From Opisthocomus hoazin (Eukaryota > Chordata > Aves > Opisthocomiformes > Opisthocomidae): a DNA stretch of 64,000 nt. A program made the position numbers and the translations under genes. Of this stretch, positions 1-64,000 are shown one piece after another. Within the stretch, counting starts at the first letter, position 1. Every line of letters begins with the position of its first letter. The notes below the pieces were generated by a model, which saw only the letters and a program-made list of their open reading frames with translations, had not been told where the DNA came from and searched no databases. The DNA lies in NCBI RefSeq assembly GCF_030867145.1, contig NC_134441.1, positions 2,504,001-2,568,000 of the forward strand, given 5' to 3'.

Positions 1-920
1 CCGCAGCAGGGCTCCGCCGCGGCGCAGATCCCGTCGGAGGAGTCGGAGGCTCGCTGGCACGCGGCCGATGTACGGGCGGGAGGTGGTGGCTTCGGTCTGA
101 CGACGGCGGGGGGAGAATCCCGTGTTCCACCGTGTGAAACGCCGTGCGCTTCCGAGCTGCTCGTTCCCGGGTTTTTAGAGCGTGCGCGCTGTTTTCCTGC
201 TTTCTCCTATTTTTTTTTAAATTGAAAAATGATTTACAAAGGTGGGGGGTTTTTTTTGTCCCCACCATCTCCTTGCTTTCCTGTCGGTCCTGTGTTGTTC
301 CAAGCTGTGTTGGGCATCCCGCCGCGTCGCTGCTTACGGCGAGCCGAAGCCAGGGGGTTCTTCGGAGAGCGGGACCGTCGTACCTCAAACGTCGATGTCG
401 TCGGGTTGGAGCGAGCACGAGCTCGTTCGTCAGGTTAACGAGGACGTGCGTCACGCCTCGCTGGGAGCTGCTCATTTGCTTGGTGCCAGGGAAGCGCTGG
501 GTTCCCGGAGAGGCAGAGCTCAGGCTAAATCGGGGGGCGTCCCCCCAAAACCCCCCTCCCGAGGCGGTCCCGGGGGCGGCGGGCGGCCGGCCACGGTCGC
601 TGCGGTTCTCCGAGCTGCGCGAAACCTCTGGGCTTGTTGATTTTTAGGGCATTTAAATTTCTGCAACGTGTCTCGGGCGGGTCAAGGTGCGCGGAACCTT
701 TTCCCTTTGGACACGGCGCGTTCTTGGAGCGGATGTTGCCTGTCGGCACGCCGGGTTTTGGCAGACGTTACGGCTTTTGGGCCGGGTTGAATCAGCACGT
801 GGTTTGTTTTCTGCTCTAGGGAAACGCGGCTTGCTTTGAAGGATCAGAATTTTTATATTTCTTTGTACTTTTTTTTTTTCCCTGTGTGGTGAAGTCAATA
901 AAAATGGATTTAAGGAAAAT
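1..920 (+). other. 3' end of an unidentified + strand gene
   Basis: The first 100 bases can be read as the last part of a coding exon: one frame gives an Arg/Ser-rich 32-residue tail that ends with TGA at 98-100. That tail is too short and too low in complexity to name, and the whole stretch may instead be 3' UTR. What follows is T-rich, non-coding-looking sequence with an AATAAA at 897-902 and T-rich tracts just after it, which fits a polyadenylation site for a gene that starts left of the window. The presence of a + strand 3' end is moderately supported; its identity is unknown. Confidence 0.4.
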
Positions 921-3141
921 AAATAAGGAGTTTTCACCTCTTATTTTTTTTTGGTCTGTGTTCTTTTCACAATCCCCCGTAAAACCTGGTGACAACGCTG
1001 CAGGCTGGTTCCTCTTTGTGCAGGAGGGGAAATAAAATGGTTTTAACAAAACCAACAGTCCGAGCCGAGTGGTTTGTGACGGTCTCCGAGCCGAGTGGTT
1101 TGTGTTCGGAGCTCGCAGCCGGAAGGAGCCGAGACAGATTTCAGCCGAGAGCGGATCTGAAAGGTTTCCAGTCTGCTTCACCTCCACCCCCGTTCCCCTC
1201 GACCCAGCTCGCTGCTGCGCGGGGTTATTTAGGGCCTGACCTTAAGACAGGGTTTCAACTGCTCTGAGCAGCGCTCAGCCGGGGAGCTCTCCTGCTGTAT
1301 TTCTTCTCTCACCCACAGGGCGGCTCTGAGGAGGACGCAGCCCTCGTCCCAGCGCATCGGAGACTGGGAGAGACTGGAAAAGCGGGAGCCTGGGGGGGCC
1401 GCTTCTGCTCCCCGCTGCGTGGGCCGTGGGAAGGGGGAGAGAAGGTGCCGTGATCAGCAGCGGATGGGGAGAGTGCTTCTGGGGAGCATCGGCCGCTGCT
1501 TCCTGCAGGAAGTGGAAGAAACTTTCTCCTTTCTCCCACTTTTTCCCCTAAAAGGAGAAAATCTGCCCTGCTGCACTCTGCTCCAGCTTGGCCAGACACC
1601 ATCTGCCTGGCAGGGAGCGCGGAGAACCGGCTGGGAAAAAGGGAGGGCCGCTTGTTCTCCTCTCGATGGGATTGCCGAGAGCTTGGGGGATGAAAAAAAG
1701 GATGGAATGGGGAGATTAAAAAATGGGAATTCTCTGTTTTTCTGTGTGTGGGGTTGTCAGAGTGAGCGCTCGTCCGAGCCTTCCCGCGAGGAGAGCAGAG
1801 CAGCGCTGTGCTGCGGGCGACTCCCCGAAGAAACGAGAATCACGGAGTTGTGCTCCCGGAGCTCTGCGAACCCCTTGCCCGCTTCCAGTCCTGCTGAGGT
1901 CTCAAAATTATTTAATTTGCCCCAGGGTGGAGCGGGTGCGGTGGGGCAGGAGCAGCCCTGCGGGTCCCTCGGGGGAGAGGTGAGCGTCCCGTCGCGCGTG
2001 CCAGGACGCGGTGAGTGCTGAGCGTGGGTCGTGGGCGGGCTGCACCGCGCGCCTACCCGGGAGTCAAAGTCCGGGCGTGGAAAAAACGCTGAATGAAACC
2101 AAAATTATCTGCCAGCTGGGCTGGGCTCCGCTTATCGGAGCGGAATTGCTGTGCTGACAAATAATTGATACGGCCGGAGTTTGTCCGGGAGAAGGCGCGG
2201 GTTTGGTGGGCGGGGGCGGCTCGCTTCGGTGCGGGTCCCCCCGTCCCGTCCCCGGCGCGCGGAGCGGGGGTCTCACTGGGTTTGTGCAGGAGCCGTTCGG
2301 GCTTGGTGATTGCCGTGGGTTTTGTGCTTGTTCTTGGTACCGAAAAGGCAACAGGAGGAGCGGACCTTCAGGTTCGGGAGGTGTCCCGGCCGCTCGCGTC
2401 CGCGCCGGAGCTGTTCCCCTCTCCCCTCGCTCACCGAAGAAGGGAGCTCGCAAACCCCCCGTTACCCATCGTGAACTCAGAGCTGCCTTGGGCGCTCCCG
2501 GAGCCGCTCCCCAACTCCCTCCCAGGTCCCAAGCTAACCCGCCGGCCTGCAGACCCTCTGAACAACCCTGTAGATAAATATTATTTTTTTAAAAGCTTTG
2601 ATTTTTTTTTTTAACAATCTCATGAGCAAACAGCTCGAACGTGAGCTGCTGGTGATCTGCAGAGCAGGGCAGCCGTGTTTTCGTTGTGGGCAGGGCACCA
2701 GCCGGGTAAACACGTCGGCTTTGCCTCCGTAACACAAAATTCGGTGGCCTGCGTGGGTTGGTTTAGAAAGAAAAAAATAACCAAAACAAACAAAATGGGT
2801 GAGGTTGTATTTGCAAGGGTGGAGCTCTTTCATGGAGGAAAATCCAGAGGAGAAGCAGATTCACGTCCCCTCCGGATCGGCGGGTGACCGGGGCGCGGGG
2901 GTGCTGCTGTCGGGCGTTGGGGTGTCACTGCCCCGTCGTGTGCCGAGATCGAGTGTTCGTTCGGGGTCCCGTGGCGTGGCCGGGCGCCGATCCACCCCGG
3001 TAGCCATGGCACCTCCCGGGTTGAGCCGGTCACCCTTCCGGAGGGGCTTTCTGTTGGTTTTCTTGTAACTTGTCCTTTTATCTCCATGCTTGATGGGGGA
3101 CTTCTTGCAGCCCACGGGCTTTCCTGCAGAGCCAGCAGCTC
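921..3141. other. Intergenic stretch without a recognised gene
   Basis: I see no exon with splice signals and protein-like reading frame here. The sequence is moderately GC-rich with scattered A/T runs (for example around 2580-2620). It lies between the poly(A) signal at 897 and the stop codon of the - strand caspase gene at 3142, so its right part should include that gene's 3' UTR. No canonical - strand AATAAA was found close to the stop. Confidence 0.5.
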
Positions 3142-6100
3142 TCAAACACCCTGGGCCTCCTCGGCGACGGGCGCCGAGAAGGGGAAGACCTCCCGCAGCA
3201 GGTTGGTGACGAAGCAGGGCATCTCCTTGCACCCCTCGTAGGTGCCCCTGGCCTGGCAGCGAAAGGCCACCTCCCAGTTAATGCGGGTCATCAGGCGGTT
3301 GAGGGCCAGGTGCCGTTCCTCTCCCTCCAGGAGCTTCAGCAGGGCCTGGAGGAACATGGAGCCGAAGACGTTGAGGAAGGCCACGTAGCCTGCGGAGCGC
3401 GGAGGAAGGAGAGCGACGTTGGCAGTGCCGTGGCCCTGTGACAGCGGCGTTTCCGAGAGGGAACGTTTCTGGCCGGCGTTGGTGTGCCGGGGGCTGTCCC
3501 TTACCTGGGCTGCAGGCGAACATCACGGCGCTCTGGGGAGGGATGGAGAGGTAGTCTGAGAAGCAGTCGGGCTCGGGCTCCTCGCCGTCGCACTCCACGA
3601 CCACCCCGCAGTCGAGCTCTCCCCCCCGGCAAGCCTGCGGGCGGAGGGGCTGGCGTGAGCTTCCCCCTGCTCTGCTCTCTCCTTTTTGCCCGTCTCCAGG
3701 GCAAGCCTAAAGCTCTTGGGGTCTCTGGGGGCTCCTTGTGGACCTGCACCCCCCCGCGAGCCAAGCTGCGACCCGTCCCATGGTGCAGAACCCCCCAGCT
3801 CCGAGCCCTGCAGCCCCACACGGTTCCTCTCCCATCTCCACCCCATTTTCAGCCGCCCTCCAGCATCCCCTTCGCTTCTCATCCGCTGCAGCTCGGCTTT
3901 GCCAAGCGTCTCCTGCCATGCACCTGGAGATGGGGCTCCCTCCTCTCTCCCCGACGCGTTTCTTGCGGTGCTGGGTCCCCTTCCCTTCGCATTTAGCCCT
4001 CCCCTCCGTGGTGGATGCCGGGAGCCTGCCCTTCTCCTCCATCCCAGGCACCCACCGCCCTGCAGTCCTTGCTCTACGAGGACAGCGTTCGGCAGCGTGA
4101 GTACCTGGACAGGCTGGAAAGCTGGGCAGAGAGGAACCTGATGAGGTTCAACAAAGCCAAATGCAGGGTCCTGCACCTGGGGAGGAACAACCTCATGCAC
4201 CAGTACAGGCTTGGGGTGGACCTGCTGGAGAGCAGCTCTGCGGAGAGGTACCTGGGTGTCCTGGTGGACGACAGGTTAACCATGAGCCAGCAGTGTGCCC
4301 TGGCTGCCAAGAAGGGCAACGGGATCCTGGGGTGCATCAAGAAGAGTGTGGCCAGCAGGACGAGGGAGGTTCTCCTCCCCCTCTGCTCTGCCCTGGGGAG
4401 GCCCCATCTGCAGTGCTGTGTCCAGTGCTGGGCTCCCCAGTTCAAGAAAGATGAGGAGCTACTGGAGAGAGTCCAGCGCAGGGCTACGAGGATGAGGAGG
4501 GGACTGGAGCATCTCTCCTACGAGGAGAGGCTGAGGGAGCTGGGCTTGTTCAGCCTGGAGAAGAGAAGGCTGCGAGGGGACCTTCGAAATGCCTCTAAAT
4601 ATCTGCAGGGTGGGGGTCAGGAGGACGGGGCCAGACTCTTTCCAGTGGTGCCCAGCGACAGGACAAGGGGCACCGGGCACAAACTGAAGCAGAGGAAGCT
4701 CCAGCTGAACCCGAGGAAGAACTTCTTCCCTCTGAGGGTGACGGAGCCCTGGCCCAGGCTGCCCAGGGAGGCTGTGGAGTCTCCTTCTCTGGAGATATTC
4801 CAGCCCCGCCTGGACGCGGTGCTGTGCCCCCTGCTCTGGGTGACCCTGCTTGGGCAGGGGGTTGGGCTGGGGGACCCCCAGAGGGCCCTGCCAACCCCTA
4901 CGATTCTGTGATTCTGTGATTCTGTACAAGCTTTGCCCGCGGATCGAGGTGCCCGGCCCAGTCCCCGCGTTCGCTGGCTTCGTCTGGGGGTGTCCCCTGC
5001 TGTCGCCGCTCCCCGCGCGGCGGCCAAGCCCTTTACCAGCAGGCAGCGGGATGCCGCGAGCGATTTTTACCCGCTTTCAGGCAAAAAAAAAAGATTTCTG
5101 TGGGGTTTGCAGAGCTCGCGCTGTCTGCTGGTGCCCGTCCAGCTGCTGAATTATCCGCTTGGCCAGTGGTCTAATCCTGCCTGCCCGCTCGCTGTCGACG
5201 CGCGCTGCCGGCGCTCGCTTCCTGCGAGAGCTCGTCCGCGCTCCCCTGCTTGGGCACCAGCGCTGGGTTTTGGTCCTGCTGCCTCGCCGGGCGTCTCCCA
5301 GCCCTGCCCCGGGAGCCTGCTGCGCCCCGATACCGCGGGGATGGCATCTGAAGAACCATCGAGTCGTGAAGCTTGGAGAAGACCTCCAAGATCGTCAAGT
5401 CCAACCGTCGACCCAGCACCACCGTGCCTGCTAAACCGTGTCCCCAGGCGCCACATCCACGCGTGTTTTGAACGCCTGAAGGCAGCATTTACCGACGGAT
5501 CCATATCCCGATGCCCCCCGGGAGGGATATTGGATCCTGGTGATGTCACCTATCGTGGCAAACAACCTGGTTCCATCCCAGAGGGTGCAAACTGCTCCTG
5601 TCTGGAGGCGCTGGGAAAAGACCGAGGCCGTTCCCTGAAGAAAGGACGCATGTACGGGCGAGGAGAGGCTGGGAGAGGAGTGTCTGCAGCGAGCGAAGAA
5701 ACCTCAAAATCGGTAAAAGCGTGAAAAGAGAGGGGTGGAGGGTTGTGGTGGGAAGCTGGGGAGCAGCGAGAGGATCGAGCTTTCGCGCGGATGTGGCAAA
5801 ATCCACAATTAAAACAGCCTTAACCCGGCAGCAGCCTGAAGCCTCGTGCTTGTGCCAGTCTAACTCATAAATTTAACGACATCTCATGCGTAAATTTAGT
5901 GACAGAGGGATCAGGCTGTCACCCAGCAGCTGCCTTACCTGGATAAAGAAGATTTTGGGTATTTTGGTGAGCGCCGGGCACTTCTCTGAGGATAAAATCT
6001 GGAAAATCCAGGTCAGCTTCACCGGCTCCGAGTCGCAACCGAGTACGACCCCCTCCTCTCCGTGGCTGGAGATGATGCTCACAAAGAACTCGCCGTGCTC

Positions 6101-6451
6101 GCGGCGGCACTCTGCAACGAGACGGCCAGACCGACGGCGTCGAGCGTCGGCTCGGGGGGTCCGCAGGGTCCTTAGACCGAGGGGAGGGGAAGGAGAGGGG
6201 GCCGGGCGCGGGGGGCGAGGAGGAGCGGGGCTGGCAGGGGCTTGCGTGCCTTGCTGGTAAAGGTCTTCGATCTCCTTGGCTGTCTGGTTGTGCATCAGCT
6301 TCACCTCGTAGCCGAGGCGTGAGAGCCTTTTGGAAAGCTTCTCCGCTTCTCTCTTGGCTCCTCTCCGGGCGCCGAACGCCGCGTCGCCGTCGCCGCTGCG
6401 GAAATCGGTGTTGACGATGACCAGAGCGCGGCTTCGCCTCGGCCGGGACAT
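3142..6451 (-). CDS. Caspase-3-like executioner cysteine protease, 4 coding exons
   Basis: Cysteine protease that would cleave proteins after Asp. Exons (gene order): 6451-6250, 6111-5939, 3634-3505, 3389-3142; phases agree and give 250 residues. Exon 1 holds the start of the large subunit (ALVIVNTDF). Exon 2 has the catalytic His in SSHGEEG and ends KIFFIQ. Exon 3 begins ACRG, so splicing creates the active-site QACRG, and carries Asp-rich candidate interdomain cleavage sites ([13 protein letters not shown]). Exon 4 is the small subunit ([22 protein letters not shown]). The ATG at 6451 lies only a few residues before the first strand, so there is essentially no prodomain; the frame stays open upstream to 7120 without caspase-like sequence, and an upstream exon may be missed. 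Intron 1 uses a GC donor (CAAG|GCACGC). Intron 2 contains CR1 sequence. Closest to CASP3/CASP7. It could be one of the extra executioner caspases lost in placental mammals, but I cannot assign a number. Confidence 0.85.
4100..4926 (+). mobile_element. CR1 LINE, 5'-truncated 3' end (copy 1)
   Basis: A non-LTR retrotransposon fragment inside intron 2 of the caspase gene, antisense to it. It encodes the C-terminal part of the CR1 ORF2 product: typical blocks are [31 protein letters not shown] and [20 protein letters not shown]. The frame is open across the fragment to a stop at 4909-4911. It ends in the CR1 hallmark, three tandem copies of an ATTCTGTG-like octamer at about 4901-4925. 5' truncation is normal for this family. 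The open frame and strong similarity to the copies at 11441 and 22008 suggest a fairly recent avian subfamily. The left boundary is approximate. Confidence 0.93.
5341..5480 (-). mobile_element. CR1-type LINE 3' UTR remnant
   Basis: On the + strand this reads as the reverse complement of the 3' terminal region of older CR1 subfamilies: a GAAGACCTCCAAGATCGTCA block, then the ACCCAGCACCACCGTGCC and AAACCGTGTCCC blocks, then CGCCACATCCACGCGT. It is degraded relative to copy 1 and belongs to a different subfamily. It lies in the same caspase intron. Assignment rests on recalled CR1 consensus. Confidence 0.65.
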
Positions 6452-8467
6452 GGTGGGGTGTCCCCTGGGCTGGGTGCGTGGCCTCCGGGCCGCCCGGGCA
6501 GCGTACCCGGCTCGGCTGGCTGGCACCGCGCCGGCGATGCCCCGTCGCCTGCCGAGCACCCGGGCGTGAGTCACGGGGTGCGGGAGGGCGACGGCTCGGC
6601 CCGGGTTCAGCGGGCAGCGAGGGCTGGGGCTTACGGGCTGTGTGGGGGGAGGAAGAGGAGGGGGAAAAATAAGGGATTTTTTTTTTTCCCTCCGAGACGC
6701 TGGGGGACGGAAATTCCTCCCCGCCTTCCTCGCCCTGTGCGAGTCGTCGTTTGCCCCAAAAGCCGGGCAATTCCCACTTCCCATTGCGGAATTTGGGGGG
6801 AAACCAGCCCCTTCCAGCCCCCCCTGTGAGCTCCTCACAGGGCGTGGGGCCGGTGATGCCCAACCTGCCCGCGCCCGGGGAAGCAGCCGCCGCTCGCCAG
6901 CGGGTTTTACCCGCGGGGGGGACCCCGTTTGTGCCACTCCCGCAGTGACCCCCCCCCCAAAAGCATCCTGCGCTGGCGCAGGGCGAGCCCCCAGCGACGC
7001 GCTCGCGAGGAGGGGTCTCAGCTGCACCCCTGCTTCCCTCCTTCCCTTGCCCAGCTTGCCGCCGCGGGGGGGTCGGATCGCAGCGATCTGGTGCCACCAG
7101 CCCCGCCGATCCCGCGTCACGCGGCGCCGATCACGAGATGCGTCGGATTATTTTATTGATTTCCGCTCTCGCGCGCTTCCCTTCCCCTGTGGGAGCGCCT
7201 GGGTCGCGTTCCCGAGCTCTCCCCGCAGGCAGAAACGCTAGGCTGCATTTTTTATTTTATTTTTTATTGCGAAAGGAAGGGGTGATGGCACCGTCGCGCG
7301 TCTCTGGGCAACGCGGGGTAGAGCAGCTGCTCTGAAATAGCTTCAAGCCAGGCTGGAATCAGTCCACCCGTGGTGTGTGAGAAGGTCCTGCTGACTCCAC
7401 CGCCCCGCTGAGCCGGGAGCCAGCTCCTTCGTTAAGGACCACGACCGTGAGCCTCTCTTCGTTAAAACGCAGCGATGGGGCTTAGCTTGGCGCCGTTTCC
7501 CTTTGCTCCGCTGCGGCCGGTGCCCATCCAACGGCTGGTGGGGCTTCACCAAACCTGCCCGACGCTGCCTGGACGAGCCCGGGCACAGCCCCGTCTCGGC
7601 AAGGTGCTGCTCCTCTGCCTCCGAGTCCCATGTGGAGCTTGAGGAGCCCAGCGAAGCTTTAGGAGCCCAGCGAAGCTTGAGGAGCCCAGCGAAGCTTGAA
7701 GAGCTCAATGAAGCTTGAAGAGCCCAGCAAAGCTTGAGAAGCGCAGTGAAGCTTGAGGAGCCCAGAGAAGCTTAAGGAGCCCAGCAAAGCTTGAGGAGCC
7801 CAGTGAAGCTTGAAGAGCTCAATGAAGCTTGAGGAGCCCAGCGAAGCTTGAAGAGCTCAATGAAGCTTGAGGAGCTCAGCGAAGCTTGAGGAGCCCAGTG
7901 AAGCTTGAGGAGCCCAACTCGGCACCAAAGCTGCCATCTGGAAGGGCGAAAGCATCCCTGGGGAGCTCAGTCCCCTCGACCCAGCGAGTGTTGGGTTGTG
8001 GGTGAAGGTCGATGCTCTGCTGATGGTCTGTGTGGCTCTTGGACTCTGGTGGGGATCACGCGACCATGGGTGTTGCTGGTAGAAGCTGTTGGGTGTTGCC
8101 TTCTGGTGCAGCCTGGTTTTTGAGCTCGCCTTGGCTTCTCGCCTGGCCACCGCTGCACGCAGCAGCTCTTGGAGCCCCTCTTCCCCGTGCTGGGAGAAGG
8201 GTTTTGCCCTCGAATCGGTGGCCGGGGATCGGTGCTGGCCTTTACTGGTTAGCGGAGGATGTGGTGGTGGAAGGAGGTGAGCTCTAGGTGGGTAAGGTCC
8301 ACGGCAAGCTGGCTGGAAACTGGGAACGGCGTCTTCCTGGGCTGTAACCCTTTGGCTTTGGGTTAGAGAAGGATGTGCTACGGTGATTGAGAGCTGAAAG
8401 TGAGGGACCGGGGGCGATCTGGTGGGCTGGGAGTGAAGGGAGGTCCTGGCCGGCGGGACGGCAGGTG
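6452..8467. other. Spacer between the caspase and RETSAT genes, both on the - strand
   Basis: No exon was recognised. On the - strand AATAAA occurs at 7152-7157 and three more times within 7251-7268, which are the best candidates for the RETSAT 3' end (about 1.2 kb after its stop). The part from 6452 to about 7120 is open in the caspase frame but looks like GC-rich non-coding DNA and probably holds that gene's promoter or 5' exon. A 19-bp minisatellite lies at 7636-7915. Confidence 0.5.
7636..7915. repeat. 19-bp minisatellite with an AAGCTT in nearly every unit
   Basis: About 14 tandem units of the form GAGGAGCCCAGCGAAGCTT with point variants (AGAGCTCAATGAAGCTT, AGTGAAGCTT). Three successive AAGCTT motifs begin at 7654, 7673 and 7692, giving a 19-bp period. 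It lies in the RETSAT 3' flank or 3' UTR. Confidence 0.9.
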
Positions 8468-11400
8468 TTAGTCCCTCTTCTTGGCGTTGGTGGCCTGCGT
8501 GCGCTTTCTCAGCCGCACCACGTCGACGTAGAGGTTGCGCTTGAGGATGGCGCTGGCGCAGATGAGGGCTCCTTGCAGGGCTCCCATGAAGCCGCCCATG
8601 CACAAATCCTGCCCTGGAAGAGAGCGGGGGGCGGCGATGGCCGTGACGCGTGGGCAGCCCCCGCTCGCTGTCCCACCCACCCGTCGATGCTGGTTTGGAT
8701 GTCCCCAACCGCCGTCCCCACCTTCCAGCTGCCCCCGTGCCTTCCCTTGGGTATGAACCAACAAAACCCCTCCCTCTTGGACCCCGTCCTCCTCCCCAGC
8801 AGGGAAAGGGCCTCATCCTGCCCAGGTAAAATAAACCAGCGCTGCGCAGGGAGATGATGGCCAGGAGCTGGAGGAGGCACAGCGCGTTCCTCCTCCCGTT
8901 GGGACCACGCAACCCCACTTTGACGTGCTCCAGCGGCTCTTGCATCACCCCATGGCCCTTATTTCCTTGAAGGATCGAAGGTTCTTCTCCCCCCTTCCCA
9001 GCTTCCCCGGAGGTGTCCTCGTCTGAGAACGTGGTGGCTGGGTGGTGGCCACGGTACCTGTCAGGTAGAGGTTGGGGACGGCCGTCTGCGCCCTGACGGC
9101 GACGATGGCTTCGGCTTGCAGGCGGGCGATGGTGTGGTCGACGCCGTAGATCTCGCCCTTGGGGCTGGCGATGTAGTGCTGGTGGGTGAGGGGCGTCCCG
9201 CCGGAGATGTACTCGATCTGCGGGGGACGAGGGGACAATGCATGGGGGGGGCGTGACGGTGTGGGGTGTCTCGTGCTCCAGAAGGCTGTTTTTGGGGGGC
9301 AGTGGGCTGGGACATGTTTCCTTGCAGACCCTTGGGTGGTGGTTCTGGCCAAGGTTGGTCCTAGGGTGGGCCTAGAGGACCATCACCCCCTCTTGCATCC
9401 CACGTGGGCGGGATGGTGGCAATGGGTCAGTGCCACGCTAGCCGGTTGGACCTCACCTCCAGCAGACCCCGACCCAGCTCCTACGTTTGGAGGACCCAGG
9501 AGAGGAGCTGGAGGACCCGTGAACGCCAGGTCTCCTCACCCTGTCCTCGATGCGAGGGTAGAGCTTGAAGACCACCTGCATGATGGCATCCACAAAGGCC
9601 TTCTTCAAGTCCTCGTAATCATCTCCCCGCTTTTTGACCTGCTCGTCCTTCCACTCCTCGAACCACTCGTATTTGGCGAAGGTCACGATGGCCAGCGTGG
9701 ATTTACCTGCAGCGGGACGAGGTTGGGGCGGTTGTCCCCATGTCCACCCACACGCCAGCGTTGCGCCGCCACAAAGCCACCCCTCCCCGTGCAACCACCT
9801 GGGCCATCCCCAGGTCTTTGTGATCTTGAAGACCGCTTGCCATGAGCAACCTGCCCAGCAGCTTGGACCGTGGTTATTTGAGGAGAAACTTCTCATCCAC
9901 CATCCTCAGAGGAACCAAAGCCCAGGAGGAGCTTTCAAGGCGCTCACACGTGTTTGTGGTTGACCCTCAGCCCTTACCTGGGTGCCTCATTTCCCAGGTG
10001 GGGTCCTTGGTCGACGGGCAGGTGATAAACAGCAGAGGGATGTTCTTGGGAGCTTCTTCTCTGGAAGAAGCCAGGTAGCGATTCATGCTGCGGAGAGACG
10101 CAAGGGGTCGAGGTGGGTTTTGGTGCCGACTTTTCCCCGAGCGCTCGCTGCGGTCGAATCCCCACGCAGCGAGGACCTGCCGAGAGCATCTCCTGAGCCG
10201 CCGCCCGGGAGTTCGTCTCCTCCCGCTTAACGAAGCGCGTCCGAGGCGAAGCCAAACCTACATTGCATCCAGGTCACTCCCGGAGTACACGAAGTAGTTG
10301 ACGGGCTCCAGCCCCAGCTCTTCCCTCGAGCCGTTGACGCCCACGAAGACGGTGAAGCCCCCCTCGCCGTGTGTCGCCGCGCGGAGCTGCGACCGGATCT
10401 CTGCGAGACGGAGGGAAGATAAAAAATAACGAGTATTTTCTGGGATCCCGTGGTTTCTCCTAGGAGCAGCCCCACTCGTGTCTCCGTTCCGCCCGTGTTG
10501 GCTTCTCCAACCGTCCCGCGTGCGCTCCGGGGGTGGGACCTCCTGCCAACGCCGCCGTCTCCTACGGGCGATGCTTCACGGCACCCTCGCCTTGAGCTCT
10601 CGCCGGGCTTGGTGACCTTCCCGGATCCCACCGCGCTCCCACTCTGCAGGCGTTGGAGCGGTGCCGGACCAGGACGGCGTCGCCGCCCGGGACGCTCCCA
10701 CCCAACCGAAGCACCGAAGAGGTCTGGTGGCAGCGCGACACCCGGGTCGAAGCCGACGTTTCGCGCGCTTCCGCGAGTTTTTGGGGCGCGGCACTGGGGT
10801 TTTTCGGGAAACGGAGCAGCAACGATGCTAACGATGGCCGCTTTCGGCAAATTAATTTTGGGCTTGATTAAGAACGCTGCGGGGAAACGTGCGGCCGGGG
10901 ACGCTGCGGCACGGGAGCGACGGGGTTTTGCCGCTAACGAATAAAGAAGCCGCGGAGGCGGATCGACGCCGTCACCCCAAAACCCGGCGCTGCCGTGTCT
11001 TACCGGGCAGCGCCCGCGCCTCCGCCGGCAGGAGCCGCTCGTAGGTGTTGAAGATCCCGGCGTCCGAAATGATGACGGGAGCGAAGATGTTGACCAAGTC
11101 TTGGCCTTTCTTGACGCTGACGCCTGGAAGGGAAAGGCGGGGAGGGGCGCGACGGCTCAGCGCCGCGGCGGGGGAGAAGCCGCGCCTGCCCCGTCCCCGG
11201 CGCCGACGCTCACCGCAGGCTCTGCCCTGGGAGTCCAGCAGGATCCGCTGCACCGGCGCCTTCCCCAACACGTCGCCTCCGGCTTTCCGGATGACGGGAA
11301 TGGTGTGGAAGGCGATTTCCCCGGCCCCTCCTTTGGGGTACCAGGCGCCGTGGAGGAAGTGGTTCACCAGGATGCTGTGCATGGCGAAGCTGACCCTGGA

Positions 11401-14400
11401 GGGGACCGTGCCTGTGGGAAATACGGTGAGTTCGCGCCGAATCACAGAATCCCAGCGTGGCAGGGGCTGGCAGGGCCCTCTGGGGGTCACCCAGCCCAAC
11501 CCCCTGCCCAAGCAGGGTCACCCAGAGCAGGCTGCACAGCACCGCGGCCAGGCGGGGCTGGAATATCTCCAGAGAAGGAGACTCCACAGCCTCCCTGGGC
11601 AGCCTGGGCCAGGGCTCCGGCACCCTCAGAGGGAAGAAGTTCTTCCTCGGGTTCAGCTGGAGCTTCCTCTGCTCCAGTTTGTGCCCGTTGCCCCTTGTCC
11701 TGTCGCTGGGCACCACTGGAAAGAGTCTGGCCCCGTCCTCCTGACCCCCACCCTGCAGATATTTAGAGGCATTTCGAAGGTCCCCTCTCAGCCTTCTCTT
11801 CTCCAGGCTGAACAAGCCCAGCTCCCTCAGCCTCTCCTCGTAGGAGAGATGCTCCAGTCCCCTCCTCATCCTCGTAGCCCTGCGCTGGACTCTCTCCAGT
11901 AGCTCCTCATCTTTCTTGCACCGGGGAGCCCAGCACTGGACCCAGCACTGCAGATGGGGCCTCCCCAGGGCAGAGCAGAGGGGCAGGAGAACCTCCCTCG
12001 CCCTGCTGCCCACACTCCTCTTGATGCACCCCAGGATCCCATTGGCCTTCTTGGCACCCAGGGCACGCTGCTGGCTCATGGTCACCCTGTCGTCCCCCAG
12101 CACTCCCAGTCCCTCTCCGCAGAGCTGCTCTCCAGCAGCTCCGCCCCAGCCTGTACTGGTGCCTGGGGTTGTTCCTCCCCAGGTGCAGGACCCTGCCCTT
12201 GCCCTTGTGGAACCTCATCAGGTTCCTCTCTGCCCAGCTCCCCACCCTGTCCAGGTCTCGCTGGATCCAGCACAGCGTTACTGGTGTGTCCACCACTCCT
12301 CCCAGTTTGGTGCCATCAGCAAACTGGCTGAGGGTTTGCGGCGTATCCGGAAGCTTTTTAGGACGAGGAACGCCGTGTCCTCGGCGGGTGCCGCGCCGTC
12401 AGGAAGGGTGGAGGAGCAATGGGGCGCCGGTACCCGGAGGAGCGGGGACGCTGACAGATGAGGGCGGCCCCGTGGGGGTCCGGGAGGAAACCCCCGGGGC
12501 AGCCGCGAGGAAGCGAATGGGAAGGTTCAAGGCGGGTGCCGGCGCGAGGTGAAGGGCGTGCGGCCGCGGGCTCCCGCGTCGCGACGCCGAAGGACGCGGA
12601 GGGGAAAGGACTCGAAGGCGAGCGGCGGCCGCCGGCAGAGCATCCACGCGGCGGCCATCGCCCTTCGAAAAGCGAAGGGGGGAGGGGAAAAAAGAAGCGG
12701 GCTACCTACCGTAGGTGGGGAAGATGTAGCTGAGGACGGCGCGGAGCTCGGGGTTGGCGGTGAGGCCGTCCACCACGTCCTTGAGGCTGCGCGGCGCCAG
12801 GCGGCAGAAGGGGCTGAGCCGCGGCAGCAGCCCCGAGCGGCACAGCAGCGTCGCCAGCGCCCGGGGGAGCATCTTCAGGATGACCACCACCATGGCCCCC
12901 CGTCCAGTGCTCTGCGAGGGAGGGGGGAGCCTGCTGCTGAGCATCCGAAGCCGGGGGGGGCTGCGGACGACCCCGCCGCGGGCTCGAAGGATGCTCAAAA
13001 GCATCTTTTTCGCCTTAAATTCACCGCTTGGCCGGCGGCGAGGCGGCAGCGTCTCTGGAGCGCCGCGAGCCGCGGAGCGTTTGGCCCCCCCAAAAAACCC
13101 TCCCGTGCCGTGGGGGCTCCCGGCCTCTGCGGTGGTTGCGAAGCGTAATTAGCGTTAATTTAGCACCGCTGTGATGATGGTCGCGATCACCGCGATCACC
13201 GCGCGGGGTGGGAGGTCCCGGAGCATCACCCCGCGGCGTTTTGGGGGGGGGACTGGGCTGGCCGGGGTCCCAGCGCATCCCACGGGAGTGGGGTTAACGG
13301 GTGCGGCGCTGGGTTTTTGGGGTGGAAAAGGGAGATTTGGGGATTTTTCTTTCCCCACCGCTTTTTGGGCCGGGCGGGGGGCGAGCTGCGCGACGCCCTG
13401 CAGTCACCTGGGTGCTGGGGTGGCGAAGGGGGGGTGTCCCCTCCTCCCGTGACCCCGCGGAGGGACCTCTACCTTCACCAACCGCTCGAACTCATCGACC
13501 GCCGCCTCCTCGCCGGGAAACTGCTCCTTCAGGCGTCGGAAATATTCCTCCTTCCCGGAATGGATCCGGTAGGTCCTGCCGCCGCCGGGCTCCCCCAGGA
13601 CCACGGCGTCGTAGCTGGGGGGCAGGCGAGCCCACTCCAGCTGCCCCTCCGTCAGCTGGTCCACCAGGAAGCGGCTGAGGGAGCCCTCCTGCATCTGCCC
13701 CACGTAGTGGATACCTGGCGGGGAAAAAAAATGAGGATTTCTTTTATTTGGGCTTCTTTTCCTTTATTTTTTACCCCTGGGGTGGACCCTCACACCCCCC
13801 CCCCCCCCCCCAGCAACTCCACATGGAGGAGAAAGGGAAAAGCCAGGAAAAATCCGCATCCCGCTTTAGGTCGAAGGGAAAACCACGCGCTCGCTGTCGT
13901 CTCTTCAAGGAGCTTTTAGGAATTTTGTTACCCGTGGATACTTCCCCCCCCCCCCCGCCCCGATATTGCTGTAAATAATTAATCCCCCGCGGCTCGAGGG
14001 ATCTGCGGAGCCGGACTTTGTCTCGCGGGAAGGAGTTTGCCGAGGGAGGCGGGCCCGGAGGTGCCATCCCCGGGATGGGGAATTCTGGAGGGGCTGAGCG
14101 GGATTGGGGGGGTTATAGGATCTGAGCGGGATTGGGGGGGTTATAGGATCTGAGTGGGATTGGGGGGGTTATAGGATCTGAGTGGGATTGGGGGGGGTCG
14201 TAGGATCTGAGTGGGATTGGGGGGGTTATAGGATCTGAGTGGGATTGGGGGGGGTTGTAGGATCTGAGCGGGATTGGGCGGGTTATAGGATCTGAGCGGG
14301 ACTGGGGGGGGTTGTAGGATCTGAGCGGGATTGGGGGGGTTATAGGATCTGAGCGGGATTGGGGGGGTTATAGGATCTGAGCGGGATTGGGGGGGTTGTA

Positions 14401-16676
14401 GGATCTGAGCGGGATTGGGCGGGTTATAGGATCTGAGCGGGACTGGGGGGGGTTGTAGGTTCTGAGCTGGACTGGGGGGGTTGTAGGATCTGAGTGGGAT
14501 TAGGGGGAGTTATAGGTTCTGGGCGGGATTCAGGGGGGTTGTAGGATCTGAGTGGGATTGGGGGAGTTATAAAATCTAAACTGGACGGGGGGGTATAGGA
14601 TCTGAGCAGGACTGGGGGGGTTATAGGTTCTGAGCTGGACTGGGGGGAGGTTATATGATGTGAGCTGAACTGGGGGGGGTTATAAAATCTAAACTGGACC
14701 GGGGAGTATAGAATCTGAGCAGGATTAGGGGGGGTTGTAGGATCTGAGTGGGATTAGGGGTGGTTATGGGATCTGAGTGGAATTAGGGGGGTTGTGGGAT
14801 CTGAGCTGGACTGGGGGGGGTTATAGGATCTGAGCTGGACTGGGGGGAGGTTATAGGATGTGAGCTGGACTGGGGGGGTTGTAGGATCTGAGTGGGATTA
14901 GGGGTGGTTATGGGATCTGAGTGGAATTAGGGGGGTTGTAGGATCTGAGCTGGACTGGGGGGGGTATAGGATCTGAGCTGGATGGGGGGGTACAGGATCT
15001 GAGCGGGATTACAGGGGGTTGTAGGATCTGAGCAGGATTAGGGGGGGTTATAGGTTCTGAGCGGGATTAGGGGGGGGTTATAGGATCTGAGCTGGACTGG
15101 GGGGGTTATAGGATCTGAGCAGGATTAGGGGGGGTTATAGGATGTGAGCGGGATTAGGGGGGGTTTCGTAGGGTCTCGGCGTCCCGGCGCCGGGCGGCAG
15201 CGCCTCGCCCTGCGGCGGGAGGCTTTTGGGGCGAGGGAAGGCGTGCGATGCCGCCTCGCTCGCGCGGAAAGAACACTTGTGTAACGCGGGGCGGGTGCTC
15301 CGCGTCCCCGTGGGTGCTGTGGGTGCCCCCCCCTCCGCCCCGGGCATCCCCGCGGCTGAGCCCCCCGCCCTGCAGACACCCAAGGGTGAAGGTGGGGACC
15401 CCGGCGAGGGGGGGGGGCCGTACCGCTGTCGAACTCGAAGCCCTTCTCGGTGAAGGTGTGGCAGCAGCCCCCCAGTTTGCCGTGCTGCTCCAGCACCAGC
15501 ACCCTCCGGCCCACCTTGGCCAGCAGCGCGGCGGCCGCCAGCCCCCCGATGCCGCTGCCCACCACCACCGCGTCCAGCTCCGCCGGGACCTTGTCTGCCG
15601 AGAAAACTTGGGGGGGGGGAGAGAGAAAAATAGGGGGGGGTCCTCAGGGGTGGGATGCGGCACCCCCCTGAAGGGTGCGTGGTACCCGGTGGGTGACCCC
15701 GAAACCGTGCCGGAGGGGGTGATGCTGCCCTGGGGGGTGATGGCACCTCGCCGGGCGATGACACCCCGAGGGGGGATGTGACTGGGGGGGGGCATAGAGC
15801 CCCGGGGGTGACGCCGTGCTGGGGGGGGTCAGACAGCCCCAGGGCATGATGCCATGCTGGGGGAGAGGGGGGGTCACACAGCCCTGGGGGGTCATAGAGC
15901 CCTGGGGGGTGATGTCACCTTGCTGGGCGATGACACCCCAGGGGGATATGCCACTCTGGGGGGGTCATACAGCCCCGGGGGGGGGTCGTAGAGGCCGGGG
16001 GGGGTCATACAGCCCCGGGGTGGTGATACCAGTTTGGGGGGCGTCATACAGCCCCGGGGGGGTCATAGAGCCCCGGGGGGCAATGCCGGTTTGGGGGGAG
16101 TCATACAGCCTCGAGGGGTGATGCCGGTTTGGGGGGGGTCATATAGCCCCGGGGGGGTCATACAGCCCTGGGGGGGTGATGTGGTTCGGGGCAGGGGGGG
16201 TCATACAGCCCCGGGGGGCAATGCCATTCGGGGGGGGGGGGTTCATACAGCCCCGGGGGGGCCACACAACCCCGGGGGGTGATGCCACTCGTTGGGGGGA
16301 GGGGGTCATACAGCCCCTAGGGGGTCATAGAGCCCCGGGGGGCGATGCCGGTTTGGGGGGGGGGGTCATACATCCCCAGGGGGTGATGCCACTCTGGGGG
16401 GCGGGGTGATAGAGCCCCGGGGGGGTCATAGAGCCCCGGGGGGCGATGCCCCCCCCGGCAGCGCGCGGGGGCGGGGGGGTCCCGGGGGGGTCCCAGCCCC
16501 GTACCTGTCTTGAGCACGGCCCTGCGGGCAGCCTTGTCGGTGACGAGCGGGGCGGGCGGGCGGCGGGCATCGGCGGCGAAGGGGCTGGGGGGGCCCCCCG
16601 ACCCCCGCAGGGCCCGGAGCAGGAGGAGGAGGAGGAGGAGGGCGAGGAAGAGGAAGAGCAGCGCGTACGGCCCCAT
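8468..16676 (-). CDS. RETSAT: RETSAT, all-trans-retinol 13,14-reductase
   Basis: An FAD-dependent oxidoreductase of the ER membrane that saturates the 13,14 double bond of all-trans-retinol. Coding exons in gene order: 16676-16505, 15594-15424, 13714-13473, 12911-12710, 11411-11214, 11123-11004, 10400-10262, 10087-9978, 9706-9540, 9217-9058, 8613-8468. All phases fit and the total is 608 aa, close to the 610 of human RETSAT. Residues 4-20 form a Leu-rich hydrophobic signal/anchor. Exon 2 carries the dinucleotide-binding [34 protein letters not shown]-like sequence follows, then [21 protein letters not shown] and C-terminal [19 protein letters not shown], all diagnostic. The C-terminus ends in a basic AKKRD. 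All ten introns are GT-AG. It shares a promoter region with ELMOD3, and the two genes are also neighbours in human. No truncation or frame break was seen. Confidence 0.97.
11441..12335 (-). mobile_element. CR1 LINE, 5'-truncated 3' end (copy 2)
   Basis: It lies in RETSAT intron 4 in the same orientation as the gene. It shows the same ORF2 C-terminal blocks as copy 1 ([43 protein letters not shown]) and extends a little further 5', beginning near the ADGTKLGG-type region (GCACCAAACTGGGAGGAG on the - strand at about 12310). The 3' end at 11441 reads GATTCTGTGATTCGGCG on the - strand, a shortened version of the ATTCTGTG tail. The protein frame is open for most of its length. Confidence 0.93.
14080..15165. 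repeat. About 28-bp G-rich minisatellite in RETSAT intron 2
   Basis: Roughly 35-40 units of GGATCTGAGCGGGATTGGGGG followed by GGTTATA or GGTTGTA. Variants are GTGGGATT, CTGGACT and AGTATAG. Unit length varies by a few bases because the G run varies. Every unit carries a run of 4-8 G, so the + strand is rich in potential G-quadruplex sequence and the RETSAT transcript in C runs. Confidence 0.92.
15650..16445. repeat. Imperfect 18-40 bp repeats in RETSAT intron 1
   Basis: Tandem and interspersed GGTCATACAGCCCCGGGG, GGTCATAGAGCCCCGGGG and GGTGATGCC modules separated by G runs. Module order is irregular, so it is a composite minisatellite rather than a clean tandem array. It ends about 60 bp from the intron's 5' splice site at 16504. 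Confidence 0.88.
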
Positions 16677-16769
16677 GGCTCTGCGCCCGTCTGCCGGCCG
16701 GCCCGGGAGCCCCGCTCCGCCCCGCTCCGCTCCGCCCCGGGAACGGCGGGGGGGGGCCGGGCCCGGAGG

Positions 16770-17760
16770 GGGGAGCGGGCACGGGGAGGGGGAACTGGGA
16801 GGGGGCACTGGGAACGGGGAGCGGGCACTGGGACGGGGAACTGGGATGGGGCACCGGGAGGGGGGAGCGGGCACTGGGATGGGGCACTGGGAGGGGGCAC
16901 TGGGAACGGGGAGCGGGCACTGGGACGGGGAACTGGGATGGGGCACCGGGAGCGGAGAGCGGGCACTGGGAGGGGGAGCTGGGATGGGGCACGGGGAGCG
17001 GGCACTGGGAAGGGGGACCGGGAACTGGGAGCCGAGAGCCGGCACTGGGAACGGGGAGCGGGCACTGGGAGGGGGAACTGGGATGGGGCACGGGGAGCGG
17101 GCACTGGGAAGGGGGACCGGGAACTGGGAGCCGAGAGCCGGCACTGGGAACGGGGAGCGGGCACTGGGAGGGGGAACTGGGATGGGGAACTGGGATGGGG
17201 CACCGGGAGCGGGGAGCGGGCACTGGGAGGGGGGAGCGGGAACTGGGAGGGGGGAGCGGGAACTGGGAGCGGGGAGAGGTCACTGGGAGCGGGCACTGGG
17301 AGCGGAGAGCCAGCATTGGGAACGGGGAGCGGGGAGCGCGAACCGGGAGCAGGCACTGGGAGGGAGCACTGGGAGCGAGGAGCGGGAACTGGAAGAGGGC
17401 GCTGGGAGCTGAGACCTGGCACTGGGAGGGGACACTGGGAGCTGGCACCGGCAACTGGGAGCTGGGAGGGGGCACTGGGAGCTGGCACCGGGAACAGGGA
17501 GGTGGGAGGTGGCGCTGGGAGCTGGCACTAGGAGGGGGCACCGGGAACGGGGAGCGGGCACAGGGAGCTGGGAGATGGCACTGGGAGCCGGCACCGGGAG
17601 CTGGGAGCTAGGAGCTGGCACTGGGAGCTGGGACGGAGCACTGGGAGTTGATGGTGGGCGCTGGGAGCTGTTGTTGGGTACTGCGAGCCGGAACTGGGCA
17701 CTGGGAGCTGGCACTGGGCACTGGGAACTGGTACCAGGCACTGGGAGCTGGGAGCCGGTC
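16770..17760. repeat. Short-unit GGGAGC / GGGCACT minisatellite upstream of RETSAT
   Basis: About 1 kb of alternating 6-13 bp modules (GGGAACT, GGGAGCGGGGAGC, GGGCACT, GGGATGGGGCACC). A block around 16960-17060 recurs nearly unchanged at about 17080-17180. The right part shifts to CTGGGAGCTGGCA modules. It lies between the RETSAT ATG and the CpG-rich promoter and is probably RETSAT 5' leader, intron or flank. Confidence 0.88.
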
Positions 17761-17763
17761 CCC

Positions 17764-18060
17764 GCCCCCGGCCGCGCCCCCCGCGCACTGACCCTCCCGC
17801 GCCGCCGTAGGCCGCACCGCGCGATGCCTGCCGGGAGTTGTAGTTCCTGACCCCCCCGTGCTAGCAGCGCCGGACTACAGCTCCCGTCGTGCAGCGCGGC
17901 GGCGCCTGCGCACTGCGCGGCGGCGGAGCGGGGCCAGCGGGCGGGCGGGCCGCGAGGCCTCGCCGCCCTTCCGGTGGGCGCGGGGTCAAAGGGCGAGGGG
18001 TCAAAGGGCAGGGCCGCTCGGTAGGGGCTTGCGGGTGATGGTCGGCGACCGGGAACCGGG
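17764..18060. promoter_or_regulatory. Probable bidirectional RETSAT/ELMOD3 promoter
   Basis: A CpG-dense stretch between the divergent genes. It holds two copies, in opposite orientation, of the ACTACAnnTCCC-type element bound by ZNF143 and THAP11/Ronin: GCCGGGAGTTGTAGT ending at about 17844 (reverse) and ACTACAGCTCCCGTCGTGC from 17874 (forward). Just after, TGCGCACTGCGC at about 17908-17919 resembles an NRF1 site. The motif families are established; their use here is inference. Confidence 0.75.
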
Positions 18061-18247
18061 GCCGCGGCTCCGCGGGGCCTGCGGGGGGGTGGGGGGGAGC
18101 AGGCCGCGGGGAGGCTCGAGGCCTGTGAGGGCGGCCTGAGGCCTGTGAGGGCTGTCCCCCCCCCCCCCGGGCCACCCGGCCTCGCGGGCTGAGGCTCCGC
18201 CGCGGCTCCCGCCCAGGCGGGGAGGCCGCCGTTGTTCCCCGCAGGGC

Positions 18248-21200
18248 ATGAGCGGAGGCGCCGGGGGCGAGGAGCGGCCCGAGGAGCGGCAGCGGTTCCC
18301 CCCGCCCGGCAAGTCCCTCCCCGTGCGTGTCAGGCCCGGGCCCTGCCCCTCGCTGTGCCCCCCCACCCCCACCCCGGGCCGACCCCCGGCCCCCCTCGGC
18401 CCAGGCAGCTCCGTCCCCCTGCCACCGCCTTACCTCGCCGTCTGCACCCCGCTAAAATGACCTTTGGGGGTACCAAAAAGCATCTTGGGGGTACCAGAAA
18501 TGATCTTCCCGGTAGCTGAGCTGATAACGGGGCAGAAACGCGCCCGGAGGGGTCCGAGCTGCGCTCGTGCCCTCCCCGCCGGCGGCTCGGGGGTCTGGGG
18601 TCGCCTCCCCGGGGAGCAGCGGGGTGGGGGGGGGTCCTGTCGCGGCAGGTGACGGCTGCGTCTCGCTCTGTCCCCCGCTCAGATCTCGGCGCTGAGGCAG
18701 AGCGGGCTCCTGCAGGCGCTCGCCCAGGGAGCAGGGCAGCCGGCGGGCACCGGTAAGCTGTGGTCTCGCTCCCTCTCGGTGTCCCGTGGCTCGGGGGGGG
18801 GGGGGGGAAACGCCTGGGGAGCTCGAGGGGAGCCCCAGGAACCCGGCGCTGCGCTGGCGGGTGAACCTCTCCGGCTTGGCAAAGCCCTCACCTGGTTCTG
18901 TCCCAGATTTGCTGGGCAGAAACCTCGCAGCATCTCGCAGGGGGGCTCTGGGGGAGGTTTTTCCCCAGAGGAGGGGAGCTCCTGCCCCGAGGTGCCCGGC
19001 GCAGCGCTGGGGGCAGGGAGCGGCTGCCCCCCCAGGTCTGCCAGCCGCCTCCAACCTCCGTCTGCCTTTCCTTCGGCAGAGATCGACGAGGAGCTGCAGC
19101 GAGCCCAGGAGGAATGGGAGGCTGTGGAAGAGATCCAGTCAGGTACGGCGGGGTCAGGGGAGTCGTTACGGAGCTGGAGGGAAAAGGCCTGGGGAGGGGA
19201 GGGGTCCTAGGACCCCGGGGGCGGGAGGGGGTGGGGGGTGTTATCTGGGGATGGGAGAGAGCTGGGGAAAGGGGTCTGGAGGGGGCAGGAGAGCCGCTGC
19301 CCTCCTCCAGCTCCCCGAATCTTCACCCTCCTGCCCCGCCGGAAGCCGGGAGCGAGCTCCCCGCGCCGCAACAGCCGCTGTGGTGTGAGGCGGGAGCTCG
19401 CTTCGACGCGGAGGGCAGGGCTGGCGCCGGGGTGGGGATTACCGCCGTCCCCTGCCTCTCCGCAGGGCTGGGGGGGGCCGGTGGCACAGCCCCCATCTCC
19501 TTCAACGAAGCGCTGCAGTACTTCCAGACGGCCGACCTCTCCGAGTGCCGGGTACGGGCAGGGCCCCGCGCTCTCGCCCTCTCTCTCGGGGGGTACCTTT
19601 AGTAAGTAGGAGCGGGGAGCGCGGCGGGAGCAGCGCGGAGCTCCCCTCTTCCCCTTCCCTCGGCTCCGCTCTCCGTGGGATCCCTCCCGGCTCGCCCGCG
19701 GGTTTCCCTCCCGCCCGACTCCCCGAGGGACCGGCCCCGATCGTTTCTTGGCGTGTTTTCTCCTTCCGCAGAAGAAGGTCGAGGCGACGGCGCGCGGGCA
19801 GGGCCTGGCCGCTCTGGTTCGCTCCCTCTTCGGCCCTCCCCGGCTCCGGGCGCAGCTGCGGGGAGAGCGGGAGCTGGCGCTGGCCATGGCGCAGTGTGAG
19901 TGTTCCCTCCGCCTGCGGCGGGAGCGACCGGGGGGCTCGGCGTGCCCCGAGGGACGCCTGCGCCGGCTCCTTTGCTCCCCAGCTGCGACGTGCTCACTTC
20001 TGGGGGGGAACGCTGGCTCTCTTGGCCCCTTGCCGTGCTCCGCGGCTCCTTCCCACTCCTCGTTCCGTGACTGAACGAGACGGGGATCCCTCCGGTCGCG
20101 TGGCTTGTGGCGGGGCACGCGTGCCGAGCACACGCAAACTCCACGCCTGGGGTCTGCGGCTGGGCCCGGTTCCCCAGGCGGTGTTTTGGGTGCGGAGGAG
20201 CGGTGTTTTGGGCACCAAGGGGGGGGGTTTAGGCACTGAGGAGCTGTTTGTAGGCGCCAAGGAACGGTTTTTGGGCACAGAGAGGCAGTTTTTAGGTGCC
20301 GAGGAGCAGTTTTTGGGCACCGAGGAGCTGTTTTTGGGCGCCAAGGGCGGGTGTTTTGGGCGCCAAGGCGTGGTTTTTGGGCACAGAGGAGCGGTTTTGG
20401 GCATGAAGGGGTGTTTTTGGGCACGGAGGGGCAGTTTTTGGGCACCAAGGAGCAGTTTTTGGGTGCCAAGGGGCGGTTTTTAGGTGCTGAGGAGCTGTTT
20501 TTATGTGCCAAGGAGCAATTTTTGGGCACGGAGGGGCGGTTTTTGGGTGCCAAGGGATGGTTTTTAGGTGCTGAGAAGTGGTTTTTGGGCACAGAGGAGC
20601 GGTTTTTGGGCACAGAGGAGCGGTTTTGGGCATGAAGGGGTGTTTTTGGGCATGGAGGGGCAGTTTTTGGGCACCAAGGAGCAGTTTTTGGGTGCCAAGG
20701 GGCAGTTTTTAGGTGCTGAGGAGCTGTTTTTATGTGCCAAGGAGCAATTTTTGGGCACGGAGGGGCGGTTTTTGGGTGCCAATGGATGGTTTTTAGGTGC
20801 TGAGAAGTGGTTTTTGGGCACAGAGGAGCGGTTTTTGGGCACAAAGGAGTGGTTATGGGCATGAAGGGGTGTTTTTGGGCACGGAGGGGCAGTTTTTGGG
20901 TGCCAAAGAGCAGTTTTTGGGCACAGAAGGGCAGTTTTTGGGTGCCAAGAGGCGGTTTTTAGGTGCTGAGGAGTGGTTTTTGGACACCAAGGAGCAATTT
21001 TTAGGTGCTGAGGAGTGGTTTTTGGGCACAGAGGGGCAGTTTTTAGACACTGAGGAGCTGTTTTTAAGTGCCAAGGAGCAGTTTTTGGGCACAGAGGGGC
21101 GGTTTTTGGGTGCCAAGGGGCATTTTTTGGGTGTCAAAGGGCGGTTTTTAGGCACTGAGGAGTGATTTTTGGGCACCAAGGTGCGGTTTTTGGGCGCTGA

Positions 21201-24200
21201 GGAGCGGTTTTTGGGCACCGAGGAGCAATTTTTAGGTGCTGAGGAGTGGTTTTTAGGCACAAAGGCATGGTTTTTGGGCACCAAGGGGCGGTTTATGGGC
21301 GCTGAGGAGCAGTTTTTGAGCATGGAGGGGCGGTTTTTGGGTGCCGAGGGGCGGTTTTTGGGCACCAAGTAGTGTTTTCTAGACTCCAAGGAGTGTTTTC
21401 TCTCCGCCAGGCGGTCTGGATGATAACGAGAGGGTGCACATGAGAATCCTGCAGACCATTTACAAGCAGCTGACCCGCTCCAGGCTGGGCTGCCCGCGCT
21501 ACGGGGCGCACTGGAAGAGCTCGGCTTTCAAGGTAGGGCGGTCGGAGAGACGCAAACCTCTGCTGGGAGAGAGCGCGCCGCTGCCCTTCCCCCGCTCCGG
21601 AGCCGGGATCCGGAGGCAGCGCGGGGGGTTTGCTGCTCATTCCCTCTCCCTGCACGCAGCCGCCGTCCCGGCTGCCGTTCCGTTGAGGTCGGAAAAGACC
21701 CGTCGGATCACCGTGTCCAGCTGGCGTGGGCGTCAGAAGTAGTTGGCGTAAGCCGTTACCCGGGTCATTAATGCTCATCATTAGCGAGCGATCTCTGCGG
21801 CTAATGAGCCGTCTCCGGAGAGCTGGTTTCCTAGCGAGGCGCGGGTCAGGGCTCTGTCGCTAAGGTCGTGTCGCGGGTCGCTCTCCGCCCGGCCTCGGTG
21901 AGGGGAACGGCGCGATGAAAGGCGTCACGCGCGGCCCGGCGGGAGCCTCCGGGCGAGGGAAATAGGCCGGGTTTGGGGGGAGCCGGGGAGCCTCGTCGGG
22001 AGGGAAAGGCTGGAAAGTTGGGCAGAGAGGAACCTGATGAGGTTCAACAAAGCCAAATGTAGGGTCCTGCACCTGGGGAGGAACAACCCCAGGCACCAGG
22101 ACAGGCTGGGGTGACCTGCTGGAGAGCAGCTCTGCGGAGAGGGACTGGGAGTGCTGGGGGACAACAGGGTGACCATGAGCCAGCAGCGTGCCCTGGGTGC
22201 CAAGAAGACTGATGGGATCCTGGGGTGCATCAAGAGGAGTGTGAGTGGGCAGCAGGGCGAGGGAGGTTCTCCTTCCCCTCTGCTCTGCCCTGGGGAGGCC
22301 CCATCTGCAGTGCTGGGTCCAGTGCTGGGCTCCCCAGGTCAAGAAAGATGAGGAGCTACTGGAGAGAGTCCAGCGCAGGGCTGCGAGGATGAGGAGGGAC
22401 TGGAGCATCTCTGCTACGAGGAGAGGCTGAGGGAGCTGGGCTTGTTCAGCCTGGAGAAGAGAAGGCTGAGAGGGGACCTTAGAAATGCCTCTAAATATCT
22501 GCAGGGTGGGGGTCAGGAGGACGGGGCCAGACTCTTTCCAGTGGTGCCCAGCGACAGGACAAGGGGCAGCGGGCACAAACTGGAGCAGAGGAAGCTCCAG
22601 CTGAACCCGAGGAAGAACTTCTTCCCTCTGAGGGTGACGGAGCCCTGGCCCAGGCTGCCCAGGGAGGCTGTGGAGTCTCCTTCTCTGGAGATATTCCAGC
22701 CCCGCCTGGCCGCGGTGCTGTGCCCCCTGCTCTGGGTGACCCTGCTTGGGCAGGGGGTTGGGCTGGGGACCCCCAGAGGGCCCTTCCAGCCCCTGCCATG
22801 CTGGGATGCTGGATTCTGCTTGCCAGCCAGATGTGCCCGGGGCTGGGGAGGGCTGGGAGCTGCCCGTTCCCAGGGTGGGCGAGCGGGGGCTCGTGGACAG
22901 AGGCTCCCGTGCCCTTCGGCTCCGGTTTGGGAAGCTCCCCAAGAGCTTGTGATTCCTGAAGGGAATCGCTGGGATTCCTCCGCTCTGGCAACACGGCAGC
23001 GGGGTAGGGACAGCACTGGGGAGGGGGGAGGTGACCAGAGAGTGACACCAGGCTGTGTGTGTCCCCTCCCCTCGCAGGTGCGGATCCCGGGACCGACCTC
23101 CGAGGGACGGGGATGCTGGGCTTGATGCAGATCCTCCACTTCGTCCTGGACGCTCGGACCCTGCCGCTGGCTCGGGAGATCTTCGCGCTGTCCCAGCACG
23201 AAACCCAGGCACGTCCGTCCCTCCTCCGCGCTCGCTCCCCGCAGCGGCGTCGGCCGATCGAATCGCTCGGGGCGAGGGAAGCGCAAAAACCTGCTCCTCG
23301 GAGTAAGGGCTCGATGATTTTTGCGCTGAGCAGCTGGGGAGGGGAGGAAGGCGCTCCCCAAAGAGCGGAGGAGCCCAACCGCGGCGTGGAGCCGAGCTCC
23401 AGCTCTTGGACTTAGTCCGGGACAGATTTTTAGCGTCCCGGTGGAGCTCAGAGATTCGCTCCCGGGATGCTGGCTCGGAGCTGGGCCTGGGCAGGTGAAA
23501 AGGGCCCGAGAAGCGGGCGCAGAGCGGCGCGGCGCGAAAACGGGAGCGAGCGCAGCCCGTCCCCCTAACCCTGGTGGGTTCATCCTGCGAGTGGCTGGGT
23601 TTAAGCCGGGATCCGAGCTCGGCTTGACCCGCAGCTCCCGTCTGAGCCTGGATCCGCAGCCGGGTCTGGGTCCGGGGCCGTGCGGACGCGGCGCGACGGG
23701 GCTGGAGGTGTCGCCCGCGCCCCCTCCGCGTCCCGGGAGAGGCTTTTCCCAGCGGGGCCGCCAAGAAACGCTCCTTCTCTTGCAGAATTTCCCCTTCTGC
23801 CTCATGTCGGTGAACATCACCCGCATCGTCCTGCGGGCCCTGCGGGACGAGCGTCTCTCCAGGCGAGCGCCGGGGGTCTCGGGCGGCGGCCGGGGGGTCC
23901 GCAGCCGGGCGCTGAGCCCCTCGCCGCCCGTTCGCAGGGAGTGCAACCGCAGGCAGCAGGTCATCGCCGTGCTGAACGACCTGTACGCCGCGGCCTTCCT
24001 GCAGCTCTACCGCGTCTGGAAACGGCAGCACAAGACCCTCGCCGACGCGGGCTGCCTCCTGAAGGGTACGTCTGCCCCGCGCCGCCCCCTCCTCACCCGC
24101 AGCCCGGCGGAGGACCCCGCCGCATTCGCGACCCCCAGAATCCCCACGCGTTCATCGCTCCGGCCCAGCGCCCGGGTTTCCCCCGGTGTTTAACGATCTG

Positions 24201-24790
24201 AGCGCCCGACGGGGTGGTTTTTCCCCCCGCTCCGCCCGCTTTGCGTCTCGAAGTCTGGACGGTGAGCGCCCGCGGACGCGCCCGGCCGTGTTCGGAGGGC
24301 GCCGGGGACGACGCTCGCTCCCCGCGCCGCGCGGTTGCGCAAGCCCTGTTTGCGAGGCGGGCCGCTGACGGCGGTGCTTTTCGCTAAATGAACCGTTGGG
24401 GTTATTTGCTCCGGAGGAGAGCGATGTCAGCGGAGCTAATGGCTCCCTCTCGAAACGGGGCCCAGCTGCCGGGGTCGGGCTCCGCTTCCAGCCCTCGATT
24501 CCCTCCCCGGGGGGGAGCTCGGGCTGAGGGTTTCGGCGCGGAGCTTTGCGTTGCCTCAACCCTGCCAGAAATCAACCACGGCTCGGAAAGCCGCCCTCGC
24601 GGCGTCCTCACGCGTTTCCCTCTCCGCAGAGCTGGAGTTATCCGCCAGGAAGAAACCGAAGCGGCTCCTGAAATCCCTGCAGGCCTACGTCAGCCCCGGC
24701 CCGCGGCCGCCGTCCCCTCCCGCCGTCAGCGGCGAGGAGATCGCCTTCACGGCCGTCTGCGAGCCGGACGGAGACCCCCGGCCGGTCTGA
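18248..24790 (+). CDS. ELMOD3: ELMOD3, ELMO-domain protein (ARL2 GAP type)
   Basis: ELMO/CED-12 domain proteins act as GTPase-activating proteins for ARF/ARL GTPases, ELMOD3 on ARL2. Coding exons: 18248-18322, 18683-18752, 19080-19142, 19466-19551, 19772-19895, 21411-21532, 23078-23208, 23786-23862, 23938-24065, 24630-24790, about 345 aa. Diagnostic strings are [59 protein letters not shown] and [20 protein letters not shown], in the order of human ELMOD3. The ATG at 18248 follows an acceptor (CCCCGCAG) and exon 1 ends in phase 0 at SLP before [13 protein letters not shown], matching the human GIP/ISELKNHGILQAL junction. Exon 7 joins exon 6 one base out of frame, so one base is apparently missing at about 23078 (expected GGTGCG, seen GTGCGG). 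Introns 7 and 8 have GC donors (CAG|GCACGT, CAG|GCGAGC). Intron 5 is mostly satellite; intron 6 holds a CR1. Confidence 0.94.
20190..21375. repeat. 21-bp satellite array in ELMOD3 intron 5
   Basis: About 55 units of GAGCAGTTTTTGGGCACCAAG with point variants, 21 bp each with rare 19-20 bp units. A higher-order period is visible: the distinctive GCATGAAGGGGTGTTTTTGG variant starts at 20401, 20630 and 20859, exactly 229 bp apart, and the units between follow in the same order. Because 21 is a multiple of 3, both strands show long false reading frames with a 7-residue period. The array stops about 35 bp before the exon 6 acceptor. The same unit recurs at 25045-25400. Confidence 0.95.
22008..22815 (+). 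mobile_element. CR1 LINE, 5'-truncated 3' end (copy 3)
   Basis: It lies in ELMOD3 intron 6, sense to the gene. It begins at GGCTGGAAAGTTGGGCAGAG, the same CR1 region as copy 1, and runs to the conserved end near GCCATGCTGGGATGCTGGATTC, without the full octamer tail. It is collinear with copies 1 and 2, but small indels break its reading frame in several places (for example near 22110 and 22240-22260), so it is the most decayed of the three. Confidence 0.9.
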
Positions 24791-25044
24791 GGCGGGGGGA
24801 GACGCGTCGCGGGGACCCCCAGCTCGCCCTCGCCTCCGCGCGGGGGGCCGGGAAGGGCCCTGGGGGGTCGGGGCGGTGGGAGGGGGCCGCTGCCCTGAAG
24901 CGCAGTGAGGGGGGGTCTGCGAGCAGGCCGGGGGAGCCTGGGGAGCGTGGATTTTTACCCTAACCCCCCCAAAAAGGGCGGTTTGCCGCCTCGTCCCGGC
25001 GGCGGGGTCGGCGTTGCTCGGCGCCGCGGGGTCTTCACCAAGGG

Positions 25045-25400
25045 GGGGTTTGTAGGCGCCGAGGAGCGGTTTTTGGCATGGAGGGGTGGTTTTTGGGCAC
25101 AAGGAGCGGTTTTTGGGTGCCGAGGGGCAGTTTTTGGGTGCCAAGGGATGGTTTTTAGGTGCTGAGGAGCAGTTTTTGGGCACGGAGGGGTGGTTTTGGG
25201 CGCCAAGGAGCTGTTTTTGGGTGCCAAGGGGCAGTGTTTGGGTGCCAGGGGGCAGTGTTTGGGTGCCAAGGGGTGGTTTTTAGGTGCTGAGGGGCAGTTT
25301 TTGGGCACAGGGGAGTGGTTTTGGGCACCGAGGGGCAGTTTTTAGGCACTGAGGAGCTGTTTTTGGGTGCCAAGGGGTGGTTTTTGGGCGCCGAGGAGCG
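25045..25400. repeat. Second array of the 21-bp ELMOD3 satellite
   Basis: About 17 units of the same GAGCAGTTTTTGGGCACCGAG family as the intron 5 array, here 250 bp after the ELMOD3 stop codon and so within the likely 3' UTR. Unit variants (GGTGCCAAGGGATGG, TTTAGGTGCTGAGGAGC) match individual units of the intron array, so the two arrays share ancestry. Confidence 0.92.
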
Positions 25401-25822
25401 GCTGGGGGCACCTTGACCCCGCGGTTTGGGGACCCCCCTGAACTCCCCGGGGTGTTGCTGCACCCATCGGGTGTTAGAAGGAGGGAGAAATGCTTTTCTG
25501 GGTGTAATAGAGGATTTTTTTTGGGGGTGTGGAAGAAAGGGGGGGACCCCCGTGCCCTCCTCCTGCAGCCCTCCGTGCCTCAGTTTCCCCTCTCAGGCCA
25601 GGCGGGGCCGAGCCGGGAGCAGCGATGGGAAACGCTCCCAAAGCACCTTCAGCCCTCGAAAGAGGGGAAAAACGCCCAAAAATGTGGAGGGGGGCGGAAA
25701 GGCGAGGAGCTGGGGGGCTCGGAGGGCCCCCACAGCTGCCGGGGGGGGGTTTCTCCCCCCCAAGGGGCGATCGCCTTCCTGGTGGGGGTGGGGAAGGCTT
25801 TCCCCGGCTGGAAAAAACACCC

Positions 25823-25828
25823 AATAAA
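25823..25828 (+). terminator. ELMOD3: ELMOD3 poly(A) signal AATAAA
   Basis: The first canonical AATAAA (CCAATAAATGGG) after the ELMOD3 stop at 24790. It would give a 3' UTR of about 1.05 kb that includes the second 21-bp satellite array. Confidence 0.6.
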
Positions 25829-25879
25829 TGGGAAAAAAAGGTAAAAAGGAGCAGGGGGGGTTTGTCTCCTGATTCTGAA

Positions 25880-26335
25880 TTTGGGGGGGGGGGGGGGCAG
25901 GAGAGCGCCTTGGGGGGTGAGGGGAGGGGGGAGCGGGCCGCGGGTCCCTGGGGTGAGGGGGCCAGATGGGGGCTACAGGGGGGGTGCTGGGGGGCGGTAC
26001 CGAGGGGAGATGGGGGTGCTGGGGTTGGTGATGCCGGTGAGGGGGGGTGCCGGGGGTGGGGGGCACAGGGGGGTACCGGGAGTCGGGGGTGCCTGGATGG
26101 GGTGTGGGCGCTGGGGGGGTTACCGGGGGGAGATGGGGGGTACCGGGGATTTGTGGGTGCCGGGGATGGGATGGGGGTACCGGGGATGAGGGGGTGCCCG
26201 GGATGGGGCGTGGGTGTTGAGGAGGGGGGGTACTGGGGGGAGATGTGTGGGTGCTGGGGGGGGGTACCGGGGGGAGATGTGTGGGTGCCGGAGATGGGGT
26301 ACCGGGAGGGGATGTGGGTGCCGGGGGGGTCGGAG
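25880..26335. repeat. G-rich GGGGGTACCGGGGAT minisatellite
   Basis: Between the ELMOD3 3' end and ADRA2B. Irregular 15-40 bp modules (GGTACCGGGGGGAGATG, GGGTGCCGGGGATGGG, GGTGCTGGGG). No coding feature is seen. Confidence 0.85.
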
Positions 26336-26479
26336 CGGATCCTGATGCTGAGCCCGGCCCCGTGCCCCCCCCGGTTCCGCCCGGTTCCGCCCCGGGGCGG
26401 GGGCTCAGCCCCCCCCCCCCCCCCCAACCCGCTTTAAAACCCCGCGGGGGCGGCGCCGCCAGCGCAGAGCCCGGGGGCG

Positions 26480-27240
26480 GCGGGACCGGGACCGGCAGCG
26501 GGTGCGGGTACGGGCAGGGTGCGGGCAGGGTACAGGCAGCGCAGCGTAGGGGTGCCGGCAGCGGCAGGGCAGGGGTGCAGGCAGGGTGAGGGCGGGGGTG
26601 CAGGCAGCACTTAGGACCACAGCAGGGGGGTGCAGGCAGGGCAGGGGTGCAGGCAGCAGCAGGGACTGCAGGCAGGGGGGTGCAGGCAGGGTGAGGGTGC
26701 AGGCAGGGTACAGGCAGCAGCAGGGACGGCAGGGGAGTAGCAGGCAGGGGTGTGGCAGCAGTAGGGACCGCAGGCAGGGGGGTACGGGCAGGGGTGCAGG
26801 CAGGGTGAGGGTGCAGGCAGGGTGCAGGTAGCACTAAGGACCGCAGGCAGGGAGAAGGCAGGGGAGCAGGCAGGGGAGCAGCAGGCAGAGGTGCAGGCAG
26901 CACTTAGGACCACAGGCAGGGGGATACAGGCAGGGGCAGGGGTGCAGCAGCAGCAGGGACCCCAGGCAGGGTGCAGGCAGTGGCAGGGACCGCAGGCAGG
27001 GGGTACGGGCAGGGGTGCAGGCAGGGTGAGGGCAGGGGTGCAGGCAGCAGTAGGGACTGCAGGCAGGGGGATACAGGCAGGGGCAGGGGTGCAGGCAGCA
27101 GTAGGGACCGCAGGGAGGGTGCAGGCAGTGGCAGGGACCGCAGGCAGGGGGATACAGGCAGGGGCAGGGGTGCAGGCAGGGGTGCAGGCAGCAGCAGGGA
27201 CCACAGGCAGGGGTGCAGGCAGGGGAGCCGCAGGCAGCAT
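26480..27240. repeat. GCAGGCAG-type minisatellite immediately upstream of ADRA2B
   Basis: About 0.75 kb of modules such as GGGGTGCAGGCAGCAGTAG, GGACCGCAGGCAGGGGGAT and ACAGGCAGGGGCAGGGGTGC, in repeated blocks of 60-100 bp. It ends about 80 bp before the ADRA2B ATG, so it probably forms the proximal promoter or 5' UTR. It lacks CpG sites, unlike the flanking sequence. Confidence 0.88.
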
Positions 27241-27321
27241 GGCGAGACACCCCGGCGTCCCCCGTGCCCCCACAAGCCCCGTCCCCGGGTCACCGCTGAG
27301 CGCCGGCGGCCGGACCCCGCC

Positions 27322-28429
27322 ATGGAGACCCCCGCGGGCGGTTACTCGGCGCAAGCCGCTGCCGCCATCGCCGCCGCCATCGCCTTCCTGGTGCTCTTCA
27401 CCGTCGCCGGCAACGCGCTGGTGATCCTGGCGGTGCTGAGCAGCCGCGCGCTGCGGGCGCCCCAGAACCTCTTCCTGGTGTCGCTGGCGGCCGCCGACAT
27501 CTTGGTGGCCACCCTCATCATCCCCTTCTCGCTGGCCAACGAGCTCCTGGGCTACTGGTACTTCGAGAGGACGTGGTGCGAGGTCTACCTGGCGCTGGAC
27601 GTCCTCTTCTGCACCTCCTCCATCGTCCACCTCTGCGCCATCAGCCTGGACCGCTACTGGGCGGTCAGCCGCGCCGTCGCCTACAACGCCAAGCGGACGC
27701 CGCGGCGCATCAATGTGCGGCATCCTCATCGTCTGGACCATCGCCGCCGCCATCTCCCTCCCGCCGCTGGTCTACAAGGGGGAGAAGAAGGCGGCGGCGG
27801 CGGGCGGGCGGCCGCAGTGCAAGCTCAACGAGGAGGCCTGGTACGTCCTCTCCTCCAGCGTCGGCTCCTTCTTCGCGCCGTGCGCCATCATGGTCCTCGT
27901 CTACCTGCGCATCTACCTGATCGCCAGGCGCCGCGCCCGCCGCGCGCTGTCACCGCCGAGCGTCCCCGTCCAGCCCGGCGCCGAAGCCCCGCGCCCGCCG
28001 GCGGACAGGACCTCGCTGCTGAGCCCCGAGGAGCCCCCGGCGTCCCCCGCGCCGACGCCATCGCCCGGGGCCGCCCCAAGGACACCTTGGCCACTGGGGA
28101 CGGGGCGGGTGGTGTTGGCGCGTCGGGCGCCGGCCGCTGACCCCGTGGAGGAGGAAGACTCAGGTCAACCGGGAGAAACGCTTCACCTTCGTCTTGGCCG
28201 TGGTGGTCGGCGTCTTCATCCTCTGCTGGTTCCCCTTCTTCTTCCTCTACAGCCTGGCGCGCTCTGTCCCCGCCGCTGCAAGGTCCCCGACGGCGTCTTC
28301 CAGTTCTTCTTCTGGATCGGGTACTGCAACAGCTCCCTCAACCCCGTCATCTACACCGCCTTCAACCAGGACTTCCGCGCCGCCTTCCGCCGCCTCCTCT
28401 GCCGCCGCCGCGCCCCGACGCCCTGGTGA
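27322..28429 (+). CDS. ADRA2B: ADRA2B, alpha-2B adrenergic receptor (single exon, frame-broken in this assembly)
   Basis: Gi-coupled receptor for adrenaline/noradrenaline in the plasma membrane. Single exon, as in the family. It is nearly identical to human ADRA2B over the helices: [20 protein letters not shown] (TM1), [20 protein letters not shown] (TM2, with the conserved Asp), [18 protein letters not shown] (TM3), the DRY motif in [30 protein letters not shown] (TM5), [14 protein letters not shown] (TM6), [20 protein letters not shown] (TM7). The ATG follows CCGCC. Three frame changes are seen. One extra base lies at about 27713 (ATCAATGTGC where ATCAAGTGC is expected). One lies in the variable third intracellular loop before VNREKRFTF at about 28155. 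One base is missing at about 28257 (CTGGCGCGC for CTGGGCGCG). Conservation on both sides of each break favours assembly error over a dead gene. The third loop is much shorter than in human. The GPAT2 neighbour agrees with human 2q11. Confidence 0.95.
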
Positions 28430-28675
28430 GGGGCTCTGGCCACCCCCGCCTCCTCCTCCTCCTCCTCTTCCTCCTCCTCCTCGGCCTGGCTCCGCTCCCG
28501 GGGGTCTGGGGGGCTTCGGCGGGGGTCTCGCTGCCCGCTCGCGCTGCCGGATTTCCCTGGGGGGTGTGGGGGGGGGACATGTCACACGCCACGACGCCGG
28601 TCCCCAAGCCCGGTGGCCTCCCGGCTGCGCCCCCCCCCCCCCCCCCAACCCGAGGCGCCGCCGCGGCCTTTTAAC

Positions 28676-28681
28676 AATAAA
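28676..28681 (+). terminator. ADRA2B: ADRA2B poly(A) signal AATAAA
   Basis: TTTTAACAATAAAAGATATT lies 247 bp after the stop, followed by T-rich/G-rich sequence. It implies a short 3' UTR. Confidence 0.7.
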
Positions 28682-29030
28682 AGATATTTTGTAATAAGAA
28701 AAAAATGTCAGTTTTTGTCAAGGGGGGGGATGTGGGGGGCCCGGAGTGGTGGGGAGCGTCCCCGCCCCCATCCCAGGGGACCGCTGGGGACAGGAGCCAG
28801 GGCCCGTGGCGGCCGGCGGAGCGGGAACGCGGTGGCGGGGAGGGATAAACAACAATAATCATAAAAACCCCGAAACAGCCCAAAGAGAAACCTCCGCGGC
28901 CGCCGGCCCTGAGGACGTCGAACCAGGATGGAGTGTGGTGGGGTGGGGATTCGTGGGGGTCTCGTATAGGGTTGTGCTGCCCACCCCGGGGTGAGGGTGA
29001 CACATACCCGGGGGGGTGCGACCCACCGCA

Positions 29031-29415
29031 GGCTGTCGCGCCCCACGCTGCTGTGTCGTGACCCACACTGCTGTGTCGTGACCCACACCGCTGTGCTGTG
29101 ACCCACACCGCTGTGTCGTGACCCACACCCCTGTGTCGTGACCCACACCGCTGTGTCGTGACCCACACCGCTGTGCTGTGACCCACGCTGCTGTGTCGCG
29201 ACCCACACCCCTGTGTCGTGACCCACACCGCTGTGCTGTGACCCACGCCGCTGTGCATGACTCACGCCGGCACGCAGTGACCCTCACCAGGCTATCGCAA
29301 CCCACACCATGGCATCGTGACCCACGCTGGTCCGTCGCGACCCACACCAGTGCGTTGTGACTCATGACAGCGCGTGGCAAACCTCACCGGCGCGCGGTGC
29401 CCCACGCCATAACGC
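29031..29415. repeat. 20-bp tandem array downstream of ADRA2B
   Basis: About 19 units of ACCCACACCGCTGTGTCGTG. The first 11-12 units (to about 29258) are in perfect 20-bp register; the rest are more diverged (GGCATCGTG, TCCGTCGCG variants) but mostly keep the length. No link to a gene is seen. Confidence 0.9.
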
Positions 29416-29826
29416 CCCACGCCGGTGCCCCCATTGCTGGGGAACATGACCGGGGACAGCTCATGTCCGCGGTGGCGGAGGCGGCCCTGTCTCCGTGCCC
29501 CATCACGGGACTTCGCCTCCATCCGTTCCCAGCTCGGCTCCGTTCTCCTCCCCCCGAGCCCGGCGTGGCCGCGGCCGTTGGCCCGTCCCGGCGCGCTGGG
29601 ACGATGCTCGGGGTGGGAGAGGTCGTGTGAACGGGGCCGGGGCCGCGGGGGCTGCGCACGCCGAGCTGCTGGGCCCCCGCCAAGCTGGGCCCCGGGGGGG
29701 GCAGCTGGACCCGCTCCCGGCCTCCGGCACCGCGTCCCGCTGCGGGTCCCTGCGCGGGCGCCGGCTGCTTCGCACCCCACGCCGTGGGGGAGATGTGGGG
29801 CTGGGTGTGGACTCAGTGGGGTGGGA

Positions 29827-30026
29827 NNNNNNNNNNNNNNNNNNNNNNNNNNNNNNNNNNNNNNNNNNNNNNNNNNNNNNNNNNNNNNNNNNNNNNNNNN
29901 NNNNNNNNNNNNNNNNNNNNNNNNNNNNNNNNNNNNNNNNNNNNNNNNNNNNNNNNNNNNNNNNNNNNNNNNNNNNNNNNNNNNNNNNNNNNNNNNNNNN
30001 NNNNNNNNNNNNNNNNNNNNNNNNNN
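29827..30026. other. Assembly gap of 200 N
   Basis: Exactly 200 undetermined bases, probably a fixed-size placeholder. Flanks are a CpG-rich stretch on the left (29440-29820, no recognised gene) and C/G homopolymer-rich repeats on the right. Any 5' exon of GPAT2 or a small gene could be missing here. Confidence 0.99.
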
Positions 30027-30039
30027 TGTGAGCGGGGCC

Positions 30040-30860
30040 GGGGGGGGGGTCGGGAGGGCTCGGGGACCCCCCCCGAGGCTCTGCGGGGGCTGTGACCCCC
30101 CCTCAGGCCCTGGGGGGGGGGGGGCTGTGGGGGGGCGGGGTGGGGGTGTGGGTCTTGGGGGGGGTGTGGGGCCCGCGGGGGGTGTGCTACCCCCCCCCCC
30201 CCCCCCAAAGCCCTATAGGTGCTGTGGGGTGTATTGACCCCCCCAGACCCTGCGGGGTGTGTGACCCCCCCCCCCCCGGACCCTATAGGGAATGTGGGGC
30301 CTGTCTGGGGTGGGTTACCCCCCCCCATGGCTCTATAGGGGCTGTGGGGCCCACGTGGGGTATCTGACCCCCCCCCCCCAAAGCTCTACAGGGGTCGTAG
30401 GGTGTGTAATCCCCCCCCCCCAGACCCTATGGGGTGTGTGGGACCCATGTGGGGTGTGTAACCCCCCCCAGACCCTATAGGGAATGTGGGGCCCATGTGG
30501 GGTGAGTTACCCCCCCCCAAGGCTCTATAGGGGCTATGGGGTGTGTAACCCCCCCCCCCCCAGACCCTATAGGGAATGAGGGGCCCATGTGGGGTGAGTT
30601 ACCCCCCCCCAAGGCTCTATAGGGGCTATGGGGTGTGTAACCCCCCCCCCCCCAGACCCTATAGGGAATGAGGGGCCCATGTGGGGTGAGTTACCCCCCC
30701 CAAGTCTCTATAGGGGCTATGGGGTGTGTAAACCCCCCCCCCCCCCCCAGACCCTATAGGGAGTGAGGGGCCCATGTGGGATGAGTTACCCCCCCCCCAA
30801 GGCTCTATAGGGGCTATGGGGTGTGTACCCCCCCCCAAAGCCCTGTAGGACATGGGGGGC
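30040..30860. repeat. About 42/84-bp minisatellite with long C runs
   Basis: Units contain CCCTATAGGGAATGTGGGGC, CCATGTGGGGTGAGTTACC, a run of 8-14 C, then GGCTCTATAGGGGCTATGG and GTGTGTAACC with another C run. The pair of half-units repeats about 8 times. CCCTATAGGG is a perfect 10-bp palindrome present in most units. Confidence 0.9.
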
Positions 30861-32140
30861 CCGCGGGGGTGTCCCCTGCCAGCAGCCCCCCCCTCCCCCC
30901 CCCCCGAAAGCGAAGCCCCCCCCAGATCACGGCTTTCCACCTCATTCTCTCATCTTCCCCCCCCCGCCCAGGACCCTCGAGCATCCCTCCAGTTTGGGGG
31001 TACATCCCCCCCCCGCCGGCCCCCCACCCGTGCCAGCCGTCGCAGAGGTAGGTGACTCCCCGGGGACGCCCCGGTCCCCAAACAAGATGGGGGGGGTGAC
31101 CCTGTTCCCCCCCACCCCATGGGCACCCCCAGGTAAACCCAGCTGGGGGGGTTTCACGCTGGGGGGGTCCAACCTCGCCGGCGTTTCCTTCCCTCCGACC
31201 TCGCTTTTCTTTACCCCCCCCCCAGCAACATTTTAAAACCAAATTATTATTCCTCCCCCCTCTCTTTTTTTTTTGGGGGGGGGGATAAAATTCCTGAAAT
31301 TTCTGAAAAAAATTCCCCCTGATAAAGGGAGGGGGTGGGCGTGATGGAAAAGCCCCCAATACCTCGGGGTGGGGGGTGTCTCAGATCCAAGCAGCCCCTC
31401 ACCCAGCACCGACGGGCATCGCCGGCAGCCCCCAGCCCCATTTTTTGGGGGGGGGGGGGGGGGGGCTGCCAGGATCTCAGGGTTTTTGGGGCGGGCTGCG
31501 GGGTTTTTGGGTGCAGATTGGCATCTCCGTGCCGGGGGGGGGGGTTGGTTGGGGGGGGGGGTGTGGGAGGGAAAAGTCAATCGCGGCGGCACCGGAGATG
31601 AAATTATTTTCCCGAGGGCTTTTGGCGCGTTGGTTGCTGGGTTGGGGGGGAGTTTTTTCCCCCCCCCATCTTTTTTTGTGCTATGAAGCATCCCCCGCCG
31701 AGGAGCGGGTCCCTGTGTGGGGTGAGGGGCTCAGTGCCCCCCCCCCAGCACCCCACATCACCCCACGGCGCTGCTTACGCCGTGGAAGGGTCTCGGTGGC
31801 TGCGGGCGGGGTGGGGGTCTGGGGTCCCGTCCCCCCCAGCTCTCGCTGACCCCCCCTCCATGTGTCCCCAAGCCGGGTCCCGCCGCAGGACCCCTGCCCG
31901 AGGCGCCCCGGGGTGCTGGTGCCGCCGGATCGGGTCCCTGTGCCGGGGGGGGGGCCCAGCCCCTTTGTGCCTCCCCCTTCGAGCCCGGAGAAATTTGCTT
32001 TATTTCTCCCCGGGAAATTGTTTTTTTCCTCGCCCGTGAGCACGTTTTGGGGAGAATTCCCCCATATTTGGTGTTTCCAGAGCCAGCAGGGTTTGTGCCG
32101 TGTCCCCCCCGCCCCCCCCCATCTCGATTTCCCGTTGCAG
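30861..32140. other. Stretch before the first recognised GPAT2 exon
   Basis: Homopolymer-rich C/G sequence with no exon I can support. GPAT2 5' leader exons and promoter should lie here or in the gap. Donor-like GTAGGTGA occurs at about 31047 but has no coding support. Confidence 0.4.
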
Positions 32141-35100
32141 ATGAAAACCTGGGTCTGCGATTCGGGCCAGAAACTGGAAATTTTCATCCCTTTCATGGGC
32201 AACTCCCGCCCGTTTTCGGGGCGCTGCTGCCAGACCTGCACCCCGAGGAGCTGGGTGAGAGCTGGGACCAGAGCCTGGGACCCCCAGGACGTCCCCATCC
32301 GAAGGGTCCCGTCCCCGGGGGGGGAGGGGCTGGGACCCCCCCCCTCCGAGCCCGCTCTCTCCTTCCAGGATGGCTTCCACCCCCAGCAGCTCTCGTCCCG
32401 CGGCTTCCGCGACGCCGGCCGGCTGACCGAGGAGGACACGCGGTGAGGCCGCCGGGGAACGCCGCCCAAACCGCTCTTTGGGGGGGGGGGGTTTAATCCC
32501 CCCCCCCAGGTTTATTCTCCTTTTTATCCAAATCCCCATGGAAAATCCCTTCCCTTGCTGCGCAGAAGCGCGGGGACGCCTCTCCGTCACCCTTCCCCCG
32601 AAATTAGTCCGAGAAGGGGTGACGTTAATTAAATTTGGGGAGCCGAGCGTTGATGACGGCGGAGGGGAGGGGGCTTGGGCTGTTCCCACGATTTGGGGTT
32701 GTTTTCTTTTATTATCGGTGTCCGGGGGCTGTTGGGAAGAGCTTGGCGGGGAGGGGGGCACCGGGGGTGTCTTCATTCTCCTCACCGGACGAGCTCGGCG
32801 CACACCCGGCCCCTCCGCCGGCCGCCCCCTCCTCATCCTCCCCGTGGGGCCGAGCTCCGGACCCCCGGCCGGCGGCAGCCGCCCCTTCCCACCGACGCGG
32901 AGCCCGGGAGCCTTTTCCTTGCTAAAACTCCACTGGTTTCTGTCCCTTTCGGGGAAAGTCCCCGGTTTGGGACGTCAGCAGCGTCCCCCGTGCCTTTCTA
33001 GGGAGGTTTCCTCCCCGCGGGGTGGCCGGGAGCATCGTTCCACTGGTGCCTCGACTTTCCCATCTGTGAAATGGGCAGAAATGATCTGGAAACCGGTTGG
33101 CGGGAGGCCGAGCGCCTGGGAAAAGCCTCTCAGCGTCGCTGCGTCTCCCTGCGCAGGTACCGGGGCTGGCTGGTCCGAAGGGTCTGCGGTCTCCTGGCTG
33201 TCTGGGGCTGGAGGGTCCCTGCTGAGACCCCCGGAGACCTCCCGGCGAGGGTCTGTCGCAGCAGGAGGTAGGTTTTGGGGAAGCTGGGGGGGGTCTGCGG
33301 GCTTGGCTTCGCCCCCCCCCCCCCCCCGGCAGGACCCGGGTGCCGCGGCCTCGTCCCCGAATCCCCTTCGCAGGGTACGGGACGTCGCTGCGCGCCGCCG
33401 GCGAGGGGACGGCGAATCCCACCGGCCGTGGAAGGAGCAAGCGCTGGAGATCCTGGCCGAGATCCAGGCGCCGCTCTCCCTGCTGACGCTCAGGTCTGCG
33501 CTCCTGGGGGGGGGCTGGGGGGGCCGATTCCCCCTGCGTGGGGGTCTCCCACCTGCTCCCAGAGGGCTCCCAGTTCCTGGCTGGGGCGTTCCCAGTCCCT
33601 TTCCTCACCCTGGGTCTCTCGTGCTCTGTGCAGGGAGCCCTTTCGGGTGGGCTTGGGGGGGCGGCTCAGCGCCCCGCTCCTGCGAGTCGTGTTTGGGGGG
33701 GGCTGCGCTGGGGTCCTCTGGGGGATGCACTGGGGTCCTTTGGGGGGTGTGCATTGGTCCTTTGGGGGGGCTGCATGGGAGTCCTTTGTGGGATGTACAG
33801 GGGTCCTTTGGGGGGGCTGCACGGGGGTCCTTTGGGGGATGTGCTGGGATCCTTTGGGGGGGCTGCGTGTGGATCTTTTGGGGGCTGCACTGGGATCTTT
33901 TGGGGGATGTATGTTGGTCCTTTGGGGGGGCTGCGCTGGGGGTCCTTTGGGGGGGATGAACTGGGGGTCCTTTTGGGGGAATGAACTGGGGGTCCTTTGA
34001 GGGGGGCTGCACAGGGGTCCTTTGAGGGGGGGCTGCACGGGGGTCCTTTGTGGGATGTGCTGGGATCCTTTTCGGGGGCTGCATGGGGGTCCTTTGGGGA
34101 ATGCACTGGGATCCTTTGGGGGATGTACATTGGTCCCTGGGGGGGGCTGCACTGGGGTCCTTTGGGGGGGCTGCAGGTGGATCCTCTGGGGGCTGCCTGG
34201 GGGTCCTGCAAGGGACCTGTGTGCAGGGACCCCGGGGCTATGCCGGCAGGGCAGCTCCCGCCCAGCTCCCTGGGGATATTTCCCCCCAATTCCTTCCAGG
34301 AAACTGGGAGGGAGGGGAAAAAAAACCTCCCCCCCGGGAGGGGGGAAAGCAAAGCCAAGCGAGAGGGAACTGTTCCTCCCTCTCCCTCTCTCTGCTCTTT
34401 TCTTTTTTTCCTCCTGTCATTGAGAAATTGGCAATTAAAGGTTGCATCGCAGCCTAATTGCTCGTCTGATCGAGCTGTAATAAAAGAACCCTCTGAGCGG
34501 TCTGAAGTATTTAAAGGGAAGAAATTACCCGGGGGATGAAAGCCCGCGGATCCTTTCCGTAAACAGCGTGGGGGAGGACGGGGAGGTGGAGGGGTAATTG
34601 GCTTCGGTTGCCAGGGGGAGAGGGGGGGGTCTTGTCACATCCACCCTCTGGAGTTTTAACTTAATTTCGAATAAATCTGTTTATTTGCTCGAGGGGAGCC
34701 GAAAAGTGGGATTTTTTTGAGCCGAGCTTTCTCCCACAACCCCCCTTGCTGCCTGGGTGGGGAAACTGAGGCAGGGAAGGGTGGTCTCCGGGGTGGGGGG
34801 GGGTGTCTGGGGGGGTTGCTCACTCGCTGCTTTCCCTCCAGGCTGTGCAACTGGGTTCTGCTCAAGCTCCTGAACCGCCTCTTCCACAGCGTGCAGCTCC
34901 ACCGAGGGCAGCTGGAGATGGTGCTGAGGGCCGCCGCGACGGTAGGGACCCCGGCGAGCCGCTCTCGGGACCCCCCCCCTGCGCCCCGCCGCAGGGCGCT
35001 GAGCCCCGTCTGCCTTCCTCGCAGCCCGGCGTGCCGCTGGTCTTCCTCTCGACGCACAAATCCCAGCTGGACGGGCCGCTCCTCTCCTTCCTCCTCTTCT

Positions 35101-38100
35101 CCCAGGGGCTGGGGGTCCCCAGGGTGACGGTGGGCGGCGGGGTCTGCAGCCCTCGGCTCCGGTAAGGCTCGGCAGGCGCCGGCGCGGGGCATTGGCAAAG
35201 CCCCCCAGCTGCGGTGGGGAACTGGGGGGGGGATTTGAAGAGCCGGTAGGAAAAAACCCCTCTAGCACTGGGACGTGGTCCTGTGCGAGGTGGGCGCCCA
35301 CGGTGCCATTTTTTCCCCCCCCCAGAGCCTTGCTCGGCCGCCTGGGAGGGATTTTCCTGCCTGCGAGGATGGAGCGGAAGCCGGGGGACGAAGGGCTGGC
35401 GGGGGCTGTCCTGGCCGCGGTACGTCCAGCGCGGGACGCTGGCGGGGGCGAAACGTCCCCCCCTGAGCTCCCCCAACGCCTTCACCGGGCGCTCAGGGTG
35501 GCTCGATCGCCGTTCGGCTGCGTGGCGGGTGCCACGCGTCCCGGGGTGCCACCGGTGCCCCCCAGCCTCGCCCCGTCTCCCCCACCAGTACGTCGAGGAG
35601 GTGCTGAGGAGCCGCCAGCCCCTGCTCATCTTCCTCGAGGAGCCGCCCGCCGCCCGCTGCCTCTCCGCCGCGGCCCGGGAGTGGCTGGCCACGGTGTACC
35701 GAGCCGTGCGGGACGGCACCGTGCCCGACGTCCTCCTCGTCCCCGTCGGCATCGCCTACGACGTGGCCCCCGGCGACTGGCCCCGGGACAGAGCGGTGAG
35801 AGGGGGGTGGCTGCGGCCCCCCGATCCCGGGGCGCTTGCCTCCGTCGCCCCCCGTTAATGCTTTGGTCCCCTCCCAGCGCGGCGCTGAGCCCCTCGGCCT
35901 CGGCGCTTGCCTCTGGGCAGCGTGCCGGGCCCTGCGCCGGCGCCGAGGCTGCGCCCGCGTCGACTTCGCCCAGCCCTTCTCCCTGCAGGTACGGCTGCGG
36001 GGCCGGGGCGAGCCGGTGATCGCCAGGGGATCTGGTGACCCCGTCTCTGGGGGAGGCTGGGGGGATCTGGTGTTCTCCAGGGATCCGGTGACCCCATCTC
36101 TGGGGGAGGCTGGGGGGATCTGGTGTTCTCCAGGGATCCGGTGAACCCATCTCTGGCAGAGGCTTGGGGATCTGGTGTTCTCCAAGGATCCGGTGTTCTC
36201 CAGGGATCTGGTGACCCATCTCTGGGGGAGGCTGGGAGGATCCGGTGTTCTCCAGGGATCCAGTGAACCCATCTCTGGAGGAGCCTGGGGGGATCTGGTG
36301 TTCTTCAGGGATCCAGTGTTCCCCAGGGATCTGGTGACCCCATCTCTGGGGGAGGCTGGGGGGATCTGGTGTTCTCCAGGGATCCGGTGAACCCATCTCT
36401 GGGGGAGCCTGGGGGGATCTGGTGTTCTCCAGGGGTCCAGTGTTCTCCAAGGATCTGGTGACCCCATCTCTGGAAGAGGCTGGGGGGATCTGGTGTTCTC
36501 CAAGGCTCCAGTGACCCCATATCTGGAGGAGGCTGGAGGGATCCAGTGTTCTCCAGGGATCCGGTGACCCCATCTCTGGAGGAGGCTGGGGGGATCTGGT
36601 GTTCTCCAGGGATCCAGTGTTTTTGAGGGATCCAGTGAACCCATCTCTGGGGGAGGCTGTGGGGATCTGGTGTTCTCCAAGGATCCAGTGTTCTCCACGA
36701 TCCCGTGACCCCATCTCTAGGGGTGGCTGGGAGGATCTGGTGTTCTCCAGAATCCAGTGAACACATCTCTGGGGGTGGCTTGGGGGATCCGGTGTTCTCC
36801 AGGGATCCGGTGTTCTCCAGGGACCTGGTAAACCTATCTCTGAGGGTGGCTGGGGGGATCTGGTCTTCTTCAGAGATCTGGTGAACCCGTCTCTGGGGGA
36901 GGCTGGGAGAATCTGGTGTTCTCCAGGGATCTGGTGACCCCATCTCTAGGGGTGGCTGGGAGGATCCAGTGTTCTCCAGGGAACTGGTGAACCCATCTCT
37001 GGAGGAGACTGGGAGGATCTGGTGTTCTCCAGAATCCAGTGAACCCATCTCTGGGGTGGCTTGGGGGGATCTGGTGTTCTCCAGGGATCCGGTGAACCCA
37101 TCTCTGGGGGAGGCTTGGGGATCTGGTGTTCTCCAGGGATCTGGTGTTCTCCAGGGATCCGGTGAATCCATCTCTGGCAGAGGCTTGGGGATCTGGTGTT
37201 CTCCAAGGATCCAGTGTTCTCCAGGGATCTGGTGACCCCATCTCTGGAGGAGGCTGGGGGGATCTGGTGTTCTCCAGGGATCCAGTGAACCCATCTCTGG
37301 CAGAGGCTTGGGGATCTGGTGTTCTCCAAGGATCCGGTGTTCTCCAGGGATCCAGTGAACCCATCTCTGGAGGAGACTGGGAGGATCTGGTGTTCTCCAA
37401 GGCTCTGGTGAACCCATTTCTGGAGGAGACTGGGAGGATCTGGTGTTCTCCAGAATCCAGTGAACCCATCTCTGGGGGTGGCTTGGGGGATCCGGTGTTC
37501 TCCAGGGATCCGGTGTTCTCCAGGGATCCGGTGCCCCCATTTCTGGGGTGTCCGGGGGCTCGCCGGTGGGGTGCCCCCGGCCGCGCGCCGACCGGCTCCT
37601 CGCTCCCCGTCCCCAGGAGTTCGCGGCCAAGAACCTGGCCGGGACGAAGGCGCCGGCGCAGCGGCCGCTGCCCGCCAGCCTCGGCACGCGGTAAGCGGGG
37701 GCCCGAGCGGGGGGCCGGCGTCTCGCCTGCCCCCGGCCACGCGGCCTCACCCCGCGTCACCCCGCTGTCCCCAGCCAGCCGGACGGCGCGGAGGCCGCGG
37801 CGCGGAGCCCCGGCGCGGGAGCGGCGGACGAAGCGTTGGTGACGACGCTGGGGCTGCACGCGCTGAGCGGTGAGGGGCCGCGGGCGGGCGGGGGTCCGGC
37901 CGTCCCGCTGTCCGGGGCCACCCGGTACCGGCGCTTCGGGCTGGCGGCGGGGGGGGGGACATCGCTGGGGACGTCGCCGCCGCCATCGCTCCTCGTGGGG
38001 CTGGGGGCCAACGAGCGTCTCCCCCTCCCCGCGCAGACGGCGTCGCCTGCTCCGCCATCATGGCCGCGGGGATGACGGCCGCGCTGCTGCTGCACAAGCA

Positions 38101-40953
38101 CCCGGAGGTGAGACCCGGAGGCCGCCGCGCTCCTCTTCCTCCGGAGGAAGGTTTCCGGAGCCTTCCTCCATCCTCCTCTTCCTCCAGGGCGTCTTCCTCT
38201 CCCGGCTGATGCGGGACTTCGCCTGGCTGCTGGAGGAGACCCTGCTGCGCCAGCGCGACGTCGGCTTCTCGGGGCGGCTCCGCGCCCTGCTGCGGCACAG
38301 CCTCGCCCTGCTGGCACCCCGCGTCACCCTCTACCGCGTCCCCCCCCTCGGCGACGTCCTGGTGGTCCCCGAGGCCTCGGCGGAGGCGCGGAGGGAGCTG
38401 GGCCGCCACGGCGCTGCCGTCCTGCCCGTCTTCGCCAGCGAGGCGGTGGGAGGTGAGGAGCGAGGGGGAGCGGTGACACCGGGGCGTTCGGTGACACCAG
38501 AGGTTGGTGACACTGGGGGGGGATTCGGTGACACCAGGGATTGGTGATGCTGGGGAGGTTTGGTGACACCAGGGACTGGTGACACCAGGGGATCGATGAT
38601 GCCAGGGGGGTTCGGTGACACCAGGGATTGGTGACGCCAGGGAGGTTTGGTGATGCCGGGGGGGGGTTCAGTGACGCTGGGGGGATTCGGTGACACTGGG
38701 GATTGGTGACGCCAGGGATTGGTGATGCCAGGGGGGTTTGGTGACCCTGGGGGATCGGTGACACCGGGGAATTGGTGATGCTGGGGGTTCGGTGACGCCA
38801 GCAGGTTCGGTGACACCAGGGGGATTTGGTGGCACTGGGGGGGTTGGTGACGCCAGAGATTGGTGTCACTGGGGGGTTGGTGATGCTGGGGGTGTGTTTG
38901 GTGACATCAGGGATTGGTGACGCTGGGGGGGGGGTTCAGTGATGCCAGGGAGGTTTGGTGACACCAGGGATTGGTGATGCCGGGGGGGGGGTGTTGGTGA
39001 CGCTGGGGGGGTGTTCAGTGATGCTGGGGGGATCAGTGATGCCAGGGAGGTTTGGTGACACCGGGGTGTTCAGTGATGCCGGGGATTGGTGACACTGGGG
39101 CGGTTCGGTGACACTGGGGGTTGTGACACCAGGGATTGGTGATACTGGGGGGGGGGTTTGGTGACACTGGGGGAATTGGTGACACCGGGGGGTTTGGTGA
39201 CGCTGGGGGCTTCAGTGACACCAGGGATTGGTGATACTGGGGGGGGGGGTTCGGTGACACTGGGGGGTTCGGTGACACTGGGGGGTTCAGTGACACCGGG
39301 GGATTGGTGAGACCGGGGGGTTCGGTGACGCTGGGGGGTTCGGTGACACTGGGGGGGTTCAGTGACACCAGGGATTGGTGATACTGGGGGGGCAGTTCAG
39401 TGACAGTGGGGGATCAGTGACGCCGGGGGGTTTTGGTGACACCGGGGGGTTCAGTGACGCCAGGTATTGGTGACGCTGGGGGGGGGATCGGTGACACCGG
39501 CGGATCGGTGACACCGGGGGTTGGTGACACCGGGGGATCGGTGACACCAGGGATTGGTGACGCTGGGGGGGGGGGGGATCGGTGACACCGGGGGATCGGT
39601 GACACCGGGGGTTGGTGACACCGGGGGATCGGTGACACCGGGGTCCCGCCGCCGCCGCTCTCCCGGCAGCCTGCGCCGTCCGCGCCTTGCTGACGGAGAT
39701 GGTGCCCTTCGTGGGAGCCGCCATCAGCCCCGCCGCCATCGTGCTCAGCCAGGCCGAGCTGCGCCGCAAGACCCTGGAGCTGCTCCAGCTGCTGCCCCCC
39801 GCCCTCCTGGGCTTCCAGGTAGGGGCCGGGGGCGCGGGGTGGCACGGGGTGGCTCGGGGTGGCATCGCCATCGCGTGCCCCGTCACCCCCGTCCCCCTCT
39901 CCCCCAGCCCTGCCAGCCCCTCGACCACCGCAGCCAGGACGTCGTGGACAAGCTGCTGCTCTGCGGGCTGCTGCAGGCTGAGGAGGTGGGTGCTCCCCCA
40001 CCCCGAGACCCCCTCCCCGCGCTGGGGTCCCTGCGGGGTGACGTCAGCGCTTGTCCCCGCAGCCGGAGAGCGAGCGCTGGGCTTGCGACTTGGCCCCGCG
40101 GCCCTTGGGCAGGCGCCGGCCCGATGCCGGGCTGGACTTCACCGACAGCGAGGAAGAGGAGGAGGAGGAGGAGGTCTCCAAGCGCTGCTTCAAGGTACCT
40201 GGGGAGGGGGTCCCTTGGCTTCCCCCATGGCGGGGTGAGGATGCTCTCCCCCAACTCCAGCTTCCCCCCCTCCTCCCCCCCGTGTCCAGCTCAGCGAGCC
40301 CCAGGGCTCTCCCGGCTTCCTCCTCTTCCTCTGCCGGCTCCTGAGCCCCGTCCTGCGCACCTACGCCCGAGCCGCCGCTTTCCTGGAGCGACCCAGCTGG
40401 CCCCAGCGCGGTACGACCCCCCCCAACCCCCCCAGGAGGGAAACACATCCCCTTGGCTCTTGGGGAAACTGAGGCACGGCTGAACTCCCTTGGAGCGGGG
40501 GGCGATGGGGATTGACCCCCCCCTTCCTTCCCCCACCCCCAGAGGAAGCCTACGTCGAGGCGCTGCTGCGGTTCCTGGCTGAGGAGGACGGGTCGGGTGA
40601 GTCGGGGGGGCTTTGGGGTCAGCACCCCCCCCCTGAAGCCGGGCTGGGGGTGCTGACCCTCCCCTCCCCCCCCAGAGCACCCCGACAGGAGCCTGGCCCT
40701 CAGCTCCCTGCAGAGCTTCAAGGAGATGGGGGTAAGCGCTCCCCCCTCCACCCCCCACCCCCCTGGCATCGCATCCCCCCCCCCCCGGCATCGAGCTACC
40801 CCCCCCCCCCCCGACGCTCCTCTCCCCCCCCCTCAGGTGCTGGAGGAGGTGGGGGACCCCTGCGGACCCCTGCTCCGTCTCGCCCAGCCCTTCCGCTCCC
40901 GCGCCGGGCGGGCGAAGCTGGAAGCCTTCATCCACCAGTTCACCCAGTGCTGA
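32141..40953 (+). CDS. GPAT2: GPAT2, mitochondrial glycerol-3-phosphate acyltransferase 2
   Basis: Outer mitochondrial membrane acyltransferase family that acylates glycerol-3-phosphate; mammalian GPAT2 is testis-biased. Twenty coding exons: 32141-32254, 32369-32442, 33157-33267, 33374-33493, 34842-34941, 35025-35161, 35326-35419, 35589-35795, 35878-35988, 37617-37690, 37775-37869, 38037-38107, 38188-38452, 39670-39818, 39908-39985, 40063-40194, 40290-40410, 40543-40596, 40676-40731, 40837-40953. All phases agree and give 759 aa (human 795), all GT-AG. The N-terminus has [13 protein letters not shown]. The acyltransferase core has HX4D in STHKSQLD, then [17 protein letters not shown] and [11 protein letters not shown]. 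The C-terminal half carries [44 protein letters not shown] and ends HQFTQC. The ATG at 32141 is the first base of its exon, so an upstream exon with the true start is possible. Minisatellites fill introns 4, 9 and 13. Confidence 0.96.
33690..34215. repeat. Minisatellite in GPAT2 intron 4
   Basis: Units of 22-30 bp, GGGGTCCTTTGGGGGGGCTGCA alternating with GGGATGTGCTGGGATCCTTT, about 20 copies. It starts soon after the exon 4 donor. Confidence 0.9.
36030..37540. repeat. 53-bp minisatellite in GPAT2 intron 9
   Basis: About 28 units built from GGATCTGGTGTTCTCCAGGG, ATCCGGTGAACCCATCTCTG and GGGGAGGCTGGGG; successive TGTTCTCC motifs at 36071 and 36124 give the 53-bp period. Some units carry an extra 22-24 bp copy of the TGTTCTCCAGGGATC half. 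The array fills almost the whole 1.6-kb intron. Confidence 0.93.
38460..39665. repeat. About 19-20 bp minisatellite in GPAT2 intron 13
   Basis: About 60 copies of GGTGACACCAGGGATT or GGTGACGCTGGGGGGTTC, unit length 17-24 bp because of variable G runs. It fills the intron from 8 bp after the donor to within about 20 bp of the acceptor. Confidence 0.92.
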
Positions 40954-40957
40954 TAAA
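40952..40957 (+). terminator. GPAT2: Candidate GPAT2 poly(A) signal GATAAA overlapping the stop codon
   Basis: The stop TGA (40951-40953) runs straight into TAAAGCGGGC, so the GATAAA hexamer shares two bases with the stop codon. GATAAA is a rare functional variant of AATAAA. No other signal is seen before the convergent FAHD2A gene, so the 3' UTR would be about 15-30 nt. Confidence 0.45.
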
Positions 40958-40985
40958 GCGGGCAGCGGGGCAGCCGGCTCGTGGA

Positions 40986-40991
40986 TTTATT
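40986..40991 (-). terminator. FAHD2A: FAHD2A poly(A) signal AATAAA
   Basis: On the - strand, GGTCAATAAATCCACGAG lies 73-78 bases after the FAHD2A stop at 41064. Cleavage 10-25 bases further on would fall at about 40960-40975, within a few bases of the GPAT2 3' end. Confidence 0.8.
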
Positions 40992-41063
40992 GACCCCCCC
41001 CCCCCTCGTCTGCGGTGGGGGGGCTTTGGGGGGGCTTTGGGGCGCGCCGCGGCGTCTCGGGGT

Positions 41064-44000
41064 TCAGACCACCTTGTTGCAGATGGTGCCCAGCTCCTCG
41101 ATCTCGCACTGCACCTCGTCCCCTCGCTGCCGGCGGCACGGGGACGGTGACGGCGTGAGGACCCCCACGGGGGTCCTTCATCTCCCCCCTGCCCCCCCCC
41201 CGCCATTCCCCTCACCTTGAGAAACACGGGGGGCTTCTGAAAGACCCCCACGCCGGGAGGGGTTCCCGTCAGCAAGATGTCCCCGGGGACCAGCGTGACG
41301 AAGCTGGGGAGGGGGACGCGGGGGTGTCAGCTGTGGCCCCCCACCCCCCCCACTCACCGAGACCCCCCGGGACCCCCCCCCGTCACCCACCGGGAGACCC
41401 AGGCGACGAGCTGGGGCAGGGGGAAGAGGAGCTGGCGGGTGCTGCTGTCCTGCATCAGCCGCCCGTTGACGCTGCAGCGGATCCGCAGGTTGTGGACGTC
41501 TGCGGGGACGGAGGGGACGCGTGGCAGCGGGGAGGGGGACGCGGGGACACCCCCCCCGACCCCGTCCACAGCCCTGTTGTCACCTGCCACCGCCTCCTTG
41601 GTGACCAGGGCCGGGCCCAGGGGACAGAAGGTGTCGAAGGTTTTGCCCAGCAGCCACTGCCGCCCGTTGCGGCCCTGCCAGTCGCGGGCGCTGACGTCGT
41701 TGGCCACCGTGAAGCCCGCGACGTGGTCCAGGGCCACCGGCTCCTGGGGGGGCACGGGGACCCCGTGAACCGGGGGGGGGGACACAGAGACCCCAGGGCC
41801 ACTGACTCCGTGGGGGGGGATGAGGGGGACCCGCTGAACCGGGGTGGGGAGGATGCAGAGACCCCAGTGTCAGTGGCTCCTTGGGGGGGGGCACAAGGGG
41901 GACCCACTGAACCGGGGTGGGGGGACACCGAGACCCCAGTGCCACTGACTCCTTGGGGGGGGCACAAGGGGGATCCGCTGAACCAGGGTGGGGGGGACAC
42001 AGAGACCCCAGTGCCCCTGACTCCTTCAGGGGGGACAAGGGGGACCTGCTGAACCAGGGTGGGGGGATGCAGAGACCCCAGTGCTGCCAAATCCTTGGGG
42101 GGGGGGGACAGTGGGGACCTGGTGAACTGGGGTGGGGGGACACTGAGACCCCAGTGCCACTGACTCCTTAGATGGGGAGGGACACACAAGGGGGACCTGC
42201 TGAACTGGGGGGACACACACACACATAGAGACCCCAGGGCCACCGACTCCTTGGGGGGGGGGGACAAGGGGGACCCACTGAACCAGGGTGGGGGGACTCA
42301 GAGACCCCAGGGCCACCAACTCCTTCAGGGGGGACAACGGGGACCTGCTGAACTGGGATGGGGGGACACCGAGACCCCCATGCCACTGACTCCTTGGGGG
42401 GGGGCAAGGGGGACGCAGAAACCCCACTGCCGCCGAATACTTGGGGGGGAGAACAACGGGGACCTGCTGAACTGAGGGGGGGGGGGACACAGAGACCCCA
42501 GTGCCACTGACTCCTTGGGGGGGGACACAAGGGGGACCCACTGAACCAGGGTGGGGGGGATGCAGAGACCCCAGTGCTGCTGAATACTTGGGTGGGGGGG
42601 GGACACAACAGGGACCCGCTGAACCGAGGTGGGGGGGGACACAGAGACCCCAGGGCCACCGACTCCGTGGGGGGGGATGAGGGGGACCCGCTGAACCAGG
42701 GTGGGGAGGATGCAGAGACCCCAGTGTCAGTGGCTCCTTGGGGGGGGGCAAGGGGGACCCAATGAACTGGGGTGGGGGGGACACCGAGACCCCAGTGCCA
42801 CTGACTCCTTTAGGGGGGACAAGGGGGACCTGCTGAACCAGGGTGGGGGGATGCAGAGACCCCAGTGCTGCCAAATCCTTGGGGGGGGGGGACAGTGGGG
42901 ACCTGGTGAACTGGGGTGGGGGGACACTGAGACCCCAGTGCCACTGACTCCTTAGATGGGGAGGGACACACAAGGGGGACCTGCTGAACTGGGGGGGACA
43001 CACACACATAGAGACCCCAGGGCCACCAACTCCTTGGCGGGGGGACAAGGGGGACCCACTGAACCAGGGTGGGGGGACTCAGAGACCCCAGGGCCACCGA
43101 CTCCTTCAGGGGGGACAACGGGGACCTGCTGAACTGGGATGGGGGGGACACCGAGACCCCCATGCCACTGACTCCTTGGGGGGGGGCAAGGGGGACGCAG
43201 AAACCCCACTGCCGCCGAATACTTGGGGGGGAGGACAACGGGGACCTGCTGAACTGGGGGGGGGGGACACAGAGACCCCAGTGCCACTGACTCCTTGGGG
43301 GGGGACACAAGGGGGACCCACTGAACCAGGCTAGGGGGGATGCAGAGACCCCAGTGCTGCTGAATACTTGGGTGGGGGGGGACACAACAGGGACCCGCTG
43401 AACCGAGGTGGGGGGGGACACAGAGACCCCAGTGCCACTGACTCCTTGGGGGGAGCACAAGGGGGATCCGATGAACCAGGGTGGGGGGGGATGCAGAGAC
43501 CCCAGTGCCGCTGACTCCTTGGGGAGGGCACAAGGGGGACCCACTGAACGGGGGTGGGGGGACACCGAGACCCCAGTGTCACTGGCTCCTTGGGGGGGGG
43601 ACAAGGGGGACCCACTGAACCGGGGTGGGGGGGACACAGAGACCCCAGTGCCGCCGACTCCTTGGAGGGGGGGGCACAAGGGGGACCCACTGAATCGGGG
43701 TGGGGGGGACATAGAGACCCCAGGGCCACTGACTCCTTGGGGAAGGGGGAGAAGGGGGACCCGCTGACCGGGGGTGGGGGGGACACCGAGACCCCAGCCT
43801 CACGGAGGGGGGGACAGCAGGGGGGTTACCTCGATGTGCCGCCCCTTCTTCCCGATGATGGCGGCCAGCTCCACCTCCCAGTCCACCTCCTGCGGGGAGA
43901 CAAGCGGGGTGCTGGGGGGGGCTGGGAGGGCCCGCACCCCTTTTTTTTGGGGGGGGGGGGGGTTACTCACGCTGCTCTCCTCGGGGTGCACGATGTCGTC

Positions 44001-45769
44001 GAAGGGCCCGGTGACGGCGCTGGGGAACTTGCTGAAGATGATGGGCTCGGCGGGGACGCGGGCGCCCTGCTCCCGGCAGTGGTCGCGGTAGTTGAGCCCC
44101 ACGCAGATCACCTTCTGGGGGTCCCCGACGGGCGCCAGCAGCCGCACCGTCCCCCGCGGCACCCGGTGCCGGCCCGAGTCCAGCGCCCTGCGGGGTCGGG
44201 GGCCAGCGTCACCGCCGCGCTGGGACCCCCCACCCACCCGGCTTCGCTCAGTGGTACCTGCCTGCATGTGGTGGCACCCACCTTCGCGCGGTGGCACCCA
44301 CCTTCACGTGGTGGCACCCACCTGCACGCGGTGGCACCCACCTTCACGCGGTGGCACCCACCTGCACGCGGTGGCACCCACCTTCGCGTGGCGGCACCCA
44401 CCTTCGTGTGGTGGCACCCACCTTCACGCGGCGGCACCCACCTGCACATGGTGGCACCCACCTTCACGTGGTGGCACCCACCTTCACGCGGTGGCACCCA
44501 CCTTCACGCGGTGGCACCCACCTGCACGCGGTGGCACCCACCTTGGCGTGGTGGCACCCACCTGCATGTGGTGGCACCCACCTTCACGCGGCGGCACCCA
44601 CCTGCACATGGTGGCACCCACCTTCACGCGGTGGCACCCACCTTGGCGTGGTGGCACCCACCTTCACACGGTGGCACCCACCTTCAGGCAGTGGCACCCC
44701 CCTGCACGCGGCGGCACCAACCTTCATGTGGTGGCACCCACCTGCACGCGGTGGCACCCACCTTCACGCGGTGGCACCCACCTGCACGCGGTGGCACCCA
44801 CCTGCACATGGTGGCACCCACCTGCACGCGGTGGCACCCACCTGCACGCGGTGGCACCCACCTGCACATGGTGGCACCCCCCTGCACGCGGCGGCACCAA
44901 CCTTCATGTGGCGGCACCCACCTTGGCGTGGTGGCACCCACCTTCGCGTGGCGGCACCCACCTTCGTGTGGTGGCACCCACCTGCACACGGTGGCACCCA
45001 CCTGCACATGGTGGCACCCACCTTTGCGCGGTGGCACCCACCTTCGCGGGGTGGCACCCACCTGTACGTGGTGGCACCCACCTTTGCTCAGTGGCACCCA
45101 CCTTCACACGGTGGCACCCACCTTCACGCGGTGGCACCCACCTTCACTCAGTGGCACCCACCTGCACATGGTGGCACCCACCTTCACGCGGTGGCACCCA
45201 CCTTCACTCAGTGGCACCCACCTGCACATGGTGGCACCCACCTTCACGCGATGGCACCCACCTGCACGTGGTGGCACCCACCTGCACACGGTGGCACCCA
45301 CCTTCGCGTGGTGGCACCCACCTTCACGCGGTGGCACCCACCTTCGCGTGGTGGCACCCACCTTGGCGTGGTGGCACCCACCTTCGCGTGGTGGCACCCA
45401 CCTTCACATGGTGGCACCCACCTTCGCGGGGTGGCACCCACCTGCACGTGGTGGCACCCACCTTCGCGGGGTGGCACCCACCTTCACGCGGTGGCACCCA
45501 CCTGCACGCGGTGGCACCCACCTTGGCGTGGTGGCACCCACCTTCACGCGGTGGCACCCACCTTGGCGTGGTGGCACCCACCTTTGCGCGGCGGCCAGGC
45601 CGCTGGGGCCGCTCTCCAGGAAGGCTCGCATGGAGCGGGGCAGCCCCGGCTCGGCCGCGGTCAGGTCCACCACGTCCCCCCCGATCCCTTCTTCCAGCCC
45701 CAGGCGGGGCTCGGGACCCCCGGCCCCCCGGAACCGCACCAGCCGCATGGCCCCCGCCAGCCGCTGCAT
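41064..45769 (-). CDS. FAHD2A: FAHD2A, fumarylacetoacetate hydrolase domain protein 2
   Basis: A FAH-family metal-dependent hydrolase/decarboxylase-like enzyme, usually mitochondrial. Exons in gene order: 45769-45582, 44187-43971, 43889-43830, 41743-41584, 41499-41391, 41303-41216, 41126-41064. Phases agree and give 294 aa; human is 314 with a longer leader. Diagnostic strings are [96 protein letters not shown] and [14 protein letters not shown]. Metal-ligand acidic residues of the FAH fold sit in EVDWEVE and NDVSARD. Two ATGs are possible, 45769 (MQRLAGAM) and 45748 (MRLVRF); an acceptor CGGCAG lies just upstream at about 45779, so the first exon is non-coding and a donor CAG|GTGGCA at about 47242 is a candidate. 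Intron 1 after the first coding exon is a pure 20-bp array and intron 3 a 2-kb minisatellite. Confidence 0.95.
41760..43800. repeat. About 73-bp minisatellite with an internal 0.8-kb duplication, FAHD2A intron 3
   Basis: Units combine GACCCACTGAACCGGGGTGG, GGGGACACAGAGACCCCAG and TGCCACTGACTCCTTGG with G runs; successive CAGAGACCCC motifs are about 70-75 bp apart. A larger block is duplicated. The rare motifs CTCCTTAGATGGGGAGGGAC (near 42165 and 42950), CCGCCGAATACTTGGG (near 42431 and 43213) and CTGCTGAATACTTGGGTGG (near 42578 and 43358) recur in the same order, offset about 780-785 bp. Confidence 0.92.
44241..45580. repeat. 67-unit 20-bp array with no indels, made of 5' splice-site copies, FAHD2A intron 1
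   Basis: Consensus CCTTCACGCGGTGGCACCCA on the + strand. Every unit from 44241 to 45580 is exactly 20 bp (1340 bp, 67 units); only substitutions are seen, mostly in positions 4-10 (TTCACGC, TGCACAT, TTGGCGT, TTCGCGG, TTCACTC). In gene sense each unit reads GTGAAGGTGGGTGCCACC, so it has AAG or CAG followed by GTGGGT, a good 5' splice site. The true donor of the first coding exon (CAAAG|GTGGGT at 45582/45581) is in the same register, and the last exon bases resemble the unit. The array fills the intron to within about 50 bp of the acceptor at 44188. Confidence 0.97.
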
Positions 45770-45779
45770 CCGCGTCTGC

Positions 45780-47140
45780 CGGGGCACCGGAGCGTCGGGA
45801 TCCAGCGCCCAGCGGATCCCGGCACCGGCCGTGGCGCCCACCCTGGGTTTTGCCCCCTGTGGATGGGTCCCTCCCGTGCAGGGGGGATCCCTGGATCCAG
45901 GGGGGGGGCAGATGCCAGCGTGGGGCAGACTGGGGACAGCGGATCCCACCCAGCGGGGCAGATCCCAGCCCCGATCCCTGGGATGGCAGCAGATCCCTCC
46001 CGCGGCAGGGAGCGGATCCCGGCACAGGACGGATCTGGGGGGGATGGGATTCCCTGCCCCCCCCCGGGCAGACCACCTGATCCCACACAGCGCAGGTCCT
46101 GGGGGGTCCCCACAGCCCCGATCCCGGGGATCCCCCCGATCCCGCACAACCCCAGTCCCGGGGGCTCCCCCCGATCCCGCGCAGTGGGGATCCCTGGGAG
46201 ATTCCCTCTCGTGGGCCCGCATAGCCCTGATCCCGGGGATCCCCCCCCCCCAGCTCCCACACAGTCTTGAGCCCCAGGATCCCCCCAGTCCCACAGGATC
46301 CCCCCCCCCAGATCCTGCACTGCTCCGATCCCACAGGAACCCCACCCCCCCGCCCCAACCCTGCTCAGCCCAATGCCAGGGATCCCCCGATCCCAAAGGA
46401 TCCCCCCGATCCCTCACAGCCCCAGACCCAGGAGATCCCCCCCCAATCCCTCACAGCCCTGATCCCAGGGGATCCCCCTGATCCCAGGGGACCCCCTGAT
46501 CCCGCACAGCCCCAGCCCTGGGGGATCCCCCCCTGACCCTGCTCAGCCCTGATCCCAAGGGACTCCCCGATCCCACACAGCCCCGATCCCAGGGACCCTC
46601 AGATCCCAGGGCCCCCCCCGATCCTGCACAGCCCCAATCCCAGGGGACCCCCCGATCCCTCACAGCCCTGATCCTAGGGGATTCACCCCGATCCCAAGAG
46701 ACCCCCTGTTCCTGCACAGCCCCGATCCCAGGGGACCCCCTGATCCCAAGAGATTCCCCCAATCCCATACAGCCACGATCCCAGGGACCCTCAAATCCCA
46801 GGGGACCCCCTCTGATCCCTCACAGCCCCGATCCCAGGGGATCCCCCCGATGCCAAGAGACCCCCCCCCAATCCCGCACAGCCCTGATCCCAGGGGATCC
46901 CCCATATCCCAGGGGGCTCCCCCGATCCCAGGGGACCCCCACATCCCAGGGGATCCCCCCGATCCCACACAGCCCTGATCCCAGGGGATCCCCCCGATCC
47001 CAGAGATCCCCCTGATCCCAGGGGACGCTCAGATCCCAGGGGACCCCCCCTGATCCCTCACAGCCCCGATCCCAGGGACCCCCCCGACCCCAGGGGATTC
47101 CCCCCAATCCCTCACAGCCCCAGACCCGGGGAATCCCCCC
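45780..47140. repeat. GATCCC-rich degenerate minisatellite upstream of FAHD2A
   Basis: From about 46080 to 47130 the sequence is built of CAGCCCCGATCCCAGGGGAT, CCCCCCGATCCC and CACACAGCCC modules, about 25-60 bp apart. It probably lies in the intron between the non-coding first exon and the first coding exon of FAHD2A. The part from 45780 to 46080 carries more irregular GATCCC repeats. Confidence 0.85.
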
Positions 47141-47229
47141 CCGCCCGATCCCGCGGTGCCCGGACCCGGCGGTGGGGGGGCAGAGGGGATTCCCCGATCC
47201 GGGTGGGGGGGGAGGGGGGCACAGGGGAT

Positions 47230-47460
47230 CCCCGGTGCCACCTGCGTCACGTGCCGCGTCACTCCCCTCCCGGCACGCGCCGACCCCGCGGCCACCAGCC
47301 CGAAGGTCTCCGCGCCGAGTCCCCGCCCCCCCCTCGGGCCGACCAATGCGAGCTCGGAGGGGGCGGGGCCTCCGCGGCGGCGCAGCCAATGACAGCCGGC
47401 AGCGCTCGGCCAGCCGGAGGGGCGGGGCGGCAGGCGGCGTTGCTAGGATACGGGGAGCGG
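47230..47460. promoter_or_regulatory. CpG-island promoter for FAHD2A, possibly bidirectional
   Basis: A CpG-rich stretch with CCAAT at 47343-47347 and 47386-47390, GC boxes (GGGGCGGGGC near 47360 and 47412) and a TCACGTG E-box near 47247. A donor-like CAG|GTGGCA on the - strand at about 47242 would end a non-coding FAHD2A exon. Both CCAAT boxes point along the + strand, so a + transcript is also possible. Confidence 0.55.
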
Positions 47461-47465
47461 CCGCC

Positions 47466-47712
47466 ATGACAGCGCCGCGCCGCCATGACAGGGCCGCCAT
47501 GACGGCGCCGAGGCCGGGAGCGGCGGAGCCCCGGGCCGGGAGCGAGCCGGGCCGAGGCGGCTGCTTCTCACCTGGATTGCACGGAAAGGCGCGAGTGGGT
47601 GAGCGAGCGACGGGCGGCGGCGGCGGGGTGGGCCGGGCCGGGGCGGGGGGCCGGCCGGGGCCTGCCTGAGGTGCGGCCTGGCCTCCGCGGCCCGGTCGTG
47701 AGGAGAAATAAA
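47466..47712 (+). other. Possible short divergent transcript (no recognised protein)
   Basis: The frame from ATG 47466 runs to a stop at 47667-47669 with 67 Arg/Gly/Ala-rich residues resembling no family I know, and AATAAA follows at 47707-47712. It could be a promoter-associated non-coding RNA or nothing at all. It is reported only because promoter, ATG, stop and poly(A) signal come in order. Confidence 0.15.
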
Positions 47713-47856
47713 CGCAGAAATAACCCGAATTCCCTCAGTAACCGCCGCGATCGCTCCCCGCCGCTCAGGGCCACCCTCGCCGGCCCCCCCGGAGCCGTCG
47801 CTTCCCCCTCGGCTGGGCGGGCGCCGCGTTGCCATCCCCGCATCGTCGCCATTTGG

Positions 47857-47862
47857 TTTATT
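47857..47862 (-). terminator. KCNIP3: KCNIP3 poly(A) signal AATAAA
   Basis: On the - strand, TTTCTAAATAAACCAAATGG lies 370 bases after the KCNIP3 stop at 48233, the first canonical signal there. Confidence 0.75.
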
Positions 47863-48232
47863 TAGAAAAGAAACCCCTCCCCCCCTCACTCCTGCGACCG
47901 CCGGAGGGGAGGGGGGGGCCTCTCCCGTGGGTCCCCCCCGTAGGCGCCGTGCTTGGCGTTGGCCTTCGGCAGCGGCCGTTTCGTGGAGGGCCCGGCCCCG
48001 GGGGGAAAGGGGGTCCGGGATCCTCGCTTCGGGGGGGGTCTGCACCCCCCGGAATGGGCCCGTCGCCCGGGGAGGGCTCGGGCAGAACCGTCCGTGCGTC
48101 TCCGCGCCCCTCGTCACCGCCGTGCCGGGAGCCCGGCGGATTGTTTGCTGCTTTTCTGTTTAACCTCTCGTTTTTCTGAAATGGTAGGAAAAAAAGTTCC
48201 CCTCGGGCGCTGGCGGGGCCGGGTCCCGGGCG

Positions 48233-51200
48233 CTAGATCACGTTCTCGAAGATCTTCATGGAGCTCATGATGTCCTGGTCCTGGCCGGGGCGGGGGGGGA
48301 GAGGTCAGAGCCCCCTCGGTGCCTCCCTCCCGCCAGCCGCGGGGTGACCGGAGCTGCCGTCCCCTGCCTCTCCCCATCCCCCTCCCAACCCAGCGCGTGG
48401 TTTGGGGCTGTGACGAGGAGCGGGGTGACGGCTCGGAGGCCTGGCAGCGAGGAGGAGGAGGACGGCGGCCATGCCGAAGCCCCCCCCCCATCTGAACTCC
48501 TCACCTTCTGGCACGTCTCCAGGAACTCCTCGAAGGTCACCACGCCGTCGCCGTTCCTGTCCATCTTCTGCGAGGGAGCAGCGGGGGGGGGTCGGTGGGG
48601 ATGTCCCCGTGACACCCCGGCATCGGTGGCCGCTGGGAGGGGACGCGGGGGCCGGTCTCACCTGGAAGAAGAGCTCCACGTGCTCGGCGGGCGCACTGTC
48701 CCTCAGGGTGGGCTGGGTGCAGCGTCCCATCATGTCGTAGATGGACTTCATGATCTCCAGCATCTCCTGCGAGGGGACAGGGTGACAAGAACCCTCCCAA
48801 CGAGCGCACCAGCGGCCGCCGGCACCCGTTCCCACCGTCCCCGTCCCTCTCCGGGTGTCCCCCGCGACGCTCCCACCCTGCCCAGCCCCCCAAGTCCCCG
48901 TCCCCCCTCCCCGTGTCACCTCCTTGGTGATGTAGCCGTCTTTATTAATATCATAGAGGTTGAAAGCCCACTCCAGCTTCTGCCGCACCGTCCCCCGCAG
49001 CAAGACGGAGAGCCCGACGACAAAATCCTGCCGAGGAACCGCGGCCGTGAGCGGTGACGTCCCACCCCGGGCTCGGACCCGGGTCCCGTCCCCCGCCCGG
49101 CGCGGCCGTTCGCCCCCCTCCATCAGTGCCGCGGCGCTGCCATCGATCGCGGGTCGCCCCGGGGGAATTTTTTCCTATTGATCCCGTTTCTATTCTTGCT
49201 CGGCGCTATTTTTAATCACCACGGGGTAAAACCACCCCCCCCCGCCGCCGGCCGCCCGTGCCGCAGTGCCTGGAACTCTCCCGGCACCGGCTCCCGCCGC
49301 CGTCGAAGACGCCGAAGATTTTGGCCGTCGCCGCGCCGAGCTTTTATCCGAGGAGGAAGATCTGATGAATCACGCCGCTGGGCACGCCGACAGCCGCCGG
49401 CGGCTCGGGGAACACGGTGCCGGCACGGTTTTTCCCGGCGAGAAGCCGGGCGCGGCGCCGGGAACGCTCACCTGGAAGCAGAGAGCCCCGTTGCGGTCGG
49501 CGTCGAAGGCGTCGAACAAGAAGTGGGCGTAGGCGCTGGCGTCTGCGAGGGGAGGAAGGCGGCGGCCGGTGAAGCTTCCCCGGAGCCCGGCACGCGCCCG
49601 GATCGGGATTTGGCGGCGTCGCCGGACGCGGCCCCCCCGGGGCAGCCTCGGGACCCCCCCCCGACTCACCGCCTTGGGGGAAGAACTGTGCGTAGATGAG
49701 CTTGAAGGTCTCCTCGTCCACCAGGCCGCTGGGACACTCCTGGGGAGGAGAGCGGGCGCCCGGTGAACCCCGGCTCTGCCGAAACCCGGCGCTGGGGGCC
49801 GCGGCGGGGGTCTTCCCCCCCCCCCAACTCACGTTCTTGAAGCCGCGGTAGAGGGACTGCAGCTCCTTCTTGGTGAACTTGGTCTGCGCCAGCAGCTGCT
49901 CCAGCCCCTCGGGTTGGTGCCGGCCGGCCGGGAGCTCCAGCTCGGCGTCGCAGCTGTCTGCCGGGGGACGCCGGCAAAGACCCCCTCTCCGCGTCAGCCC
50001 GCGCTCCGTCCCACCCGGATCCCACCCTTCATAAAACCCAACCCCCCCCCCCCGATCTGATGCCGGACCCCCAAATTCCCCTCGTGCCGGGAGGAGAAGC
50101 GGGGAGCTCCAGGTTTCGCATCCCCAGGGAGAAGCCGGCGGTGCCGCCGACCCCGTGCGGCGCGTTCCCGGGGCGCGGAGCGTTCCGGAGCCGCCTCTCA
50201 CCCCGACCCCGCTAATGCTCCCTCTCTCCCGCGCCCGGCCTGGCGGAAGGTAATTAATAAATGATGCCTCATTAATAATTCCAGCTCGGGAAGCCCCCGC
50301 GGACCCGTTCAGCGCCGAGACGGGGAGATCGGGAACTTCGAGCCGGGAAAAGCGGCACGGGGAGAGGCTCTGCCGTGCCGCAGCGGTAGGGACGCCCCGG
50401 GGAAGCCTGGGGTCCCCTGGGGGCTGCGGGGGGGGGCGGGTTGAACCCCCCCAGGACCCGCCGAGCCGGGATTGCCGGGGTGGGAAGGGGCAGCGCCGAG
50501 CCCCTCCGCCCGGCTGGGCTGGGCTTGGGAGTGGGGGGCTCCAGCGGCCTGGCTCAGGGGGGTTTTGGGGGTCAGGGGGGGGTTTGGGGGGGTCTCAGCG
50601 TTGCGTCTCAGGGGATTTTGGGGGTCGGGGGGGGATTGGGGGCCTCAGCGTTGCATCTTAGGGGGGGTTGGGGGTCGGGGGGGCCTCAGCGTTGCATCTT
50701 GGGGGGGTTTTGGAGGTCGATGGGGTCTTGGGGGGCCTCAGCGTCGCATCTCAAGGGGGTTTTGGGGTTGATGGGGGCTCAGCGTCACATCCTGGGGGGG
50801 TTTAGGGGTCGGGGGGGGCGTGGGGGGCCTCAGTGTCCCATCTTGGAGGGGTTTTGGGGGTCGGAGGGGGGATTGGGTGGCACAGCGTCGCATCTTGGGG
50901 GGGGTTTGGGGTCGATGGGGGATGGGGGTCTCCGGGGTCCCGTCTCCAGGGGGTTTTGGGGGTCAGTCAGGGCTGGCATCGCCCCTCAGAAGGGGTCTGG
51001 GGGGCCCTCTGGACTGGGGGGGCCCCCAGCAGCCCCTCAGGGCCGTGCTTTGGGGGGGGCTCGGGGAAGGTCAGAGCAGGGCTGGGCCATGACGCGGCAA
51101 GGGCGAGGGGCAGGGTGGGGGGCACCCCCAGCCCCTCAGCCTTCACCCCCAAACCCCCCCCCCCCCAACCAAAGCACCTTTCCGCCCCCCCGGTGCCCAC

Positions 51201-51423
51201 CCACAGGCCCAACAGGTCCAGTGGCGCGGGGAGGGGAAGGCTGGGGACACCCCGGGGTGGGGAGGGGGGGGGGGGCCTGAGATTAATTAATTGGAATTAA
51301 TTAATGAAGGGGGGGGTTACCTTCGGCGGAGATGGGCTCCAGGATGCCGAACTGCTTGAGGACGGCGATGAAGAGGAGGATGACCACGGCCACGGCGCAC
51401 AGCTCCATGCCCTGGATGCCCAT
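48233..51423 (-). CDS. KCNIP3: KCNIP3, Kv channel-interacting protein 3 (calsenilin/DREAM)
   Basis: A neuronal calcium sensor of the recoverin family that binds Kv4 channels and presenilins and acts as the DREAM repressor. Coding exons in gene order: 51423-51321, 49957-49833, 49739-49670, 49542-49472, 49027-48920, 48766-48662, 48567-48505, 48280-48233. All phases fit, giving 230 aa with GT-AG introns and no break. The first exon encodes the hydrophobic N-terminus [20 protein letters not shown] of the membrane-type isoform. The core has [18 protein letters not shown], a degenerate EF1 ([12 protein letters not shown]), EF2 loop [14 protein letters not shown]3 loop [12 protein letters not shown] and EF4 loop [12 protein letters not shown], ending [10 protein letters not shown]3 and EF4 have all acidic ligands; EF2 has a Leu-Cys change but keeps its Asp/Asn ligands. 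A Cys-containing alternative first exon for other isoforms was not found. FAHD2A is also its neighbour in human. Confidence 0.97.
50555..50960. repeat. About 55-65 bp minisatellite in KCNIP3 intron 1
   Basis: Seven or eight units of GGCCTCAGCGTTGCATCTTG, GGGGGGTTTTGGGGGTCGG and GGGGGATTGGGG. It covers the centre of the 1.36-kb intron between the membrane-isoform first exon and exon 2. Confidence 0.9.
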
Positions 51424-51949
51424 GGCCGGTGCTGGCAGCGGGGGCGGGGGGGGGGGAAAGGGGGGGTGTCCCCCCACCCCCCCAACCCCAGACAAGCGGG
51501 GCACCCCGGGGTGGGGGTGAGGGTGGCGGCAGGCGGGTGCCGTCCCGGCGAGCGCCGCGCGTCCGTCCGTCCGTCCGTCCGGCCTGCCCTCCTCCCTTGG
51601 CACGCGCCCACGGCCCCCCCCCCCGCTGCGACGCAGGGGTTGTTTTCCATCTTTTTTCCCTTCCCCCCCCACCCCCCCAAAGGAGGCCGGGGGTGGCCCC
51701 CGCCCCCGCCCGCCGCCCCTCGAAGCACCCATGGGTGCCCCCATCCAAACCGGGGGGGCCCAAACTGGCGCAGGCCTTAAAAATGGGGGGGGGGGGGGAA
51801 GGGTTTGGTCCGTGCTCCCCCCCCCGGGAGGAGGCGGGTGGTAGCGGCCCCCCCCCCCTGGCTGGGTGCCCCATGGGGGGGGTAATTAGCGCCGGGGTGG
51901 CTAACGAGGATCCGTGGGGATGAGTAAGCAGGGGGGGCTCATGGGGGGG

Positions 51950-52765
51950 GGGGTGTCCCTGTCCCCAGGGTTGTCCTGTCCCCATGGCTGGCTGTCCCTG
52001 ACCCCCCAGGGACATCATCCCCGGCCCCCCCACTGTCCCCGGCCCCGGGGACATCGTCCCTGTCCCCCTGAGTGTCCCTGTCCCCGTGGCCCCAGGACAT
52101 TGTCCCTGTGGCCCCCCAGGGTGTCCCTGTCCTCATGACTCTGGGGACATTGTTCCTGTCCCCCCAGTGTCCCCATTCCTATGGCCCTGGGGACATTGTC
52201 CCTGTCCCACCAGTGTCCCTGTCCCCCCCAGGGTGTCCCTGTCCCCGTGACCCTGGGGACACGATCCCTGTCCTCCTGAGTGTCCCCATCCCTGTGCTCC
52301 CAGGACATTGTCCCTGTACCCCCGGGGTGTCCCTGTCCCCATGGCCCTGGGGACATTGTCCCTGTCCCCCCGTTCCCCTGAGTGTCCCTGTCCCCGTGGC
52401 CCCAGGACATTGTCCCTGTGGCCCCCCAGGGTGTCCCTGTCCTCATGACCCTGGGGACATTGTTCCTGTCCCCCTGAGTGTCCCCATCCCTGTGGTCCGA
52501 GGACATCATCCCTGTCGCCCCCAGGGTGTCCCTGTCCCCATGACCCTGGGGACATTGTCCCTGTCCCCCTGCCCCCCCCAGGTGTGTCCCTGGCCCCCAA
52601 AGTGTCCCCGTCCCCCTGGGGTTTCCCCATCCCCATGGCCCTGGGGACATTGTCCCTGTCCCCGGAGTGTCCCCATCCCCACGGGGACATTGTCCCTGTC
52701 CCCCTGCCCCCCCGGTGTGTCCCCGTCCCCCCAAGCCCCAGGACATCGTCCCCGTCCCCCCGCCC
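51950..52765. repeat. GTCCCTGTCCCC minisatellite between KCNIP3 and COX5B
   Basis: About 0.8 kb of GGGACATTGTCCCTGTCCCC, CCCAGGGTGTCCCTGTCC, CCATGGCCCTGGGGACAT and GTGTCCCCATCCC modules. One block of about 100 bp (GAGTGTCCCTGTCCCCGTGG onward) occurs at about 52070 and again at about 52380. Many units contain GGGACATTGTCCC, an imperfect palindrome. Confidence 0.92.
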
Positions 52766-52769
52766 CGAG

Positions 52770-52959
52770 TGCCCCACATGGAGGGGCGGGGCCGCACCGC
52801 CGGGGCGGAGCTTCTGCCCACCCGGGGGGGCGTGGCATGTTGCTAAGGGCGGGGCTCTGGTGGCCGGGGGCGAGGCGCGCCCCGCCCAAGGGGCGTGTCC
52901 CCGCCGCCACTTCCGGTTCCGCCGCCGGAAGCGCTGCCGCTCCCCCGGCCGCCGCCGCC
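52770..52959 (+). promoter_or_regulatory. COX5B: COX5B promoter with paired ETS (GABP/NRF-2) sites
   Basis: A CpG-rich stretch directly before the ATG with GC boxes and two ETS motifs, ACTTCCGG at 52909-52916 and CCGGAAGC at 52925-52932, in opposite orientation 8 bases apart. GABP/NRF-2 control through tandem ETS sites is established for nuclear cytochrome oxidase genes, including mammalian COX5B; its use here is inferred. Confidence 0.75.
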
Positions 52960-54557
52960 ATGGCCTCAAGGTTACTGCGGGTGAGCGCGGCCCTGCGGCT
53001 GCTGCCCGCCGCCTGCTCCCGCGCCGCGCCCGCCCGCCGCCTCGCCGCGCCCGGTGAGCCCGGGGGGGACCGGGGCGGGGGGTGCGGGGAGGGGGGGGGG
53101 GGGGCATGGCGGGGCCGCGGCCTCCCGGGCTGACCGCCGTGCCCCGCAGGCGGCCTCGCCAGCGACGAGGAGCAGGCGACGGGGCTGGAGCGGAAGGTGC
53201 TGGAGGCCATGAACAAGGGGCTGGTGAGTGCGGGGGGAATGCGGGGGGGGCGGGGCCTGGGGGGGCGGGGGGGGCCCTGCGGGTGCTCACCCCCCCTCCC
53301 CGTGCCCCCCCCCCAGGACCCGTACAGCATCCTGCGGCCCAAGCGCTACGCGGGGACCCGCGAGGAGCCCAACCTCGTCCCCTCCATCGGCACCAAGCGC
53401 ATCGTCGGCTGCGTCTGTGAGTGTCTGTCCGTCCGTCCGTCCGTGTGGCCCCCCCCGCACCCCCCGGGCCGGCTCTGCCCCCCCCCCGCCTCCCTCCCTC
53501 CGCCCGTGTATCCCCTCGCGTCCCTCCGTCTGTCCCTGCTCCCCCTCCCTCTGTCCAGCTGTCTGCCTGGCCACCCCTGTCCCCTTCCGTCCATCCGTCT
53601 GTCTGTCCGTGTCCCCCCCTTGCCTCTCTCTCTCTGTCCGTCCATCCGTCCGTGTCCCCCCCACCTCCCTCTGTCCATCTGTGTCCCCCCTGCCTGCCTC
53701 CTTCCATCCATCTGCTTGTCCATCCGTGTCCCCCTCCATCTGTCTGTCTGTCTGTGTCCCCCTGGTGTCCCTCACTCTGTCCATCTGTCCGTCCATCCCC
53801 CCCCAGCTCCCTCTGTCCATCTGTGTCCCCCCCGCCTGCCTCCCTCCATCTGTCCGTCTGTCTGTCTGTGTTCCTGTGGTGTCCCTCCCTCTGTCTGTGT
53901 GGCCCCCAACTTCCCTGCCCCCATCTGTCCATGCCCCCCCACCTCCCTCTGTCCATCTGTCCGTGTCCCCCCCACCTGTGTCTGTCCTTCCATGTCACTC
54001 CCACCTGCCTCCCCCCATCCCTTTGTCCATGTGTCCCCCCAGCCTCCCTCCCCCGTCTGTCCGTCTGTCCCCCCTGCTTCCCTCCCTCCCCCTGTCCATC
54101 CATGTGTGTGTCCCCCCCGTCCATCTGTCGGCGTCCCCCACCTGCCTCCCTCCCGCCATCCGTCTGTCTGTCTGCGGCCCCCCTCCTCCCTCACTCTGTC
54201 TGTCTGTCCGCGGCCCCCCTCCTCCCTCACTCTGTCCGTCTGTCCGCGGCCCCCCTGCCTGCCTCCCTCCCTCCCCCGTCTGTCCATGTTCCCCCCCCCA
54301 CCTCCCTCCCTCCCTCTGCCCCCCTCCTCTCCCTCCCTCCCCCCATCCGTCTGTCCGTGTCCCCCCCACCTCCCTCCCCCCATCCGTCTGTCTGTGACCC
54401 CCCCGTCCGTGGGTCCCAGCCTCCTCCTCCTCTTCCTCCCGCAGGCGAAGAAGACAACAGCTGCGTCGTCTGGTTCTGGCTGCACCAGGGCGAGGCCCAG
54501 CGCTGCCCCTCCTGCGGCGCCCACTACAAGCTGATCCCCCACCAGCTGCCCCACTGA
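52960..54557 (+). CDS. COX5B: COX5B, cytochrome c oxidase subunit 5B, mitochondrial
   Basis: A zinc-binding nuclear-encoded subunit of respiratory complex IV on the matrix side. Exons 52960-53053, 53150-53223, 53317-53416, 54445-54557; phases agree and give 126 aa (human 129). Residues 1-31 are a typical Arg/Ala/Leu matrix-targeting presequence ([20 protein letters not shown]). The mature part starts near [17 protein letters not shown] and carries [20 protein letters not shown], the zinc Cys pairs CVC and CPSC, and [15 protein letters not shown] at the end. All introns are GT-AG. Intron 3 is a 1-kb pyrimidine-rich minisatellite while introns 1 and 2 are under 100 bp. The ATG is preceded by GCCGCC. 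The gene is intact. Confidence 0.97.
53417..54420. repeat. Pyrimidine-rich CCGTCTGTCC minisatellite filling COX5B intron 3
   Basis: Repeats of TCCATCTGTCCGTGTCCCCC, CCTCCCTCCCTCCGTC and related 4-bp (TCCG, TCTG) modules. The tract is almost pure pyrimidine on the sense strand over about 1 kb, starting 10 bases after the donor, so it acts as an extremely long polypyrimidine tract before the acceptor at 54444 and may form triplex DNA. Confidence 0.92.
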
Positions 54558-54634
54558 GGGGGGGCCGCGCCCGCCCCCCCCCGCCCGGCCCCACTGAGCC
54601 CCCCCCTGCCCGGCCCCGCCCGGGGGCCCCCCCA

Positions 54635-54640
54635 GATAAA
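54635..54640 (+). terminator. COX5B: COX5B poly(A) signal variant GATAAA
   Basis: CCCAGATAAAGCGTTTGTGTG lies 78 bases after the stop, followed by a GT-rich element (GTTTGTGTGTGG), the usual downstream element. No AATAAA is present, so this rare variant is the probable signal. Confidence 0.65.
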
Positions 54641-54659
54641 GCGTTTGTGTGTGGAGACC

Positions 54660-55409
54660 CCGACTCTGTCTGCGTGGGGGGGACGCAGCGCCCAGGGGTG
54701 CAGTGGGGGGGGCACATGGGCTGGGGGGTGGGGGGTGTAAAGCTGTTCCCATTCGGGGGGGTGGGGGGGATATGGGGGTGGGGGGCACTCAGGGTGGTGG
54801 GGCCGGGTTCACCGTGGTGCTCCCAGGTGCCCCCTGTGTTGCCGGGGTGGGTGCTGGTGCGGGCGGGTGCCCCCTCCCTGTGGGGTCCCCTTCCCCCCCC
54901 AGCTCCTGTCCCTGGAGGCCCCAGGGAGGGGTCCTGGGGGTCCCCGCAACAGCCCGGAGCCCGCCAGAGCCCCGCGGTGTGCCTGCCTTACCCCCGCGAC
55001 GCGATGACGTCAGGCTGGGCCGCCATAACGTCATACCCCCCCCCCGCCGCCCCCCCATCCAGGCCGCAGCGGGCGGAGCGCTGCTCCTCACCGCCCGCCC
55101 CCCCAGGGCGCGCGGCCAATGGGAGCTGCTGGCGGGCGTGATTGACAGCGGGTGGTGCCGAGGCTCGCCGGGGCGGGGCTCGCCGGGGGGGCGGGGCTTA
55201 TTCCTGCCCGTCTCCCGAGCGGCGCGGGGGGGCGGGGCCTCCGCAGAGGGCGCGCGGGGACGCGGAGGGCGGGGCTTGGAGGGGCAGGCGGTGGAGTGCG
55301 GCGGTGACGTCACCCCTGTCGCAGAGGGGCGGGGCGGGGCGCGGGGCCGCGCGCCGGAAGCGGGGCGGCGCGCGCGGAAGGGCCGGCGGGGCCGGGGCGG
55401 GCGGACAAG
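54660..55409 (+). promoter_or_regulatory. PURB: PURB promoter region with two perfect CREs
   Basis: The left half (54660-54960) is G-rich spacer without a gene. From about 54960 the sequence is a CpG island with the full palindromic CRE TGACGTCA at 55005-55012 and again at 55305-55312, exactly 300 bp apart, a half CRE (ACGTCA) near 55030, CCAAT near 55113 and several GGGGCGGGG boxes. It ends at the PURB ATG (ACAAGATGGCGGAC, which also fits a YY1 AAGATGGCGGC-like element). Confidence 0.6.
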
Positions 55410-56425
55410 ATGGCGGACGGGGACAGCGGCAGCGAGCGCGGCGGCAGCGGCGGCGGGGGGGGGGGGGTTCGCGGCCGCCCGCGGCGGAGCAGCCGGAGCG
55501 GGAGGAGGCGGCGGCGGGGCCGGGCCGGAGCAGGAGACGCAGGAGCTGGCCTCGAAGCGCCTGGACATCCAGAACAAGCGCTTCTACCTGGACGTGAAGC
55601 AGAACGCCAAGGGCCGGTTCCTGAAGATCGCCGAGGTGGGCGCGGGCGGCTCCAAGAGCCGCCTCACCCTCTCCATGGCCGTGGCCGCCGAGTTCCGCGA
55701 TTACCTGGGCGACTTCATCGAGCACTACGCCCAGCTGGGGCCCTCCAGCCTCCAGCCCCGAGCAGCTGGCCCAGGCCGCCGGGCCCCCCGGCGAGGACGG
55801 CGCCGGCCCCGGCCCCCGCCGCGCCCTCAAGAGCGAGTTCCTGGTGCGGGAGAACCGCAAGTACTACCTGGACCTGAAGGAGAACCAGCGCGGGCGCTTC
55901 CTCCGCATCCGGCAGACCGTCAACCGCGGGCCCGGCGGGCCGGGGGGGTTCCCCGGGGGTCCCCCCGGGCTGCAGAGCGGCCAGACCATCGCCCTGCCCG
56001 CCCAGGGCCTGATCGAGTTCCGCGACGCCTTGGCCAAACTCATCGACGATTACGGGGGCGAGGAGGACGAGCTGGGCGGCCCCGGGGGCGGCGGGCCGGG
56101 CGGCGGGGGGCTCTACGGGGAGCTGCCCGAGGGCACCTCCATCACCGTGGACTCCAAGCGCTTCTTCTTCGACGTCGGCTGCAACAAGTACGGCGTCTTC
56201 CTGCGGGTGAGCGAGGTCAAGCCGTCCTACCGCAACGCCATCACCGTGCCCTACAAGGCCTGGGCCAAGTTCGGCGGCGCTTTCTGCCGCTACGCCGAGG
56301 AGATGCGCGACATCCAGGAGCGCCAGCGGGACAAGCTCTACGACCGCCGGCCCGGCCCGCCGGGGCCCGGCAGCGGCAGCGGCGCCGGCGACGACTCCGA
56401 CGGCGACGACGTGGACGACGATTGA
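55410..56425 (+). CDS. PURB: PURB, transcriptional regulator Pur-beta (single exon, frame-broken in this assembly)
   Basis: A single-stranded purine-rich DNA/RNA-binding protein. Single exon as in the family, about 330 residues. It starts [19 protein letters not shown] like other PURB. PUR repeat [21 protein letters not shown] to [16 protein letters not shown]. Repeat [22 protein letters not shown] to [20 protein letters not shown]. Repeat [23 protein letters not shown] to [19 protein letters not shown]. The acidic tail ends [11 protein letters not shown]. Two frame changes are seen. One lies in the 13-G run at 55455-55467, where 12 G would keep frame. The other is a 7-base tandem duplication (CTCCAGC) at about 55752-55766 between repeats I and II. 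Protein on each side is almost identical to human PURB, so collapse or expansion of difficult sequence is likelier than loss of the gene. Confidence 0.95.
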
Positions 56426-56499
56426 GCCGACGACGACCCCCCCCCCCAGCTCCGAGGCCGGGCACCCCCTTCCCTCATCCCCACCTCCCCTCCCTCCCC

Positions 56500-57275
56500 G
56501 GGCTCCAACGATCCCCCCCCAATGGGGCAGAGGGGTCCCCAGCTCCAGCGATCCCCCCCCAATGGGGCAGAGGGGTCCCCAGCCCCCCCAGGCTCCAATG
56601 ACCCCCCCCCAATGGGGCAGAGGGGTCCCCAGCCCCCCCCAGCTCCAACGATCCCCCCCTGAGACAGGGCTGAGGGGTCCCCAGCCCCACCTGGGCTCCA
56701 GCAATCCCCCCCCCAATGGGGCTGGGGGGTCCCTGACCCCCCCAGGCTCCAGCAATCGCCCCCCTGAGATGGGACAGAGGGGTCCCTGACCCCCCCCGGG
56801 CTCCAACGATCCCCCCCTGAGATGGGGCTGAGGGGTCCCCAGGGCTCCCCCAATCCCCCCCCATAATGGGGCAGAGGGGTCCTCAACGCCCCCCCCCCCG
56901 CGGGCTCCCCTGTTTCCCTCCCCCCGTGATGGGGTCGAGGGGTCCCCCAGGCCCCTCCGGGCTCCCCCAGCCCCCCCCCCACAACGTGGCTGAGGGGTCC
57001 CCGAGCTCCCCTGGGTCCCCCCGATCCCCCCCCGTGATGGGGCAGTGGGGTCCCCCAGTCCCCTCCGGGCTCCCCCCCCCCCACCGCAATGGGGCTGGGA
57101 GGTCCCTGACCCCCCCCGGCTCCCCCGATCCCCCCCGCGATGGGGCTGAGGGGTCCCCAAGCGTCACCCGGGCTCCCCTGATTGCTCCCCCCCCCCCCAT
57201 GGCAGGGCTGAGGGGTCCCCGGGCTCCCCCGATCCCCCCCCCGCAACGGGGCAGAGGGGTCCCTGAGCCCCCACC
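56500..57275. repeat. About 50-60 bp minisatellite after PURB
   Basis: About 14 units of CCAATGGGGCAGAGGGGTCC, CCAGCCCCCCCAGGCTCCAA and CGATCCCCCCCTGAGATGGG. The right-hand units (from 56880) drift to CTCCCCCGATCCCCCCCGTG versions. Confidence 0.9.
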
Positions 57276-58735
57276 GCCCCCCCCCCAGCCCACAGTGGGA
57301 GCACCGGAGCTGGGGGGGGCGGGCACTGGGGGGGGGGGCCGCACCTGGACCAACGCCCGCACTCTCCCCTTTTAGATTTTTTCCCCCTTTATTCCCCCCC
57401 CCCCTTTTCCAAATTTTTTCCTTTTCACCCCCCAACCTTTTTTTTGGGGGGGCTGCAACCCCCCCCCCCCCCCCAGTACCCGCCCAACGCTGGCAGCTCC
57501 CACCAATTCCAGCAGACTTCCACGGTTTGGATGATTTCTCCCCAATTTTACCCCCCCCCTTCCCCCCCTCCCCGCTGCCGGGGTGCGGAGCTCGCCGGGG
57601 CCCGACAGCGTCCCCTCGCTCCCGATGAGGCCGGGGGGGGGTCCGGCACCCCGAAATCCGCCCGCTCCCCCCTCTTCCCGCGGCCACACCAGCTCGCAGG
57701 GCCACTGCGCCTTCGCCCCTCGGGTTTTTGGGGGGGTTTTGGGGGGGGTTTATTCCTCTTACTGGTTTTTACCGCCTGGCTTCGCCGCCCCGGGGCCAGC
57801 CGTCACCTCTCCGACGAAACGGATTTTTATTTTCTTTCCCCCCCCCCTCCTCACAAATTTGTTTTAGCGAAATCGGGTCGGTCCTGCCCTTTCCGGAACG
57901 GTGTTTTTTTAAGCCACGTTATCCCGGGAACTCCGAACCGGACGGGGTTCGTCGCTCTTCATTCCAAAGTTTCTCGTCCGACAGCTTTCTCCGGTTTTAG
58001 GACTCAATTTTTTTGGTTTTTTTTTTTAAATTCATGAATTTTGACGTTTTTCCTGCTGTTTTCCGGGAGCCTGCGCCCGCTCGCCCTCCGATCTCAGCTG
58101 CCTCCTTAATTTATTGTGGCGGAGCCCGGCGTCTCCCTCTCTCCCTGTTTACTGGGGAGCGGCCGGCAGCGACCCCTCTCCGCGAGGCCGGGGGGACGCC
58201 AGCTCCGTCCCCCTCTCGCCCCCAAACCCCAGCCGAGCCCCGGGGCAGGGGGGACACGCAGCCGTCCGTCCGTCCGTCCTCCGCACCTCAGCCCGCCCTC
58301 CCGGAGCTCTTTTTAAAGGGATTTTGACGGCGGATTCCTTCCGTTCATCCCGTTTTTAATTCTTCTCCGTCGCCAGGGACGGGGTTTCCTCACTGCTCGG
58401 GAGCAATAGTCTTCGATCTCCGTGTCCGCACCGCGTCCGTACTGTATTTTTGTACCCTCAGGCAGCTCTTTCCGGTGACGTCCTGCTGTAGCCACCCAGC
58501 CTCTTTTTCTTTTTCGTGTCCGCGCGCCTTCGGTTCTTTGCCGCGGAGGAAAAAAAAAAAAACCATGAAAAATCCACAAAAAAAACAAACCCCACCGAGT
58601 CGCCGCGGCCGGCGCCGGATCGGGGGGAGAACGCGGGGGCCGCCCGGCTCGGCGGCGATGGACTTGCCGGCGTTCGGCTGCCGGGAGCCGGCGGCGAAGA
58701 CGCAGGCGGTACCTCTCCTTTTATTTTTGAAGAGG

Positions 58736-58737
<2 letters not shown>

Positions 58738-58771
<34 letters not shown>

Positions 58772-58784
58772 GATATATATATAT
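58738..58784. repeat. (AT)n microsatellite
   Basis: ATATAT dinucleotide run of about 14 repeats from 58739, interrupted by AAAAAG, then a short second AT run. It lies inside the presumed PURB 3' UTR. Confidence 0.9.
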
Positions 58785-60839
58785 TCTTTTCTTTCCTTAT
58801 TTTTCTTTTTTTTTGGCTGAATTGCGGTAATTTAGCCGTACCTTTCTACTCCGGGGCAGCGGCGGGGTCGCCGCCGGCCCGGCTCGGCTCTCGGCAGCCG
58901 CCTAGGAAATACGCGGAAGAGGAAAAAAGAAAAAGGCAACAAAACCGCCAAAAAATAAAGAAAAAGCAGCTCTCAAGCCAGGACCCAGCGGCGCGGCCGG
59001 CGTCGGGAGCGCCGGATCCCTGTGCAGAACCTTCCGCGGCTCCACGGGACCTTGCGGAGAGGAGCAGAGCGCGGCGGGGGAAGAAATCTCGCAGCCAAAA
59101 AAAACCGAAACCCAACGGCAAAACCATCGAAAAAAAAAGAAAATTAAAAAAAAACCAAGAAGCGAGAAGGGTTTTCGAAGCCGCCGCGGAGAGCGATTCG
59201 GAGAGGCGGGCGGCCGAGCCTCGGGCGCGAGCGAGGACTCGGGTGGTTTCTGCGTGGGGACGTGGGGTTTTTCGGTGAGTTTGGGGGGGTTTTGGGGTTT
59301 GGTTTTTTTTTCCCCCCCGCGGATGGGGAGCCGGCGCCGGGATCGGGCGGAGGATTCCCGAGGCGAGGCCGCAGCCGGGCGTCTCGGCGCGGCGCCGCGT
59401 TCCCTACGGATCTGTACGTGTGTATCAGATTCGCTTGGGGGTGGGTTTGAGTTTTGGTTTGGATTCTGTAGAAAACGGGCAAATTGCTTTTTTTTTTTTT
59501 TTAAATCTTGTTTTTTTTCTTTTAAAACCAGAAGGGGGGAAAAAAAATTTCATCCCGAGTTCTTGGAGCTTCCAGATTTTCTGTTGCCCCAGAAGGGACG
59601 GTTTGAGAGCGCGACTGTCGCTGTACAAAAAAAAAAAAAATCTTGTAAATCTTGTATAGCGCCCCAAAATCGATGTAAATATCCAAAACGTCCGGGCCGA
59701 GCGCCGGGAGCCGTCAGCGGCTCCGTGAAAACTTAAAACTGCTTCAATTTTTCCCACCCCCCCCCTGAAAATACGGAAGAAAATTGGAATTGCGCTGCCT
59801 GGGTCGCGGCTGTTGTCGGGGTCGCGGGGACCGGGAGCCCCTCGTGGTCCCCGGGAGGTGACCGGGCCCCGGGGCCGCCGCGCCGGGGAGAGCGGCGGTT
59901 GCTCTGGGTGGCGATTAAAACGAAAAACAACAACAGCAACAAAAAACAACCAACCCTCGCCGGCTTCTCTTTTAAAAAAGAAAAAAAATTAAAAAAAAAA
60001 CATAGAAAAAAAGACAAAAATCTCGATAAAAAAGAAGCGTGAGCGAGCGATGACGGTACTTGAGCTGATGCACACGGAGTCTCTCGGCGGATCCTCGCCG
60101 CCGCGCCGGGGTCCCCCGCCGGGAACCCTCCCGGCGAGCGCCCGGAGCTCGTCTGGGCGAGGCTCGGGCGCCGTCGCCCTCCTCTTCCTCGCGGAGCCGG
60201 TTGAGCCGGCGGCGCCGGTGCCGAGCGGAGCTGGCGGCGTCAGGTCCCGAGGCCGGGCGGGAGAGGAACGGCCGCGGCACCGGCAGCTTCGCGGCACCGG
60301 CAGCTTCGCGGCGCTGGCGTCTCTCCGGCGTCACCGTTTGGGGTCGGCGGCGGCGTCGAGGCCTCGAGGAGGTGACAACGTGTGACATCGCGCTGGCTGG
60401 CGGGAGATCGGCGCGGGGAGAAAGCGGATCCGAGAGCCGGGCCTGCCTTCGGCCGCCATCCGCCGAGAGACCGGGAGCGTTCGCCCCGAAGTACCTTGAA
60501 CGAAAGAAAAGAAAAGTTTTATTCCTCTTATTTTTTTAATGAAAGAAAAACAAAAAATAAAGCAAACCATGCACTTTAGGCGGCCCAGCGCGGGGCTGCC
60601 GGCGCCCGGGGCGGGGGTCCCGGCCCCCCCCCTCCCTCCCTCTGCGGCCGGCGGGGCGGCTTCGGGAGACGCCGGGGAGCGGCCGGCGGTTGCCGAAGGC
60701 AGGTCCTGGATTTTACCACTAGCGAAGACGACGCCCGACGTGACGAACTCCTCGATGCTAGCGAGCACTCCTTACCGTAGCAGATTTTTGCAAATGGAGT
60801 TTTACAAGTCTATATTTAAAGAATTGTATGTTTGTAACA

Positions 60840-60845
60840 AATAAA
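60840..60845 (+). terminator. PURB: PURB distal poly(A) signal AATAAA
   Basis: GTAACAAATAAAAAGT at the end of an AT-rich block (TCTATATTTAAAGAATTGTA), after which the sequence returns abruptly to GC-rich DNA. Confidence 0.6.
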
Positions 60846-60850
60846 AAGTA

Positions 60851-61140
60851 TGCGGAAAAGTGAATGAAAAAACCCCGCTCGGCCCCGTCTCGCTCCTTGG
60901 GGGGGCACAGCCGTCGCGGGGGGCTCGCGGGCGCGGCCCGGGGTGCTGGGGGGGGTCCCCAGAGCCGCGACGGGCACGTGGGGGTGCAGGGGATGGGGAG
61001 GGAGGAGGCCTTGGCACGGCACACGCGTGTTGTGTGTGTCATGGCATGCGCAGACCGGCCGGGCAAGGCGTGTGTAAGGCGTGTGCGCCGTGCAACGCGG
61101 CCGCGTGGTGTGTTCGTCACCGTACGGCCCTGTGTGCAGG
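60851..61140. other. Spacer without a recognised gene
   Basis: GC-rich; it contains TGTGTGTGTC-type GT-rich sequence at about 61030 and leads into the GTGTAAGGC array. I see no exon. Confidence 0.5.
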
Positions 61141-61865
61141 TGTGATGCGTGTGTGCAGGTGTGTGTAAGGCGTGTGTAAGGTGTAAGGCGTGTGTAAGGC
61201 GTAAGATGTGTGTAAGGCATAAGGCGTGTGTAAGGCATGTGTAAGGCATGTGTAAGGCGTGTGTAAGGCATAAGGCGTGTATAAGGCGTGTGTAAGGCGT
61301 AAGACATGTGTAAGGCATGTGTAAGGCGTGTGTAAGGCATAAGGCGTGTATAAGGCGTGTGTAAGGCGTAAGACATGTGTAAGACATGTGTAAGGCGTGT
61401 GTAAGGCGCAAGGCGTGTGTAAGGCATAAGACGTAAGGCGTGTGTAAGGCATGTAAGGCGTGTGTAAGGCATGTGTAAGGCATGTGTAAGGCATGTGTAA
61501 GGCGTAAGGCGTGTGTAAGGCGTGTATAAGGCATGTGTAAGGCATAAGGCATGTGTAAGGCGTGTGTAAGGCATGTGTAAGGCATGTGTAAGGCGTGTGT
61601 AAGGCGTGTGTAAGGCGTAAGGCGTGTGTAAGGCGTGTGTAAGGCGTGTGTAAGGCGCGTGTAAGGTGTGTGTAAGGCATGTGTAAGGCGTGTGTAAGGC
61701 ATGTGTAAGGCATAAGGCATGTGTAAGGCGTGTGTAAGGCATGTGTAAGGCGTGTGTAAGGCGTGTGTAAGGCGTAAGGCATGTATAAGGCATGTGTAAG
61801 GCGTAAGGCATGTGTAAGGCGTGTGTAAGGCGCGTGTAAGGCGTGTGTAAGGCATGTGTAAGGCG
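61140..61865. repeat. GTGTAAGGCGT array (10-bp unit with 7-bp variants)
   Basis: About 70 units of GTGTAAGGC followed by GT or AT. The main unit is 10 bp (GTGTAAGGCA / GTGTAAGGCG), with interspersed 6-7 bp units (AAGGCGT, AAGGCAT). Larger blocks recur, for example GTGTAAGGCATAAGGCGTGT at about 61260 and 61325. It yields false long frames rich in Thr, Pro, Tyr and His on the - strand. Confidence 0.93.
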
Positions 61866-62860
61866 TGCACACAGCTGCGTGGCGTGTTCGCAGCCGTCAG
61901 GCCCCGTGCGCAGGCGCGATGCGTGTGTGTGGGCACATGTAAGGCGTGTTCGCCGCCGCACGGCCGTGTGCGCAGGCGCGATGCGTGTGCGTGTGCAAGG
62001 CGTGTTCGCCGCCGTGCGCGTGGCGTGTGGCCCGGCAGTCCCGTGCCGCCCCGCCGGCGGCGAAGCCTCCCGCTCCCGGCCGGCGTGCGGTGACGCAGGC
62101 GCTGCAGCCCCGCGCCGCATTCAGCGCTGCGGCTCCCTGCGGGCGCGGGCTCATCTGAGGACACGAGCGGGAGCCGCCTGCGCGTGAGCCGCCGCCGCGG
62201 AACCGCAGCCGCGGCCTGGCCTGACCTCGTCCCGGGGGGCCGAGTCCCCTCCGAGCGGGGTCCCGCGCCCCTCGGTCCCCCAACACGGAGCAAGCAGCCG
62301 CTCCAGCCCCCCCCCAGAAGGAAGCGGGGGGCTGTGGGGGGGGCACTGGGGACAGCTGGGGGGGCCCCGTGCGCAGCCGGCGCCTGGGGCAGCTGCTGCG
62401 TGCGGGGCAGGTGCAGGCAGCCCCCCACTCCCTTGGGGGGGGGACCGGGAGCAGCTGTGGGGCCTGGGGGGCTCAGGGACCCCCCCCCACTCTGAGGCAG
62501 CTGCGGTGAGGTGCCCCCCACCCCCTGCACACTGCTGGAGGGAAACGGAGGCGAGGAAACGCCCGGGGTGGGACAGCGACCGAGCGAAGGCGCCTTCCTC
62601 GCCTTCCTCCTCCTCCTCCTCCTCGCGGTGCAGCGGTCCCCTACCTGCTCCGTCCCGTCCCAGGGGCTCCGCAGCTCTGTCCTGGGGGGGGGGGTGTCCC
62701 GCAGCCGCCCCCAGCTCAGCTAAAACCCGAGGCTGCTCTTCCGCCGTTCACCTGGGCACGCAAAACCTCGTTTGGTTTGACGCTGGAAGGGGCTCGTCAG
62801 GAAAAATTAAAATTGAAAGAGTTTTTATTTCCTACAACATGCTCCCTAGCGCACCCCCCC
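61866..62860. other. GC-rich stretch without a recognised gene
   Basis: It begins with degenerate GTGTGTGCAAGGCGTGTTCG and GCGCAGGCGCGATGCGTGTG modules to about 62010, then CpG-rich DNA. No supported exon was found on either strand. Confidence 0.5.
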
Positions 62861-62864
62861 CGAC

Positions 62865-63470
62865 CCGTCACAGTCCAGAGCAGGAATTTTTTTTGGGGGG
62901 GTATTTCTTTTTTGGCCATTATTTTGTCCCTGCCATTACCAGCCACCAGAGCAGGAATTTGGGGGGGGGGGGGGGGGGAATTTTTTTTTTTTTTGGGCCG
63001 TTTCACTGATTCACAAATCATTTCACGGGTTAATCATAATTTTGAGAAAGAAAGTTGAAAGAGACTGGGCTTAAAACCACCACTCCAGGGCCCACTGTGC
63101 CTGAAGCTGGTGTCAAAGTTTAATTATAGAAAACCCCCACTTACCATTTCAGTGGAACGCATACAGCGTTGCATTTATCGTATTAAAAAGGATGTCTGCA
63201 ACGTCAAGGAATCAGTTATTTTGGGGAATGCAGAAAAGGAGCATAAAGTTCCTTGAATATTAATAATTAATAATAATTAATTATTTTGTCCCTGCCATTA
63301 GCAGCCACCAGAGCAGGAATTTTCTGGGGGGGATTTTTTTTTTTGGCTTTTATTTTGTCCCTGCCATTACCAGGCACCAGAGCAGGAATTTTTTGGGGGG
63401 TGATTTTTTTTCTTTGGCCGTTATTTCGTCCCCGCCATTACCAACCACCGTCCCCTTCACCTCTCCACGT
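62865..63470. repeat. About 65-75 bp dispersed tandem unit with an AT-rich insert
   Basis: Units contain TTATTTTGTCCCTGCCATTA, CCAGCCACCAGAGCAGGAAT and a TTTTTGGGGGG run. Copies lie at about 62880-62990 (two), 63280-63345, 63350-63415 and a partial one to 63450. Between the second and third copy, 63000-63275 is unrelated AT-rich sequence. Confidence 0.85.
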
Positions 63471-63679
63471 CCCCCCCGCACCCCGGCCTGCGTCGCCTGG
63501 CTGCCCCTGCCCCGCTTACCCTCACCTCACCCTGCGGGCCGGGCCCAGCCTTTATTTCTGAGCTGCCTGAAAAACACAGAGGGAACGACTCGCGGGGGGG
63601 GGGGGGGGACGACCGGGGAAGGGATCCCCTCCCCTCAGGGCTGCCCCGCGGCCTCCGGGCCGAGCTCGGCGCTTCGTAA

Positions 63680-64000
63680 CGCGGGCTGGAGCCCGCCGAG
63701 GCCGCGCCTCAGGCCCGAGCCATGAGGGGCATGGCGGGAGGCTCCGAGGGGAGCGGGGACACCCGGGGTGCGTGCAGCGCCCCTGAAGCCCGCGCAGCCC
63801 CGCGGGGAGGGCGGGGCCCTGTCAGGAGCGAAGCCCTCCCCCCCCCCCCCTCAGCGCCGCGCAAACAAACAACACGGGGGGCGGGGAGAGAATGGGCGGG
63901 AAAGGTTCGTCCCCTCCCGTTGGCTCCGCGAGCTGTCTGTCTTTTCGGCCCCACCCCTGAGCAGCGGCCCCCTGTTGCTATTAGTAAAGGATCACGTCAC
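63680..64000. promoter_or_regulatory. Promoter-like CpG stretch at the right edge
   Basis: CpG-rich with GC boxes and GCGGGAAA at 63896-63903, a perfect E2F half-type site, plus ATCACGTCAC at the very end (a CRE-like half). It may be the start of the next gene to the right; no coding sequence is visible inside the window. Confidence 0.3.

Follow-up and report, generated by a model that had tools for sequence, protein, structure and literature searches.

The window, meaning the whole stretch of 64,000 nt of Opisthocomus hoazin DNA that was analyzed, had a GC content of 66.7%. It contained a FAHD2 gene on the minus strand, whose seven coding exons ran from 45748 to 41064. Introns 1–6 measured 1394, 81, 2086, 84, 87, and 89 nt, respectively. 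The joined exons encoded a protein of 287 aa, which matched the Pfam family PF01557 at residues 81–287. Among the best 120 of 7986 homologues, the closest were bird proteins named oxaloacetate tautomerase FAHD2/Fahd2a, with a top identity of 89%, and the contigs of many bird FAHD2 proteins in this set were about 4.7–8.1 Mb in size. The first coding exon ended in CGCAAAG, in phase 2, and an alternative in-frame start was possible a few codons upstream of the ATG used here (Table 1).

Table 1. Positions of the FAHD2 exons, introns and repeat units in the window.
Feature	Position	Strand	Basis
First coding exon (167 nt, counted from the chosen ATG)	45582..45748	-	Conceptual translation and PF01557 match of the joined exons
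Unit 0, putative seed: last 14 exon nt plus donor GTGGGT	45576..45595	-	Register match from -14 to -1, lost at -15
Intron 1, 1394 nt	44188..45581	-	Gene model
Intron 1 array: 67 indel-free units of 20 nt, of 27 types	44256..45595	-	TRF and unit reading
Unit 34, donor changed to GTTGGT	44896..44901	-	Unit reading
Unit 35, donor lost (GGGGGT)	44876..44881	-	Unit reading
Unit 43, donor changed to GTTGGT, as in unit 34	44716..44721	-	Unit reading
Unit 44, donor lost (GGGGGT), as in unit 35	44696..44701	-	Unit reading
Unit 66, donor lost (GCAGGT)	44256..44261	-	Unit reading
Degraded partial unit (20 nt), then the last 48 nt of the intron, outside the repeat, with acceptor CCCCGCAG	44188..44255	-	Unit reading, register
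Coding exon 2	43971..44187	-	Gene model
Intron 3 array: unit of about 71–73 nt; exon 4 acceptor region present in 26 copies	41756..43797	-	TRF; anchor count
Coding exon 4, putative origin of the repeats in intron 3, which copy its acceptor and first 16 nt	41584..41743	-	Gene model, copy matches

Thirteen of the best 120 of 7986 homologues (within P0054 to P0109), all of them partial bird proteins, began within exon 2, a few residues from its start, as if the annotation had dropped exon 1 beyond intron 1; perhaps this intron is troublesome in other birds too. In the X2 isoform of Rhea pennata (P0083), the first 22 residues past the exon 1/exon 2 junction were missing, as though splicing had gone to a different acceptor within exon 2. 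Bubo scandiacus had two FAHD2 proteins (P0005 and P0046) from contigs of different sizes, one with an exon 1 that looked frame-shifted.

Tandem repeats were frequent, and 57 merged TRF tracts covered 18630 of the 64000 bases of the window. Five introns bearing arrays were tested for the adjoining exon edge. It was present in two, both in FAHD2, and was not found in the other three, which were two GPAT2-like arrays and one RETSAT-like array (gene names that we take from a reading of the translations). Exon edges were therefore not the seed of every array in the window. Two sites about 4 kb apart, 20178–21366 and 25036–25401, carried a nearly identical 21-bp unit (GCGGTTTTTGGGCACCGAGGA), and so the unit may have moved between them. 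An 11-bp unit (GCGTGTGTAAG) was repeated about 70 times at 61147–61867, and a 20-bp array of 11 copies without indels was located at 29034–29255; on reading by eye, no adjoining exon was noticed for either. The window also contained an assembly gap of 200 N (29827–30026) and an open reading frame on the plus strand (3997–4908), whose translation reads like a CR1-type LINE reverse transcriptase.

The array in intron 1 was reported by TRF at 44270–45595, with a period of 20, 66.3 copies and 0% indels. In the phase of the putative seed, which reaches from exon position -14 to intron position +6, it extended from 45595 down to 44256. Read in gene sense, 62 of the 67 units carried AAG or CAG directly followed by GTGGGT, and the donor at 45581/45582 was the first in the series. 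The original prediction had described 67 in-register copies of 20 nt free of indels, nearly all of them with AAG or CAG before GTGGGT and with the real donor at their head, and each of these points held on unit reading. It had given the span as 44241–45581, which missed the 14 exonic bases of unit 0. The intron minus 66 units (1394 - 1320) would measure 74 nt, which is near the lengths of the short introns 2, 4, 5, and 6 (81, 84, 87, and 89 nt).

A comparison of register linked this unit to the exon end. At lags that were multiples of 20, a mean of 10.2 of the last 14 exon bases matched intron 1, against 1.5–6.1 in the other 19 phases, and the match ceased at exon position -15. The unit thus combines 14 exon nucleotides with GTGGGT, which argues that the boundary itself was amplified, as had been proposed beforehand. 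As a shuffle control, the exon end was locally aligned to 200 dinucleotide shuffles of the intron, with 36 tests in the first run. In that run the real intron 1 score was equaled by 1, 3, and 17 of the 200 shuffles for 14, 20, and 30 nt of exon, respectively; the weak result at 30 nt is expected if just 14 nt are shared. In the second run, none of 200 reached the real score at 20 nt. The donor side of intron 2, which is free of arrays, also scored (2/200 at 20 nt and 8/200 at 30 nt, among the 36 tests), so the shuffle control was not sharp alone and the weight of the argument lies with the register test.

The exon 1/exon 2 junction was gap-free in 102 of the best 120 of 7986 homologues, while four had insertions and 14 were partial or deleted there. 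This indicated that the exon end is older than the array, which would derive from the exon and not the reverse. At -5 to -3 the exon carried CAA, a Gln codon; of the 66 other units, 57 had CGA, TGA, or TGC there. The residue at this position in the best 120 of 7986 homologues was Arg in 55, Gln in 32, and Lys in 15. The units may fit an Arg founder codon that decayed at CpG, which is less certain than the corresponding case in intron 3.

Intron 3 displayed the mirror case, in which the acceptor and the first 16 nt of exon 4 were copied. A copy comprised a C-rich tract, AAG or ACG, and then a 16-mer like GAGTCAGTGGCACTGG. The downstream anchor GGGGTCTC occurred 27 times in this intron, 26 times after an exon-4-like 16-mer and once at a site that was not a copy. 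In the 26 copies, the 16-mer resembling the exon 4 start (GAGCCGGTGGCCCTGG) was preceded by AAG (24 copies) or ACG (two copies). Over the 27 anchors, the 16-mer agreed with exon 4 in 12.4 of its 16 bases on average (best 15), compared with 4.7 over all intron 3 positions. When the first 20 nt of exon 4 were aligned to intron 3, the score was reached by 0 of 200 shuffles in each of two runs. The second codon of the copies, corresponding to residue 150, encoded Ser in 19 (TCA in 15, TCG in four), Leu in four, and Pro in three, and exon 4 of the window had CCG (Pro). Across the best 120 of 7986 homologues, Ser predominated at residue 150 (70), with Ala (18), Thr (17), Glu (10), and Pro (two) also present. 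The simplest reading is that the intron 3 copies probably retain an older codon of exon 4.

The 67 units of intron 1 contained 128 deviations from their consensus, including 75 transitions that made or broke a CpG and 24 A/C differences at -3. Six deviations fell at donor positions +1 to +6, and none (0/201) at -14 to -12. As the latter positions were as invariant as the donor, the constancy is not specific to the donor and no selection on donors is needed. Neighboring units were barely more alike than distant ones, with mean differences of 2.85 at lag 1, about 2.5 at lags 2–3, and mostly 2.7–3.0 beyond. The longest recurring block of unit types was three, which was within the range of 2–5 in 2000 shuffles; relative to shuffled unit order, block expansions beyond chance were not found within the array.

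The perfect length of the array had been regarded as unusual in itself. That view was not supported, since TRF also reported 0% indels at 7636–7916 (14.8 copies) and 29034–29255 (11.1 copies), both shorter than the intron 1 array, and for the same reason selection on register or length is unnecessary. A simple homopolymer rule for indels left some cases unexplained: the array at 61147–61867, whose unit had a longest run of 2, had 15% indels, and a 13-bp array at 16771–17628, with runs of 3, had 11%. The constant block GGTGGGTGCCACC was able to form a 5-bp hairpin, and the units could pair with one another. The folding z-scores were -0.74, 0.78, 0.30, -1.98, and -1.34 for five RNA stretches and 0.20, 0.11, -0.54, and -1.59 for four DNA stretches; special RNA or DNA folding was rejected as an explanation, as the energies were not exceptional. 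No Rfam match at gathering scores was found at 41000–47500.

Donor strength was scored as the duplex energy of positions -3 to +8 with the 5′ end of U1. The real donor and 40 other units reached -11.0 kcal/mol, 21 units reached -12.5 kcal/mol, and five ranged from -7.6 to -8.7 kcal/mol. For the 5394 other GT sites of the window, none reached -12.5 kcal/mol and 0.26% reached -11.0 kcal/mol. In total, 62 donors, the real one included, paired with U1 equally to or better than the real donor. Donor scoring had been named in the original prediction, together with far lower scores of internal units as the result that would speak against it; by U1 duplex energy the internal units were not weaker, and that drop was absent. 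By this pairing measure the real donor was unmarked by sequence, and it would therefore have to be singled out by its position.

The frame beyond the exon had been expected to stay open for several units, and this was the case for 175 nt, or about eight units. A donor lying three or six units in would yield an intact longer protein, and these were the sole in-frame choices to do so. Donors at n = 1, 4, and 7 would give a frameshift with a stop in exon 2, and those at n = 2, 5, and 8 a frameshift in which no stop occurs up to the end of the coding sequence. For all donors at n = 9 and beyond, a stop would be encountered within the array, 175 nt into the intron. The earlier expectation that an addition of 20n nt keeps the frame at multiples of three was correct, but a full-length protein was limited to n = 3 and n = 6. 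Four homologues had insertions at the junction, the largest in Bambusicola P0087 (27 residues) and small ones in P0046, P0047, and P0098, and the array-frame motifs searched for were absent from them.

Here, we proposed that the intron 1 array is an exon-stuttering minisatellite, in which the border of exon 1 with intron 1 was amplified to 67 whole units, and gave this a probability of about 0.85. A 20-bp segment over the boundary, made of 14 nt of exon and 6 nt of intron, would have been duplicated in tandem, and growth by whole units to 67 copies would have lengthened the intron from about 74 to 1394 nt. Intron 3 may have been enlarged likewise from the acceptor edge of exon 4. The expansion would stem from mutation, with slippage or unequal exchange acting in the GC-rich DNA of birds, and would be tolerated because it leaves the coding sequence and the two outer splice sites undamaged. 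U1 would bind many units, and the first, exon-defined donor, perhaps with its nearest neighbors, would mostly be used. Slips to downstream donors would mostly produce messages with a frameshift or a stop, and many of these would be degraded.

The state of the donors also invites the explanation that the array is functional, with selection acting on its copy number to adjust how much of the FAHD2 mRNA is productive, to supply isoforms longer by 20 or 40 residues, or to give U1-dependent protection from premature polyadenylation. Donors are intact in 62 of the 67 units and 21 of them out-pair the real one with U1, and the units at n = 3 and n = 6 would give full-length proteins where the others lead to a frameshift or stop. 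We considered this explanation distinctly unlikely, because the donor positions collected six deviations against 0/201 at -14 to -12, because 75 of the 128 deviations were CpG transitions, and because the pair of variants that change the donor was found twice side by side (units 34/35 and 43/44), as if copied. Moreover, three array motifs in the read-through frame were absent in the best 120 of 7986 homologues, which come from birds that may lack the array. A length-dependent splicing rheostat was likewise judged distinctly unlikely. In it, the 61 downstream donors with equal or stronger U1 pairing would compete for one acceptor, and an unstable copy number would set the FAHD2 mRNA of each individual; since 20 nt is not a multiple of three, nearly all slips would be non-productive and copy number would set the mRNA level. 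If that were true, the acceptor-side array of intron 3 would be a second dial in the same gene. Copy-number regulation of FAHD2 is possible, as pure conjecture.

Two further explanations concern the origin of the repeats, and we regarded both as highly improbable. An unrelated intronic minisatellite could resemble the exon end by chance or have invaded the exon, and the window is indeed rich in arrays (57 merged TRF tracts over 18630 of 64000 bases), with three of the five tested array-bearing introns showing no exon edge. Against this stand the in-register match over 14 nt with its sharp end at -15, the gap-free exon end in 102 of the best 120 of 7986 homologues, and the second exon-edge array within FAHD2, in intron 3. 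An assembly artefact might have inflated or collapsed the copy number: such introns are hard to sequence according to the available portions of PMC12954441 and PMC6792250, and a 200-N gap was present elsewhere in the window (29827–30026). An artefact should, however, repeat longer blocks, whereas the array had 27 unit types and a longest recurring block of three, as in shuffled order. The exact count of 67 units may be off.

The intron 1 array offers a clean natural experiment on how a single donor is picked by the spliceosome when dozens that are as good or better lie 20 nt apart. Exon-edge arrays could also be molecular fossils that help to date an expansion, since a Ser codon frequent among the homologues is kept in most intron 3 copies although the exon itself has changed. 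Competing pairs of donors have been studied, for example in DOK7 (available text of PMC5585400), and donor choice was also treated in the accessible part of PMC8724738. In leptin, TNF-alpha, and other GC-rich bird genes, introns consist largely of tandem repeats (PMC6792250, available text), and FAHD2 is alike in being a GC-rich bird gene with such an intron. The same portion of that paper stresses motifs able to form G-quadruplexes and does not mention an origin from exon edges. A literature search for donor-boundary VNTRs yielded no paper, and neither did a search for chromosome 22 together with RETSAT.

The minisatellite of the human IFI6 (6-16) gene has a unit of 12 bp, so that switching the unit keeps the frame; unlike this, the FAHD2 unit has 20 bp, and a move to another unit mostly disrupts the frame. 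The multiple splice donors of this minisatellite were reportedly described by Turri et al. in 1995. Two downstream repeat units of IFI6 serve as donors and three mRNA species result (PMC4526556, available text). The FAHD2 array is similar in that it spans the exon end and its units carry splice donors, here predicted from sequence.

The closest likeness was found with exon stuttering in chicken, in which fragments of exon edges with a donor or acceptor are copied through introns (Hron et al., 2026; PMC12954441). According to the available text of that study, it affects 115 genes and 236 introns, 190 of them on dot chromosomes, with high length variation among individuals. Chicken dot chromosomes measure 2.5–6.8 Mb there, a size that overlaps with other microchromosomes. 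FAHD2 is not named in the main text of PMC12954441. As in the cases described in the accessible part, tandems of the exon edge and splice site fill the adjoining FAHD2 introns while the coding exon is intact in a GC-rich bird gene, and FAHD2 shows both donor-side and acceptor-side cases. In intron 1, exon positions -14 to -1 are repeated in 66 further units, and the source reaches over the border and 6 nt into the intron.

In the available text, the chicken screen used an exon hit of at least 20 nt and a BLASTn bit score of at least 42.1, and its exon hits spanned 20–187 bp (median 36 bp) in 1–44 copies (median 4) that formed imperfect tandems (PMC12954441). The exon parts in FAHD2, 14 nt in intron 1 and 16 nt in intron 3, are below the 20-nt minimum given there, and intron 1 has 67 copies in a strict 20-nt register compared with the range of 1–44 copies in imperfect tandems. 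We took the criteria of that screen as detection limits and not as a definition. A stuttering seed as short as 14 exonic nucleotides is suggested, and as this is under the published limit, exon stuttering may be undercounted. Judged by its sequence, the FAHD2 array fits the definition of exon stuttering, outside the limits of the screen and above its copy range, and it is a new and extreme case of this already described phenomenon.
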